DNA of 64,000 nt from Atriophallophorus winterbourni (taxonomy: Eukaryota; Platyhelminthes; Trematoda; Plagiorchiida; Microphallidae): positions 59,546-123,545 of the forward strand of contig JACCGJ010001943.1 of assembly GCA_013407085.1 (NCBI GenBank), given 5' to 3'. The notes beneath the pieces were generated by a model, which was not told the DNA's origin, made no database searches, and worked only from the letters and a program-made list of their open reading frames with translations. The stretch's first letter is position 1. Every line of letters starts with the position of its first letter. The translations under genes and the position numbers were made by a program. Positions 1 to 64,000 of this stretch are shown in pieces.

Positions 1-2389
1 TAAGGAACCTCCGTGAATATAAACGGTGGAGACATCGTTGACATTGCTCGAACTCTGAAAGCAAACAGTTCTATATACAGCTCAGTCAATCCTAGTTAAC
101 ACAAAATTCAAAATTGTTGCCATTATGTCAATTTTGGTGAATAAACAAGACATTATGACATTGACTACAAGATACAAAAAAGATGCTAAACGAGAAAGAT
201 ACTGGCATCTGGTAATATTCAATGCTCTGACGAAACATGGAAACAAATGAAAATTTAAACTTTCATTAAAGCAATTAGGCTTCAGCATCAGACTGTCAAA
301 TTAAATTAATAGCCTCTAGTGAATATTGTGATTTTCCTCATTGGATGATGTTGTATATAAACTTCCAATACGACTTGGCTTAAACTTACCTCATGCCATG
401 CTTTCCTGCATTACCGTTTGCTGATTACGCGAGCGTTGTGCTTATTGTTCTGACAATTGTAAAGATTGAGCTGAGATTTGAATCCATTTCTTGTTTATCG
501 CTCTCCGGTTTATTGAGAAACGAGACTTGCCACTGCCGATTTACGCATCCTCAGTCTTGAAATTCGTTTTTTTATCTATAGTCAACGTATTATGTTACGA
601 AATATTTGCATAAAATTAACTTAGTGGCTTTTTATATTATATCGTTTGTGTAAAAACGAAAATTGTCGTCTTGAAAATTTCGTGCAGATTGTCATATTTG
701 CGTGTAGCATGAGAATGCAAAATTTCTTTTCGGAAAAACACTGATTTCCGCAATCCATGCTAATAGCTTTGATCAGCGGACAGACAATGAATTGATAAAA
801 TTGCTCGATTGGGCACTGCAATGTTAAGTATTTCGATGTTAATTTACTGGAAGCCCGGATGAGTTTTCGGATATTCCTTTGGTCATCCAGGAATATTTTA
901 TTGTATAAACATGCCAAGTGGAACTATTATACAGTTATCTGAAGACGAGCGTATATCGTCATGCAGATGAAGAGGTGACGCTTAGGCAGTATTGCATGAA
1001 TTTTTTTAAATGCTTGATGATATAAAACACAATGCATCTTAACCAGTCCGTAGATTTCAAACCTCATACGGAAAATGCCTATCAGTTAACAATTATTTAG
1101 GGTGGACCTGCTAAGAATTGCCGTGGAAATAGTAATTTTATCCACAGTAAAGCTGACTCCACTGGTGTTGAGAGCAGCGTCGTTAATCTATCGGATCATC
1201 TAAGTTCACACGCGTCAATCGGAAGTAAATGGCTATACAAATTCACTACGTTGCAACCTTTGAACAACCTAGACGGTTCGCGGATTCAGTACAACTACAT
1301 TGTTCTAATCTGGTGGGATGAAGGTCTTTCCAAGTGGTCACCAGCTAAGAGAAGTTTTAATTGTGTTATAGCAATGACACAATAGTTAGGATAAGTATTC
1401 AGGATTTTTGTACATGTTGAATGATCATGTGGGCTAAAATTGCACTGCTCATAGAGTTGAAATTAATTTAGTACATAGCTCACAAGCAACATTTAGTTTC
1501 AAGTTCAAAAGATTCGCAATTAACGGGTCCTATTTGTAAATTAAAAAAATGCATTTCAGATGAAAAATTTGTAACCTTATTTGATCGATAATTTATTTTT
1601 GTGACGTACTCGTGAGTTTCTTCTCATAAGTTATGGAAATTATTAACAAGATTTCTCTCCTGATGTTCAAAGTCATATAGATTTTTTCACCTGTCGCCCT
1701 TCGATGCACTTTCTATAAATATGAAAAAATTCGCCAATTTTCTCTAACACAGGAAAGTACACGGGGATTACAGTGTACTCGATATTCTTTATCCAATATT
1801 TATAGTAAACGTACTTTTATCATTTAGCAGATTATTGTTACTAATCTATATAGACTTCGAATAATATCTTCTGCCATACAAATATTATTAACATTATATT
1901 CGAAACTATTTTAAATAAATTGCAAACAGTAAACTATAATAATTCCAGATAAATTTTGCATGGATTATTTCAACCTTCAAAATTACGGGGAAATTCGGTT
2001 TCACAGAATGACACTATTTCATTTAGTGTCATTCGGAATCACAGCGCATAAGGTTTCGACGACTGCATTAAATCAATTGAAAATTTCCATTCAAGCGACA
2101 ATGAAATAATGTGTCGCTCGACAGGCAAATCCGCGAACGTAGTCGAGTGGAACGTGTTGCTACTGTATTAGATTAAAAATGCAATTTTTCGAAATTGTTC
2201 ATGCATACATGCAGCTAATCAGGTAAGAAGTAATTTACGTTCGGAATTGAGAAATCATATATACTTATCTGAATATTACATTGAAATAAGCTTTCAAAAT
2301 ACAAATGTATATGTAAAGAACATTTTACAAAATATTTTTGTTTGAAGTTTTCGTGCAAGAATCTGTGTCACTTTTAATGCTTTAATTGT
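1..2389. other. Intergenic, no gene recognised
   Basis: No coding signature, RNA gene or known repeat could be recognised on either strand. Short open frames at 82-288 and 621-917 (minus) have no recognisable motif and look like chance frames in AT-rich DNA. The one clear local structure is a perfect inverted repeat at 2006-2034, listed separately. Confidence 0.6.
2006..2034. repeat. Perfect 11-bp inverted repeat (hairpin)
   Basis: The arms GAATGACACTA (2006-2016) and TAGTGTCATTC (2024-2034) are exact reverse complements around a 7-nt spacer. It could form a hairpin in DNA or RNA. No flanking gene or terminator context is present, so its role is unknown. Confidence 0.7.
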
Positions 2390-3830
2390 AACAGAACACA
2401 GAACTCAGAAAGTTTTATGGTAGAAAAAGCAGTAAGCCTAAAAATAAACATAGGATGACAAGGTATATCGAGTAAAAAACTTGAACACTTTAAAAAATCA
2501 ATAAGGACAGGCACATACCGCATCGTTCGCCAGATAATCATCGAGTTTAGGAGTAAAAACATCAACAACAGATTCCAAGCGTATGATTTCTTCAGGCAAA
2601 CTGTTCCTAGTAAAACAAATTGTGACCGAGAAAAAATGACGACAAAAATCGAATCGAGAATGCGGAATGATTAAAGCCTTTGAATGTTTTCGTGTTCGAG
2701 TAAGGCCATTCGTGTTTGACAAGTGTATTAGGAGTTGACTTGCAGTGCGAAATATTTTGAATGCCAACAAGAGTTCACTCCGTATGCGTAGTTTGGTAAA
2801 ATCATGTAGATTTAGTTTTAACATTCGCTCTTTGAAAGTAAACGTTCTGCAAGGGGAGACCAACTTTATGGCTTGATGATAAATCCGGTCAAGTAGTTCG
2901 ATATCCTTCCTAAACAATGGTGCCCAGGCTTGAATGGAATATTCCACAACAGGATGTAAATACGTATTTATAAACCGGGGTAAAATTTAGGGTGTGATAA
3001 TCCTGAATATCCTTTGATGAAGTCTCAAGATACCTCAGGCTTTATTGTACACTATCCGGCAATGATATCCAGACTTAAGGTTAAACGACACAGATACCGA
3101 GATCTTTTTCTGCGGTTGTCCAGACGAGATCTCGCGTGCCATGCTGATACGTTTGATGCAAAGATTTTCTAAGCCGCAGCATTTTACATGTCGCAGGGCT
3201 AAATGGCAACTCATTTGTCTGTGACCAAGGAAATAATGTGCACATATGCCGTTGTAATGTCATACCATTATTAACAGACCTGAAACGTTTCCATATTTTA
3301 ACACCTCATCGGCAAATGGTATCAAGTTGCATCCAATATGCTCTACTATATCCTTCATATATACCAAGAATAGAAGAGGTCCAAGCACCGATCCTTGCGG
3401 AACTCTATTCGTGAAGTCATTTCTTTTAGAGAAGGTGCTGCCAACGCAAACTTGGACGTGTCTATCATTAAGATACTCACTGATCCAATTCAGCAACATT
3501 CCAGTTATTACATAAGCTTAGAGCTTTTTTATTAAAATGTCATGGTTGACTCTATCGAATGATTTGGAAATGTTGATGTAGCAAGCATGTAAAGCCTCAA
3601 CTTCGTCGAGTGCCTTGGTGCAATCCTCGAACGTTGTAAGTAGGTTAGATAAACAGCAACGATTTCTACGAAAATCGTGTGGTTCTGGAGTCAAAATATT
3701 TTGGTTTTAAAAATGTTCTGTTACGCACACAGTCACAATGCGTTCCATTAATTTAGAAATAATCGGAAGAAAGAAACCAGTCTATAGTTTGCTGTGCCTG
3801 AACGGCAGGAACCAATCAACCTAAATTTCA
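2390..3830 (-). mobile_element. CR1-like non-LTR retrotransposon, RT and C-terminus, degenerate
   Basis: Read on the minus strand, this is the reverse transcriptase part of a CR1-like LINE. From about 3790 downward it encodes an ANYRLVSF-like RT start, then CLSNLLTTFEDCTKALDEV, then a SKSFDRVNHDILIKKL palm motif. The frame 3260-3499 holds VPQGSVLGPLLFLVYMKDI and the catalytic box read as FADE instead of FADD. The frame 3081-3263 holds the thumb sequence ending TAEKDLGICV. The frame 2498-2947 holds the C-terminal region with the CR1 signature FFSVTICFTRNSLPEEI. Stops and frameshifts separate the pieces, so it is dead. The 3' end near 2394-2410 carries a GAACTCAGAA-type short repeat, as in related copies at 28.86 and 41.0 kb. 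The endonuclease is missing, a typical 5' truncation. Confidence 0.88.
2498..2947 (-). pseudogene. CR1-like RT C-terminal domain (fragment, 149 aa open)
   Basis: This is the longest open piece of the 2.39-3.83 kb element. It starts with MEYSIQAWAPLFRKDIELLD, matching the CR1 stretch in which a Y-x-x-x-W-x-P motif precedes the region leading to the C-terminus. It ends with RRHFFSV-like and NSLPEEI motifs followed by a KLDDYL end. In intact elements this follows the RT thumb in one long ORF2. Here the upstream RT is in other frames, so the piece cannot be made as part of a working enzyme. The ATG is an internal Met, not a true start. Confidence 0.85.
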
Positions 3831-6129
3831 TGGTCTACCGAAAATGCACAAAAACACAGGAATGTGGTAGATGTTCTCAATGGTTGATTAGTCGTATCAA
3901 GCGATTGCAAAATTTTTGTGGCTTAAGCTGTATCCGATTGAAAACAATTTGCCAAATATTGCATTTCGAATTCATTCATGTTCAATGACCAGGTAGAAAA
4001 GGTAGATGTGAAAAAATAATGTAATATCTTGATGTTTTTGTTGTTTACCAAAGTTCCAATATAGGAAACCGTCAATATTTAGCGTAATATCCTTGTTCAT
4101 CCACTGTTCAATGTAACAATTGAAATTAACACGTTGAAAAAACCAATTCTACGATCTACAATGGTAACATTTACAGACAAATTGATGGGGTTGCATTGAA
4201 TTCACTTCTGGGCCGTTAATTGCGCATATGTTCAATGTTAAATAAAAGAAAAAAAACGTTTGAAATTCGCCGTAGAAAAACCTCACATGTATTTGCGATA
4301 CATATGGATACATTTTATTTCGCAATAACAATTGAATATTGCTGGTTTTATTCCGATCATGTAAACATGAAAACACACTAATTGAGTATTAATGGAGACA
4401 AAGCTTTCCTCGAAATCTAATTGGTAATAAGAGGAGACAAAATCGTGTAGACAGATTGTTCGAGAATAAACGCGTTGGAGATTCCACACACTTTATGAGA
4501 GACACGCATTCTGTTCACGGAAACCTAATATAAATTTAGAGATTCACCTGCTCCTTTGGGGCGAGTTATATTTGCCTTACGTGACGAAAAATTTAACAGT
4601 GATTTTTTGTTCCCGAAAATTGAATAGTTTGGTTCTAGCCCAACTGGTCGACACGGTTACGGAAAATGAATTTGTGGATTAGACGGTTGCACACAACGAT
4701 TCATGGAAACGTAACGGAGGCATTTCAAGGGCAGGTGAGACAATCGTCATAAAAATATTGATAACGAATTTTTCATTAATTCAATTTATGTCAATTGAAA
4801 TTTGAAACCTTATCCTATTAACATTTTTCAGGTTATGCACAGAAGGTTAACCGACTATTTTAATGGGGGTTGTGCCAATCATGTTTTAAAATAGATAAGT
4901 ATAGTAAGTTTGTTTATCGAATTGGCGTAGATACCTCTGATATAAATGACTTGATTCTCTAAACCCAAAGAGGAATTAAACTAAATGAAGTAATTTACAA
5001 AAAGACCATTCGTTCTGTTAGTAATTTATCGATGTTTGTTTATATATAGCAAAAAAGAAAAGTAATTGTCTTTGTTTACTTATCTCAGATCACCTAATTT
5101 TGTTGATGAATTTCCGACATTTCCATCAATCAACCATTCGTACAAATGTCCAAAAAGCTGAAAAAACAAGCACTTCTTCCCGTACTTGTATTTAATCGAT
5201 TGGATCAGTAAGTTTTCAAATAGGAAATCTTTTGAATATGTGAGTCTGACAAATATTGTATACAGATAAAGGAAGAACAGAAAATTAACTGTATTTAATC
5301 TTGAAGATTAATTTGCTAGGATCACATTCTATTTGCCTTTAAATTGTTAAAAAAAAACAACTTATAAAAATGAAATTGTATATATCTTGAAGTCTCGTAC
5401 CTAGTCTAAATGGTTAGTTGATTTTGAGCAGCTAACAACAGCAAATGTTTGAGGGTGTTTAACGCGATTTTTTCCTACATAACTGACCAATCGAAAACGT
5501 CCCTTAACGATTTCAAGTGAAAATGTTCTAATGTAGCAAATCTCGAGAATTTTGATTGATTAGATTAACTACTTCTTCGCAATTTGCGAACTCAGATTTC
5601 CGGTTACAATATCGATAATGACGCGGTAAAACTTAGTAAAATTTTTTTGAAATTGAATCGTTCATTTTAGAATTTACAGTTTGTTTATTGTTTTTTGGAA
5701 ATATTGCTACTGATACATTCGATTGTGAATTATTTCAATTGCGGGATGCAAACATTTAGATTTTTACTGATTTTAATAGACAATCAGTAATACTGTTATC
5801 ATACATTTACTTTTAAATTATTTATGATATAATACCGCGTAATTCAAATGCTGTGCGCGGTTTGCTCTTACTTTTTATCGTTGGTTTTAGTACAATACAG
5901 TTCTTTACAATGAGCGTCGCGATCAGCTTTCATTTCTTCGTACATTCGAATCTCTGAATATACCTGGAACCTGCTGAGGAATCAAATGTTAAATGTCTGA
6001 TTCAATTATCAATGCTCACTTTCATCATTCAGGAATCAAGATATATGGTCTCAAAAGCAATAAAAGAATATTCGATTCGTGTGTATAAGATGAATCCATA
6101 TTTTTTAATATTTTGGGACAAAATCAGGG
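3831..6129. other. Intergenic, no gene recognised
   Basis: Roughly 2.3 kb of AT-rich sequence with only short chance frames (for example 4149-4376 and 4283-4489, minus). Part of 3830-4100 may be further upstream, unrecognisable CR1-like sequence, because the neighbouring element should continue in this direction. No RNA gene or repeat was recognised. Confidence 0.5.
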
Positions 6130-6480
6130 TTAGCTCTCATATAGTCGTCAAGTTTGGATTTGAATATAGCTGCACTATTTGAGTTTACCAAATCTGGAGG
6201 TGGAGTTTTTCAATCAAAACACACACGTTCCGAATAAATTCCTTGCAGCAGTTCCGTTTTGATTATGGTATTTCCAACATGCAACCACAGCTTCAGATTT
6301 GCTTGAAGTTCGAAGTTATTTGGAGGGTGAGAAACTCTAATAGGAACTTTATATGCAATGCTAAGATCGCCTCGTGTTCTCCTTTTCGAAAACCGCCTCG
6401 ACTCTAGTCGTCTGAGTCGTTGACGAATGGAATAGTTTCAAAAACATGGACAAGCTCGGAATATCTATGATATAATTAAT
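6130..6480 (-). mobile_element. CR1-like element, 3' end only
   Basis: The reverse complement encodes a degraded CR1-like C-terminus. It contains RRLESRRFSKRRTRGDL, then VNSNSAAIFKSKLDDYMR near the end. The same region occurs in the 57.26-61.2 kb element, where the plus strand at about 57365-57480 is closely similar (shared words include atagtcgtcaagtttggatt-like and gagtttaccaaatc-like blocks). The rest of the element upstream is absent. This is a 5'-truncated dead copy of that subfamily. Confidence 0.8.
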
Positions 6481-7615
6481 TGTGCAAAATATCTTTCAGG
6501 ATTCATGATGTCCGGTCTTGGGCATCATACTTCTTCATGAGAAGATGCTTAAGCATTGTTGAAAATTTTTATCATTTACTATCTTACCTGCTAAGTGAAA
6601 TTTCAAGGCATTGAAGTCAATTTTATTAGCTTATGCCAGAGCACAGAATTTTGAAATTGCTGAACTTGTTCGCTTCAATACAATGCAATGAAATGAAATG
6701 AGACTATTCGTCAAATTTATTCTTGAATTGCAAACGCAAGCTTCAGTCTCTAATGGTGGTGATAAACTAAATAATTATTTAATAGATCGCTTATTCCTGG
6801 TTTCAATGAGCTTAAACACGGTTGTCAGTTGTTGATAGTGAATAATCTAACTTTTGATAATGTCAAAATATAAGTGAAGATCATGAATAGGTCACAATAG
6901 AAATGAAATGCTAAACTAAATCTTATGGTCAATCTGTTTTTTGGACGTTCATATCCAAAATCTTACTTGAATACCGAGTACAGCGGTGAATTGATTTGAG
7001 GCGATACCAAATAGAATCCGGAAATTTAACAAAAACAATTTCAATTTCAATAATCTGAAGATAGTAATGTGAGCATCGTGTGACCAGCTTCATTCTCGTT
7101 TTACTTGTCGATTTGTTAATGCTAATTGTTGAAGATGTTGTAAATTTCGACATATTCACTCAGTTTGTCGGAATACTGAGATATTTTAATTGAACTACAG
7201 AAGTCATCGATATGAAAATCTGATATCTTTATTATCTTTATCAGTCTTTACATTTAATATTTTTCAATTTTCGAAAACGAATATTTAGTCATCATGGTTT
7301 CAAAGAATTTATACTTTATACTGGAAGTGTGAAATCATGAATATTATTGACTTACTTGAAGGGTTTTGCTCCTGATTTACAAATTTATCAATCTGATATT
7401 TAGATTCACTTCGGTACCATACATTTTGTATCTGTTGTTGGAGTTTGTTTTATTTCAGTCTTATAACCTACTACAAAAACAGTGGTATTTTCAATCATTG
7501 CAATGAAATCTAGCTCACCTGTTTTGGGAAGTAATTAATTCTTTGTGTGAAATTGGTATTCTTTTTGCAGTGGAAGTTTTTAAGTTGGGCATGTAGATAT
7601 TAACGCCCCTGTAAT
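6481..7615. other. Intergenic, no gene recognised
   Basis: AT-rich sequence with one short minus frame (6929-7159) that has no recognisable motif. Nothing else was identified. Confidence 0.5.
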
Positions 7616-7644
7616 GAGATGATCAAACACCCTGTGTTTGCGGT

Positions 7645-8575
7645 GATTACATGTTAACGCTGAACCCTCAACTGATTAATCGAAGATTTACAACTTAAGA
7701 GCCCAACGCTATCTTATCGCCCATACATGGTTCATGTGTCTTCTCAAAATTTGATCCGGAGTACGCTTATTTAAGGTTACCGCTTGATGCTTTATCACGT
7801 GTAGGTACGAACATTAACACACCATTTGAATTATATCGTTATTATTTTATTTCGTTTGGATTATCTGTTTTACCAGCTGTATTTCAATATGTGACGTACA
7901 GTGTTACTGATGGCTTATCAAATTGACATAATTATCATGCACTCGATAATTCTGTACACTATCAATTCCGGTTAACTCTGCTCTCTAGATTCAAGCATTA
8001 GGATTCGAAATTAAACCCGGATAAATGCATCATTTCGGTTGATCAGCTAGATTGCTTTGGATGACGGCTATCTTCTTATGAACTTTGTCCGGATCAAACT
8101 CGTCTTATGCCTCTGGTGGAGATGAAATCACCAAATTCTTTCGATTAGTAATCGGAGTGTTACATTAATATTCTAAATTCATCCCAAATTTTACGACAGC
8201 TGCTGATTCATTGTTTACATTACTTAATGCCTTAATGTTCAAGTTGACTGTGAAACATGAAAAGACATTCATGAACTTTAATCCGAAATGCAATTCAGTG
8301 TTGTAATTAGGCCGTTTACACCAAATTTAAAGTCTTATATAATCACAAATGTCTCTCCTCATGTAATTGGTACTGTTGTAGAGCAAGATGTTCATCCTGT
8401 ATTGTGTATTCCGCATCGACTCATTAAAGCGAGACAAAGTTATGCTCAGGATTGCCGTGAAACGCTTGCTGTTCACTAGACTCTCATACGCTTACATAAA
8501 TATTTATTTGGTAATGAATTCACTATAGTAGCTGAACAGGAAGCGCGGTGAACTCTAGTTAATTGTAAGCATTGC
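7645..8575 (+). mobile_element. Ty3/gypsy-like LTR retrotransposon pol remnant (RT to RNase H)
   Basis: The frame opening with GDYMLTLNPQL at 7645 runs to 7926 with a single in-frame stop. It continues VFSKFDPEYAYLRLPLD, then INTPFELYRYYFISFGLSVL, then PAVFQYVTYSVTDGLSN. This is the typical order of the gypsy RT palm up to just before the YLDD box. Beyond 7926 the reading frame is lost. A later block near 8000 gives SKLNPDKCIISVDQLDCFG, the post-YLDD segment of the family. At 8288-8570 an RNase H-like segment reads HPVLCIPHRLIKARQSYAQD and, after one stop, RLHKYLFGNEFTIVAEQEA. The expected catalytic Asp before SP appears replaced. No LTRs, gag, protease or integrase were seen. It is an old dead fragment. 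Confidence 0.8.
8288..8479 (+). pseudogene. gypsy-like RNase H fragment (63 aa open)
   Basis: This open piece of the pol remnant contains VSPHVIGTVVEQD followed by PVLCIPHRLIKARQSYAQDC and RETLAVH. In intact Ty3/gypsy pol this is the start of RNase H, DASxxGxGAVLxQ followed by RPIxYxSRxLxxAExxYSQxxREALAV. The first catalytic Asp position reads as Asn or is lost. The stop at 8477-8479 falls where a Trp normally follows the LAV motif, and the homologous reading continues beyond it in frame. Confidence 0.78.
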
Positions 8576-9206
8576 ATGATCAGTCTCATAGTCAAGCTTG
8601 TTACTGTAAGTAGTTTGTTCTAACTATTAGTACGCATATAAAAAAGCATGCTGATGTCCATGATTTAAACGAGGATATAAACATTTAGTATTTAATTATT
8701 TTTAAAGACTAAACTGTGTGTTCGTGAGATTCTAGTTTATTTTTATTTGTTTAATCTACATTTGTATCGGAAGTGCGGTCTGCCCAACGGTAAAATTCCA
8801 GATTTCAACTCACCATGGAGTAGATCTTTTAGAAAAGTACCATTTTTAATTCTGCAGACGGGGAAAGAGATCGCATGCGGTGCTGTCGTAATAAGTTGAA
8901 CATGTTCTGTAGACCAGCATTTGAAAACACTTCAGCATTAGTTCAAGATATGACGGATGCTTCGTAGATGGAAAGCATTCAGCATCGGTTCGTGTCTTGC
9001 GTGGGTGGCTCAGGTCTTGCTGACATACAGTAAATCATTTAGTACGCATGTGCTGTATACCATCATATTTATCTTTACAGTCAACTTGCGGTTCCCAAAA
9101 ACACTAAAGCTCATTCGGGACTAAATAACAGCTGCTCTGCCAATTCCCTTATCGATCTCCGTGTCTAGCAATAGCTGAACCAAGTTATATGAAATGATGT
9201 AATTTT

Positions 9207-9689
9207 TCAAGTTGACAGTTTTGAACCGTGATGATTGGAGACGATACAATCCCTCGACCAACGAATTTGGTCTTGCGCATGTTGATTGTTTGCCCAAAGT
9301 CTTTGCATGCCGACCAAAAACAGTCCTTTCGCGACTGGTGGTGCTCTTTGTAGTGAGCAAAAATGGCTGCATCGTCGGTAAACAGCAGGTCTCGGATTAG
9401 GACATCCCGTGCCTTGGTATGTGCTCTTAACCAGGTTTGGGTTGAAAAGCTTGCCATCTCTTCGCGTGCGTAGGTGAATGCCTTCTGTTCTCGTCATTGA
9501 AGCGTGCTTCAGAAGCAGAGCAAAGAAAATACCGAACAGCGTGGGAGCAAGAACACACCCTTGTTTGACGCCTCGGCGAATTTCAAATGCTTCTGAACTG
9601 CAACCGTTAAAATGGACTGAGCCTTTCATGCCTGAGTGGAACGAAATAACGATGTTGAGCATTCTTGGGGCACCTATCAGAGCAAGCAT
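9207..9689 (-). pseudogene. F1 RT palm fragment with GVKQGCVLAPTLFG motif
   Basis: The 160-aa open frame begins MLALIGAPRMLNIVISFHSG and contains FNGCSSEAFEIRRGVKQGCV followed by LAPTLFGIFFALLLKHA. That is RT motif 3-4 of this LINE family, just before the FADD box. The FADD box itself lies in an overlapping frame at 9185-9457 as RDLLFTDDAAIFAH, so a frameshift separates them. The endonuclease and the RT start lie upstream on the same strand beyond the nested insertion. Confidence 0.85.
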
Positions 9690-9784
9690 TTTGGAAAGCC
9701 CATCCCTGCTGACTCATATTGAATGCCTTCGTTGAATCAATAAAGCAGCCTTTGATGGCAATACGCTCCTTCAAACATTTTGAA

Positions 9785-10210
9785 GTTGTCTCAGATTCAA
9801 GATTCCAAGATTTATGGTTAAAAAAGCAAATTGCTGTACAGTACCATAGGATATACGTATAAAAAATTAAAAAAATCGTTACTTGTATGATCATATCCGT
9901 GTTCTTCATAGGTGGAGCAAAAATAATCCTCAATGGCGACACAGACTGAGGGAAAAGAATCTTTGGATGGACGGTAGTTCCCTGCGTTAAAAAAATATAG
10001 ACATCAATATGTAGGGGCCAGCGGAGTAGCTCTCAACATAAGAATTCGTAACCTTTGTTTAAAGATGTGCTCGTTCGCTGAGGTAACAATATCTGTCGGC
10101 AAGCTATTCCACAAGAAGCATACACGAACAGCGAAAAGTGACGACGACAATTCAGTCGTGAGTGTGGGATTTGAAGGGTTAAAGGGTGGCTGCATGTGGG
10201 GACAACCGAA
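9785..10210 (-). mobile_element. CR1-like 3' end nested inside the F1 element
   Basis: The frame 10004-10195 encodes SSSLFAVRVCFLWNSLPTDI, the CR1-like C-terminal signature. The sequence then runs to a tail at about 9790-9820 whose reverse complement is AACCATAAATCTTGGAATCT followed by TGAATC, the heptamer-type 3' tail seen in other copies here. On both sides the F1 reading resumes. LHVLADRVYSEYQYDGKIHR and HTLQNTAL lie above it. FKMFE and FIDSTKAFN lie below it. So a truncated CR1-like copy jumped into an F1 element. Confidence 0.8.
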
Positions 10211-10869
10211 CCAACTTTAAAGCGGTGTTTTGGAGAGTGTGAAGATCATGTCAACGGTGGATCTTCCCATCATACTGATATTCGGAGTAGACTCGATCAG
10301 CTAAAACGTGTAGTTGGATCCCTATGACTTTAGCAAACAATTTGCTTGCAACATTCAGAATGGAGATTCCAATGTAATTGTTCCAGTCGCCTGTTTCACC
10401 CTTATTTTTAGTAACACGATGAACTTCCTGTCTTGCATCTCTTTTGAGAAGCACTCCTCCTGCAGCTCTGAAAAAGCAAATGGTGAAGAAGCTGTCATAA
10501 ACATGTTCTACAGCATTTGATGAGCTCATGTTGTATTCCGCTGTTACCATGGGCCTTCCCATTCGATAAACGGTCAATTGACTTTTTGAGCCTATCAAGC
10601 TAAGGGGAGTATCAAGATGTTCTATAGTTGGCAAGCGCTCAACATTTTCAAGTAAAGGCGGTAAAACTGTATCTAGAGTAACGAAAGAAGTGCACTTCCA
10701 CCCTTCCATCTACTGAGTTTTGTTGAAAATCGGGTTTCCAGATACATACTTAATGGGAGCCATTTCAAGTTTGTTTGGACCAATGGCTCTCTTGATCCCA
10801 CCATACATACCGTGAAAATTTTCGTAGCTCTTAGTCCTAAGTTTTCATCTGTTGGCTTAACTTTGAACT

Positions 10870-11334
10870 TTAAGAATGCTGACCGTTTCTCATCCAACAC
10901 AGCAGTAATCTTAGAAGATTTTGTTTTGACCGAGTCGCTCGTTCGAGCTTTCTTCGAACCCAAAATTGAAGTGCGACCAGGAATATGCAGCTTTTTATCG
11001 ATTCCCAGTATTCTGAAGCCAATTTGAGTGGAGTTATCTTGTTGAACTTGGCTGTAAAGGCTTTCGCAAATCGCGCAGCTCGATTAGATTCGCACATGCG
11101 ACGGATGTCTATCCTAGGCTTAGCAGACAACTTGGTGCGATGCAATCTCGTGTTGGGAAGCTTCAGTTTTGCACAGACCAGTGAATGATCAGTGTCACAG
11201 TCTAGGCTTTGATATGATCTGGTAAGAAGTACGATCCCTATATTAGTGCGCCCAACAAGAAAAAGATCTAGCTGATACCAATGCTTAGAGCGAGGATGTT
11301 TCAAAGAGACCTGCCCAAGTTTCAATTTATTCAA
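10870..11334 (-). pseudogene. F1 APE-type endonuclease C-terminus plus linker (154 aa open)
   Basis: The frame includes KHPRSKHWYQLDLFLVGRTN and RSYQSLDCDTDHSLVCAKLK. The D-x-D-x-x-D-H-S pattern is the conserved C-terminal catalytic block of APE-type LINE endonucleases. A basic linker with RIDIRRMCESNRAARFAKAF follows and leads to the RT. The N-terminal endonuclease half is missing upstream of 11335. The ATG is an internal Met. Confidence 0.82.
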
Positions 11335-11335
11335 T

Positions 11336-11915
11336 TACTGAATTTATTAGAAATTGTATTAGAATGGTAAATGTGAATGTCTGAACGAACGCAAGCGAAT
11401 CTGAGCTGACCTAATCCTGACATATCTTATAATCCATACAGCGTCCCACCCACTCAGACAACTCCTTAAAATTTGTTCCAATCTCCCGACACGCAGCCAC
11501 GATCTGACCATGCAAATCCCACATTCCCGATTAAACTATCAACGCAAATTTTACGCAGTCCCTCTATGCTTTTGTGAACAGTTTTCCGCCAGAAACTGTT
11601 TCCTCGACAACGAAATGAAATTAAAACAAACGTTGCGATCTTTTTGTTGAATAATACTGTGTTGGTTCCACTTTCCTGAAATCCCTTAATGACTCCTTTT
11701 ACACACCACTTCCTGGGAAACAAATTACCCAAACATATAGTTCCGGACGAAATTTCTATATCAATGTCACAATTTGAATTACTTTTGCTCCTAATTTGAA
11801 GCACATGTTTGCACTCATTAAATTAACGATTTGTTTCACTTTTATGGGCATATCCTAAGGTATTTTATAGCTATTTACTTTTTTCACCATAAATCTTGAA
11901 TCTTGAATCTTAAGT
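11336..11915. other. Unassigned; open frame on minus and a plus-strand CR1-type tail
   Basis: A 112-codon minus frame (11466-11804) contains SGTICLGNLFPRKWCVKGVI but no family was recognised. On the plus strand 11887-11912 reads ACCATAAATCTTGAATCTTG followed by AATCTT, the tail of a CR1-like element in plus orientation. No CR1 coding sequence precedes it within 500 bp. It may be the 3' end of a non-autonomous partner or a very short truncated copy. Confidence 0.4.
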
Positions 11916-13295
11916 AACCAATGGATGGGCAAGTAAATTAAAAGATAACCAAGTCGATTCGTATTGGAAATCAGCAAGCTTGTGCTGCCCATCATAACTT
12001 AGCCAAAAGCTTTCGTAAATCATCGACAATTGCGAAGGGTTAAATTAACAAAAATGCAACGATCGGTATAATTATCCGTGGAGATGAACCAAACATCTAA
12101 TGGATCCATTTTGAATACGATGGCATCAACGAATATAAGGGTTTATGGAGATAGTATCTCCATAGATAAAACGCGTAGAAATTGGAAAGTCGCGAGCTTA
12201 CTCAACCTTGGTTAAAAATCAAAAACTTTAATTGGATTTTCATATATTGTTACATTGATTCATTTACTAGGCTTTCAAATTCCGGATATTTTCAAACAAA
12301 TCTTAATTTTTCACCTTCACATGTCTAATAAAACAGTCAGATTTTTGCAAAATACACAATAATACAGTTTTTCAGATTATACTCTTGTAATTCCCAGACA
12401 ATTTTCTCGAATGATTTTAAAATCGGGAAAGGAAGAGCTTCTGGTTTTGCTTCGATATAAAGAATTCAGTGATGCGCGCAATTCAATATCCGAAATATGA
12501 CTGAGGGAAAGATGACATGTTATTCATCGTTAAACATTTCCATGGTGAATATAATATCGAAATTTTCTGTTGGATCCTATTTGATTATAATAAATATACT
12601 AATGCAAATATTCGATATCACTGGTTATTCAAATGATCAATACCCTCTAAATCGATTGCTAGGTTTGTGATTGATGTTTAAGAACTTACTTCCGGGTTGC
12701 GTATGCGGATGTCTATTGGTTATTGCACCCAAGCTATTTGATCCGGCCACATAGATGATGTCCGTTATTGTAAACTTATGATTATGCTTATTTATATCAC
12801 GCACTAACCGGAGGTAAAACACATCTAGTCAAACGTAAAATAGTTCTACGTTTGTTTGGATTTCATAGCTGAATGAAATTGACATCGGTGTAAATATAAA
12901 ATGGTCAAATATTGTTTTATTCTCCAAAATAGCAAATTGTTGGATTTGAAAAGATATCTAACGAGAGTTGACAGTTGGTGGAGTTCTGAACATTATGCTT
13001 CCAGTAAATGACAATCCCTATAGAATTGTAGTTGCGACACAAATCTATTGTTTTGTTTGTTAGAATTTTCGCCGTTTCACAGACAATTCGTAACAGAATT
13101 TGTGCCGTTTGCACTCATTGTATAGATCGAATAATCCAAATTTACGTCTGTCTTTTAACAGTGGAAAATTAATAAGAATGTTAAACGTTGACACTACTTG
13201 TCACTGTACTACAAAGTGAAGCAACATTAGAGATCATAATGAAAAACGAGTTTTAAGACATTATGGTTTTTCCATTGTACGGAAAACTGAGAGGT
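11916..13295. other. Intergenic, no gene recognised
   Basis: About 1.4 kb of AT-rich sequence. Short minus frames at 12637-12822 and 12917-13114 have no recognisable motif. No RNA gene or repeat was seen. Confidence 0.5.
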
Positions 13296-13480
13296 GTGTG
13301 AGAATCGGGAAAGAGTGCAGCGTGAACAAACGTTTTTCCAGTGGATGCCGTTCCTTTTCTGGGCTGTTGATATCTTGATGATCCAGTCTATGGCCAGTGG
13401 GAAAAGGGATGGTGAAAATAAGCAGAAATGCCTCGCTCTAATTCTCAGTTCGAAGATATCAGTGAGTTGTCTGCCATGTA

Positions 13481-13726
13481 CTACTTTGAAGGTGATCTTT
13501 CTATATGACTTACTGATGATTTTGGAGATCTTTTCTGATACTCCTTATTGTCGCAGTAGTCCAAAGAGCGTAAGTCTGTCGACGCTGTCAAACGCGATCT
13601 GGTCCGTCCAGGATCGATTATTTCAGAAGCAGGTTTGTTGGTCACGAAGATGTGGTCAACAAAGTCTTTCATTCTGTTCAGCAAGATGTAATTAAGCACT
13701 TTTTCTTGGATTGGCAGCATCCTCAT
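13481..13726 (-). pseudogene. RTE-like RT fragment (81 aa open)
   Basis: The open piece reads MRMLPIQEKVLNYILLNRMK then DFVDHIFVTNKPASEIIDPG. It corresponds to the RTE segment SIPGKVFNRVLLNRMKD followed by the QAGFRKxRSCTDQI motif, which here is frameshifted or mutated. It continues into the palm region on the same strand at lower coordinates in other frames. Confidence 0.8.
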
Positions 13727-13795
13727 AGATCGGTAGTTGGAGCAGGAACTGAGGTCGCCTTTATTGGGGAGTTTGATGATGTAGCCTTATTTATA

Positions 13796-14002
13796 CTAAG
13801 CAGGTAATTTTTCATCTTCCCAGATCTTGCAGAATAGTAGTATGATGAGCTCCACGCAGGTATGGACGTCCGCCTTTAGCGGTCCTATCGGGATTCTATC
13901 AGGTTCTGTATCCTTGCCGTTATTTGATTGCTCAATGGCGTTGCGGATCTCTCCATTCGTGGGTGCACAGCACCTGATTGGCAGATCGCTTTCAGCTGGC
14001 AA
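13796..14002 (-). pseudogene. RTE-like pre-RT linker fragment (68 aa open)
   Basis: The frame reads CCAPTNGEIRNAIEQSNNGK and DTEPDRIPIGPLKADVHTCV, followed by LLFCKIWEDEKLPA. This matches the well-known LINE pattern EI-x-x-AI-x-x-x-x-x-GK-x-x-GPD-x-IP-x-E-x-LK and the KIW-x-x-E-x-x-P motif upstream of the RT fingers. GPD is altered to EPD. Confidence 0.85.
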
Positions 14003-15480
14003 GATTTCTTGTGTTGTTTGAAGGAGCTGGTCTGTTTAGTAACTCCGGAAAGTGCTCGATCTACCTCTTTGTATGTCCTTCTTCGTCTGCTATCGCTTCT
14101 ACATCTTTGTTCCTCACTGGCCTCTCTGGATTGGCAAACGTTTCCGGTAGTTTCTTGATGGTGGAATACAAGTCCTTGGTGTTGTTGTGATGCACTGCTT
14201 CTTCAGCTTCTACGGTCATTGTCTCTATATAATTCAGCTTGTCTGTTCTGACGTTCCGCTTGACAATTCTGTTTTTCTTCTATATATTTTTCAGGTTATT
14301 TTGCTTTTGTTGCTCTTTTCCTGCTGTTGTTTACCTTTGCTTTCTTTTCTCTCTTTTTCTTCTATTTTCTCTAGCATCCCCGCTGAGATCCATTCCTGGT
14401 GCTTGCACGTTATTTTGGCCCAAAACATTTTAACCTGCTGAGGTCACCGCTTCTTTTACGTTCTGCCATTGTCTATTGTCTCTTATTTAAACAGCCCTTC
14501 CATGATCTGGAACTTGCTGAAGAGATTAACCTTGAACTCTTCTCCCTTACTTCAGTCTTTCAGCATAGCGGTGTTGTAGCGCAGTCGTTGGCTGGACTCA
14601 TCTATCCAGATTTTCTTCAACTTCTTCTTCAACTTGGCGACAAGTAGATGATAGTCGAAAGCAAAGTCAGCTCCTAGTTGGACGCATACATCTCGAAGAG
14701 AGCGTCAAAACATCTTCCGATGCACACGTTGTCGATTTGGTTTTCTGTCCACAGATCTGGGACACAAGTTCATTTTGTGTATCCCGATGTGGTGAAAAAC
14801 ACTTCCACCGATAACCATATTGCCTGCGGAGCATAGTTCGGGGAATCTTTTCCCGTTGTCATTCACCTCGCCCAGCTCTTGCTACCCCATGATCTCCTCA
14901 TACCGTTTGTTGTCACTGCAAATCTAGGCTTTGAAATCACCCATTACAACGGCGATGTTCCTCTTTGGTCTGTCTTGTATGATGGTTGAAATTCTGTTGT
15001 ATAAATCCTTATTCTCTTTCTCTTCACTGTCGTTCATTCGACCGTAGCCCTGGATTATTTCTATATTGATCCTCTTTTCCTTTTTATAAAAGTAAGCTAT
15101 CATGTTAAGTGGTCGTGTGCCTCCAACCCAGTGAACACTCGCTGTGACGACTTTGAAAGCATCAGGGCCACTCCTTGAGTTTGTGAGCCATATTCATGTT
15201 CGTGGCCGGAGTACAAAAGTGGTTCATCCGAACTCAGTTTATCTCCTCGGAACCAATCCATCTTGCCTCTCTCATGCCTAAGACGGCAAGGTTATACTTC
15301 CTCATCTCTGCGGCCACTTGCATTGTCCTTCCAGTCTCAAACATTGTACAGTCGTTCCATGTGGCAATTATAATGATGGTCTTAGTGGAGACGATGGTCA
15401 TCTGCTTGACGGCTTCCAGATGAATTTGGTTCTCACCGTCTAACGTCGTACACCGTTCAGCTGAGGGTCCATTTTCCTTC

Positions 15481-15945
15481 TGGCCCCTTCTGTCTGTTAG
15501 TATTCTTGTTCCCGCTTACGTAACTGTAAAATGTTTCACAATGCAGGGTAGCTAGCCCCAAGCTTAACCCTTGTCCTTTTGCAACAAGGCTTGAGATAAT
15601 CATTGGCGGAGTTTAACTGGATATAATTAATTTTAACGTTCCATATAAAAAGCTCTTTATTAATTTTAATCACCATTTGAACATGGTATTCGACGTTTCC
15701 CGAACACATAGTTGGATTACACAGAATTAGCTTGGCGGCTCTCCTTAACACGATTTCGGAATTTCATGAATAAATAACGTTTTTTTGAGCATTGTCATTT
15801 CAGAATTAGCTTGAATTGGCCATTAAATATTATTTCTATATAATTTATATTGGCGGAATGGCGGGAATAATTAATTTGCTCAAAATTCATCTTATGCCAT
15901 ATTACGAGACATTTCTAAACTACAAAGCATTAAACAAATTTAAAT
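15481..15945. other. Unassigned spacer
   Basis: A 71-codon minus frame (15536-15751) starts MLRRAAKLILCNPTMCSGNV. The LRRAAKL start is loosely like CR1 C-terminal sequence, but the rest does not support it. Nothing else was recognised. Confidence 0.35.
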
Positions 15946-16066
15946 GTGGTTCTTACAAAGAACCACGATGTTCAAATACAAAATCACAAAGTGATTCCCG
16001 GGAACAAGCGCTCGAGACGCATATAAATGACCAATGTATTGTGGTGCTCACATTCCCATCCCTTAC

Positions 16067-16109
16067 ACACCACTACCGGTTTCTGGCTGTTTGCCGTCAT
16101 CAGGTGGAG
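16067..16109 (-). ncRNA. Hammerhead ribozyme-like core, copy B1
   Basis: Reverse complement reads CTGATGA (16103-16097), stem II GGC/GCC with loop AAACA, then GAAA (16083-16080), stem III palindrome ACCGGT, and triplet GUA, predicting cleavage between 16074 and 16073. Stem I pairs CCAC (5' side) with GUGG (3' side). The base pair next to the core in stem II is C·A, where natural hammerheads usually have G-C, so activity may be reduced. The known minimal type I hammerheads with very short stem III work as dimers, and the palindromic stem III fits that. Confidence 0.7.
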
Positions 16110-16256
16110 ACAGCAAGATCAGATTCATTGAGCCTTGATTCTGTATTTAAACATCGTGGTTCTTTGTAAGTACCCTATATAACAGTGACATACAAGTTTA
16201 ACTTTTGTTTACCGCTTTTCTACTGTCTCAAGGCTTACTGAACCTGATCTTACTGT

Positions 16257-16298
16257 CTCCACCTGATGACGGCAAACAGCCAGAAACCGGTAGTGGTA
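16257..16298 (+). ncRNA. Hammerhead ribozyme-like core, copy B2
   Basis: Plus strand reads CCAC, CTGATGA (16263-16269), C, GGC, AAACA, GCC, A, GAAA (16283-16286), CCGGT, A, GTGG. Predicted cleavage lies between 16292 and 16293. It is the inverted partner of the core at 16067-16109 and shares the same C·A pair at the base of stem II. In a transcript spanning both, the two copies would base-pair along most of their length and might mask the ribozyme fold. Confidence 0.7.
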
Positions 16299-16345
16299 TG
16301 TAAAGGATGGGGATGTGAGCACCACAATACAAAGCATTCACTTAG

Positions 16346-17264
16346 TCACCGAATCATGGTTTTGACACCGGGCAGTATATTTCCCTAAACGTAGTCAAGA
16401 AAAATACTCGAGTTACATTTAAACAACTCTCCATATTCTAATGTCATTTTTGTACAATTAATTGAGAATGCTCAGATCATTCACATTTATCGAACAAACT
16501 ATGTAAACATTTCTTTCTCTTACTAAAAGAAATTTGTTTCCCGTGATGGGGAAAGTAACATGAAACGAACTCATCAATACTCCGTAAGGAGATCCATTTT
16601 ATGAGTTTGCAAATTTTGGGCTTCGAAAAAGACGTGCATCAGCAGCTACAACGAATCGAAGCTTAGCGCATAATACGTTTAATTGTTCATTGGAGAAGCC
16701 TCACACACGATCGCAATACGGATAACAATATCAATATTATAGCAATATTTATGTGGATGGATAAATTATGATTGAAATCACGTGCTACGAAACCCTAGCG
16801 GTAATGGTGGATAGGTATTTTTTGTTTTATAACATACTATCATCACCTGTGGTATTCAGGAGTGATTTGTAGTGATCTTCTAAATACTGAATCGAATTCT
16901 TCTTGTTTATAACTTGTGTCCATGCGATCTGGTGAGAAAGCATTTGATAGATTCATTATATTCCTGAAAATCTCACACAATACTTTATTTTGTGTTTCCT
17001 CAGGCATTATTATCACTACTTTCAATTCGCTGATAAAAACAATGTTGTAGCAAATAATATAAACTACTCAAAAGCATATATTAGTGTTGGCATTTGAGTT
17101 CCGTGAGCGTGATATGTGATGAAAGATGTTTTTGGGCAGTTTGGAAATTTGTATCCTAAGACATTTTTACAGAAATCTCTAAAAGTGACTTTTTGTTGCA
17201 ATATATTATCCTACGTACAGTTATTACTTTTTTGACTTACATTATAAATGTAAGTGCCTCTCAG
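16346..17264. other. Intergenic, no gene recognised
   Basis: AT-rich sequence with one short minus frame (16843-17025) that has no recognised motif. Confidence 0.5.
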
Positions 17265-17812
17265 CATTGATTTATCGCCCTCCTTCTTCATCATATGCTG
17301 CTGACACTGTTCTTTCTAATGCACTACGTTTTGCATTGAAGCTCACATATCCACATTCGCTCCTTTCGGTGATTTTAATGTACTGACCCTTGCAGCACAC
17401 ATTACAGGTGACGAATCATTTAAAGCTTTCTTCAAGAAATAATGACTTGCACCCCTCTTTACAACCACGTACAACAACCAACGCGATTTTGATCTGAACA
17501 AACCCCATCTACTCTGGACCTCATACTTAAAAACGAAGAAATCATGATAGAATCTGTTTCCTATACAGCTCCACTCGGATTAAGTAATCATGTTGTCATG
17601 ACATTTGATTATATTTATCAATACGAACCAGCAGGAATTACTCAACGAACGTATACAACTGTGAACTATGACTTGGTTCGAGCTCTTGCTACTGCAAATC
17701 GATGGGATTTCCTTGAAATCAAACCTCTCAGAAGCAGTACTCGAAAATGGATGTGTAAGTGTGACAATGCCTGGATGATCCGTCTGGGGTAACTTGGTGC
17801 TATTACACCTTA

Positions 17813-18133
17813 TTGCGAAATAAGTGTGGCTCTTTTATTCGACAAGACAGAAAAGATTACCAAATCAGCCTTGTCGAAAAATTCATCGTAAATTCCAAAG
17901 CATTGTATAAACACTTCAACGACCTCTGGAAGGTTAAAATGGGAATACCGCCACTGGCCTCTGGTATTGGAATAGTGACGTCATTTAAAGATTGCGCTGA
18001 AGTTTTCCGACAACAATTCGCATCACTTATCTCACAAGTGTCGACCCATGGTCAGCCTTTGAACCCTGACTGCTGCAGCTTGCCAAATCTTCACGGGGTG
18101 GAGTCTCCCCATACGTTTTTCAAACAAAATTAA
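17813..18133 (+). pseudogene. CR1-like linker between endonuclease and RT (106 aa open)
   Basis: The frame includes KALYKHFNDLWKVKMGIPPL, ASGIGIVTSFKDCAEVFRQQ and FASLISQVS. CR1 and related LINEs carry this pattern (K-x-LY/F-x-Y/H-x-N, then a stretch before the domain that aligns with A-x-x-x-x-x-FASVFS) between endonuclease and RT. Its DNA recurs inverted at about 18414-18651, see the separate repeat entry. Confidence 0.8.
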
Positions 18134-18489
18134 TGACGATGAAGAGAACTGGCTCACCCGGTATAGACAATATACACGCAAACATTTTGTACAATCTACC
18201 TTCCGAGTTGGCAATACCGACATCGGATGTATTTACGATGATGTTCGAGCAGAGATTTGTACCAGAAACTTGGAAAACAGCACTGATTAGTCCCATCTAC
18301 AAGGCTGGCAAGAGAAATGATCCAATAAACTATCGCCCGATAACCTTATTAACAGTGCTTTCAAAAGTAATGGAGTCCACAATAGCTGATGCCTTGCGGA
18401 ATCACTTTGAAACTCCACCCCGTGAAGACTTGGCAACCTGCAGCTGTCAGGGTTTAAAGGCTGACCATGGGTCGACACTTGTGAGATAA
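18133..18489 (+). pseudogene. CR1-like RT N-terminus (118 aa open, last third not native)
   Basis: The frame reads KRTGSPGIDNIHANILYNLP, then VPETWKTALISPIYKAGKRN and DPINYRPITLLTVLSKVMES. This is the conserved SPGxDxIxxxIL, PxxWKxxxIxPIYK and NYRPIxLL series of the RT start. From about 18414 the frame runs into the inverted block and the residues no longer belong to the RT. Confidence 0.85.
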
Positions 18490-18808
18490 GTGATGCGAAT
18501 TGTTGTCGGAAAACTTTAGCGCAATCCTTAAATGACGTCACTATTCCAATACCAGAGGCCAGTGACTGTATTCCCATTTTAACCTTCCGGAGGTCGTTGA
18601 CGTGTTTATACAATGCTTTGGGATTTGTAATGAATTTTTCGACAAGGTTGATGATGTTCGAGCAGAGATTTGTACCAGAAACTTGGAAAACGGCACTGAT
18701 TAGTCTTATCTACAAGGCTGGCAAAACTATCGCCCGATAACCTTTTTAACAGTGCTATCAAAAGTAATGGAGTCCATAATAGCTGATGCCTTGCGGAATC
18801 ACTTTGAG
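18237..18808. repeat. Inverted plus direct internal duplication in the CR1-like element
   Basis: The block 18414-18651 is a close reverse complement of 17873-18110 (for example the words GTATTGGAATAGTGACGTCA and CTCACAAGTGTCGACCCATG recur inverted). Right after it, 18651-18808 is a direct copy of 18237-18413 (GATGATGTTCGAGCAGAGAT through GCGGAATCACTTTGA) with an internal deletion of about 18 nt. The order is A, B, inverted A, B. The copies differ at scattered sites, so this is not a simple recent assembly duplication. Confidence 0.85.
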
Positions 18809-18836
18809 ATTATTAATTTAATCTCCGAGGCACAGC

Positions 18837-19400
18837 ATGGATTCAAGAAAAAAACGATTTCGCCTGACAAACTTGCTATTAGCAAAAGAATCTTTGTCTG
18901 AGCTACTGGATGCCGGCAACTCCGTGGACGTAATTTATATCGATTTCTCAAAAGCCTTTGATCGCGTGAATCACGATATACTCTCGTCAAAATTACTCAC
19001 CTACGGAGTACAGGGTAAACTCCATGCCCGTGGTGTCCCACAAGGATCAGTCCTCGGACCGCTTTTGTTTTTGATATATATAAACGACTTGCCTACTGTA
19101 TTGCAGTCGTCCGTGCTTATTTTCACTGATGACGCAAAGCTTTGGCGCAAGATAAACTCCACAGACGACACGCAGAACCTGCAACGGGATCTCGATATGA
19201 TTCACACTTGGTCAACAGACAACGAAATGCCCCTGAATGCTTCGAAATGCAGCCTATTGTCTCTCAACAGCAAGTCGAGCAAAGAATATTATCTTGGTCG
19301 CACTGTTATTAAACCCGTCTCCTCCGAAAAAGATAGGTGTGATTATCCAATCAGACTTAGGAAACTCAATGCAATGTCGACTGGCTGCCTGCAAAGCTGA
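18837..19400 (+). pseudogene. CR1-like RT palm fragment (187 aa open)
   Basis: The frame carries DVIYIDFSKAFDRVNHDILS (motif with first catalytic Asp), RGVPQGSVLGPLLFLIYIND and LIFTDDAKLWRKI (catalytic DD intact, usual FADD read as FTDD). Between LLTYGVQGKL and the GVPQGSVLG block about 30 residues that other CR1-like elements have (the WI-x-x-FL region) are missing in frame. The last 30 codons are out of the family frame. The thumb continues in frame +1 at 19237-19527. The ATG is internal. Confidence 0.88.
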
Positions 19401-19527
19401 AAACAACTTGGGTCTCCTCAGAAGATTCCTAGGTTCGTTTGACTCCAATATTGTCTGCAAATTGATTTCAACGTACATCCGTCCTCATGTTGAATATGGT
19501 ATACCGGCATGGGATCCTTGGTTGTAA
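19237..19527 (+). pseudogene. CR1-like RT thumb fragment
   Basis: The useful part begins at about PPKKIGVIIQSDLGNSMQCR and continues LAACKAENNLGLLRRFLGSF, then YIRPHVEYGIPAWDPWL. That matches the LINE thumb with K-x-x-x-LG-x-x-RR-x-F, Y-x-x-x-VRPxLEY and W-x-P motifs. It is one frame off from the palm piece at 18837, so a frameshift lies near 19320-19340. Confidence 0.85.
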
Positions 19528-19932
19528 AAAGATATTCTGCTATTAGAAACTCCACAGCGCAGAGCGACAAAACTCGTCCTGGGACTATCTAGTTATCCAT
19601 ACGGAATGAGACTTAAATTATTGAATTTGCATTCGGCTCAATACACACGGAAACGAGGAGCACTGATATTCATTTGGACAGTGCTCAATCAAACAAATAA
19701 TCCTTGCGGTCGTTTGTTTCACATTTCCCATAACACACGTCTGCGAGGTCACCAATCGAAACTTTACCAACAGCATAGCAGGTTGAACTGCCGCAAATAT
19801 GCATTTTCCATTCGCAATGTGCAATTGTGGAACAGTTTACCTACTCATGTGGTACAATCTGGAACCGTTGAAGTTTTCAAGAAATCACTAGATATCCACA
19901 TGGGCAAGTATGTTTTTCACGTTAGACAATAA
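19528..19932 (+). pseudogene. CR1-like C-terminal domain, intact end of ORF2
   Basis: After a stop at about 19527 the same frame resumes with KDILLLETPQRRATKLVLGL and continues to the native stop at 19930-19932. An internal Met at 19606 opens a 108-codon frame. It contains RKYAFSIRNVQLWNSLPTHV and VFKKSLDIHMGKY, the family C-terminal signature (FSxRxxxxWNSLPxxVV, then FKxxLD). This is the best preserved CR1-like C-terminus in the window. Confidence 0.87.
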
Positions 19933-20050
19933 TCTAACAATATTTTGATATTTTTTACCCTCCGACCCGATGTACATTTTTGCGGGTCTTGTAAACCATA
20001 GCTTTTTACCTGCATATAATCTATGAATAAATCTATGAATAAATAATCTC

Positions 20051-20794
20051 TCTCTTTACTAAAATAAACTCGAAATTGTCAAAAAATACGCAGTTCACAC
20101 CAAAAATAACTCTAAAATCACTGTATCTACAAGAAATTCATATTATTTTGTAAGCATGCTTCATCGTGAACACATTCATGATAAATTGAATTAGCATATG
20201 CAGATCCTGATCCTACTATCCTAACCTAATGAGTGCAAACATCACGAAACAGGTCGTAGAGAGTGTGTGTGTGTGATGGAAATGCATGCAAATGAGGTTT
20301 TTACGTAAGCTACAATTTATCGTTTGGAAATATTGACACAAGTGTGAAACATAAAAAGTTACTTTCTACCATAGGCATGCGGATTATGCAAACTTGGCTA
20401 AGTATCATGTTGAATTTTATGCTCTTAACTTACATTATTTTCCGATTACAAGATAGAGAAAATTTAAACAAAATATAGTTGATTGGCAGAAATGTTAGAT
20501 TATTGATTTTTATATCCCTTTGTCACATTTATCTTTACGCTTATCATGGGAAAACATTCTTTTTATGGAAAACGTAAATAAATTATGTTCTGAGGGGCGT
20601 GATATAATTAGATTTGAAAATAAACGACCGGTGTAATGGGCGATTCAAAATTTATTGACCACCAGAATAGACACCCTATGAAATAAATTTTATGCGGACA
20701 ATATATGAACATCCGCGTAAAAGATATGAAGGTTTTAAAAGTACAAGAATCTCGAAATTCTGATGTAACAGCTTAGAATTGACATTTATTTTTG
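20051..20794. other. Intergenic, no gene; short GT repeat
   Basis: No coding signature was recognised. A short GTGTGTGTGTGTG run lies at about 20261-20275. Confidence 0.5.
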
Positions 20795-21385
20795 AACCTC
20801 CTTCAGTAGATGTCGAACATGGATGCACATGACAATCGCATGAATTTTTCTCAGCTACACTGCTTTTCGAATGACTAAACCGTCTGATTTTGGAGGAACA
20901 ATCTCTCCCAAAGCGCTCGCTGTAATACTCAGTACTTGGTCGATGAGTGTCCGTTACACGTTCGGCAGACAAAAGCTGTATCTGCTCGTCTCCCGCTTGC
21001 AGACGACACTTTACACGATTATTCCAAAGGAAGCGGTCAAGAGCAAGTTTTTCCCAACTCGTGGAGTTAATGTCAAGAAATTTCATATTTCTTTTGCAAA
21101 CATTTTTTACCACAACGGTCGACTTTAAAATCATCATAGAATAGATCTTTTGAATACGACAATTTTCCACTCTGTAGGTAGTGCTGTCGTAGTAGGGTCA
21201 GCATGCTCTGTAGATGAGCTTCAGAAAGCACTTCAGCACTAATCAATTTGTCCGTCCACGATATGTTCAAAATTCGACGGAAGCTTCATAGATGGAAACA
21301 ATTCAGCTTCCGTTCGTGTCTTACTTGGATGGCTTACGTTTAACTGTCGTACAGTAACGCATTTAGTACAAACGTGCTGTAATTC
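20795..21385 (-). mobile_element. F1 non-LTR element, 3' part (downstream of nested insertion)
   Basis: Minus strand. The frame 20676-21170 contains KNVCKRNMKFLDINSTSWEK and LALDRFLWNNRVKCRLQAGD, then GRDCSSKIRRFSHSKS. This aligns with the F1 copy at 62.8 kb (VCKRVMKALDIDPANWEELA and the C-terminal C2HC finger). The finger is decayed here. The frame 21073-21270 carries MNISWTDKLISAEVLSEAHL, the thumb end. The 3' boundary lies near 20797, where the CCTTCAGTAGATGTCGAACA motif matches the 3' UTR of the other copies. The upstream half of the same element continues beyond the insertion at 22925-23432. Confidence 0.82.
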
Positions 21386-22925
21386 ATAGTTCAAAGTAAT
21401 TCCAAGTTTTAATGGTCTAAAAAGCAAATACTTTACAATAACCATGGATTAAAAATATATTGGGTGCATAAAAACCACAAAGATTTTCTGTCAATATGGG
21501 ATATTAGCTTATGTATTGAGTTACGAGGTTGGATTTGGGCAGCATATATTTGTTAAGTTCTGCATGAACATTTTCAGGTTTGATGCACAAATGATATGTC
21601 GGAGGCAGAGAGTTACATATTAAACAACTCGGACAACAAAGAGGAACCTTCAACAATTTGATCTAGAGCGTGGAATGGTTAAATTGCTGCGATGAGATCT
21701 ATTCCCACGTGCTTCTTACCGATGAAAGAGGTGCTCAAGTCGGTGATTCGCTGTATGCAGAATTTTGAACAGCAGCTAAGCAGCAAAGCCATGTCCTTTC
21801 GTATCCATTTGTGCCTGCTTGTACAGTGTACTCAATATTTGGCAGGATATGTATTAATTATCCGTAGGAGTACCTGCTTTGTGAAACTACCGAAGATCCT
21901 GCTAGGCGGTGCTAAAGTTTGGCAGGATTTATTGTATACTACAGAACACTGCCGTGAAGAGTTCAAGTTACTACTAATCCACAAACCCAGGTCTTTATCA
22001 TCGTAACCCATGTAAGTTGCTGAGATTCCAGAGTGCATGTGAATTCAAAGGATTTACCGACATTTTATATTTTTGCATTTTTGGATGTTGAGTGGTAGGC
22101 AGTTTTGTAAGGAGCATGTATGAAGTGCATCGAGATATTTTTGTATATGTTGGTAATCTTCTATTGTATGTATGCCAGTACAAACTTTGATGTTATCCGC
22201 AAATAAAATGACTTTGCTGCGTACGATTTCAGGTACGTCGTTCGTTTACACCAGAACTAGTATTAGCCCCAAGCCTGAGCCTCGAGTTACACCACTTGTA
22301 ACTTCTACTGGGCTGGATATTGCCCCATTAGCTCTAACATTGATGACACTACAAATCAATTAATTTTGTACCCTGGCCTATAATATATATAATAATAATA
22401 TATATAATCTATCATCACCCCGAGAGGCTCAAATTTCTGTAGCAGTATGCTGTGGTTAACATGGTCAAAATCTTTAGACATATTCAAGTAACAATTTTGG
22501 ATAGGGAATCCATTATCCACGCCCCAAGTCCAGTAATCAAGAGTTATGAAAAGATTGGTGAAGCAGGACTGTATTGACCTGAATCCGTGCTGTGCGACGG
22601 AAAGAAACTTATTTTGTTCCAAATGTTTTTTAAGTTCATTAGCTACAAATCGGTCTAAAAGTCTAGAGACCACGCGAAAAATGTGACTGGTCTGTAGTTA
22701 GACACATCGGATTGGTTCCCACCTTTGTATATTCGAGTGATTAATCGAATTTTCCTGTCAGTAGGAAACTTGCTACAATTCAGTGACAGGTTGGAAAAAT
22801 CAGAAAGCGGTGAGAATATAGCATGCGCATATTTTCAGAAGAAACGGTGCTACTGCATGAGCATCTTGCGATTTTTTGCATTTAATTATCATCCAGGGCG
22901 TTACAATCTACTTGCGGGTGCCCCA
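21386..22925 (-). mobile_element. CR1-like element nested in the F1 element
   Basis: The frame 22356-22673 (minus) carries LNMSKDFDHVNHSILLQKFE (decayed AFDRVNHDIL motif) preceded by QHGFRSIQSCFTNLF. The frame 21832-22038 carries DLGLWISSNLNSSRQCSVVY, the thumb. A tail at about 21386-21425 reads, in reverse complement, TTAGACCATTAAAACTTGGA, a decayed form of the CR1-type AACCATAAATCTTGGA tail. F1 sequence stops at CGTGCTGTAATTCATAG (about 21380) and resumes at CACGAGAGTTTAAGCTGGAC (about 22929), with about 40 bp of F1 sequence lost by comparison with 63380-63430. Confidence 0.8.
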
Positions 22926-23432
22926 TGACACGAGAGTTTAAGCTGGACAAAATGACAGCTGCTGTGCTAAGCCGTTTATCCAGCTTCAAGACTATCAAGA
23001 GGTTATCCGCAATGGTTGAAATAAGATATGTGAACTGATGTACTGGTTCAAGCTGACAGTTTCGAACAGTGATGATGGGATGAGATACAATTCCTTAACC
23101 ATGGATTTTGGTCTTGTTCAGGCTGATTGTTAATCCAAAGTATTTGCATGCCGACGGAAAAACATGACATTTGCGACTGGAGCTGTTCTTAGGAGTAAGC
23201 AGTAATGGCTGCATCGTTAGAAAATAGCAGGTCACGGATGATGACATACTGTACATTGGATTGTGTTCTCAACCTGTTCAGTTTGCCAAGCTTGCCATCA
23301 CTTCGCGTGCCAAGGTGAATACCTTCTGTTCTCATCCTAAAAGCAGCAGATCAAAGAAGATGCCGAAAATCGTGGGAGCATGAACATACCCTTCTTTGAC
23401 AACTTGGTGAATTACAAAGACTTCTGAACGTC
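22926..23432 (-). mobile_element. F1 non-LTR element, RT palm part (upstream of nested insertion)
   Basis: Nucleotide-level match to 63420-63930: both share blocks such as AAGCTGACAGTTTCGAACAG versus AAGCTGACAGTTTCCAATAG, and the CTGCATCGTTAGAAAATAGC block of the FADD region. The protein frames are broken, so no long open frame exists. Its 5' end at about 23432 lies in the EIRRGVKQGC region, and the rest of RT and endonuclease are absent. Confidence 0.8.
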
Positions 23433-24054
23433 AATATTGCTCATTAATTTTCACTTCTGTATATCTAAGTTTATCACGCAGTGTTCTCTTGATTTTATGT
23501 GAATGTAAAAGTAAAATTTAAAGCAGATTCCTTAAGTGTGTATTCTGGTTAAAATGGAAAAACGTATTTCGTATTTTTATAATATGGCAAAAGCTTATCT
23601 GTTCGCGAGATGGCACAATATAAGTAATTTTAATTAAATATGCTCACGTAGATTGGCAAAAGTCGACATAAATTCTGTTTCCAAAAGTTTGATTATTTAA
23701 TTTATAATTTTCAACAAGCTACTTGAGTATGTCATGATGCAGCTAAGTAAAATTTGAGGTTTTCTATCGAGAGGTCGCTGGTTTTAATTCAATCTCAAAC
23801 AAATTTTGGGAATCTGGATCTCACAGATTTTTACTTGTCAAAATTAACAATATGTAACAAATATGGTACGAGAAACTGCTGTTCTGCTGAATCGCGTTTA
23901 ATGCAGGTGGATAGAAATTACGTACTTGATCGCACGCTGTGATGGTGAATCTCTCGATTTAAATCATTTGAAAGCACAAACCAATTACCGGATTCGCTTA
24001 GCAGTGGCCTTTATTGCCCCAAAGATGCAGCCATCATTAAATACTCACAAGATT
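23433..24054. other. Intergenic; possible weak tRNA-like B box
   Basis: No gene was recognised. Around 23776-23800 the sequence GGTCGCTGGTTTTAATTCAA is loosely like a tRNA-derived SINE B box (GGTTCGAATCC), but there is no convincing A box, so no call is made. Confidence 0.35.
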
Positions 24055-25690
24055 TAATATTCAAAATTCAAGAATTTATGGTCACAAAAAGGATATATTC
24101 ACAATTGCCTTATTATACTATATATTCAGTGGCGAAAACGGAAATAAATATAATTGAACTGTCAATTGTAGTCCAGTTGAATACTTACAATGAGTCAATG
24201 TGCAGGTGTCGTTAAATCGATATGGAAAAAATAAGTATCTAAATTTCGAATGAAATTTTGACGCTGGGAGCGGTAACAATAAATTTCATTAGATTCCAAA
24301 CGAAACAGACGTAAAGAATAAAAATATAGGCAACAGCTAATACGGGAATGGAGAATTTTAGTGTCGCTGTGTGGAGACTTGTATGTTGTGACTCACGGTA
24401 TTTGAATAAATGTTTTAATGGATGATGTGGGGTATTTAATATTTTGTATGTCAGTATCACATCACTTCGAAGGCTTCTTTGAAGGGGAGTATGGAGTCTC
24501 TGTTTTGGCAATCGTTCCTCGTGGTTTAGTTTTCGGAAACCGCTTACGAGTTTGGTTGCACGATGATATAGTTTATCATGCAATATTTTATCCTATTTTC
24601 ACCACGGAGTCCAAGCTTATGATGAATGCTCCATGTTTTGAATTCAGTATGCTTTCATGATGGTGGGCAACGTTCCAGGCGAGAAGGTCCTGAAAATCCC
24701 TCGCAGCATACCAAGAAACTTAGAAGCATGCTTGTAGATGACCTCGCAATGCACGCTGTTCTTCAGGCTGCCGCATACCCAGTCACCATGATCCCTTTCC
24801 GGCTCGGTTCAGCTCAAAATCGTCCGCCCAAAGTGATATCCGTACTGGAATGGCTTACCAATTTGCAACACCTTGCGTTTTAGGAAATTAAATGGCAGCT
24901 CATTCCAGAGCGACCAATACTAGAGAGAATCGAAATAACTTTGCAGCTGTGCACAGTCCGAATTTAATTTTATCCTCTTCCAAAGTTAAATATCGTCAGC
25001 AAAGAAAACCAACTTGCATGAGTGCGTTTCAAGTAGGTCGTTGGTGTAAACCAAGAAAAGTACTGGCCCTAGGATGAAACCCTGCGGTACGCCACTAGAG
25101 GCATCTAAAACCCGTGATTGTAAACCATTGATTCGAACCATCACCTTGCGTTTACTGACGTTACTTTTAAGCCATACGGGTAGCTGTCCGATGATACGCA
25201 TCTGCTTCAGCTTTTGTAGTGGTTGAAAGTGATCGACTCGGTCAAAGGCTATAGACATATCCAGATAGCAAGCGTGAATGCTATCTGCTTCGTCAACCGA
25301 TTGAGTCCAATCGTTAATCACAGTTAACAGGTTTGTCAAGCATGAGCCAGATTTACAAAAAGTGCTGCGTTGCATATAGTATATTTTGCGATTTCAAGTG
25401 ATGAACTATTTTTCCATCATTTTACGACGGAGACCTTTGGATATCTCGGGAAGTAAGGTGACAGGATGTACTTTACAGGATCTGAAACTCTACCACCCTA
25501 TTTGATAGGTGAAATTACCCCTGTCTTCTACGCTATTGCCATCATTTCTTCGGTTAGAGCAAATGTTTAAACAATTGACTTAGTGGTTCACACAGGTGAT
25601 GGTGACAGAATTTCTGTACAGTTGGTGTGATACCGTCTTATTCAGGTGATTTAATAGGGTTAAATTGACACAAATGTCCATGTATAATCG
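24055..25690 (-). mobile_element. CR1-like non-LTR retrotransposon, RT to 3' tail
   Basis: Minus strand. The frame 24986-25375 carries SCLTNLLTVINDWTQSVDEA, then ACYLDMSIAFDRVDHFQPLQ, then SSGVPQGFILGPVLFLVYTN and LVFFADDI (catalytic DD kept). The frame 24239-24583 carries RATKLVSGFRKLNHEERLPK, the C-terminal part. The upstream limit near 25690 is the decayed RT start. The tail near 24060-24085 (reverse complement TGACCATAAATTCTTGAATT) is of the CR1 heptamer type. A sister copy lies at 53.74-55.28 kb. The region 24590-24985 is the out-of-frame thumb. Confidence 0.87.
24986..25375 (-). pseudogene. CR1-like RT palm fragment with FADD box (129 aa open)
   Basis: Motifs in order: CLTNLLTVINDW, DMSIAFDRVDH with the first catalytic Asp, VPQGFILGPVLFLVYTNDLL, and FFADDI with the catalytic Asp pair at the very end of the frame. 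Family CR1-like ORF2 proteins continue with a KLW motif after FADD. Here a stop or frameshift follows. Confidence 0.88.
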
Positions 25691-26519
25691 CTGAATTGAT
25701 CTCGATATCAGTCAGCTGCTGCGACACAGCTGATAAAGGCAATTCTCCAGTCGATCGGACTCATTACTTTAGCATAAAACTGAGGGCGAGCATTAGCTGT
25801 TTTCTTTTGCTGAAACTGTTAATTCATTCTCGGTACGCACAGGAAAAACCTCTGCTTTCACGCTCGATCGAGCATTGACAACCCGATGTAGCTAATACTA
25901 TGAAATGAATTTGGTCTGAAAACAGATTTAAAAAGAGTAAATTTCCTAGTCGCCTTCTATCACCACAGTTGTCATTTGTTAGCTCGAACCAATAAGTTTC
26001 ATATATTGGATCATATATTGTCGATAAGATTTCACGCATATGTTTTACTGTGTGGCATTTTAAACACATTTTAAACTAAACATGTAAAACACAATAGGAA
26101 ACTGGATGTATTATAATTGCAGAGCATACTTCATATTATAACAAATAGTAATTTATCGGTGTGCTGGCGTTTTGTTTCGTACACTGTGTATCCAAATTTC
26201 GCCGCCATATGTTTGTTCTTTGATTGATCATTTATTCATTTTGAAAACTGGTTTCAAGCATTGGATTTTATTTCAGATATTTTCAGTTAAGATACATCTA
26301 TATATTATAAATTGAGCATTATCAATTTATTTGTTGGCTAAATGCATTTATGATATCAAAATGATTATCGATCAATGCAATCAAAATTAACAAATCTAAT
26401 ATCTATATATTCGCATTCCCGTATCATAATTACATCGCCTTGTGCTAGGTGCTAAAATTTGTGCGTGACATTTCAAGCTAATGCTATGCAATGATATAAA
26501 ACTATATTTGTTGACTGCT
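25691..26519. other. Intergenic, no gene recognised
   Basis: AT-rich. Short frames at 25696-25878 and 25824-26069 have no recognisable motif. Confidence 0.5.
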
Positions 26520-26900
26520 ATACCCTAATAAAAACTCCGCCAAGGACGGTCCCAAGCCCGTCTGAGAAAGGAGAAGGGTTGGGTTTAGGGCTAGCAACCC
26601 TATCCCGTAAAACCTACATTGCTACGGAAACGATGACGACAGATCCGTGGTTCGGTCATGTCTGCAGGATGGATCCCAGTTCGCATACGAAGGTAGCCAT
26701 GCACTGGCATCCGCAAGGTAAACGAAAAAGGGGACGGCCCAAGGAAACTTGGCGCAGAACTTTGGAAGGCGAACTACATGCACAAGGATTCACGGTGCAG
26801 ACGGCAACGGAAGCAGCGACAGACCGGAACCACTGGCGTGAATTTGTCTTCGCCTCATGTGCCACCCGGCACGGAGAGGACTGAATACCCTAATAAAAAC
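26520..26900 (+). mobile_element. Short non-LTR C-terminal fragment flanked by 17-bp direct repeats
   Basis: The insert is visibly more GC-rich than its surroundings. The sequence ATACCCTAATAAAAACT occurs exactly at 26520-26536 and again at 26884-26900, bracketing it like a target-site duplication. Inside is the ORF 26579-26884. LINE insertions normally make such duplications and are 5'-truncated, which fits. No poly-A or microsatellite tail is obvious next to the right repeat. Alternatively the repeated sequence may belong to the element. Confidence 0.7.
26579..26884 (+). CDS. Retroelement ORF C-terminal fragment, intact open frame (101 aa)
   Basis: The predicted protein contains FGHVCRMDPSSHTKVAMHWH, then PQGKRKRGRPKETWRRTLEG and a C-terminal DRNHWREFVFASCATRHGED. 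LINE ORF2 proteins of RTE-related families end with a W-x-GH-x-x-R motif, then P-x-GKRKRGRPKxTWRR and a W-x-x-x-V end. So this is the carboxy end of such a protein, without endonuclease or RT. It is open to its native stop, unlike nearly all other retroelement frames here, which suggests a younger insertion or chance survival. The first Met is probably not native. The frame upstream has no family match. Confidence 0.75.
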   Translation: MGLGLATLSRKTYIATETMTTDPWFGHVCRMDPSSHTKVAMHWHPQGKRKRGRPKETWRRTLEGELHAQGFTVQTATEAATDRNHWREFVFASCATRHGED

Positions 26901-28289
26901 TAATCACTTAATATTACCATCGTTTTATACGGAAAATGATTATTCTCAAATATGACAACTTTACTTGAATGTACAAGTCAAAAATCATGAGAAACTGCCC
27001 TGGAAATATTGTCAATATATCTGACGCAAAAACAATCTTTGATATTATATGTATAGCTTAACTTCTAAGCTAAACTAAGTCAGATATCAAAAACGAAGCA
27101 GAAGCAGAACGAATTTCAAATAATTTTACTCAATATTGAGTAACCGGGCTAATTTAACACGGAAAACCTTCAGGTGAATATCAATGAAGATGTTTCAAGT
27201 GTGAAGATTTTATAGAGTTATTTACATTGTGAGACTGATATTAATTTGTGTATTAACTTCTGTCTGGTCTATCAGCTGTCTGTCACAATTGATACAGGGG
27301 CGCGAAAAAAGCAAACGAAATTTCAATTGTCAGCTTGCTTGATTGTTTCTGCGCATTTTGTTTCAGCAATCATTCAAAATTTCCCTCTCATACGGCCAAT
27401 ACAAAGACGGGCAAAATTACAGAAAATAGTTGAATAATTGGAATATTTCACGCGGTAAAATCGCAGTTTCTGTTCGTCCTCGTTGAATACTTGAAGTTCC
27501 GTGTCCAAGTTAAGTGGTCGGATTTTAAAAATCAAGTACAAAGTCAAACACAATTTTCTCATGACACTGGGATTGTTTGGTAGTGGATTTTCGACTTAAT
27601 TTTACGTACACCCCCTCATCATATAACGATAAAATTTATAGCTTGTGGGATGTAAAATGCAAAGTAGTAATTTAGCGAAATAGTTATACTCGGTGAATTT
27701 TTTTTGGAACAAATTTCACTTCAAAAATTGTGAACAAGCTGGATAGCTTATAGCTCCACTTGTATCACTTTGTGAATCGAATTTGAAATATCGAATCTGT
27801 GTAATTTAAACGAAATCGAGAAATACCAGGTTGATCTTCAAACATTTATAAACCATGCTTGTGCATATGATTTAACTTGAAGAAAACGATCGTCATATAT
27901 TTTATACTTCGATGATAATGTCTAATTCACATTGCACTTTTTGAGCTCAGAATGTTCCGATAGTTATTTTCAAGTTGTTTCTAGGGTAAAGATGGAAGAC
28001 ATTTCGACAATCGGGAATGTTTAGTTTGACAAAAGGCTAGCTTGATCTCATCATAATGAAACGATGAAAAGTAACGGTATCCAATGCTTTTTATAAACGG
28101 AGGCTATTTACGGCCCAATAATTATGTGTGCCTTGCCTAACAGTTAGCTGGATCTTATTTCTAGATGCTCTATAAAGGTTGAAGTTTGTATGTTGGCATT
28201 CGTTTGAAAATCGTACAGGTTAGGAACCATAACATAATCTTTGGCTCAAAACAGTCGATCTTTCGAGAATTATTCGAATGAACAGTTTT
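26901..28289. other. Intergenic, no gene recognised
   Basis: AT-rich. Frames at 27246-27437 and 27374-27562 have no recognised motif. Confidence 0.5.
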
Positions 28290-28800
28290 CAAACCAGTCT
28301 TATAGAGTGAATGTTGTAAACTTGTTTTCGCTGAGCTTGGCAGTGTAAGCTTGCTGGAATTACACAGAGAGATTAGACTCACACATATGACTGACGTCAA
28401 TCCTCTGCTAATGACTAAATTTTAATTGGTCAAATATAGTCAGTTGAAGCATCAGTTTTGTAGAAAGGAACGCATGTTTTGCGTCGCAGTCTGAACTGTC
28501 GTGACAAGTTGTGAGGAATAATCTTTACATTTTAGCGCGCCTAACGAGAATATGAATAAAACAGTATTGATACCGATTATATGAACGAGAACGTTTCCAA
28601 GAGAATTTATGCTGCGATTTTGTTCGGAAGGATGCGTAAGTGACACAAAGATATATATTCTTACATATTTCTACAAGGTATTTCCCATTTTTTCTTGCTC
28701 TATTAACACCGATTCATTTCAAGTTTGACCAAGACTCGTGATCTGCACCAACGTGCAAATCGAAATCACCCAATACTACTATAACATTTTCAGTGTCACA
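28290..28800 (-). mobile_element. F1 APE-type endonuclease remnant
   Basis: Reading 28800 downward on the minus strand: ENVIVVLGDFDLHVGADHES, where GDFN is read as GDFD, then KNGKYLVEICKNIYLCVTYA and SFRTKSQHKFSW, ending SSDCDAKHAFLSTKLM and RIDVSHMCESNLSV. The last two match DCDTDHSLVCAKLKL and RIDIRRMCESNRAARF of the copy at 10.9-11.3 kb. Several stops and frameshifts are present. The RT part is absent. It abuts a CR1-like copy that starts at about 28855. Confidence 0.75.
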
Positions 28801-28854
28801 CAGTTAATGAGTGATATTAGTATAAGATAAAAGGCATTTTTGCAGCATGGGGCT

Positions 28855-29840
28855 CAAAATTCTCAAGGTTTTATTGTAGAAACAGAAATAAGCTCAAAAA
28901 CAAACTTAAGATGACGAAGTAAATAGAGCAATGGGAGAAATTTTTCGGAGAATTAATAAGATCAAACCATACAGCAAGTTTTGGCATGCGTTTATTGAGT
29001 TTTCAATTAATAATCTTAACTCATTCTAAGTGTATGTTTTATTCAGGTAAGAATTCCCAATTGAAGCAATTTCTGACTGACAAAAAAATACGACGAATAC
29101 TTAGTGGTTAATGTTGAACGCTTATATCATTTCAACGTCCTTTAGTAAATAATTGAGGGGATGATTTTGGTCAGCATAATATTAAATTCGTAAATAATGT
29201 CAGTCTATATCTTACGCAGCGTAAGATCATGTAGTTTTGTGTTTGATATTTGTTTTGGAAAGATAAATTTTTGAATCAGGAGACCAACTTGGTTACGAAA
29301 TGATAAATAATGTTCATAGCTTAATACCTTTCCTCATCCATCGTGCCCAGAATTGAAGTTAACAGTCCATAACAGAACTTACATAAGTATTAATGAACTA
29401 GGGTAAGGTTTCAGGCCCGAAAATCCTAAATATTATTTTTACCAGACAAAAGAGACGGTAAGATTTATTGCACAAAATTTGGTAAGGATTTCCGGATCTA
29501 AGGTTACCCGATACCCGTAGACCTAGATGTTTTTTTGTGGTACTCCATGCGAGATCTAGTGTGCCAAGCTGAAACATGTGGTGCAGAGATTTGCCAAACC
29601 GCGGCATTTTACAATTTACTGAATTAAAGAACAATAGACCTAAAATGTTTCTTTATTTTAATATCAGACTCGGTTCCTAAAAGTTGACTAAGGTAATGGT
29701 ATCAGTCATTTGAAGTCCAACTCCGTTCGCTCTGGTGGTATTTGGGTAATGTTACTTAAAGTCGTTTGTTTCGCACAGCAAACCTGACTCTTTTCTGTTA
29801 AAATTCATCATAGTCACGTTCTGTCCAAAGAATGTGTAAT
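28855..29840 (-). mobile_element. CR1-like element, degenerate thumb to 3' tail
   Basis: The frame 29398-29634 (minus) carries NCKMPRFGKSLHHMFQLGTL followed by KKHLGLRVSGNL, matching the 3.1 kb copy (TCKMLRLRKSLHQTYQHGTR then EKDLGICV). Nucleotide similarity to 2394-3000 extends through 28860-29400. The tail near 28858-28890 reads GGGCTCAAAATTCTCAAGG. It is heavily decayed. Confidence 0.72.
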
Positions 29841-32800
29841 CATCTTTTTTAGCATAACAGTGTCTAGTATGCGTGTTTTTTGCAGGCAGCTGCGTCCATT
29901 TTTACACATCTTATCATTTTCTTAGGTCGATTATTTTCAAAGCATCGCAGCGAATTCCAAGGAATATGAACTTGACGCTCTAGTTTTCGAGAATCAAAGT
30001 TAATCTCTTTGAGGTGATAATGTGAATCTATGTGAAAATATTCGGGTGAATTTTCAGTAGATAACATATCGCTACACGTAATGAAGATATGAGAAAGTTA
30101 CGAGAATGCAACTTATTAATTTGAATTTGTCAAGTCGGAGAAATCAAAAGCCTTTTAATCAGATATGAATATCTCTCACACAACACCAGTCCAAGGCTCG
30201 TATCTCTACACCAGTTAAGAGATAGAATTTATCTATTATATGCCCCATCTTGTTTGATGATCCTGAAAATTGAACTGAAGCGTCTTCTTACTATTTACCG
30301 TCAGATGCGTGCCTGGACAGTTCAGTATCGATTATTAGGCCTAGACCATGCCGCAAGAGCTATGCCTTCACGCAACATTGTAACCAATACATCAGCCGGG
30401 CTTAAACATTTGAACAGCAACCTTATCCCCGGACTCGCCAATACGAACGTGGTTACAACTAAGAACAACTAAACGGGATTTCAGCTCTGGATTTGACCTC
30501 GGATCTCATCATATTATTAAGTATGACCGCAATACAGCAGAGGATTTAAATAACGTTTCTCCTGAACATAATTGAACCGCCTTGATTGACAAGCGGAACT
30601 TCACTTGTCCTAATCAAACTAGTTTAAAGCGCCATTCACAGGACTTCACCACTTCACCAGTAAATAAATGCAGATCTGCCAGTCGCTGCCCATAGTTATC
30701 AAGAGCTATTTAAAGTGGCAGGCGTTGGAAAATTTATGGAAATGAGTGCTTATCTTCAAAACTTTTGCGACAATTACAACCTTGGCGTGGTGTAATAAGT
30801 TCATTTCTGGAAATCTTGAAATAATTTATCGCAACATATGAACTTAATACTTTAAAAACTTACACACTGGAAACCTGAATGCCGGGAGAATTTCAATGGA
30901 TTCGATTTTGATCTTTTGCGTGAATACTTCGTGTTTGTTCCGGTTAATGTTCCAAAACCTATGATCCCCAAATTCTAAATTAAATGAACAAGGAAGCGTT
31001 ACATAAAAATTACCGAGTTTTGATGCATTAAATTATCCTAATTGATTTTAATTTTTCTGTGATGTAACTGCCTATTTTCGCCTTTTGTAATAATTAAGAC
31101 GAAAGATATGCTACATTTCATCTCAGTATTTCGGAAGATAGATTTGAATAAATTTGGCATTCAATTTCGCTAAATTTACTCCATGTTGGCAGTGGATGCA
31201 TAATGTTACATAAGATTCCATTTTCGCTAATCAAACAATGTAAACTTTCTCCTGCCTATTTTGGCATACATAATTTGACAAGGCGACGAAAGTTTTATCG
31301 ACGTTTCTGAGAGTTCGAAGACTACAAATGTCACAAAGATGACAGGATACATCATTACACACTGGTAGGGACTATCATTTGCAACAAAACAATAATTATT
31401 CAAATGATTCTACCCGATTTCTAGCATTATCTGTCTGGTCTTTATTTAAAATCAGCATCCTATGAATATAATAATGCAAACTAAATGAGATCATGTCGAG
31501 TTATAATGAAAATTTCACTATTTCACTTGAATATAATAAATAAATCTCAAAAGATTTTATTTTCCAGATCAGCCTGCCTCGTGGCAAATCATACGATTAG
31601 GGTAACTACGTAAAACCTTTTTCAGTCTGGCCAAAGACTTTTATTACAATTAAGCAACTTATCGGATACTTAACCACGATGAATCATTTAAACTAATTTC
31701 ACACTCAACTGGCAAGTAAGGCTGTCGGTGAACGTAAGTTTCGTTTAATTTCTGTTAACGAGTCACAGAAAATTCACTAACAGACCACAGAGGTGTACAA
31801 GTATTGAAACACAGATTGTATTGCCGTTCTTGGTTATAATGTCTGAACGCTGCAGACTTTGCCATAGCATATTAGTGCTTCTGATCCAAGAGTAGTGTTT
31901 GAGAGACGAACTTCAAATGCATTTTGTTTCCGTTACACACAACCTGTGTTATGCATATTTTATAGTAATAAGTGGTGCCAAATCGTTAATTGAAATCGAA
32001 ATCAAGGTTCTATCTTGTAGAAATTGCGTTTTTACAGTAATAGACTTTATCTTGAAAAGACCAGGTCTAAAAAATACGCGTTCATCAACCAGCGATCTAC
32101 TCTATATATTCCAAGGTTGTAGGTTGTGGCAGGTGATATAAAATTGCTCTAATCATTTGTTCGTAACTACATTTTAATGTATGTCCTATTTTGAACGAAC
32201 ATCTAACAGTTCTTCCGAAAGCGATGTAGCGGACAGCCTTTGATTAACATTCCACAATAAAGATTACAAGTAGTTCACTTGAAGACCTATTTGCCAAACG
32301 TGAAGTATAAAGTAGATATCAAGGGACTGCGTATCGTCTAATGAGATCAAATTTGGGTACTCATCTAGATAACACTTTAATGATATCGCCTTTGACCTAC
32401 ACAGTAAGTCTAATCGCTTGGAGACAAAAACGAACCCGGTCGATAAGCTTATATAGCAATGCGTACAAATGTTAGTTATGCAAGTAATTATTATGCATCA
32501 GGTTAGTGTTACCATTGAAGGATTAAACTTTGAATTACGCTAAACCACATAGTTTCAATATAATTCATATATCACTTGGGCTTATATCGCTAGCGCAGTT
32601 ACAACTCAGCTACCGTGAAAGTGTTACCAATTAAAAAAATACAAAACAAGAAAATAGCGCCACATTTGTTCATTTATAAGTCTGTGGAAAGTTGCTAACT
32701 TGCCCCCTAAGATGATAAGAAATATTTCACAATTCTTCTCAGCGTTGCTTCGCTCGCTGTAATCAATCATAGCAGACCGTTCCTCCGGAGAATTACTCCC

Positions 32801-33099
32801 TGTAAAATCGATGAACTGCTGGACCGTGGTGAAGCGGACATTAAAATTCACGCCATTCAAGTGACCAGCGAAAATTCGAGTAAAAGAGTTAAAAAAATAT
32901 TACAACCCCAATTATTCACCGCCGTCGGTGAACCTACATGCTATTCGACGTGAAATTTCGTAAGAATTTTAAAGAATATTTCATTGGGAAATGACAAAAA
33001 TCCTAGGGATGAACGCTTCCAAAGAAGACTTACGCGGAAGACAGTTAAAAAGTTTATTTGACATTTGAAGATCGAGATGATGACTTTGAAGGGAGTTTG
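29841..33099. other. Intergenic, no gene recognised
   Basis: About 3.2 kb. Open frames at 29864-30067, 30254-30472, 31899-32141 and 32624-32860 were inspected and not recognised. The frame 32624-32860 (minus, MNGVNFNVRFTTVQQFIDFT onward) has a somewhat higher GC first half and could be a decayed exon or a retroelement gag start, but no motif supports either. Confidence 0.45.
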
Positions 33100-34134
33100 A
33101 TACAAATTCTGAATATTTATCGAAGAATGTGGGGCAGAATCAGTTCATCTCGGTTGCGCCTTTGTCCGAGAGTTCCCAAGCTGAATCTAGCCAATCGCTG
33201 CTCAAACATCTTAGGCGTTGTCTTATGATAAGTTCTCTCGAGTAGCGAGATGTCTCTTTCCAAACATAGCTCCCAACCTTTTGCTGTATAATCCATGACC
33301 GAGGGCATGTACGTTCTATCCTACTTTGGGTAAAGTCACATAGACCCAGACGTGCAAGTTTTTGATGTACAGGACATTGCGTAGACCAATGACTAACGTT
33401 GTTGCTCTGTGATAGATTTTAACAAATAGAGCAATACTTGTTGGCAGCCAATGAGCAAATACCTCTATTGCATACTTCATCGTCGGGCGAAGGCAGACGT
33501 TCATTGTCCTTGGTAATATTACCAGCGAGAATTTTCCAACTATTCTTCTAGCCTATACTTAACTATCTATTGGCCTGTCGATATATATTCTGGCAGTGTG
33601 TGTGCTCTTCAGGTTTCCATGAATCAATTCTCCAAGATATTTTCCAACGAGCTCCATGCCAAGTTTTAAGTTCTCAATCGATATATCAAAGGAACATTCT
33701 TGCCAAGCTGTAGCATCTTTATATTCCGTATGTTGAATTTTAGATCACTCATGGCACGTTGTCACGTTGTCCAAATCCATTTGCAGTTTCTCACAATCAT
33801 TTTCAGAATTAATTTGCGTCCAAATTTTCATTTCATCCACGAACAGGACTATTTTGGATGATATTAGGGGAGGGGTAAATCGTTAATTCATATTAGAAAC
33901 AGGAGCGGGCTTAGTACGGATCATTGTGAGACTCCGCTGACGGCTTTGAACATTTGGGATAGCACTCCGTTAACTTTAACTAAGGCGCGTGATCTGAGAG
34001 GTAGTCGCACAACCATTAGTAGAGTGGTTCACATATTCCTAAACGTATCGGTTTTGAAGAAGAAAATGGTGATTGACTGTGTTAAAAGCCTTAGAAATGT
34101 CTAAGTAACAGTCGTGAATGCAAGAACTTCTATC

Positions 34135-34353
34135 CTACCCTTTCGTCCAGTCTTCTAACGCTATGAGAAGATTCGTTAGACAAGAGCGATGAGATCGAAA
34201 TTGATGTGGCGCTGGCGGAAATAATTCAAAGTGTGAAACTATTCTTTCCGAGACTATACGTTCCATGATCTTAGCAATAACAGGTAAAAGTGTGACGGGA
34301 CGATAATTTGCAGCGTCAGATCGGCAGCATCCTTTAAAGATAGGTGTAATCAC
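34135..34353 (-). pseudogene. CR1-like RT start (72 aa open)
   Basis: The frame reads MITPIFKGCCRSDAANYRPV then TLLPVIAKIMERIVSERIVS and HRSCLTNLLIALEDWTKG. These are the RT motifs IxPIFKGG-x-R-x-x-x-NYRPVxLL, K-x-x-E, and SCLTNLL-x-A-x-x-W. It follows the linker at 34363-34674, which ends KGVVPKD, after a small frame break. Confidence 0.88.
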
Positions 34354-34362
34354 ACAGGACTT

Positions 34363-34674
34363 CTAATCTTTCGGTACCACTCCCTTAAGCATCGAATGGT
34401 TAAACAAGCTGGAAAGCGGTTCACAAAGCTGACGATGGCAGAACCTCAGCACATCCGGTGTGATGCCATTCGCATCTAGGGATTTTCTTACATTTAGTTT
34501 GAGCAATTGAATTGCGAAAATCTCTGGACTTATCAAAATTTCGCCAAATGCCACGATTCCTAAGTCGACTGAATACTCACAACGTTCCACTAAAACGTTT
34601 GGCACGAATACTTTTGTGTAATAAATTGCGAGAGCAATTGCGGTTTCCAGCGCGGTCTCTGAGTTTTTAACCAT
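34363..34674 (-). pseudogene. CR1-like pre-RT linker (103 aa open)
   Basis: Contains LLKLNVRKSLDANGITPDVL followed by RFCHRQLCEPLSSLFNHSML, ending KGVVPKD. Intact relatives read K-x-x-x-S-x-GPDGIxPxxL, then a helix and a P-x-x-WK motif. It keeps this layout with DANG in place of GPDG. Confidence 0.85.
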
Positions 34675-34756
34675 TCGGGACGGCGAAAATCCCTGAGTAG
34701 ATTATTGCTTTTGCGTTCATGATTTTGTATAGTAACTTAGGGTTGTGTTTTATTTT

Positions 34757-35218
34757 TTATTCTTGAGATTTCTGAGACGACTTTCGCTCCCACCATGGTA
34801 AGTCTGCATGGATACGACATGTAGTCTCCGGATCACCTCTAAGAAGGTAAGCATTTAGGAGTACGTTTTCCACGTCCTCCGCAGATTGCAGCGTTATTCT
34901 TGAGAGGCGAGGATCATCCTTGTGAGGAGAATTCAGTTGGCGGTTCAGCCGAACTATTAATGAGAGTGTAACTGCGGCCAGTCTCAACTTACTACAGAGC
35001 TTATACCATTCAACTAAGTCATGTTTTTGCTTAGCCTCGAACTGCGTTTCCCGTGACTTCGTCACGTTGATACATATAACACTAAGGTTTATACCCACGG
35101 ATTTTGGTTTATTACTCGAGTCGGTCTTTTCAGAACTGGTTTTGTTGAACCCCCTTTCGTTTCCGTTAAGTTGAGGAGTCGCCAATCCCGGCGAAGACTT
35201 ACCCGTTTTAGTCACCAT
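34757..35218 (-). pseudogene. CR1-like ORF1 body (153 aa open)
   Basis: Contains KQKHDLVEWYKLCSKLRLAA, NSPHKDDPRLSRITLQSAED, VENVLLNAYLLRG and a C-terminal RIHADLPWWERKS. ORF1 proteins of trematode CR1-like elements have this layout (R-x-N-x-x-x-x-x-x-PR-x-L-x-x-x-L, a V-x-x-x-L-x-NA helix, then RI-x-x-DLPW). ORF1 is thought to bind RNA. The endonuclease that should follow is missing. Confidence 0.72.
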
Positions 35219-35316
35219 TTGCGAGTTTATCTAGGAACATGTTGGCCTTTTCGAGTTTGATGGATTTTCTATCGGCTCTCTTGCAGTAAACTCTTAGTCG
35301 GGAAACGATGTTGCCT

Positions 35317-35565
35317 CTATGACGTTTTTAACAGTTCATTTAGTTTTTGTATACTGGATTCCAGTCCATTTAGACGCGTCTTAATGTCATACTCAGGGGT
35401 TTTCGCCTTCGAGAATGACACTGTTGGTTTGGCCTTACAAACCTGACACACGGAACAAACACAGGGACAATTATCTCCATTAATAATCGATACAAAATCC
35501 AGGGCCAGCAATTTGTCGCATTTTGCATGCACTGTCAACAAACAAGCGTTACATGTGACAGACAT
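35317..35565 (-). pseudogene. CR1-like ORF1 Cys/His zinc finger and coiled-coil start (82 aa open)
   Basis: MSVTCNACLLTVHAKCDKLL shows a C-x2-C-x5-H-x2-C pattern. NCPCVCSVCQVCKAKP shows a second Cys pair cluster, together resembling the PHD-like finger of CR1-like ORF1 proteins. It ends with IKTRLNGLESSIQKLNELLK, a short heptad-like helix. A similar Cys arrangement is seen in the ORF1 of the 57-61 kb element. Confidence 0.72.
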
Positions 35566-35600
35566 CGCCTTAAGGACTTACCGTCTTTGGCATCCGGTCA

Positions 35601-37269
35601 GGGTTGTGAGCAGCATTGTTCAGTAGTGTGTGAACAAGCGGTGGTTCTGTCGAGCGACCAATGATGAATATCGTGAGCACGATAAAAAAAAGCGATGTTC
35701 ACGAATAAGAGCAAAATCGGAATGAAAAGTGGGTATACGATTCGGTAGTTGATCGCATGATGTTGAATTTCTAACCAGTCGATGGCGAAGAATAAGATCT
35801 TTCCGATAACGTCTATCCCTTAAAGGACTTGAAGAGTATTGACAGAGTTGCACGCTTAGATCCAATATGGGAAAATCACGAGAAATCCGAATTCGCTCGT
35901 ATTATCGAATACCGTTACGAGAGTGGTATATCCAGAAAGCTGACTTCGAGGAGACCCCAACAAGGTATAATATATCCGCGTACGTGTAAGTGTACGAACA
36001 GTATATCCTGATAATCAGGTGCTCGAAATAATGCGACCGAACGACAATGGAGTATTTTGTTTGAGTAAGCCGAGCATGCTCTAGGCACGCTTATAGACGG
36101 CCGCGCATTCTAGACTGGTTTTCAAATTTCCAATCAAGAATATGACTACCAGTTGTGTAAAAGAACGAGGGATTTTTACAATTTTTCCAACGTTTAGTTT
36201 TCCTGGTAAAATTGTAAACAAAAACATATACTTTGGACAACAGAATTATGCATAAATGTTTCCCACATTATCAACTCAATCCATGAATTTGTCTGGAAAT
36301 CAATCTGGCATGTGAAGAAGCAAAATTCCCGTTTCAACATTGATCGCGTTTTTACCTATCGCAATAAGTTTATTAAGTTGTTGTTCAGCTGGTGTTTGCC
36401 GAGCTAGGATTTTGCGAAATTCGAAAGAAGTTTACCTGATGATTTCATCTAGTTTTATGACGAAACGTCCGGAAAACCGTCAGTGAAAACCATTTAATTA
36501 ACATCCACACACAGAGTTACATTTATTCTGTTTAATATCTAAGGGTGCCCTTACATCTGATTAACAAGAGTTCAATAATGATATTGTTCATAATCACAAA
36601 TGAAAGAAGTCGCCTTTTTCGGACTTTGCGAACATTTTACCAACATGCGTCTGTTCGATTTAGCCCGTGCAGCCCATGTTGCTATTCGCAAAGAAATCGA
36701 CATTTGAGCACAAAATGTTTTAGCTCACCTTTTCGGGAGATAGGCTGAGTACTCGTCTATTTTCATACCGGTATAAGTTTAAATGGCTAGAACAGTGAAT
36801 TTCTGGATTAATTAAATAAAAAAGCCTCTCGTTCGGAATATTGAATGCTTCGCGAATGCCAAAGTAACCATTCTGTCAAGTTTTGCATCAGTGAATTTCC
36901 ATCTTGCGCTGCACACGATTTCGAAGAACAACATGAGGTGGTCACCTGAACTTAGAAGACTATGATGCTGAACTGACTCACCTAATGTTGCTTCGGATGT
37001 TCAAACCACTTCCAGAATTGAAAACTGTTTTATCCCTCTTTGTCAAGTGAAGTGTTTTACGTGGTTTCCACGGGAATGATTTAATTAAATTTCAATGAAT
37101 TTAAAATAATTATTTCTTAGAGTGTAATCTGTTGGTGTAAAGCTTGGGAAGGTTTGAAATGAACAATTATGAGTGACTGAGTTCCGCTCGGATTCCCGCG
37201 TGACGTATTACTTCTCACAAAAGATTATTATGCGCATCAGATGATTTGGGTAAACGATAAATCGCATCT
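35601..37269. other. Intergenic; one candidate decayed hammerhead, no gene
   Basis: The sequence just above 35600 may be 5' UTR of the neighbouring CR1-like element. A minus frame (35620-35865) shows no motif. A hammerhead-like stretch at 36427-36476 is listed separately. Confidence 0.45.
36427..36476 (+). ncRNA. Candidate decayed hammerhead of a second type
   Basis: Plus strand reads CTGATGA (36427-36433), then TTTCAT, loop CTAGTTTT, ATGA, C, GAAA (36462-36465), CGTCC. Core blocks CTGATGA and CGAAAC are intact, and ACGT plus C gives a GUC-type triplet with a palindromic stem III. But stem II pairs only as TCAT/ATGA with an unequal junction, and stem I pairs poorly. Penelope-like elements are known to carry hammerheads with CGAAACGUC ends, which is why it was kept. 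Confidence 0.3.
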
Positions 37270-37274
37270 CGAAA

Positions 37275-37495
37275 TCAGATCTCTTACGAGTCTGTGCGCA
37301 AAATGCACCAAACTGTATCCTCCAGCTCGAACCGCGAAACAGCTAATGATACTACACAGCTAATCAGACACCTGTTCCGAAGTTTACAATCATTCATTTG
37401 ACCATAGAACCTCGTCTCTGTTACAGTGATAATGTCAGAAGAAAACTGATTGTTCACATGAGTTAATTCAGCCAATTTGATTCGCAATCACTATG
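37275..37495 (-). mobile_element. CR1-like endonuclease N-terminus fragment
   Basis: The minus frame 37284-37487 reads MRIKLAELTHVNNQFSSDII followed by TVTETRFYGQMNDCKLRNRC and LEDTVWCILRTDS. This matches the CR1-like APE endonuclease start, with the catalytic Glu in TVTETRF (usual TETW). A D-x-x-W-C motif follows. It is an isolated fragment of about 200 bp. Confidence 0.75.
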
Positions 37496-37930
37496 CATTA
37501 GTGTAGGTAGTTTCGTTATTTAGCGATTACGTATGAATTGTTTCTACCGGGAGCCGTCCTTGTGGTTTTTCTAACCGCTTTCTGAATTTTATTATTCAGT
37601 ATCCTTGCTCGGTATTAGTTAAACTTATGTTTCGATGCTATCTTCGCGCGGTGATTCTGTCGTCACTAGAGGTATTTATACGGTGTAATCGCCAATTATC
37701 TATAATGAAATATGTCATAGGATTTAGGATAGGAAATATTTTTAGATGAAGTTGAACTTAACTTTTATATTTTGATGACCGGGGTATCTTGAAGTTATTC
37801 ACAACAATGGATCCCAGCGCTCCTATCGCTTTAACGATGTAAAACCACTGTTAGTATACGAGTTGTTATTTAGCAAACTGGCATTTCGTTGGTGGTTTCT
37901 GAACGTTCCCGATTATTGTCGCAATAGTGT

Positions 37931-38107
37931 ATGTCGATTAGAGTTACGCAACGAGATGTGAAGAGAAAGCGCACACAGTCTGCAAAATCGCGTCAGCACA
38001 TCGGGCGCCATGGATTATCAAAAAGACGTCAGCTGTCAAACGGACCGTCTGGTGACCCCAGTGGTCAGTCCATCCATAAAAATACAGGAAGGCGCTGCTT
38101 ATTTTAA
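37931..38107 (+). CDS. Small basic open frame, unknown (58 aa)
   Basis: An ATG-initiated 58-codon frame reads MSIRVTQRDVKRKRTQSAKS, then RQHIGRHGLSKRRQLSNGPS and GDPSGQSIHKNTGRRCLF. It is strongly Lys/Arg rich, polar and locally less AT-rich than its surroundings. No family was recognised. It might be the start of a retroelement ORF1 or a decayed exon. An overlapping frame (38010-38207) shares the same DNA, so the coding frame is not certain. Confidence 0.25.
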   Translation: MSIRVTQRDVKRKRTQSAKSRQHIGRHGLSKRRQLSNGPSGDPSGQSIHKNTGRRCLF

Positions 38108-40120
38108 AAAAATCATTCAAGCGCTGTATTATGTTCTTCAGTTGTTAAAACGCTTTACGCGCAATACTAACCCGTTACTTCACCACATATTTCGTTGGTT
38201 AACATAATTGCACCATGCTAATTGGAATATACTCAATCGGTGAATCCTGGGAACTTTTTCGTAGATTTTGCAACGTTTTTCTTGACAGCTATTTCTAGCT
38301 TAATCACATAAAATAATTTGCAATGATCCGGTTATAGCAAGTTTTGGTACCGGATTCTCTTCGGATTGGCCAGAACTTCGTCAGACAAGGGTTTCGGAAC
38401 GAACGTGTTCTCAAACTAAACTGTTTTGAAACTCTAACTGGAACCTGTTTTAGGCCTGTTAGTTTAATTTGGTTCTAGTTGCAAATTTGTTTTAATTAGT
38501 TGTACAATCATCTTTTATTTTTAAAAAATACACACAAAGAACGAAATATTTTCACTAAGTATCACAATTTCTAATTTTCCTCAAGTCCAATAGAACGTAT
38601 GGGTCGTCTTTTGTTTAGCTGTCTTCAGGTCCAATTGGCCGTACGGTCCTCTTATAATTTTCCATTCGGCATTAACTTTTAAGTTTGATGTATAATTAAT
38701 GCCTATGGTAATAGAGAGACTTCATGTACAAAATTTAAAAAATATTTTTTTCCTACTCAGCAAAAAAGTTGGTCGCTAAAGGTTAAATGGCATTTTCTTG
38801 GCCAATTCTGAGTTGCGGCACATAATTACGCTACGATTTTCAAGACAACGCCGAAATTCATAAAACATTGAATCGTTTGCTAAACACGGTGCTGCAGAAT
38901 CCTTCACAAAGTAAATATTTTTTACGCGTGATATCTGGGAAAAATCAATCTTGGTTTATCCTGGAAAGCCTACGATATTCAATGGAGAACTGGTTTAGCA
39001 GCAATATCGCAAACAGCACGCAGTAGTACCAATATATACTATTCAGTTTAATTAGTGAAAAGAGATTTATTTCCAAGTTTAGACAGCGTTTGGGTTATAA
39101 AATTCTCAAGTTCAACTGGAATGCTCCAGTTTCCTATTTATATAAAAGCGATTGGTATAATTGAGATGATGGCACATCAACACCGTTCGATGGGAATCCC
39201 GTCCAATCATGACCATTTTTCATATTTCATCCATCGCGTAACACAACAAATTTCTAGAGTGTAAGGTTGCATTTTAAATGACTCATTTGCTAATGCCTTA
39301 AACCGGAACAATTATCTCCGTAATTAGGATTGATGGACTGTTGACTAGCTGACAGAAGTTTTAAGCAATCCTAGCTATCTCAAAATTCATATCAACGATC
39401 AGCCGATCTGTGGAGGTTGTAAAGTACAGGCTAAAGTTGTAGCGGCTACAGTTACTATTTGATATGCAGTTTTTGTCTAATATCGTTGACGATCACAGTA
39501 AAACATAGTGCATGAGCGCTTAAATTTAACTGCATTTAGTGGAGCATTTCTTGCATGGATAGAGAGCTGGTTTGTGTTTTGTGAATTACAATCACATCTG
39601 CGGTGAGAAACGGTGATGTAGTGCCATATTCAGAGTAGAGAGTTATTAGCTACTCAATTTGTTTTGCTGTTCATCAATCACAGATACAAAAGAGTGATGG
39701 AACATGTTGTTGTTAGTAAAAAGCAATTGAAGTACTCACAGCGGTTTGCTCATCCGAATTTCCCCAAAATTCGTGTTGTTAAAGCAACTGCTTATTTGGT
39801 TGGTAAATTTCAATAACTGAACACAAATTATTTGACAATAGTAATGGAGTATTATCCGATGTTCACTGAAATAGAGCCATATTATTTTGACAAACGCAAT
39901 GTTATGATAGAAATGCTTGTTTAGAATGATGACTGCCAACTATCGTTAACATATCGATCTTCATAATCGGTAACAAAGAGACAATACATTGTATCGACGC
40001 TCAGGTATTCAATCGCCTTTTATCCATGCCAAAATATACGTAACTCAGAAAGTAATTGTTCCTGATCCGGTCTAGAAATACATTCAAAATAACACATTCC
40101 CGTATAAACTTTTATTCACT

Positions 40121-40260
40121 TCAATATATTGTGGTGCTCGCATCCTCACCGGCTTCTGAATGTTTGCTATCATTAGTTGGAGACTGTAAGATCACGTCCA
40201 GTGAGCCTTAAACCCTATTTAACAGTGACAAACAAGCTAAACTTTGTTTTATTCACTTCG
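40121..40260. repeat. Decayed hammerhead repeat (subfamily B)
   Basis: CAATATATTGTGGTGCTCGC at 40122 matches the head of the repeat at 16031 and 44086. It is followed by a shortened CACCGGCTTCTGAATGTTTG core region, then GTGAGCCTTAAACCCTATTT and AACAGTGACAAACAAGC. The hammerhead on the minus strand (about 40147-40182) reads CTAATGA instead of CTGATGA, so it is dead. Confidence 0.7.
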
Positions 40261-43200
40261 ATTATATACTCCATTTATATATACACGGGGACGTTATGCC
40301 ATCAGAAATTGCGCCATTGAGTGAAATGATTATCAACGAAAAGCTCCAAATATTTATGTTGATTAATGCTATGTATTCCGTACAGCATTAGTTTCTTTGG
40401 CCATATGTTTACCTGAGGATAGATAGCTTTAACACCATTTTTCATTCTTTAAAATATTATGGAAATCAGTATGAGAATCATCAATTTAAAATACTTCGAT
40501 TTATACCTTTATGAAATTGTCCGATAATGAAGGAAATTGGATCGCTAATCTGTCATTCAGTATGACAGTCAATTTGATAAGCGAAAGTAATTTGTCCAAT
40601 AAACGGGAAAAATCAGACTCTTAAATCTTAATTGGTGGAATATGCATCGCTCTTATAAGTTGATCAATTTAAAAAAGTAATAAAAATTTTCCGCTATGCC
40701 GGTCGAAATATAAATTGAGCAAGAGAATGTTTAGACTTTCCAAGTATCTAACGGCAATAAGGGGCATTTCGAAATGGAATTACTTCCCTGGAATTGGGTG
40801 TGTTTATAGGTTAACATGATTTTGAAAACCAGGCTCAGATCGTTTAATGGCATCAGTAAATTCGATTCCAGTGTAGCTGAATGAAATCACGGTAGCTGAA
40901 GACTGTATTTAATGTGCCATAACGAAATGAGCAATATTGATCCCGAAATGGATCTAGATTTGCTCATCTGTGAGTAGAATCTTCTTCCTTATTATCTTAG
41001 AGTACAGAACTCAGAATTTTAAGATAGAAAAAGAAATAAGCTAATGAAAGTAATTATTCCCGGTAATGTTTTCTTTCAAATTGTTGTGTAAAGTAACTCT
41101 CAGCGAATGATGTGCAATTTTGATGATTATTTGTAATTAGCATTGACAATTGGTGTTGATTGACTAAAAAAATATTTTGCTACTGCCAACCAAAGTTGGA
41201 TGTTTTTTGCTATCCATTTTTCAATAAAGCAAATAAGTTGACACCAAACAAGCCAGTTAACATTCAGAAAAACTGCATTTAACTAAGCGTTCTCTTGCTT
41301 TCATCCATACCCGGTAAATATCCTGGCGTAAAACTAGAAAGCCGACAAGTTTAAATAGCGCGTTTGCAGATTTTCTAAAGCCCCATTTGAGTAAATGATA
41401 TGAGATTACCCATAACCGCAACTGTATTAATTTTAGCTACCTAAATTTCTAACTTGACAAATTTGAACGTATCATAATTCATTTACATGATCATATATAT
41501 TCGATTATTCGTTCAGTATTCTATAATTCACAGCACGATGGAAATTAAATGGACATTAAATTAATGTGTGAAAGCTCGGGCAAATGTCAAATGAAACTGA
41601 ATCTATGTTGATCCACGTAGGAAAGGATAAAGGCCGAACGATTGTGAAATAATGATTTATTTGCACCCGAATTTCGAAAATCGGTGCAAGCGAGTGAGCA
41701 CTGTTTTATAACATTTAGATAGGTAATCTTTAGGATGTTAGAATTGATAAGCTAAAGATAGTGGTTGTAAACATTGTTAAATTTCAAACCAATTAATGAA
41801 TCGGCTGTTTTTACTGGTCAAGATCATTGCCTCCACAAATCCTATTCTTAGAGTTTTACGGACGAGATGTCCCGGGAATAATGGCCACTTTTAAAATTTC
41901 CTCAATAAATTATGTTTTGTATAAGCTCTGTCAACCATATGTATTTCCTGGTTGCATGGCCAAACTGTTGCCAATACCAACAATGGCAGACAATGGCCTG
42001 TAAATGGCGCCTTAAAAGAAGTTTGCTTGGTGCAAGTGAACTTCATATTAATACGAAACCAAATTGCAATCATTCGTTTTTGAAGATATCAAATTACGAA
42101 AAAACATCCCGCTTCGAGATTCAAACTCGATTGAAAACCAATGCCAGAATACACTTAGACATATTTTGGTTGTACTAATCTTCATCCATGCAGAACTTGC
42201 AACATTGATATCAATGAAGCAGATTAATATGTTGACAAAGACTGAACGAAACGTAATTGATGACAGCTGTTTTTCACAATTGTGCTGTTCTTTCTTCAGT
42301 CTGAGCGCACAAACAGTGAGTTGACTTCATTCTTTTGTGTGTGAACAATAACATTGGAAACGCAGGTAACATCCATCAAATAAGTTTGAGTTGGCGTAGA
42401 CACGAGCCCTGGGACTGTCACTTGACACATGAGAGATTTTCAGATCCGCTTCACTAGAAAGTTCAAAAATAGTCAGAACAGCTCAGATAAATAATGTGAT
42501 ATTTAACCACATCTTTGTAGCCTTATTATGTGAATTGCGATTTGGAAACATTCGAAAATCAAATTGTTTTTGTTCTGCGCGGGCTAAGCACATTACAATG
42601 GAAATAGATATGCTAGAAAATCAGGAACCTCAGATTTTCTGCCTTCATGGTGATGTTCTAAAGTCCGAATGTATAAGTTGGTTGTCAAAAATATCGTGTT
42701 GAAGAACTTAGAATTCGAGGTCGCTGTCCTGCATTTAACGCAGCACGTGACATTGACACACTGAAAATAAAAGATTGTATAATCTCTCAAAAAGCTTTGA
42801 TTCTTTGGAGACTCGATTGCTTAATGTCAATTCTACGTGAAAAGATCTTCCTTAAGTGCCCGCGAATAGTATCTATGGAACTTGATGCAACAATACGGTA
42901 GGTATAAAGAACAGTACTGATAGCTGTTAGATGCATGATGGTTATTCTTTATACCACATAAAAATCAGTGCATATTAAAAATAATTTTGGAATAGTAGGA
43001 AAGAATCTGAATACTTAATATTGGTAATCTGAACTCGTTGTACTGCATTTTAACCCAAAATTACAAGAACTCATGGATTTATGGTAAAAAGCGAACGCTT
43101 TACAACACCAACGGATCACAGTATGAACGAAAATGCGGACATTAATAGGATGTAGCGAATATTGTTTATCAAACGTATGGCTCAAGAATGAATAAATGAA

Positions 43201-43381
43201 TTTTCGTTGTAATATGTAAGTCCAATTACGAATTATATATAGTCATGCAAGGTGAGACCAGCGAAAGGTTATAGAGTTTTTCAGAGGAATATATGGCACA
43301 TACGGCAATAAAGCGCCGACCATCAATACGTTTACTTAAGACGTAGATTTATAAGGTATGTTTGCGCGTCACTTTTTAATC

Positions 43382-43421
43382 AATCACTTGCAACAATTGT
43401 TTTAATTGTTGTTTTGTGATT
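43382..43421. repeat. Imperfect hairpin, 14 paired bases
   Basis: AATCAC (43382-43387) pairs with GTGATT (43416-43421), and CAACAATT (43391-43398) pairs with AATTGTTG (43404-43411), with a small internal loop and a 5-nt terminal loop. No neighbouring gene explains it. Confidence 0.6.
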
Positions 43422-43734
43422 CACAATTATAGAGGTTATATCGTTCTATGTGTAAATTATTATAGATCCAGACATCGATTTCTTTTAGTTTATAGGACAA
43501 TATAAATACCAATCACTAACTTTGTTACTCAGAGATATAATTCATCAAATTGGGCAATATCTTCATGCATACAGGGAGCCAAGATCTCGAGCACATACTA
43601 TATCTTTGGAAAAATGTAGAGGTTCATTATCATTGCTAATGCTAAAAGCGACGTTAATCCAAATGCAAAAAATATTGCAATCAGTTAACATATTGTTGTT
43701 CGCCTTCTTCAGTCGACCTCCACCATGAATAAAC

Positions 43735-44045
43735 ATCACAAGCGCATGATGATTCCATGCTCTACAGCGTTTTAATGAATAAACTGTCTGATTATGGCGG
43801 AATAATTTATCATACAGCGCTCGCAGTGATAGGCAATACTCTCTCCTCCGTTTTCAGTTGTATCTGGAGGCGATATCTATAATCAGCAGGCAAGATCAGT
43901 GTCTTCGTCTCCTAATCTCGTATATGACGCTTTGCACAGTGCTCTAATGTGATCGATGGAGAACTAGTTCTACCCTAAAACTAGGACTTTCATATCTTTT
44001 TTCGCAAACGTCTTTGTACCGCATTTACGGTCTACCCCAATGTTT
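43735..44045 (-). mobile_element. F1 non-LTR element, 3' end only
   Basis: Blocks match the 62.8-63.1 kb copy in order: AATGAATAAACTGTCTGATT, GGCGGAATAATTTATCATAC, GACGCTTTGCACAGTGCTCT and TCGCAAACGTCTTTGTACCG. In the intact copy this encodes the C2HC finger and the preceding basic region on the minus strand. All frames are broken. A hammerhead repeat begins 40 bp further on. Confidence 0.78.
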
Positions 44046-44085
44046 GACATTATGATTGCAACTAACCTTAGAATACCACCAATTT

Positions 44086-44323
44086 CCAATGTATTGTGGT
44101 GATCACATTCCCATCCCTTACACACAACTACCTGTTTCTGGCTGTTTGCCGTCATCAGGTGAAGACAGTAAGATCAGGTTCAGTGAGCCTTGAAGCAGTG
44201 GAACAGCAGTAAACAAAGTTAAACTTGTATGACACTGTTATATAGGGTTCTTACAAAGAACCAGGATGTTTAAATAAAGAATCACAGAGTGATTCCTGGC
44301 CAAGTGCTCCAGGCGCATATAAA
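44086..44323. mobile_element. Hammerhead repeat, complete 238-bp unit (subfamily B)
   Basis: It runs from CCAATGTATTGTGGTGATCA through the minus-strand hammerhead core, CAAGGCTCACT-type sequence in reverse (AGTGAGCCTTGAAGCAGTGG), GTAAACAAAGTTAAACTTGT, ATGACACTGTTATATAGGGT, TCTTACAAAGAACCAGGATG and ends GGCGCATATAAA. Subfamily A units in the 46-47 kb array have homologous words: ATCAGG, CTTGAAACAGTGGAGGAATG, GTAAACAAGGAGCG and ATGCCACTGTTGGA. The length agrees with the array period of 233-237 bp. No ORF of its own is evident, so it would be non-autonomous. Confidence 0.78.
44122..44165 (-). ncRNA. Hammerhead ribozyme-like core, copy B3 (weakened)
   Basis: Reverse complement reads CTGATGA, C, GGC, AAACA, GCC, A, GAAA, then CAGGTA. 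Core blocks are intact, but the stem III palindrome is lost (CAGG instead of CCGG), stem I has a mismatch and the C·A pair at the base of stem II is present as in copies B1 and B2. Confidence 0.6.
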
Positions 44324-44359
44324 AAACAAATTTTCATTATGTGCACATGAATTAATCAG

Positions 44360-44470
44360 TATAGGCGGCTCTGTCGTGGTAGAGTGATCATGCGTTACCA
44401 GATTTTAATTTGCTTATTTTATTGAGCTGAATATCTAGGTTGGATCCTAACAGGGAACACCTTAATGTGT
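44360..44470 (+). repeat. Possible tRNA-derived sequence (weak A and B box)
   Basis: GGCGGCTCTGTCGTGGTAGA followed by GTGATCATGCG resembles a pol III A box region, and AGGTTGGATCCTAAC about 60 nt later resembles a B box. The cloverleaf does not fold convincingly, so this is at most a SINE head or a coincidence. Confidence 0.25.
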
Positions 44471-45949
44471 GGATCTCCAGTGACAAATGCATGCCATATT
44501 GCGAAGCAATTTACAACAATACTATTGGGATGTTGTAGTTTATCATCGCGCAGTTCATGTCGGTGACTCCACTCATAATCATGGATAAATAGCTGCTTCC
44601 CACGAGAAACTTCATGACTCAAGCATGATTACTATAGCTATGCGAGAATATTGCGTTCATCCAAATACTGAATTACCGAGTAACCAAGTAAGGTTCAAGG
44701 TTAAAAAAACGTGCATATTGTCAGTAGCTGAAGAGTTTAAATCTTTTTACATTTCACTTGAGGAATGTTCAGCAAACTGGTTCTTTCATATAACATTGTG
44801 AAGACTGAGGAATATTCACCCAGATAAGCATTCCAAAATAAAACGGAACACGAATAAATAAAGTGTTCACAAACCTGGAGACATTAACTAACTCGCAATA
44901 ACACTCTTGAATAGAATGTTCTCACTTGTTCAGCTCCTTAATAATTTGCTTCATGATACAGTGTACCTGAGAGCTGACAAGTGAGGCAAGCCACGCAAAC
45001 CAAACACAATCCGTCGCATTTTGGTGGCGCCAGTTAAATGAAAATAATTAGTATTTTGGCCCAATGATTCGCCTCAATCAGCGAATAGCATATTGTTTAT
45101 GTTTTCCATCGGCTCACTTCCTAATAATTCCCCCATTTGACACTTTTTCATTTTTGCTCTCATTCATCAACTCCGCTTCTGACGAGACATATGCTTGTCA
45201 TTTGATTACGCATCTCTGTGTAATCAGGCAAGCTGTAGAACTAAGTCAACTCTACCCAACTTACACGTAGCAGTGGGGATGGGATATATTTTGTTACGTC
45301 ATTAAAGGTGAACCAAAGAAGCACTTAGAACGAATAATTTAACCGACCTAATTTTTTTCTTTTTAAGCTGCAGTTCAACACCCATCGTTAAATTTATATC
45401 TGAAAATGCATAAATAATAAATAGTAGACAAATCTGAGTTTTTTATCATCGAACGTGTTCAGGAATTCTCAAATGATTTCGGCCGAATTAACATTTCAAG
45501 CCAAAGGACCACATACGGAGGGAATCGCATGGGACTTTCAAATTTTCATTTTTTTATATTTGCGAAATTGAGTATTGGCGAAAATTTATTGTGTGTAAAT
45601 TTGTAGTATTCAAGGATAAATTATAGAATATTCTCTAGCACTAATTGATAATACAGTCCTTTTTATTTTATTTCATTTTATTTACGTTGATAACACTTCT
45701 TATGAGAGATTGGTTATAAATCATGTTGTTAGAGTAATTATTTGAAAAAATGTGCGCTCTAAATTTAGAAATTTGTTTTGCTGATGACCGTAAATATTTG
45801 AACTCCGTCAACAGTTATTTTCTTGGTATAACTTACGTTTCTTTATGAGTGGTTTCGCTATTAAAAACGAAAACGAAAATTTATTTCCTATCAATTCAAT
45901 GAAATGAGCCAATTATGTTCATTCGCTGAAATTTTGAGTAGATAATCAG
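44471..45949. other. Intergenic, no gene recognised
   Basis: AT-rich. Frames at 44419-44622 and 45064-45270 have no motif. A low-complexity TTTTATTTTATTTCATTTTA run lies near 45660. Confidence 0.5.
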
Positions 45950-46000
45950 TTTGTTCCTTTAATAAATTTGCTGATTGTATACATTCCCAACACGCACACT

Positions 46001-46037
46001 GCAAGACCGGTTTTGATTTGTTAGCTTTCATCAGTAA
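46001..46037 (-). ncRNA. Decayed hammerhead, array unit 0
   Basis: Reverse complement reads CTGATGA, AAGC, TAACA, AATC, AAAACCGGTC. The stem II pairing is destroyed and G of GAAA has become A, so it should not cleave. It marks an older array unit. Confidence 0.55.
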
Positions 46038-46132
46038 AAGCATGATCCGCATGACTTGAAACCCTTGGAAACGGTAAACAATGTTTGATCTTGAAACAAA
46101 ATATTCATTTGCACGCTTTTCCTTCACAAAAC

Positions 46133-46178
46133 ACCCCAGGACCGGTTTCGTGCTGTTTGCACTCATCAGGTAGGGATA
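46133..46178 (-). ncRNA. Hammerhead ribozyme, array unit 1
   Basis: Reverse complement reads ATCCCTA, C, CTGATGA (46169-46163), GTGC, AAACA, GCAC, GAAA (46149-46146), CCGGTC, CTGGGG. Stem II is a perfect 4-bp GUGC/GCAC with the canonical G-C next to the core. Stem III is the palindrome ACCGGU and the triplet is GUC, predicting cleavage between 46140 and 46139. In stem I the first pair is C·C, but the following U-A, G·U and three G-C pairs hold. This matches the consensus of type I hammerheads with minimal stem III. Confidence 0.82.
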
Positions 46179-46366
46179 GTACGATCAGGATCCGCATGCG
46201 CTTGAAACAGTGGAGGAATGGTAAACAAGGAGCGTTTGCATGCCACTGTTGGAATAAGGCTGGTACGACCAAACTTTTCAATCACATGTGTCCAAACACA
46301 TGTTTAATGGGGTTAAACCCATACGTGGAACAAAATATTCATTTGCATGCTTTTCCTTCGCAAAAC

Positions 46367-46411
46367 ACCCCACAACCGGTTTCGTGCTGTTTGCACTCAT
46401 CAGGTAGGGAC
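46367..46411 (-). ncRNA. Hammerhead ribozyme, array unit 2 (best match)
   Basis: Reverse complement reads CCCTAC, CTGATGA (46403-46397), GTGC, AAACA, GCAC, GAAA (46383-46380), CCGGT, T, GTGGGG. Stem I is 6 bp (CCCUAC with GUGGGG, including one G·U). Stem II is 4 bp. Stem III is palindromic ACCGGU. The triplet is GUU, an allowed NUH, with predicted cleavage between 46374 and 46373. That is exactly 234 nt from the site in unit 1. No core position deviates from the hammerhead consensus. Confidence 0.87.
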
Positions 46412-46602
46412 AGTAAGATCAGGATCTGCATGCGCTTGAAACAGTGGAAGAATGGTAAACAAGGAGCGCTTGTATGCCACTGTTGGATAAGCTGGTAGAC
46501 CAACCTGTTCAAGCACATGTGTCAAACACCTGTTAAAGGGTGTTGAATCCATGAACCAGTGAACAAAAATTGCATGTGCCTGCTTTTCCCTTACAAAAGA
46601 CA

Positions 46603-46645
46603 CCCAGGTCGGGGATTCGTGCGTTGGCCCTATCAGGTAGGGATA
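46603..46645 (-). ncRNA. Decayed hammerhead, array unit 3
   Basis: Reverse complement reads CTGATAGGGCCAACGCACGA then ATCCCC. The CTGATGA block and the stem III palindrome are lost. The same unit has many small indels, so either it is old or the assembly is poor here. Confidence 0.6.
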
Positions 46646-46836
46646 CGTGCGATCCAGGATCCGCATGCGCTTGAAACCGTGGAGGAATGGTAAACAAGGA
46701 GCGCTTGTATGCCACAGTTGGATAAGGCTGGTACGACCAACCTGTTCAATCACATGTGTCCAAACACATGTTTAATGGGGTTAAATCCATAACCATGAAA
46801 CAAAATATTCATTTGCATGCTTTTCCTTCACAAAAC

Positions 46837-46880
46837 ACCCCAGGACCGGTTTCGTGCTGTTTGCACTCATCAGGTAGGGA
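46837..46880 (-). ncRNA. Hammerhead ribozyme, array unit 4
   Basis: Reverse complement of the core (CTGATGA at 46873-46867, GTGC, AAACA, GCAC, GAAA, CCGGTC, CTGGGG) is identical to unit 1, with predicted cleavage between 46844 and 46843. The distance to the site of unit 2 is 470 nt, twice 235. Identity with unit 1 suggests recent homogenisation. Confidence 0.82.
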
Positions 46881-47080
46881 TAGTACGATCAGGATCCGCA
46901 TGCGCTTGAAACAGTGGAGGAATGGTAAACAAGGAGCGTTTGCATGCCACTGTTGGAATAAGGCTGGTACGACTAACCTGTTTAATTACATGTGTCCAAA
47001 CCCATGTTTAATGGGGTTAAACCCATAACCATGATCTTGTTAGCCACTATTGGGCACGGTCGGTACCAACCATCAGTTCG

Positions 47081-47246
47081 TTCACTTGTGTTTACAAAAT
47101 GGGAATGTAGTTATACCCATGGGCATAATTTATTTATTTTATTTACACAGCGGATCTTGAAACACAACACAATTATATCATAACAATAGTATGTACATAC
47201 TTGCCAGCCTACATAAATGCATGAATGCATACATGCATACAAGTTG
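47081..47246. other. Spacer with short imperfect CATA/ATGC repeat
   Basis: No gene. ATAAATGCATGAATGCATAC and ATGCATACAAG at 47213-47241 lie next to the 3' end of the F1 copy and may be its tail repeat. Confidence 0.5.
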
Positions 47247-48531
47247 TTGGAATCCTTCGGTCGATGTCGATCATAGATATAGATCCCAATTCGCATGAGT
47301 GTTTGCATGTTCCACAACTTTTCGAATGACTAAACTGTCCGATTCGAGAAAAACAATCTCTCAAAATCGGTCGCTGCGATAGGCGGCGTGATTTCCGTTC
47401 AGCAGCCAAGAGCTGTATCTGCTACTCCCCAGATTGCAGACGATGTTTTAAACAAAGCCTCCAATGTGCGCGGTCAAGAGCAATTTATTCCCAACCCGTG
47501 CATTTAATGCAAAGTGATTTTATCCCTCTTTGCAAATGACTTTCGCCGCAAGTGCGGTACGCTCAATGCCCGGCTTCCTGATTTCAACTCGTCATATATT
47601 AGATCTTTTGGAATACAACCGTTTTCAATTCTGTTACCTTAATAGGATCAACATGCATTTGAGAACACTTCAGCATTAGTCACTTTGTCCATCCACGATA
47701 TGTTCAAGATGAAACGGATGCTTCATAGATGGAAAACATTTAACTTACGTTCATGTCATTGGCGGATGGTCAAAGTTTCACGTGTAAACACGTGCTGTAT
47801 ACAATCAGATTTAGATACACAGTCGACTTGCGGTTGACCCAGACATAAAAAATCAATCGGGACAAAATAACAGCTGCTATGCTGAGCCGTTTATCAATCT
47901 TCGTGTCTAGCAGGTTATCCTCAATGGTTGAAAAAAGATATGTGAAACGATGCATTGGTTCAAGCAGACAGATTTCAACAGTGATGATACGATGCGATAT
48001 AATCCCTTGACCAAGTGCTTTGGTCTTGTTAGCCCAAAGTTTTTGCATGCTCAAAAAACAGTGCATTAAGGACTGGAGGGATTTCGGGAGTGAGTAATAA
48101 TGGCTACATCGTCGGCAAACAGCAGGTCACGGATTAGCCCATCCCGTACCATTGTTTGTGGTCTCAACCGGGTGAGGTTGAAAAGGTTGCCATCACTTCG
48201 TGTACGTAATTAAATGCCTTCTGTTCTCGTCCTAAAAGGGTGATTCAGAAGCAGAGCAATGAAAATAATGTAAAGCATGAGAGCAAAAACATGCCTTTCT
48301 TGACGCCTCGGCGAATTTCAAAGACTTCTGAACTGAAACCTTTAAAATGAACTGAGCCCTTCATGCCAGAGTGGATCGAAATAACGCGTTTATGCATTCT
48401 TGGGTGGCAGCTTATCAGATCAAGCATTTTGAAACGACCCTCCCTGCTGACGTAGTCCAATGCCTTCGTTAAATCAATAAAAACAGCGTATAATGGCATA
48501 CGTTGGTTCCGACAATTTGATCTTCCCCTGC
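47247..48531 (-). mobile_element. F1 non-LTR element, RT to 3' end, interrupted by microsatellite and gap
   Basis: Minus strand. From 48500 downward the frame reads QRMPLYAVFIDLTKALDYVS, then VHFKGFSSEVFEIRRGVKKG, matching other F1 copies (FIDLTKAFD and FEIRRGVKQGC). The palm continues with the LFADD region in broken frames near 48080-48160 (nucleotide match to 63700-63760) and the frame 47770-48066 holds GQGIISHRIITVEICLLEPM. The C2HC finger region and 3' UTR end near 47250 (CCTTCGGTCGATGTCGATCA). The RT is cut by the CATA repeat right after the RT position that should connect to the QCGFR block. The rest may lie in the gap. Confidence 0.8.
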
Positions 48532-48594
48532 ATACACACATACATACATGCATACATACATACATACATACATACATACATACATCCATACATA
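48532..48594. repeat. CATA microsatellite at the gap edge
   Basis: About 63 bp of tandem CATA with a few CATG and CATC variants runs into the N block. Such repeats commonly break assemblies, so the true length is unknown. Confidence 0.95.
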
Positions 48595-49594
48595 NNNNNN
48601 NNNNNNNNNNNNNNNNNNNNNNNNNNNNNNNNNNNNNNNNNNNNNNNNNNNNNNNNNNNNNNNNNNNNNNNNNNNNNNNNNNNNNNNNNNNNNNNNNNNN
48701 NNNNNNNNNNNNNNNNNNNNNNNNNNNNNNNNNNNNNNNNNNNNNNNNNNNNNNNNNNNNNNNNNNNNNNNNNNNNNNNNNNNNNNNNNNNNNNNNNNNN
48801 NNNNNNNNNNNNNNNNNNNNNNNNNNNNNNNNNNNNNNNNNNNNNNNNNNNNNNNNNNNNNNNNNNNNNNNNNNNNNNNNNNNNNNNNNNNNNNNNNNNN
48901 NNNNNNNNNNNNNNNNNNNNNNNNNNNNNNNNNNNNNNNNNNNNNNNNNNNNNNNNNNNNNNNNNNNNNNNNNNNNNNNNNNNNNNNNNNNNNNNNNNNN
49001 NNNNNNNNNNNNNNNNNNNNNNNNNNNNNNNNNNNNNNNNNNNNNNNNNNNNNNNNNNNNNNNNNNNNNNNNNNNNNNNNNNNNNNNNNNNNNNNNNNNN
49101 NNNNNNNNNNNNNNNNNNNNNNNNNNNNNNNNNNNNNNNNNNNNNNNNNNNNNNNNNNNNNNNNNNNNNNNNNNNNNNNNNNNNNNNNNNNNNNNNNNNN
49201 NNNNNNNNNNNNNNNNNNNNNNNNNNNNNNNNNNNNNNNNNNNNNNNNNNNNNNNNNNNNNNNNNNNNNNNNNNNNNNNNNNNNNNNNNNNNNNNNNNNN
49301 NNNNNNNNNNNNNNNNNNNNNNNNNNNNNNNNNNNNNNNNNNNNNNNNNNNNNNNNNNNNNNNNNNNNNNNNNNNNNNNNNNNNNNNNNNNNNNNNNNNN
49401 NNNNNNNNNNNNNNNNNNNNNNNNNNNNNNNNNNNNNNNNNNNNNNNNNNNNNNNNNNNNNNNNNNNNNNNNNNNNNNNNNNNNNNNNNNNNNNNNNNNN
49501 NNNNNNNNNNNNNNNNNNNNNNNNNNNNNNNNNNNNNNNNNNNNNNNNNNNNNNNNNNNNNNNNNNNNNNNNNNNNNNNNNNNNNNNNNNNNNN
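48595..49594. other. Assembly gap, 1000 N
   Basis: Exactly 1000 unknown bases, a length typical of a placeholder rather than a measured gap. Any open frame crossing it is meaningless. Confidence 0.99.
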
Positions 49595-51140
49595 AGCTAT
49601 CTGCGTAAATTGCGTTAATTTCAATTTTTAAAAAGTTTCTGAATAACTACGAACGTAAATAGATATAAGGGTGTGAAAATCAGTTTGTGGATCATTGAAT
49701 CATATCAGGTCAACACTTTTACGCAGTGGCCTTAATCTTCGTACTGATTCCGATATCACAGGTTCCAAATGTTGCACGCATATTAACGTTATTGCCATAC
49801 GGTTACCCTTCACCACGGGCGTGGTTCTCATGCTGTCCTCAATTTGAGTTCAAATTAACTAAACCGGACAAGCTCAATCATCATCATAGCTCCTCAACGA
49901 GCTGCTGAATCCGAATCAATTTGATCACGACATAAATTTATACAATCGTTTTTATTCAAAAAATCATTGATGGCTGATAACGTATAAATATATTTTCTTG
50001 ATCTTTTACATTGTTCCTGGTAAAAATTTTCTACCTGAAACATATAATATCATGTCTCATCTAGCTGCTGGAGCCAACATCCTTAGGGGTTTAACTCCGA
50101 CGTCAATAGTACCAATCTGTACCGTTTATTTGAGTTCTCTCGGCAAACAGAATGGAATATTGTATGCAATTGATCAAAGCAGTTTTGGGTCACGTTTCAC
50201 TTCAGACATAGGAGCTGCGTCAGACCTAAGAGTCAGACAAAGAACATGTCCGAGTACTAAATTGTCGCGATTGCGCATATTGGCGTATTTCGTGCTTACA
50301 GCAAATTGGTGTATTGAGATAATTAATCTTGAAATGTAAACAGATTCAATGTGATTTCCCCTAATTTCTGGATAGCATATCAAACAAATTATGTTTACTA
50401 TGTGGAGTGTAATTTCGGGAGATATGAGCAACACATTACTAAGTTTATAATGTTTTGTGTGATTAACCGAGCGTTTATAAACACCCTGAATCCATAAATG
50501 TTTGAATGAATTTGTAGAAATGATTCACCTATCTATCTTTAGAATTATGATTGAAATATTTATATAAATCTGAAATGCTTTTCGTACCTTAGAGATTAGA
50601 ACGAAATTCGGGAAGTGACGGCTGCTGGACGGAGAATGCACGATTTCATCTTTTTTGAGTAGCGTAATTCCTATTGTTCGCGGTGCACTACATTGATCAG
50701 GAGGAATAATTTTTATTCAAAAAATGAAATTACAATACATTATTTTCTCATGTAATTGTAAATCTTGTGAATGCAAGAGATGTGGAAACACATGATTACG
50801 TAAATTTCAAAATCATGTCGTGATATAATGAAAATAAGATTGTAAATATTTGTTTTAGTGCTAAGCGTGTTTATTGAATTATAAACTATAGGAAATACAT
50901 CAGAGTATTTTTTGCATACTCGTTTAAAATATTTTTAATAGATTTGTCCAATCTTTTCACACATATTGGTTGAAGTGTGAGTAAAGCTATTGGGTAAAGA
51001 CAAAAATATGCTAGGCAGGACACTGCAACATCGAAAACTATAATACTTGCCGAAAATCGATTTTCGGATTTTTACATTTGGTGATTAGCTAACGAATATT
51101 CAATGTTAAATTCTATTTTATAAAAGCAATTGTTAATTGA
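49595..51140. other. Intergenic, no gene recognised
   Basis: The longest frame is a plus 113-codon frame at 49998-50339, overlapped by a minus 86-codon frame at 50174-50434. Neither shows a recognised motif. Sequence right of the gap (49595 on) does not continue the F1 element visibly. Confidence 0.45.
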
Positions 51141-51250
51141 ATGTCACTGTTAACTAGCGTTCTTACAAACTACCACAAAGGTCAACTACAGAATCACACA
51201 GACCAATATATTGTGGCGCGGACATCCACCTCAGTTACACACCAATACTG
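51141..51250. repeat. Decayed hammerhead repeat, tail-head junction
   Basis: ATGTCACTGTTAACTAGCGT then TCTTACAAACTACCACAAAG and AGAATCACACAG match the tail of the 44 kb unit. This is followed directly by CCAATATATTGTGGCGCGGA, the head of the unit, and CAGTTACACACCA. The hammerhead core itself is missing. The tail-to-head order is permuted relative to the 44 kb copy and implies a former tandem or circular template. Confidence 0.65.
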
Positions 51251-52529
51251 ATGGAACCGATCTGTGCAACAAAAACATCAACTTTATATAGTTCAAAAAT
51301 ACATGCCAAGCGTATGCTGAGATCCGTATGGTTAGGCATCAAAAGTTATATAAAGCAAAAATGTCATTTTACACCACTATCCAAACTTGACAAAATCCCT
51401 ATAAGCTATTTTATGTATATGTTGAAACATCTCGCCAGACTTGGCTCCTTATCTCGCCTGTCAAACAGAGTAACTACAGAAAATTACACAAGAGTATTTT
51501 TGTCGGAACCGTGTATTTTCTAGAAATGTTGTCGGAATATTTTATATTTAGGAATCTTTTGAGTGTCGTAATTCTGATTATTTATATGCATTTTGTTCCA
51601 TTCTGTAACAAATTAATCAAATTAGTTCCGCGAAACCTTGTATATTTTGGTTTGTTTACTAAAATTTCTGTTTTATGCTCAATTTTATTTTGAGTCATTT
51701 AACATTGATTACACGCCTTGTGATTTAGAGGCATCTCCAAAATGTTGGCTTCAATAATTTTTACTTGTGATTCTCATGATTCTCTGCTCCTATACTTATC
51801 GCTAAGTAGAGAATATCTACCTTGTTTCAGTCCTTCAAATTCAGCTCTTGGAGCATACCACACGCGGGCGTATTCGGTCAATTAGTAATTTTTTTAATTA
51901 TCTCTAATCGGGTCTAAGCGTGCACTGTTGTTAGCACTCTTCAAATTGTATGGAATAATCAGGGTCATAATCAGATAGAGCTTATCTTTCTGTATCAAAT
52001 GGTTAAATTATCGATAACACACGATCAACTACTAACTCGTATTCGGAGATTTCCTTCTGAATTTGGTGATCGAAGCTTTGTAACGCGTTGAGGCTATTCG
52101 CCATCGATCGATTGAGAGGAAACCTTGATTGCGTGTATCGTGCATAAACAACGGTTGAAATTGCCCCTCACCTGATGGCCCAGACAAAATGATTCACAAA
52201 AATGTTAACACAGTATGATGTTGATTAATCGTATAAATATATATAAAGTGTGGTATATTGGTAAGGATTATACGCATACTTGGGCGCCCCTGGTAATCAG
52301 ATTCGCACAGCTAAACCTTGGATAAATAATGGACATCGTGGATTATAGTAAACCGATCGAATCAATGGAAATGACCTTTTTTAAGAGTTATGTCATAAGG
52401 ATGACATTTCAATTTTAGTGAACATGTTAAATAACCTGTGGTCAAATGTTACGAAGTGATGTGGAAATGCAATCGTTGTTGTTGTGTGTGAGCTATTAGA
52501 TCATTAATTTCAAATTGGTTTCTCCAAGC
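51251..52529. other. Intergenic, no gene recognised
   Basis: Plus frames 51251-51523 and 51511-51693 are consecutive; the second is hydrophobic (LLSVVILIIYMHFVPFC). No family was recognised and AT-rich DNA often yields such frames. Confidence 0.4.
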
Positions 52530-52770
52530 ATTAGCTATGGTAGACTCTATTACCTAATACATTGAACCAACGCTTACAGACGACATTTCGCGAAGCATTT
52601 CTTTCATCGCCTTTGTAGATCGGGATAATTGAGGTGGATTTCCATATTTTTGGAAGAATACTCGGTTCAAGCATTATTTTTAAAAAGTCAGATATCGATA
52701 CTACGAATTCAGCGATTAAGATGTATGTTGCTGTTACATGAGAGCCGGTTATCATTATACTCTTTCATTT
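52530..52770 (-). mobile_element. CR1-like fragment, start of RT
   Basis: The minus frame 52531-52755 reads SISDFLKIMLEPSILPKIWK then STSIIPIYKGDERNASRN. This is the LINE motif L-x-x-G-x-x-P-x-x-WK-x-x-x-I-x-PIYKGG-x-R-x-x-x-NYRP. It is an isolated piece. Confidence 0.72.
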
Positions 52771-53252
52771 TGTTTTTGTTGTAAATTCCACATCGTGGAA
52801 CATATATAACTGTTTAATTTTAGAGACTGCCTACCTGTTAAGACTAGTGAGAATACTGATGCAAACTTCTGTCGAAGAACGTTTACACGGCATTTAAATA
52901 AAACAAACAAGCCAGTTTTGTTATTACCATTGTAATGCTGTGGAGATTTTGGACATAATCACACAGTTATTTAGGGTTATAAACGAATTTTTCGACTAGA
53001 TTCATTTGTTATTGTCATCAGTCATTCGGAATAAGACACTCAATAAACTGTCGTCGCCCTAATTTAAACTTGACGGATCGTCCATATATTTATAACTGAC
53101 CCTGTTGCGTATGCACATAAGTTTCCACGCCCAACTCCTAAAAGGGTTACTTAGACGCTTCTTGTTGCTTCTTATTTTTGAAGGTTGATGACTAATCAAT
53201 AAATAAATGCAGTTGGCTATAACACGCTAATCAGATTTCTTGAGCACTTAAC

Positions 53253-53540
53253 GTGCCAGCAGCCAACACCAATATGAGTGATTATTATATATTTTGCATG
53301 TATGTCAAGGATGCTCACGTCGAACAGTCTCTCAAATATCGATTTAAACAGCTGTTTGATTTAGTTCCCTTGTATAGCCTTGTTCATAAATGCACTTTGA
53401 GAAGTCGTTCTGATCGCCCGTCTATTTTAGATTTGGGGTTACTGCGGAAGAATAATCAATCGAAGCGATCGCATTCCATGTTTCTCTGGGTGTTAACTGT
53501 AAACTCAGAAGCAACTTCGTTTCATTTTCCTTAATGCGGG
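53253..53540 (+). mobile_element. CR1-like endonuclease C-terminus fragment
   Basis: The plus frame 53253-53534 contains LVPLYSLVHKCTLRSRSDRP followed by SILDLGLLRKNNQ. This is the RxSDRPSxLDLxLT motif of CR1-like APE endonucleases. It faces the minus-strand element that begins at 53.74 kb. Confidence 0.72.
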
Positions 53541-54020
53541 CAGGGTAGATATTGCATAAAAATTGACAGCAATCCCATCAATTAGTCACATTTTTGTATG
53601 TTTTACAACAATGTGACTCCACTTATTGCTGTTTTCAAAATGGAATGCAAATTCGTCATTACAAAAATAATAAATGGAAAGCACAGTTTAAACCAGGTAT
53701 ATATGCACTCCAATTCTTTAGTTGAGAATTTTAATGAGACGATTCAAGATTCAAGCATTTATTGTCGCAAAAAGAAATGGAAAAAACAAATAATCATGTA
53801 ATGTCGCGTATAGTCCAGTTATATACTTATCATTAGTCATCAAATCGTTATAAATCAAATAATTGTCCAAATTTGGAATGAAAGTTTCTAATTTGGGAGC
53901 GGTAACAATAGTTTCAGGCAGGGCATTTTAAAAGCAGCAACACAATAAGAATATCGACGACAGCTAATACGTGGATGGTGAAATTGTAGTGTCGCTGAGT
54001 AGCTGCGTGTATGTTGTGAC

Positions 54021-54100
54021 TAACGGTACTCGAACAATTGTTTCAAAGGATGATGTGGGGTAACGGTACTCGAACAATTGTTTCAAAGGATGATGTGGGG
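54021..54100. repeat. Perfect 40-bp tandem duplication
   Basis: TAACGGTACTCGAACAATTG TTTCAAAGGATGATGTGGGG occurs twice in a row (54021-54060 and 54061-54100) without a mismatch, inside the C-terminal region of the CR1-like element. The sister copy at 24.4 kb has it once. Confidence 0.95.
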
Positions 54101-54818
54101 TAATTAATATTTTGTTTATCAGTATCACAGCACTCCGAAGGCTACTTTGAAAGGGAGTGGGAAGTTTCAGATTTTGCAATTTCCTCGTACGTTAGTTTTC
54201 GGAAACCGCTTACGAGTTTGGTCGCTCGGTTGTATATTTTATCAAGCAAAAGTAAATCCCTATTTAATCAGGGAGTCCAAGATTGCGATGCATGCTCCAT
54301 GTTTAGAATTCGGTAGACATTCATGATGGTGGGAAACGTTCCAGTCGAGATTTGGAAAATTCGTATCAGCATACCTAAAAGCTTGTAATCCCGCTCGCAA
54401 ATGACCACACAATGCAGGCCGTTATTTAGGCTCCTGCATGCCCAGTAACCTAGATCCCTTTCCGACTCGGTCCATCTCAAAATCTTCTGCCCAAAATGAC
54501 ATTGGTACTGGAATGGTTGTAGCTCCTTGCATTATTGGAAACTGAATGGTAGTTATTTCTATTCACGGAGAGCATCTAAATCACTTTGCAGCTGTATATA
54601 GTCCGTAGTTGATTTTATCTGCGTCTAAATTTAATATCATCACATTGCATGAGAGCGTTTCTGGTAGGTCGTTGATGTAATCCAAGAAAAGTACTGGCCC
54701 GAGGAAGGAAGCTGCGTTGTGCCACTAGATTGCACCCCACCTTGCGCCCATTGAGGTAACCTGAAAGAAATAGGAGTAGTTGTCAGCTTATTCCCATCTG
54801 CTTCAGCTTTGGTAGTAG

Positions 54819-55283
54819 TTGAAACTGATCAACTCGGTCAAAAGCATTAGACATATCCAGGTAGCAAGCGTTGAAATATTGATAAATCTGGAGATCGTCA
54901 CGCGAATCTTAGTCAAAATGAAGTTCAAAAAATTAATGGATGCTGACGGTATAACAACAAATATCCTTGCGTTCAGTCATCACAGGCTTTGTGAACGTCT
55001 TCCTCGTGTGTTCAACTATTTGCTGCATCAAGTAATGATGACAAAATATTTAAAGTCTGGCGAGCTTTCTCCTATCTTCCAAGGTGACCGTGGTTCTGAG
55101 TATAAGAATTATTTTCTCCTAACACTATTCTCTGTGATTATGAATGTTTTGCAACATATAGATTCAGAAAGCACAGTCTCATGTTTTAAAACTCATAATT
55201 TATTTTTTTCATCGCAAGATAGTTTTCCATCACATTACGCGTCTAAAGCATTGTTTCGTAGCAGCGCACAACTGGAAGAATGA
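54819..55283 (+). pseudogene. CR1-like linker and RT start, inverted segment (154 aa open)
   Basis: Useful part: LMDADGITTNILAFSHHRLC, then ERLPRVFNYLLHQVMMTKYL, KSGELSPIFQGDRGSEYKNY and, near the end, SQDSFPSHYASKALF. Relatives read S-x-DADGIxxNIL-x-FCHRQLCEPLxxVFNHSL, WKSGLISPIFKGG-x-R and SQHGFRSNHSCLTNLL. It is uninterrupted over its whole length, unlike most copies. Confidence 0.82.
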
Positions 55284-55285
55284 GT

Positions 55286-57259
55286 TGAAAAAAGGTAACT
55301 TCGTTTCCGTTTTCTACTTGGGCATAGTAAGATCTTGGTAGAATAACCACAATTTGCCTAAAAGCTGATGTAATTAAGATATTGTTATTCATTTATGCTA
55401 TGGTTTTACAAATAACTATAAGATTGCCACTGAAACCATAGTGTAGCCAGAGTGTTTCCTATGGTGTATAAAACCCTCGCATTATTATACTCTACATAAA
55501 CTATTTACATTCAAAATAATTCTGCTAGCAAATTGTAAGGAAATTTGGACGCGAATGTGTTTCACCACCGGTTGTGTGAAATAACGAAGGAGATTTTCGT
55601 AGTTGGGTGTCAGATGGAGGTGTGCCAATGGTATACTATTAAACACAAAAAAGCAAAATTCACCACCTCGTTATGAATATTGTTGGACGTATCAATTTGG
55701 AAATAGAAGTTTGGTACATAGCTTAGTGCAACAAGCTCTTTAAGTAGGATTAATGGGGAGGTGAAGTTTAAAGTTCACTGAAAAAATGTTGGTTGGCAAA
55801 CCGGTTGTTTGTTAAGCATCAGCCGAAGAAAAATTGTTAGATTGTCGTCGGTAACGTTACAGATGATAAAGAAAATCTGCATTCGTAAAACAACAAAAAT
55901 AGTTAGAATTTACCACAGAGAGTCCATTAAATTTTGTATAAGAATCAGTTCAGACGTGAAAACTCATTTTTATCCAAACATTCTATTATCAATTTTGAAA
56001 CGGCAATTTTTTCTACAGTCTACTCATTAAAAATAACCACACAGTTTCTCCAAAACTGATTCAGAGTTATTTTTTTCTTAAATTGCGAGAAACTCCAAAA
56101 ACCAAATCGAAACATACAATTTTGCCCATCAGAAAATACTTCATTCCCTTGACACTATGATAGCTTAAGCAAAATAAACTTAATACTGTAAGATTACAAT
56201 CAAATTTAAATCGGTAATAAGATGTGAGAATTTTCCCCGCACGCTTTGTCTAATACATATGATGATTTTAACAAATTAGGATAAAACAATGGCGAGCGAC
56301 GTGGAGTTTGACGAGGCTAAAAACATAGCCAATAATCATGATCACGACTGTGAAACGAACTTATCCTCTTAACTCGATACAATAAACAATCTTTTCAATC
56401 GCATTTGATTTCTAAGATGCACCGAAACACGTAGCCCTAAGTGCTTCATATTTATGAAAACTTGTACATTCCTAAGACTTTAAAAATGACAATGTTATAT
56501 ATTGTTTGGTGAAAACGTACGCCTTTTGGATCATCCGGGCGTAAAGAAATTTGTATTTGTCAAAGTTTAGTTGTCACTATGACTTATGTTTCGGTAAAGG
56601 TCAAATCCACTGCTGTTTGCGCGAACAAAATAGAAGTGATCAAAGCGAAAGCTGATTCTTTCTGGAATTACCGGAAATTCCACATCTTTCTCCGTGTCCA
56701 AGGCTCCTACTCAAAAAATGGGTTTGAAAGAACTTGCTCTTGAACGCTCAATTTGAGGGTACTGTGTAAATCGTCGTCTGCAACCCGGATAATATCAGAT
56801 ACTGCACTTGGCTGATGATTGTAGATCACGATGTCAGTGTCTAACTTACATCGATCGACCAAGTAATGCTAATCACTGTGATCGCTGGGAGGAGGTTGTT
56901 CATCCAGATTCGTAACGCTTTGGACCAAGATAACACCATGCGCTAATGATGTACCTACATATTGAGATCGATCAAAGGAGACAGCAACAACCCATCTTAC
57001 TTGCAGCTTTGGAAACTTCTAACTTGATGTGTAGAGTTTTATCAAATTTCATCAATATTCTTAACCTTAATTGCCGAACTAATAATCACAATAATATTAT
57101 CATTAATAAAAATATTTTATAGATTATGTGTTAATTACATTTTCGCAATAGGTGTATTACGCTTAGCCAAAATGAAATATGAAATTTCTAGAAATAGAAT
57201 AATTAGTGCTTTTAAGATTTACACTGGCCAATGCAATCAGAACAATGATAGAGCATCAA
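55286..57259. other. Intergenic, no gene recognised
   Basis: About 2 kb. The plus frame 55809-56030 has no motif. Nothing else was recognised. Confidence 0.5.
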
Positions 57260-57813
57260 GATTTAAGATTCAAGATTTATGGTTGAAAAAGCAATTAACT
57301 TTACAATAACAATAGAGCATAAATAAAATGAAAATCAATGGGACGAAGATAGTTTATTTACAATTGGGGGCAAGATTTGGATCAGTTCTCATATAATCGT
57401 CAAGTTTCGATTTGAATATAGATAACCTGTTTGAGCTTACCAAATCGTAAGGTTGGGAATTCCAAACAAAGCACACACGCACCGAATAAAATTACCTGTG
57501 GCAATTCCGTTTGGAATGTGGTATTTCTAACCTGCAACCATGGCCATGGCTGTTGCCTGGAATAATAAGTCCAGAGGTTGGGAAATAGTAGTAAGTATTT
57601 TGTATGCGAGTATGAGGTTACATCGCATTCTCCTTTTTGCGAGTGTCCTCAGCTCCAGTGGTCTGAGTAGCCTGGCGAATGGCATATTTTCGAGTCTGAT
57701 AACAAGTTTAGATGCTTTCTGATATATGCGATCAAGAAGTAAGATGTCTTTTTGGCGCCATGGTTTCTAGGCTTGTGCGGCATAGTCTAGAACTGGGTGT
57801 ATATGTGTGTTCA

Positions 57814-58128
57814 TCATGAGAGGTGAAAACCCCGGTAAATAACGTCCAAATATCCACCGTAACATACTGAGCAGCAGAGAAGCGCTTTGTATACGGCTCC
57901 GAATGGTAGACCATTTTTTAAACTACCGCAAATCCAGACACACACGTCCATTTCTTCTTCGGTGTACTCCGGGTTTTTGTCGACTAGCTTGCATTGGTAG
58001 GAAAAGACAAGGTCACGACCGATCTGAATTATCTTCGACTTTTTCATATTCAATGACAGTTTATTTTCAGATGACCAGTAGTACAAAGCATTCAAATCCT
58101 TTTTACAGCAAAATACAATCATCAGCAT
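57814..58128 (-). pseudogene. CR1-like RT thumb fragment (104 aa open)
   Basis: Contains KKDLNALYYWSSENKLSLNM followed by KKSKIIQIG, the W-x-x-x-N-x-L-x-x-N-x-x-K-x-K motif directly after the DD box, and VCVWICGSLKNGLPFGAVYK in place of the usual DLG-x-x-x-x-x-L-x-x. It ends where the C-terminal domain would follow. Confidence 0.83.
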
Positions 58129-59385
58129 TGCTGATTCGCCTCCATACTTTTATATCGTCAGAAAACCAAACAATCATATTGTCATTTGATATTTGTATGT
58201 CATTCATATAGACTAGGAACAGTATTTGTCCAAGCACTGAGCCTCGTGGAACACCGATAGTGACATCGATTTTCTTCTATGATAGGCCGCCCACCCGAAC
58301 TCTGATGTGTCTGTTGTCGAGGTAATCACTTATCAATTCATATAGTCTTCCAGCAATACCATGTTTCTTTAGCCTGTTCAGGAGTAAATTATGATCAACT
58401 CTGTCGAAAGCTTTAGAAATGTCCAAGTATCACGCATGAATACAGAACCCCGCATCTACAACCATCGTTCAATCGTCTAAGCTTGTCAGCAAATTTTTTG
58501 ACAAGAGCGATTACTGTGAAATCCTTGTTGGGCAACTGTAAGACAGCAATGTCACCGGACTGTAATTTCTAACTCCAGAACGGCAACGACCTTTGTAAAT
58601 GGGCGTTATTTGTCCCAGTTTCCAGTCTTTTGGTACTACACCAGCTTGGAGGAAATTATTGAACATGCAGGATAGATGTTCAGATAGCTGTGCATGACAG
58701 GTTTTTTCTAGCAGATTTGAAGTTATCTCGTCTGGTCCTGGAGATTTCTTTACGTTTAATTTCGTAAGTGCTGCGCTATCATTATCGGGGTAATCAATAC
58801 GTCACTCAAGGCATGTCGGTCAATCGAATGTTTGGTTTCTGATCACACTCCGTGTATTTCCGCGCAACAACTCAGGCATAAAATTCTGCTAACAGGTCAG
58901 TGGTCTGATTAATGGATTCAGTGAAGCCGGACGAAGTTTTTATGGAAAGACTCCTGGTTTAGTATTCGTTCTATTGTTTACGAGTCTATATAAGAGCTTC
59001 GGATTCTGGTGTATCTGAGAAATTAATTGCGATTGATAAACTTGTTTATCATCTCAAATCAAGCTGCTAACGTTGTTTCGCAGTCAGCTTCGTTTGTAGC
59101 CTTGTGAAACTCCCATGCTATTGCCCTTTGTTTCATCCACTTTTTAGTCCTGCTTCGTCCTAAAAGTTCGTTATGTTGATAAGGTTTCTTCTAAAGAAAC
59201 ATTGAATGTTCCTCCAATATATATTTCAGGTGTTGTAAGGGAGAGTACCAATGACTATCCGGATCGAAGTAACCCGGTTATGCAAAACTAGTGCTTTGTA
59301 ACTCGTCACACAGAGCATGGTAGTTTACCATTCTGACGCATTTCGTTCCGTCACTTTTTCGCCTGGCGCTACAAACGAGTTGCAG

Positions 59386-59943
59386 TTAATAAACCATATT
59401 CTCTACAGCTGTAGGATCTGATGTAATTATTAGGTGCAAGGTAGACGGCCGGTCTGATCCCCTCATACGAGTAAATCCAAAAACGTGGTTATAAAGGGGT
59501 GCGTTGTCCAAGACGGATCGAAGTTCATATGCAAGTGTCTCTGAGGGATGATCATCCCGACTATAGAGCTGGGGAATGTTGAAATCCCCCATTATCAATA
59601 TTTGAGTATTGTAACGCGTTGTTACATAGCGCAAATCATGAATTAGTTTATTGTTTAGGTCGAGAGTTGCTGTTGGGGAACGATAGATTACTCCAATTAT
59701 GAATTGGTCTCCTGAAGTAAGAGTCAGAGAGCACCAAAGTGAGTCAGTTATATCAATGGTTATAGCTCTACAGTTAAACGATTGATTGAAGTTGAGTGCT
59801 GCTCTTCCGCGATCACCTAAACGGTCAAGCCGGAATAGAGACATGGTGGGCAAATAAAGTTCATTTTCAGTCAATGAGGCATGGAACCACGTTTCTGTTA
59901 TTGCAACTATATCTAGGGCAGTCTCATTACAAATCTCGGACAA
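59386..59943 (-). pseudogene. CR1-like APE endonuclease, long open frame (185 aa)
   Basis: Reads MSEICNETALDIVAITETWF, where the Glu of TETW is catalytic. Then LYLPTMSLFRLDRLGDRGRA, FIIGVIYRSPTA, ILIMGDFNIP (catalytic Asp and Asn) and TRMRGSDRPSTLHLIITSDP, where relatives have SxLDLIxT. The order and spacing match the APE family that nicks target DNA for reverse transcription. It lacks the last part, including the SDH motif expected just after the frame. It is the best preserved endonuclease in the window. The first residues before Met also fit the family, so the ATG is probably internal. Confidence 0.87.
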
Positions 59944-60839
59944 ATCGATTAATTTGTTGAAAAGGCTGTTTTGCGTTTGTATATATGCCCTTAATCGTAT
60001 TTTACGTGAGTAATGTGTAAACTGAAGTTTTGTCCGACTTCTCTGGAGTCGAACTTAACAAGTAGTGATGAAGCATGTGGTATGTGATAAGCCTCTAAAC
60101 AGTGTGATGCCGGATCCCTCTGAATAGTCAGTACCTGAGATGATAAAACATGTGAGCTTTTTATTGGTCATAGACCGCTTGAATCGACAATTAGGTTTCG
60201 GTATTCATTGCTCAGTCCGACTTGATTTGAGCCGAACCTACTACGTTTTTTGATGTATTGATTTCTTCCATTTGGACGGAAACGCTGCTATGTGTGGCAA
60301 AGTTGAGACAATTTATCGAGGTCGTGTTTCTGTTTGCTACCAAACAGGCTTTCTCAGGACTCCCTAACGTTCGTAAATATTACGTTCAGCGCGTATGGGG
60401 AGTTCTTCTTGCGTAGCGGAGAGTCAGATTTTTAGAATTTAAAACATTTGGGGCTTGACTTTGTGACTAGGGTGCAGCAGTTTTGGAGTGTGCAGCTGAT
60501 GTCGATCATAACAGCATATCTCTGTAAGAATTCACTACTTCCGTGGTCGTTTTAACTGGTTCCAGAACAGCATTAACCCTGTTTTTTTCGTTTTTGGCAC
60601 ACCAATTTCCTTGGTCTCAGATTCCGAAATCGTTGTATTGATGTTATAGTTTACATCAGTGATCACTTGTGTGCTCACTTGATTTACCAATATTTCCTCC
60701 ACACGTCAAAGGCTCAACTTGAAACTGGTCATTCTATTTTCTAATTTGGCTTCAAAAGTATCGGCATCGTGCAAGGATTTAGCTCTGCAACGAACACAGA
60801 CGTAGCAGGAGCCTGGAACCATTTCATTGTTTATTAATG

Positions 60840-61133
60840 CTATCGAATCAATTTACCGTGGATTTCGCGCATACACAGAAAACTCGTTATGACTTTACTC
60901 GTCATGGGACTCACCGGTTGTTCACACGGTTTGCACGTGACCTCGGGATAATTCCGTGTGTTGAGATTCGCCCTATCAGCTAGGCCGACCGTGACCATTG
61001 TTGTGTTCGCGGATCCAGGCCCTTGGCACAGAAATGAATTTGGTTCCATGTCACTGTCGGGTGAACAATCTCCGCTGTCACATCTTGTTCGATCGATTTT
61101 TTGTCCGTATGTTGGATCTCGTGATTCGATCAC
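60840..61133 (-). pseudogene. CR1-like ORF1 fragment with Cys-rich start (97 aa open)
   Basis: The frame includes MEPNSFLCQGPGSANTTMVT, then YPEVTCKPCEQPVSPMTSKV and a CMREIHGKLI segment. The C-x2-C, C and H pattern is a decayed form of the PHD-like finger of CR1-like ORF1. In the next frame a GSCYVCVRCRAKS segment (about 60790-60820) gives the final Cys pairs. The identification rests on position and Cys spacing only. Confidence 0.6.
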
Positions 61134-61210
61134 ACATGTTGGTTGCCTGAGGTGGGTTGTTCGGGTGAGTGGTGGGCGTTTGGTCGACTGGTCGACGTGG
61201 CTACTTTGGA

Positions 61211-61954
61211 ACTCGTGATTTCGTCAGTTAGCAAATAATCCACTATAACTCGTTAACCACTCAAGGTACAATAAATAAACAAGTATCAAAATGCGTAGAT
61301 CGATGCTATCTTTGCTATGATTACAAAAACCGTAGAATAGTTAGTGTTGGGAAAACGTTTGCGTTCGTGAGCAAACGGAGATATTTACGCTGATATAGCA
61401 ACTTGCTGTGAATCAGTTGACAAGAGCAAAACGAATAAATTCCGATATATATGATCGAAAGTAGCACGGAATTCTTGGAATGGGATAACTCCGAGCAGAT
61501 TCGGCTATGATATGACCAGAAGTGTCAGAGCAAAAAAATGCGACTGCACAGTAGTTGATATATCACACAAATTTTCTGCGATTTAACAGCACAAATATCA
61601 AATAAACGTGATTAATGTAGAAGTTAATCGAGTAGTAAATTTTTGGCTCTAAATCAAAAACAACTTTTGATTGATCAATGGTGTCACATATACTACTTTG
61701 CATCATCTTTGTATTTAATAAACTTTTCTGGATAGCCTCACATGTATAACACTCAGGCACTTATTTCATTAATTATGTTTGAATTATATAGCCGAGTAGA
61801 TCATCCACCACATTCATTAGACTGCAAAGTTCGGTAACTTTAGGATCCCTTCGTTTGTATAATTATGTACGAATATATTTGAAAATGAAATTTGCAACAG
61901 ACATCTATCCTAGGCGTCGTCTTAACCATCGTAGCCACGGTCGTGAAAGATTTT
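61211..61954. other. Intergenic, no gene recognised
   Basis: AT-rich. A minus frame (61563-61760) has no motif. Confidence 0.5.
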
Positions 61955-62165
61955 CAGTATCAACATTCAAGATTTATAGTTGAAAAAACAATTAAAATTT
62001 CAATAAACATAAACTCGAGGTATATGTACAACTGTTTATATATAAATAAAATAAAATGGAACCCCATGACTGGGATTGTTTATTAATTGTTGGGGGCATT
62101 ATTAAAATTAGCTCTCCTGAAATTGTCCAGTTTCGATTTGAATATAGCTAAACTGCTTGACAATA
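61955..62165 (-). mobile_element. CR1-like 3' end
   Basis: CATTCAAGATTTATAGTTGA at 61955 is the tail in reverse. ATTGTCCAGTTTCGATTTGA and ATATAGCTAAACTGCTTGA at about 62120-62160 match 57400-57430 (GTCAAGTTTCGATTTGAATA and TAGATAACCTGTTTGAG). So only the last part of the same subfamily is present. Confidence 0.78.
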
Positions 62166-62261
62166 GGGGAGCTTATACGTAGCTCAGGATGAGGATGGTA
62201 TTCAGATGGTATTCGCAGAGCTTTTGTAATTGTTGTTAGACGTTTCGTCATCAAGGCTTAA
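62166..62261. other. Spacer before the Penelope-like remnant
   Basis: Contains GACGTTTCGTCATCAAGGC (about 62247-62265), whose complement TGATGACGAAACGTC resembles a hammerhead 3' half but lacks the CTGATGA half with a stem II. Not called. Confidence 0.4.
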
Positions 62262-62715
62262 ACTTCTTCCTAAATACAAAGGTTTTAAAACCTGAAGATT
62301 TCAGTCCATGCGGAGAATCCATCTTAACTCAGCTACAGGAAACACAGGCAGACGCACTACGCAACTGTATAGCCAGTAATATCAATAAACAACAGCCAGA
62401 ATGGTGTAATCTCACGCAAGATGAACAGCGACCACTTCAGAATCTGCTGTAGCAAAAGGGAATAGTGATCAATAGGGCCGACAAAGGTTAGGCCACAGTG
62501 ATACTCGCAAAAGTAATTATAGAAATAAGGTTGAATCACACCTTGTTGAAGGTCCTTGTGAAGTTATTGACAGCAGTAGAACCACCTCGATTATGATTTA
62601 TCGTAAGCGGGAGATTTCGATATACTTGCACGGAATTAAGAAGGAACTTGTCCAGGGATTATGGTGCAGACTATACTCGAAATCTGCTCAGACTCCTTGG
62701 TTCTATGGGATCCTA
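62262..62715 (+). mobile_element. Penelope-like element RT, N-terminal remnant
   Basis: One frame from about 62262 reads VLKPEDFSPCGESILTQLQE, DALRNCIASNINKQQPEWCN, LTQDEQRPLQNLL and, after a stop, QKGIVINRADKG, stop, ATVILAKV. In Penelope-like elements this is the conserved IVIxPADKGGATVIL motif. After a frame shift, 62593-62712 gives YLHGIKKELVQGLWCRLYSK then TPWFYGILKIY, corresponding to the P-x-x-YGLPKIHK motif of the RT. The rest (palm, DD box, GIY-YIG domain) is absent because F1 sequence and an AT repeat follow. Confidence 0.72.
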
Positions 62716-62740
62716 AAGATATATATATATATATATGTGT
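62716..62740. repeat. AT/GT microsatellite between PLE remnant and F1 copy
   Basis: ATATATATATATATATATGT followed by GTGT at 62716-62740, just before the F1 3' UTR that starts CCTCCTTCGGTCGATGTCAA. It may be the F1 tail. Confidence 0.8.
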
Positions 62741-62798
62741 GTAATTGGCCTCCTTCGGTCGATGTCAACCATGGATGTACATCACAATCTCATGCATC

Positions 62799-63311
62799 TC
62801 ATGTTTTACAGCATTTTGAATGACTAAACAGTCCGATTCGGGAGGAACAATCTCTACCGCAGCGCTTGCAACAATGGTCAGTACTCTGTTGTAGGGCGTC
62901 AGTTACACGCCGGCGGCGTGATCTGCGTTCAGCAGCCAAAAGCTGTATCTGCTCCTCCCTGGCTTGCAGACGACGCTTTACACAATGGCACCAAAGTGAG
63001 CGGTCAAGAGCAAGTTCTTCCCAGTTCGCGGGGTCAATGTCAAGAGCTTTCATAACTCTTTTGCAAACATCTTTGTAACGCAAGTGAGGTCTGCCCAATG
63101 GTCGACTTCCTAGTTGCAACTCATCATAGAGTAGATCTTTTGGAATACGACCATTTTCCATTCTATAGACATGACCAAGCCACCGCAGACGGCGCTGACG
63201 TGATAGGGTGAACATGATCTGTAGACCAGCTTTTGAAAGCACTTCAGCGTTAGTCACTGTCCATCCACGATATGCACAAGATACGTCGAATGCTTCGTAG
63301 ATGGAAATCAT
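62799..63311 (-). pseudogene. F1 RT C-terminal region with C2HC finger (170 aa open)
   Basis: Order: WTVTNAEVLSKAGLQIMFTL, RQRRLRWLGHVYRMENGRIP, GSRPLGRPHLRYKDVCKRVM, KALDIDPANWEELALDRSLW, QLLAAERRSRRRRVTDA and the finger CKRCGRDCSSRIGLFSHSKC. It is open to what should be the native stop, so it could be near the intact C-terminus of this family. The finger is also seen, decayed, at 20.8 kb. Confidence 0.87.
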
Positions 63312-63413
63312 TCAGCTTCCGTTCGTGTCTTGCGTGTGTGGTCCAGGTTTCGCTGCCGTATATTGAAGCATTTAGTACACACGCGCTGTATACCATCATC
63401 TTTGTCTTTATAG

Positions 63414-63830
63414 TCAGCCTGCGGTTACCCAAACACGAGAGTTCAATCCGGACAAAACGACAGATGCTCTGTCAATCCGCTTATCAATCTCCGTGTCTAG
63501 CGAGAGGTTATCCGCAATGGTTGAACCAAGATATGTGAAATGATGTACTGTTTCAAGCTGACAGTTTCCAATAGTGATGATGGGAGGCGATACAGTCCCT
63601 TGATCAAGGACTTTGGTCTTGCTCATGCTGATTGTTAGCCCAAAGTGTTTGCATGGCGACGAAAAACAGTCCATTAGCGACTGTAGGTTTTCTTGGGAGT
63701 GAGCAATAAAGGCTGCATCGTCGGCAAACAACAGGTCACGGATTAGCACATCCCGTGCTTTGGTTTGTGCTCTCAACCGGTTCAGGTTGAAAAGCTTACC
63801 ATCACTTCGCGTGCGTATGTATGATGCCAT
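63414..63830 (-). pseudogene. F1 RT palm with intact FADD box (138 aa open)
   Basis: Contains LIRDLLFADDAAFIAHSQEN, then LQSLMDCFSSPCKHFGLTIS, MSKTKVLDQ and LDTEIDKRIDRASVVLSGLN. The FADD catalytic pair and the K-x-K motif after it are intact. A frameshift follows at about 63430. Confidence 0.86.
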
Positions 63831-64000
63831 CTGTTCTCGTCCTAAAAGCGTGCTTCAGAAGCAGAAGCAAAGAAAAGCCGAACAGCGTGGGAGCAAGAAC
63901 ACACCCTTGTTTGACGCCTCGGCGAATTTCAAAGGCTTCTGAACTGCAACCGTTAAAATGGACTGAGCCTTTCATGCCTTGGGGGGGCAGCCTATCAGAT

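Follow-up and report, generated by a model that had tools for sequence, protein, structure and literature searches.

Metazoan non-LTR retrozymes have been described as non-coding tandem units of 150 to 450 bp with a type I hammerhead ribozyme and a GC content below 50% (Cervera & de la Pena 2020, PMC7229834). The coral retrozymes of that account have units of 220 to 240 bp and occur as 2- to 62-mers (PMC7229834). A weak palindromic stem III is described there for amphibians, and the newt and axolotl satellite hammerheads, which have a single-pair stem III and a palindromic tetraloop, are said to cut better as dimers (PMC7229834). The schistosome SMalpha and W-element repeats carry type I hammerheads with an extremely short stem III, and three of five tested are reported as active in vitro (PMC8490949). 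Penelope-like elements were proposed as a strong candidate for the mover of retrozymes, as both have hammerheads, are tandem and coexist (PMC7229834). For the Penelope element of Anolis, reverse transcription (RT) is described as having an internal start, on both cut strands, at a pair of neighboring sites within a stem-loop that follows the hammerhead, and unprocessed RNA was the main substrate in vitro; the start lies 111 to 118 nt into the ORF and the cut at 26, so that RT starts ~85 to 92 nt past the cut (PMC11167929). Rotifer Penelope copies are described with inverted pLTRs, a 31-bp tail and target site duplications (TSDs) of 8 to 10 bp (PMC3846280). It is already known, then, that tandem type I hammerhead repeats can be animal retrozymes and that Penelope is a candidate partner, as laid out in PMC7229834. 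The new point of the present study is a ribozyme-to-end spacing that is common to a retrozyme and the Penelope copies of the same genome. In the literature searched, mostly outside subscription papers and supplements, we found no report of retrozyme ends at a preferred ribozyme spacing common with the host Penelope.

The locus lies in a 64,000-nt stretch of the genome of the trematode Atriophallophorus winterbourni, the whole of which is referred to as the window. An earlier note on this DNA had claimed five tandem units of ~235 bp at 45950 to 47080. TRF analysis placed a tandem repeat of period 234 and 4.0 copies at 46095 to 47031, which bears out the tandem units. Their number has to be corrected: the insert comprises four, and the supposed fifth (45979 to 46085) forms, together with 47040 to 47124, the halves of an older degenerate copy. 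The parts of the locus are as follows.

46094 to 47031, minus strand: inserted retrozyme array, subfamily 1, 4.0 units of ~234 nt (from TRF, with borders set by the target duplication and by joining the flanks into an empty site)
46796 to 47031, minus strand: unit 1, 5'-most in the RNA sense; hammerhead 46879 to 46838, cleavage 46844/46843; borders approximate, set by eye
46559 to 46795, minus strand: unit 2, hammerhead broken (~46642 to 46602)
46327 to 46558, minus strand: unit 3, top-scoring hammerhead 46409 to 46368, cleavage 46374/46373
46094 to 46326, minus strand: unit 4, hammerhead 46175 to 46134, cleavage 46140/46139
46094 to 46139, minus strand: 3' tail of the array between the cleavage site and the end of the insertion, about 44 to 47 nt, the ambiguity being a CA common with the target
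46086 to 46093, no strand: target site duplication TGATCTTG, left copy, on the element's 3' side
47032 to 47039, no strand: target site duplication TGATCTTG, right copy
47040 to 47124, minus strand: older degenerate unit, 5' half (model positions 9 to 100), interrupted by the array
45979 to 46085, minus strand: older degenerate unit, 3' half (model positions 104 to 225), with a decayed hammerhead

The array is a clean insertion with an 8-bp target duplication, TGATCTTG, nested in an older degenerate copy of its own repeat. The two TGATCTTG copies enclose 938 bp, or 4.0 units; an 8-mer in common within ±3 nt was obtained for 32 of up to 20,000 random boundary pairs in the window. When the flanks of the array were joined, they matched the unit model as one decayed unit with an E value of 2.6e-22, compared with 1.3e-7 and 2.1e-14 for the halves separately. 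The four-unit array thus inserted itself into a family member that was already in place. Read in the RNA sense, the array runs from unit position 10 to about position 7, nearly exactly four turns later; this coincidence of start and stop is a single case, and the 5' ends of other copies are spread. A 9-bp ACATTCCCA pair at 45981 and 47100 would suit a DNA transposon with terminal inverted repeats (TIRs) or a foldback element, in which hammerheads would lie within inverted ends by chance. A terminal inverted repeat around the array was rejected, however, as the ACATTCCCA pair belongs to the older unit that the array split.

The GC content of the array is 0.46, and its tandem consensus has stop codons in all frames. 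The longest stop-to-stop frame comprises 147 amino acids, and a protein search with 137 of these, the open frame across the array at 46085 to 46495, gave no relatives at an E value of ≤0.001. The array contains no RT or GIY-YIG gene and hence is not itself a Penelope-like element. A scan of viral contigs for the exact core gave no matches. At the border of units 2 and 3 (46480 to 46660), single-base indels are more frequent than in the other units, for which decay or an assembly consensus error could account. Elsewhere in the window, a 1,000-base N gap (48595 to 49594) directly follows a (CATA)n run (48531 to 48594), and a perfect 40-bp tandem duplication of 2.1 copies lies at 54021 to 54103.

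The same note had predicted minus-strand hammerheads in three of the units. A strict type I descriptor (core, stem II, a stem III A-U pair, and at most one mismatch in the six pairs of stem I) found exactly three sites in the window, in units 1, 3 and 4, and gave one match in 200 first-order Markov windows. These are also the sites matched on the minus strand by RF00163, at 29.0 bits for 46409 to 46368 (E value of 1e-4, 1.3 kb searched) and at 26.4 bits each for 46175 to 46134 and 46879 to 46838 (E value of 7e-4). The hammerheads are borne out by the descriptor and by these matches, and the cleavage sites proposed for them (46140/46139, 46374/46373 and 46844/46843) are consistent with the motif. 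The covariance model suggested as a check gave three matches at 26 to 29 bits and none at the Rfam Hammerhead_1 gathering score of 34, below which all three array matches fall. At that score there also were no matches in four subfamily-1 loci (L010, L023, L032 and L036) and two subfamily-2 loci (L048 and L049). The low scores are likely due to the minimal stem III. In units 1 and 4, stem I contains a C-C mismatch beside the cleavage site; unit 3 has a perfect stem I and the cleavage triplet GUU; the commonest form of the site in the genome copies is GUC|GUGGGG. Because the hammerhead of unit 2 is broken, a transcript of the window array would release at best one 234-nt and one ~470-nt product.

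The 537-Mb assembly that holds the window (15,840 contigs) was searched for relatives. The array query gave at least 94 matches, from the best 40 of 6,117 first-look candidates, and a subfamily-2 query at least 145, from the best 40 of 6,346; these candidate numbers are not copy counts. Many sister arrays are present in the assembly. In 36 fetched loci, which are the top-scoring contigs and no random sample, nhmmer found 498 unit matches, of which 420 cover at least 210 of the 232 model positions. The family comprises two dispersed subfamilies with units of 233 nt (subfamily 1) and 241 nt (subfamily 2), related along much of their length. Full subfamily-1 units (n = 409) were on average 96.8% identical to their consensus, versus 89.8% for the window array. 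A COX1 frame in the assembly (L062) is free of stops under mitochondrial codes in which TGA encodes Trp; NCBI table 9 translates AAA as Asn at sites where animal COX1 has Asn, which points to a flatworm or an echinoderm. Several assembly contigs also carry COX1 copies with TAA or TAG stops, which are probably nuclear mitochondrial DNA copies or contaminants. The window itself holds a further decayed copy near 13.1 kb as well as the following dispersed copies.

44096 to 44330, minus strand: subfamily-2 unit of the 241-nt type, hammerhead-like core at 44158
15932 to 16327, plus strand: subfamily-2 copy with a 5' inversion; its two hammerhead-like cores face outward, and TACAAAGCATT lies on either side, at 15921 to 15931 and 16328 to 16338
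20193 to 20302, plus strand: decayed copy, core CTAATGA
40145 to 40236, minus strand: decayed copy

Ribozymes were counted as ungapped instances with at most five mismatches in 25 fixed core positions, which leaves out heavily decayed or gapped ones, and were called intact if they had the full core, four stem II pairs, at least five of six stem I pairs, ACCGGU and a cleavage position other than G. Among the near-consensus subfamily-1 instances so counted, 61% (248/408) were intact, and at least one intact ribozyme was present in 36 of 37 loci (the 36 fetched and the window). None of the five subfamily-2 instances in the near-consensus set was intact; in that subfamily the cleavage triplet is GUA, one stem II pair has changed on both sides from U-A to G-C, and a C-A mismatch at the stem II base makes ribozyme activity doubtful.

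The consensus, CCCUAC-CUGAUGA-GUGC-AAACA-GCAC-GAAA-CCGGUC|GUGGGG, is that of a perfect hammerhead whose palindromic stem III, ACCGGU, is predicted to pair in a dimer. In the consensus monomer, stem III would be one pair. The best predicted fold of the consensus dimer is a double hammerhead at -33.7 kcal/mol, compared with -29.6 kcal/mol when the two monomers fold apart. If two full units are folded, the cores pair differently, and the energy models are blind to ribozyme tertiary contacts. The sequence GAUCNUACU upstream of stem I and the loop AAACA are mostly conserved and may form a loop I-loop II contact. Conservation of the ribozyme is barely above that of the rest of the unit (0.972 versus 0.960). 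Covariation support was weak. In 22 ribozymes, 19 of them distinct, 78.5% of cells were paired versus 75.6% in shuffles, and two pairs changed on both sides versus 1.9 in shuffles, of which 322 of 500 reached two; other covariation measures exceeded nearly all shuffles under what is a permissive control.

The claim that the array is retrozyme-like is well supported by unit size, GC content, the intact ribozymes of the large sister family and hallmarks of retro-insertion. It resembles the metazoan non-LTR retrozymes of PMC7229834 in unit size, type I hammerhead, GC content, lack of coding capacity and coexistence with Penelope. Its weak palindromic stem III sets it apart from most invertebrate retrozymes, for which PMC7761336 describes a stable helix III. 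In comparison with the metazoan retrozymes as presented in PMC7229834, insertion ends are mapped here and the element is known from DNA alone. By description, it can be likened to schistosome SMalpha and W-element as SINE-like or satellite-like flatworm repeats (PMC8490949), and also to the newt and axolotl satellites, which differ in animal group and in having units of ~330 to 350 bp (PMC7229834).

A tandem family also could be an ordinary satellite that owes its spread to unequal exchange and segmental copying and carries the hammerhead as an inactive passenger. Some arrays indeed run to ~30 units within the fetched stretch, several reach contig ends, and unit identity within arrays (0.946) is hardly above that between arrays (0.940). 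The nested four-unit insertion, the 61% of intact ribozymes among those counted, and the target duplications and preferred 3' end described below all argue against a satellite, which we consider improbable.

Several features make the copies look retrotransposed. They are found with target duplications, with truncated 5' ends and with 5' inversions arranged head-to-head, and their 3' ends favor a point ~42 nt beyond the cleavage site. Matches were merged into 61 elements, and the duplication test was carried out on the 34 with both flanks, the other 27 being left out. A duplication score of ≥9 was reached by 8 of the 34 elements, compared with 1.4% of mismatched flank pairs, and a score of ≥8 by 10, compared with 5.8%; most of the 34 have no clear target duplication. 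The window array scored only 5 because the edges used were those of the older host copy. Where present, the duplications are 8 to 15 bp and thus longer than 4 bp, as in metazoan non-LTR retrozymes; examples are AACTTTTCTTTT (L052), TATTCGTGTAA (L050), TACAAAGCATT (the window copy at 16 kb) and, in L039, the nearly identical pair TTAATGTWACCA.

All 12 strand switches in loci found with the array query are head-to-head, as are 18 of 18 when the window copy at 16 kb and five of the eight fetched subfamily-2 loci are included; the latter were found with an inverted query and therefore are enriched for inversions. The inverted piece corresponds, in several copies, to the stretch of RNA that lies immediately upstream of the direct one. 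Many subfamily-2 copies have a foldback shape, which recalls the TIR transposon or foldback element considered above. However, the inverted pieces differ in where their outer ends lie, often within a unit, so there are no fixed inverted ends, and copies without an inverted piece exist (L046 to L048). A TIR or foldback origin is largely refuted and, in our estimate, very improbable. Likewise, a foldback MITE was rejected for subfamily 2, since 5' inversions with variable ends explain the shape.

The 3' ends were mapped with a single blastn method (62 ends, 61 with a match). In subfamily 1, 16 of 40 ends lie 36 to 48 nt past the cleavage site, and in subfamily 2, 10 of 21; uniform ends would give ~2 and ~1, respectively, in this 13-nt interval, which was picked after seeing the data. 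A second cluster lies 129 to 160 nt past the cleavage site (9/40 and 7/21). These ends are often near CTTTG or CTCCTTG before TTTAC in both subfamilies (L012, L029, L035, L039, L045, L050, L051 and others). Few 3' ends fall within 10 nt of the cleavage site (4/40 in subfamily 1 and 1/21 in subfamily 2); the one copy that ends within 3 nt is decayed and 76% identical. No 5' end of 25 lies within 20 nt of it. As ends are rarely at the cleavage site, the ribozyme junction lies inside most inserted copies, which is what an uncut or reclosed RNA template would give. This speaks against the cleaved linear monomer as the RNA from which genomic copies are usually made. In a circular fold of the consensus, the main 3' end lies in the predicted loop AUGAA[UAUUUUGU]UUCAU.

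The mover of a retrozyme with such ends might be a LINE (L1/RTE/CR1-like) that uses ordinary target-primed reverse transcription and twin priming. In several copies the order of the pieces is that of twin priming, with the inverted piece just upstream of the direct part and gaps of ~3 nt in L045, ~10 nt in L050 and ~33 nt in L051. The window also contains LINE-like RT and endonuclease fragments, recognized by eye, and Pfam RT or endonuclease domains were found in 4 of 20 window ORFs scanned (three RVT_1 and one endonuclease family); no GIY-YIG domain was found in these 20. For one window RT the best named animal relative is from Schistosoma bovis (45% identity), behind a Streptococcus-named record that is probably a contaminant, and another RT has relatives from turtle, crab and lancelet. 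The listed copy ends lack a poly(A) or simple-repeat tail, however, and the preferred 3' end falls inside the tandem unit, in a predicted loop. It also counts against a LINE that the ribozyme-to-end distance nearly equals that of most Penelope copies examined (see below). We regard a LINE as the mover as unlikely, although less so than a satellite.

Penelope-like elements are present in the same genome. A GIY-YIG query reported at least 17 matches, the best 150 of 1,370 candidates having been scored. One locus (L054) has a GIY-YIG and a Penelope-type RT frame, the RT being recognized by eye. With this RT as the query, the best 150 of 2,900 candidates scored as matches, tandem copies among them. 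Six contigs (C11715, C10209, C10286, C13126, C7240 and C15598; L064 to L069) contain Penelope-like elements repeated head-to-tail every ~2.52 kb, with long open frames. All six carry, close to where the downstream frame begins, the motif CUGAYGAUGUCAUC...GAUGACGAAACGUC, which we take, by eye and by analogy with Anolis as described in PMC11167929, to be a hammerhead. In these six copies Rfam found no hammerhead at an E value of ≤1 and the strict descriptor found none, the latter because one extra U precedes stem II. Since the motif is hammerhead-like by eye only, the Penelope cleavage point used below is an assumed one.

Of 20 dispersed Penelope copies fetched, 14 match the tandem ones at the motif end. 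Their ends lie 42 to 45 nt past the assumed cleavage point in 10 of the 14, at 75 to 80 nt in 3 and at 29 nt in 1. Three of the ten share a common flank and two share another, which leaves 7 of 11 distinct ends at 42 to 45 nt. The retrozyme end cluster at 129 to 160 nt has no counterpart among the Penelope ends examined. Neither unit model matched the six tandem Penelope copies at an E value of ≤10, and therefore the two kinds of element have no common sequence at the priming site. The link to Penelope drawn in the earlier note thus is supported by similar ribozyme-to-end spacing, a kind of support not foreseen there, and not by a common repeat sequence.

The retrozyme as part of a Penelope pLTR was rejected. 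The subfamily-2 matches downstream of GIY-YIG in L054 and L056 are separate insertions, with direct repeats seen by eye (TGTATGCTGAGTAATT in L054 and ATTGCTTT in L056), and the six tandem copies have no match. The L054 fragment (2083 to 2163) lies near a Penelope remnant and the L056 fragment (2124 to 2320) near a weak GIY-YIG match, each with direct flanking repeats. Four other loci (L055 and L059 to L061) have GIY-YIG frames in long inverted repeats beside Gypsy-type polymerase frames, as judged by eye; these unusual composites are about 91 to 98% alike between contigs over long matches.

The retrozyme resembles Penelope-like elements with minimal hammerheads in its internal RT start, tandem arrangement, head-to-head inverted ends and short TSDs, as far as these are described in PMC11167929, PMC3846280 and PMC7761336. 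It differs from them in having no RT or GIY-YIG gene, another hammerhead and no match to the six tandem copies. With RT that begins internally at a preferred distance beyond its hammerhead, with inverted 5' ends and with short TSDs, the retrozyme works like a Penelope element without being a member. We favor, at a probability of a little under 0.6, the reading that the array is an insertion of an animal non-LTR retrozyme whose family is mobilized in trans by Penelope machinery, with RT starting internally on uncut or reclosed RNA. Among the points against the part given to Penelope are these: 5' inversions with such duplications also occur with LINEs, and the Anolis spacing is ~85 to 92 nt, not ~43 nt, with many retrozyme ends lying elsewhere.

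From the observed sequence, copies, ends, duplications, inversions and spacing, the following course can be proposed for this non-coding tandem retroelement. Its RNA would carry one type I hammerhead per unit. Two neighboring hammerheads in a transcript would dimerize via the palindrome ACCGGU and cut after GGUC, yielding ~233-nt monomers, which a host ligase could close into circles. Uncut or religated RNA would be copied by a protein with a Penelope-like RT and GIY-YIG endonuclease. This enzyme would nick the target and prime inside the RNA, mostly in the loop ~42 nt downstream of the cleavage site. Copying over one or more units would leave behind a copy truncated or inverted at its 5' end and flanked by a target duplication of ~8 to 15 bp.

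More tentatively, and with somewhat less than even confidence, we suggest that Penelope RT responds to a portable "take me" signal, made up of a hammerhead and a ~42-nt tail with a hairpin loop at its end, which it recognizes by RNA architecture and not by sequence. Retrozymes and Penelope occur here in one genome, with insertion ends that can be located to within a few bases in relation to the ribozyme motif of each, and their preferred ends agree while their sequences differ; their partnership thereby becomes directly testable in vitro. If the signal is real, the template would be an uncut or recircularized ring and the enzyme would be able to run several turns, and the four-turn insert in the window, with its near-identical start and stop, would be the footprint of rolling copy. 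Retrozymes then would be to Penelope what SINEs are to LINEs.
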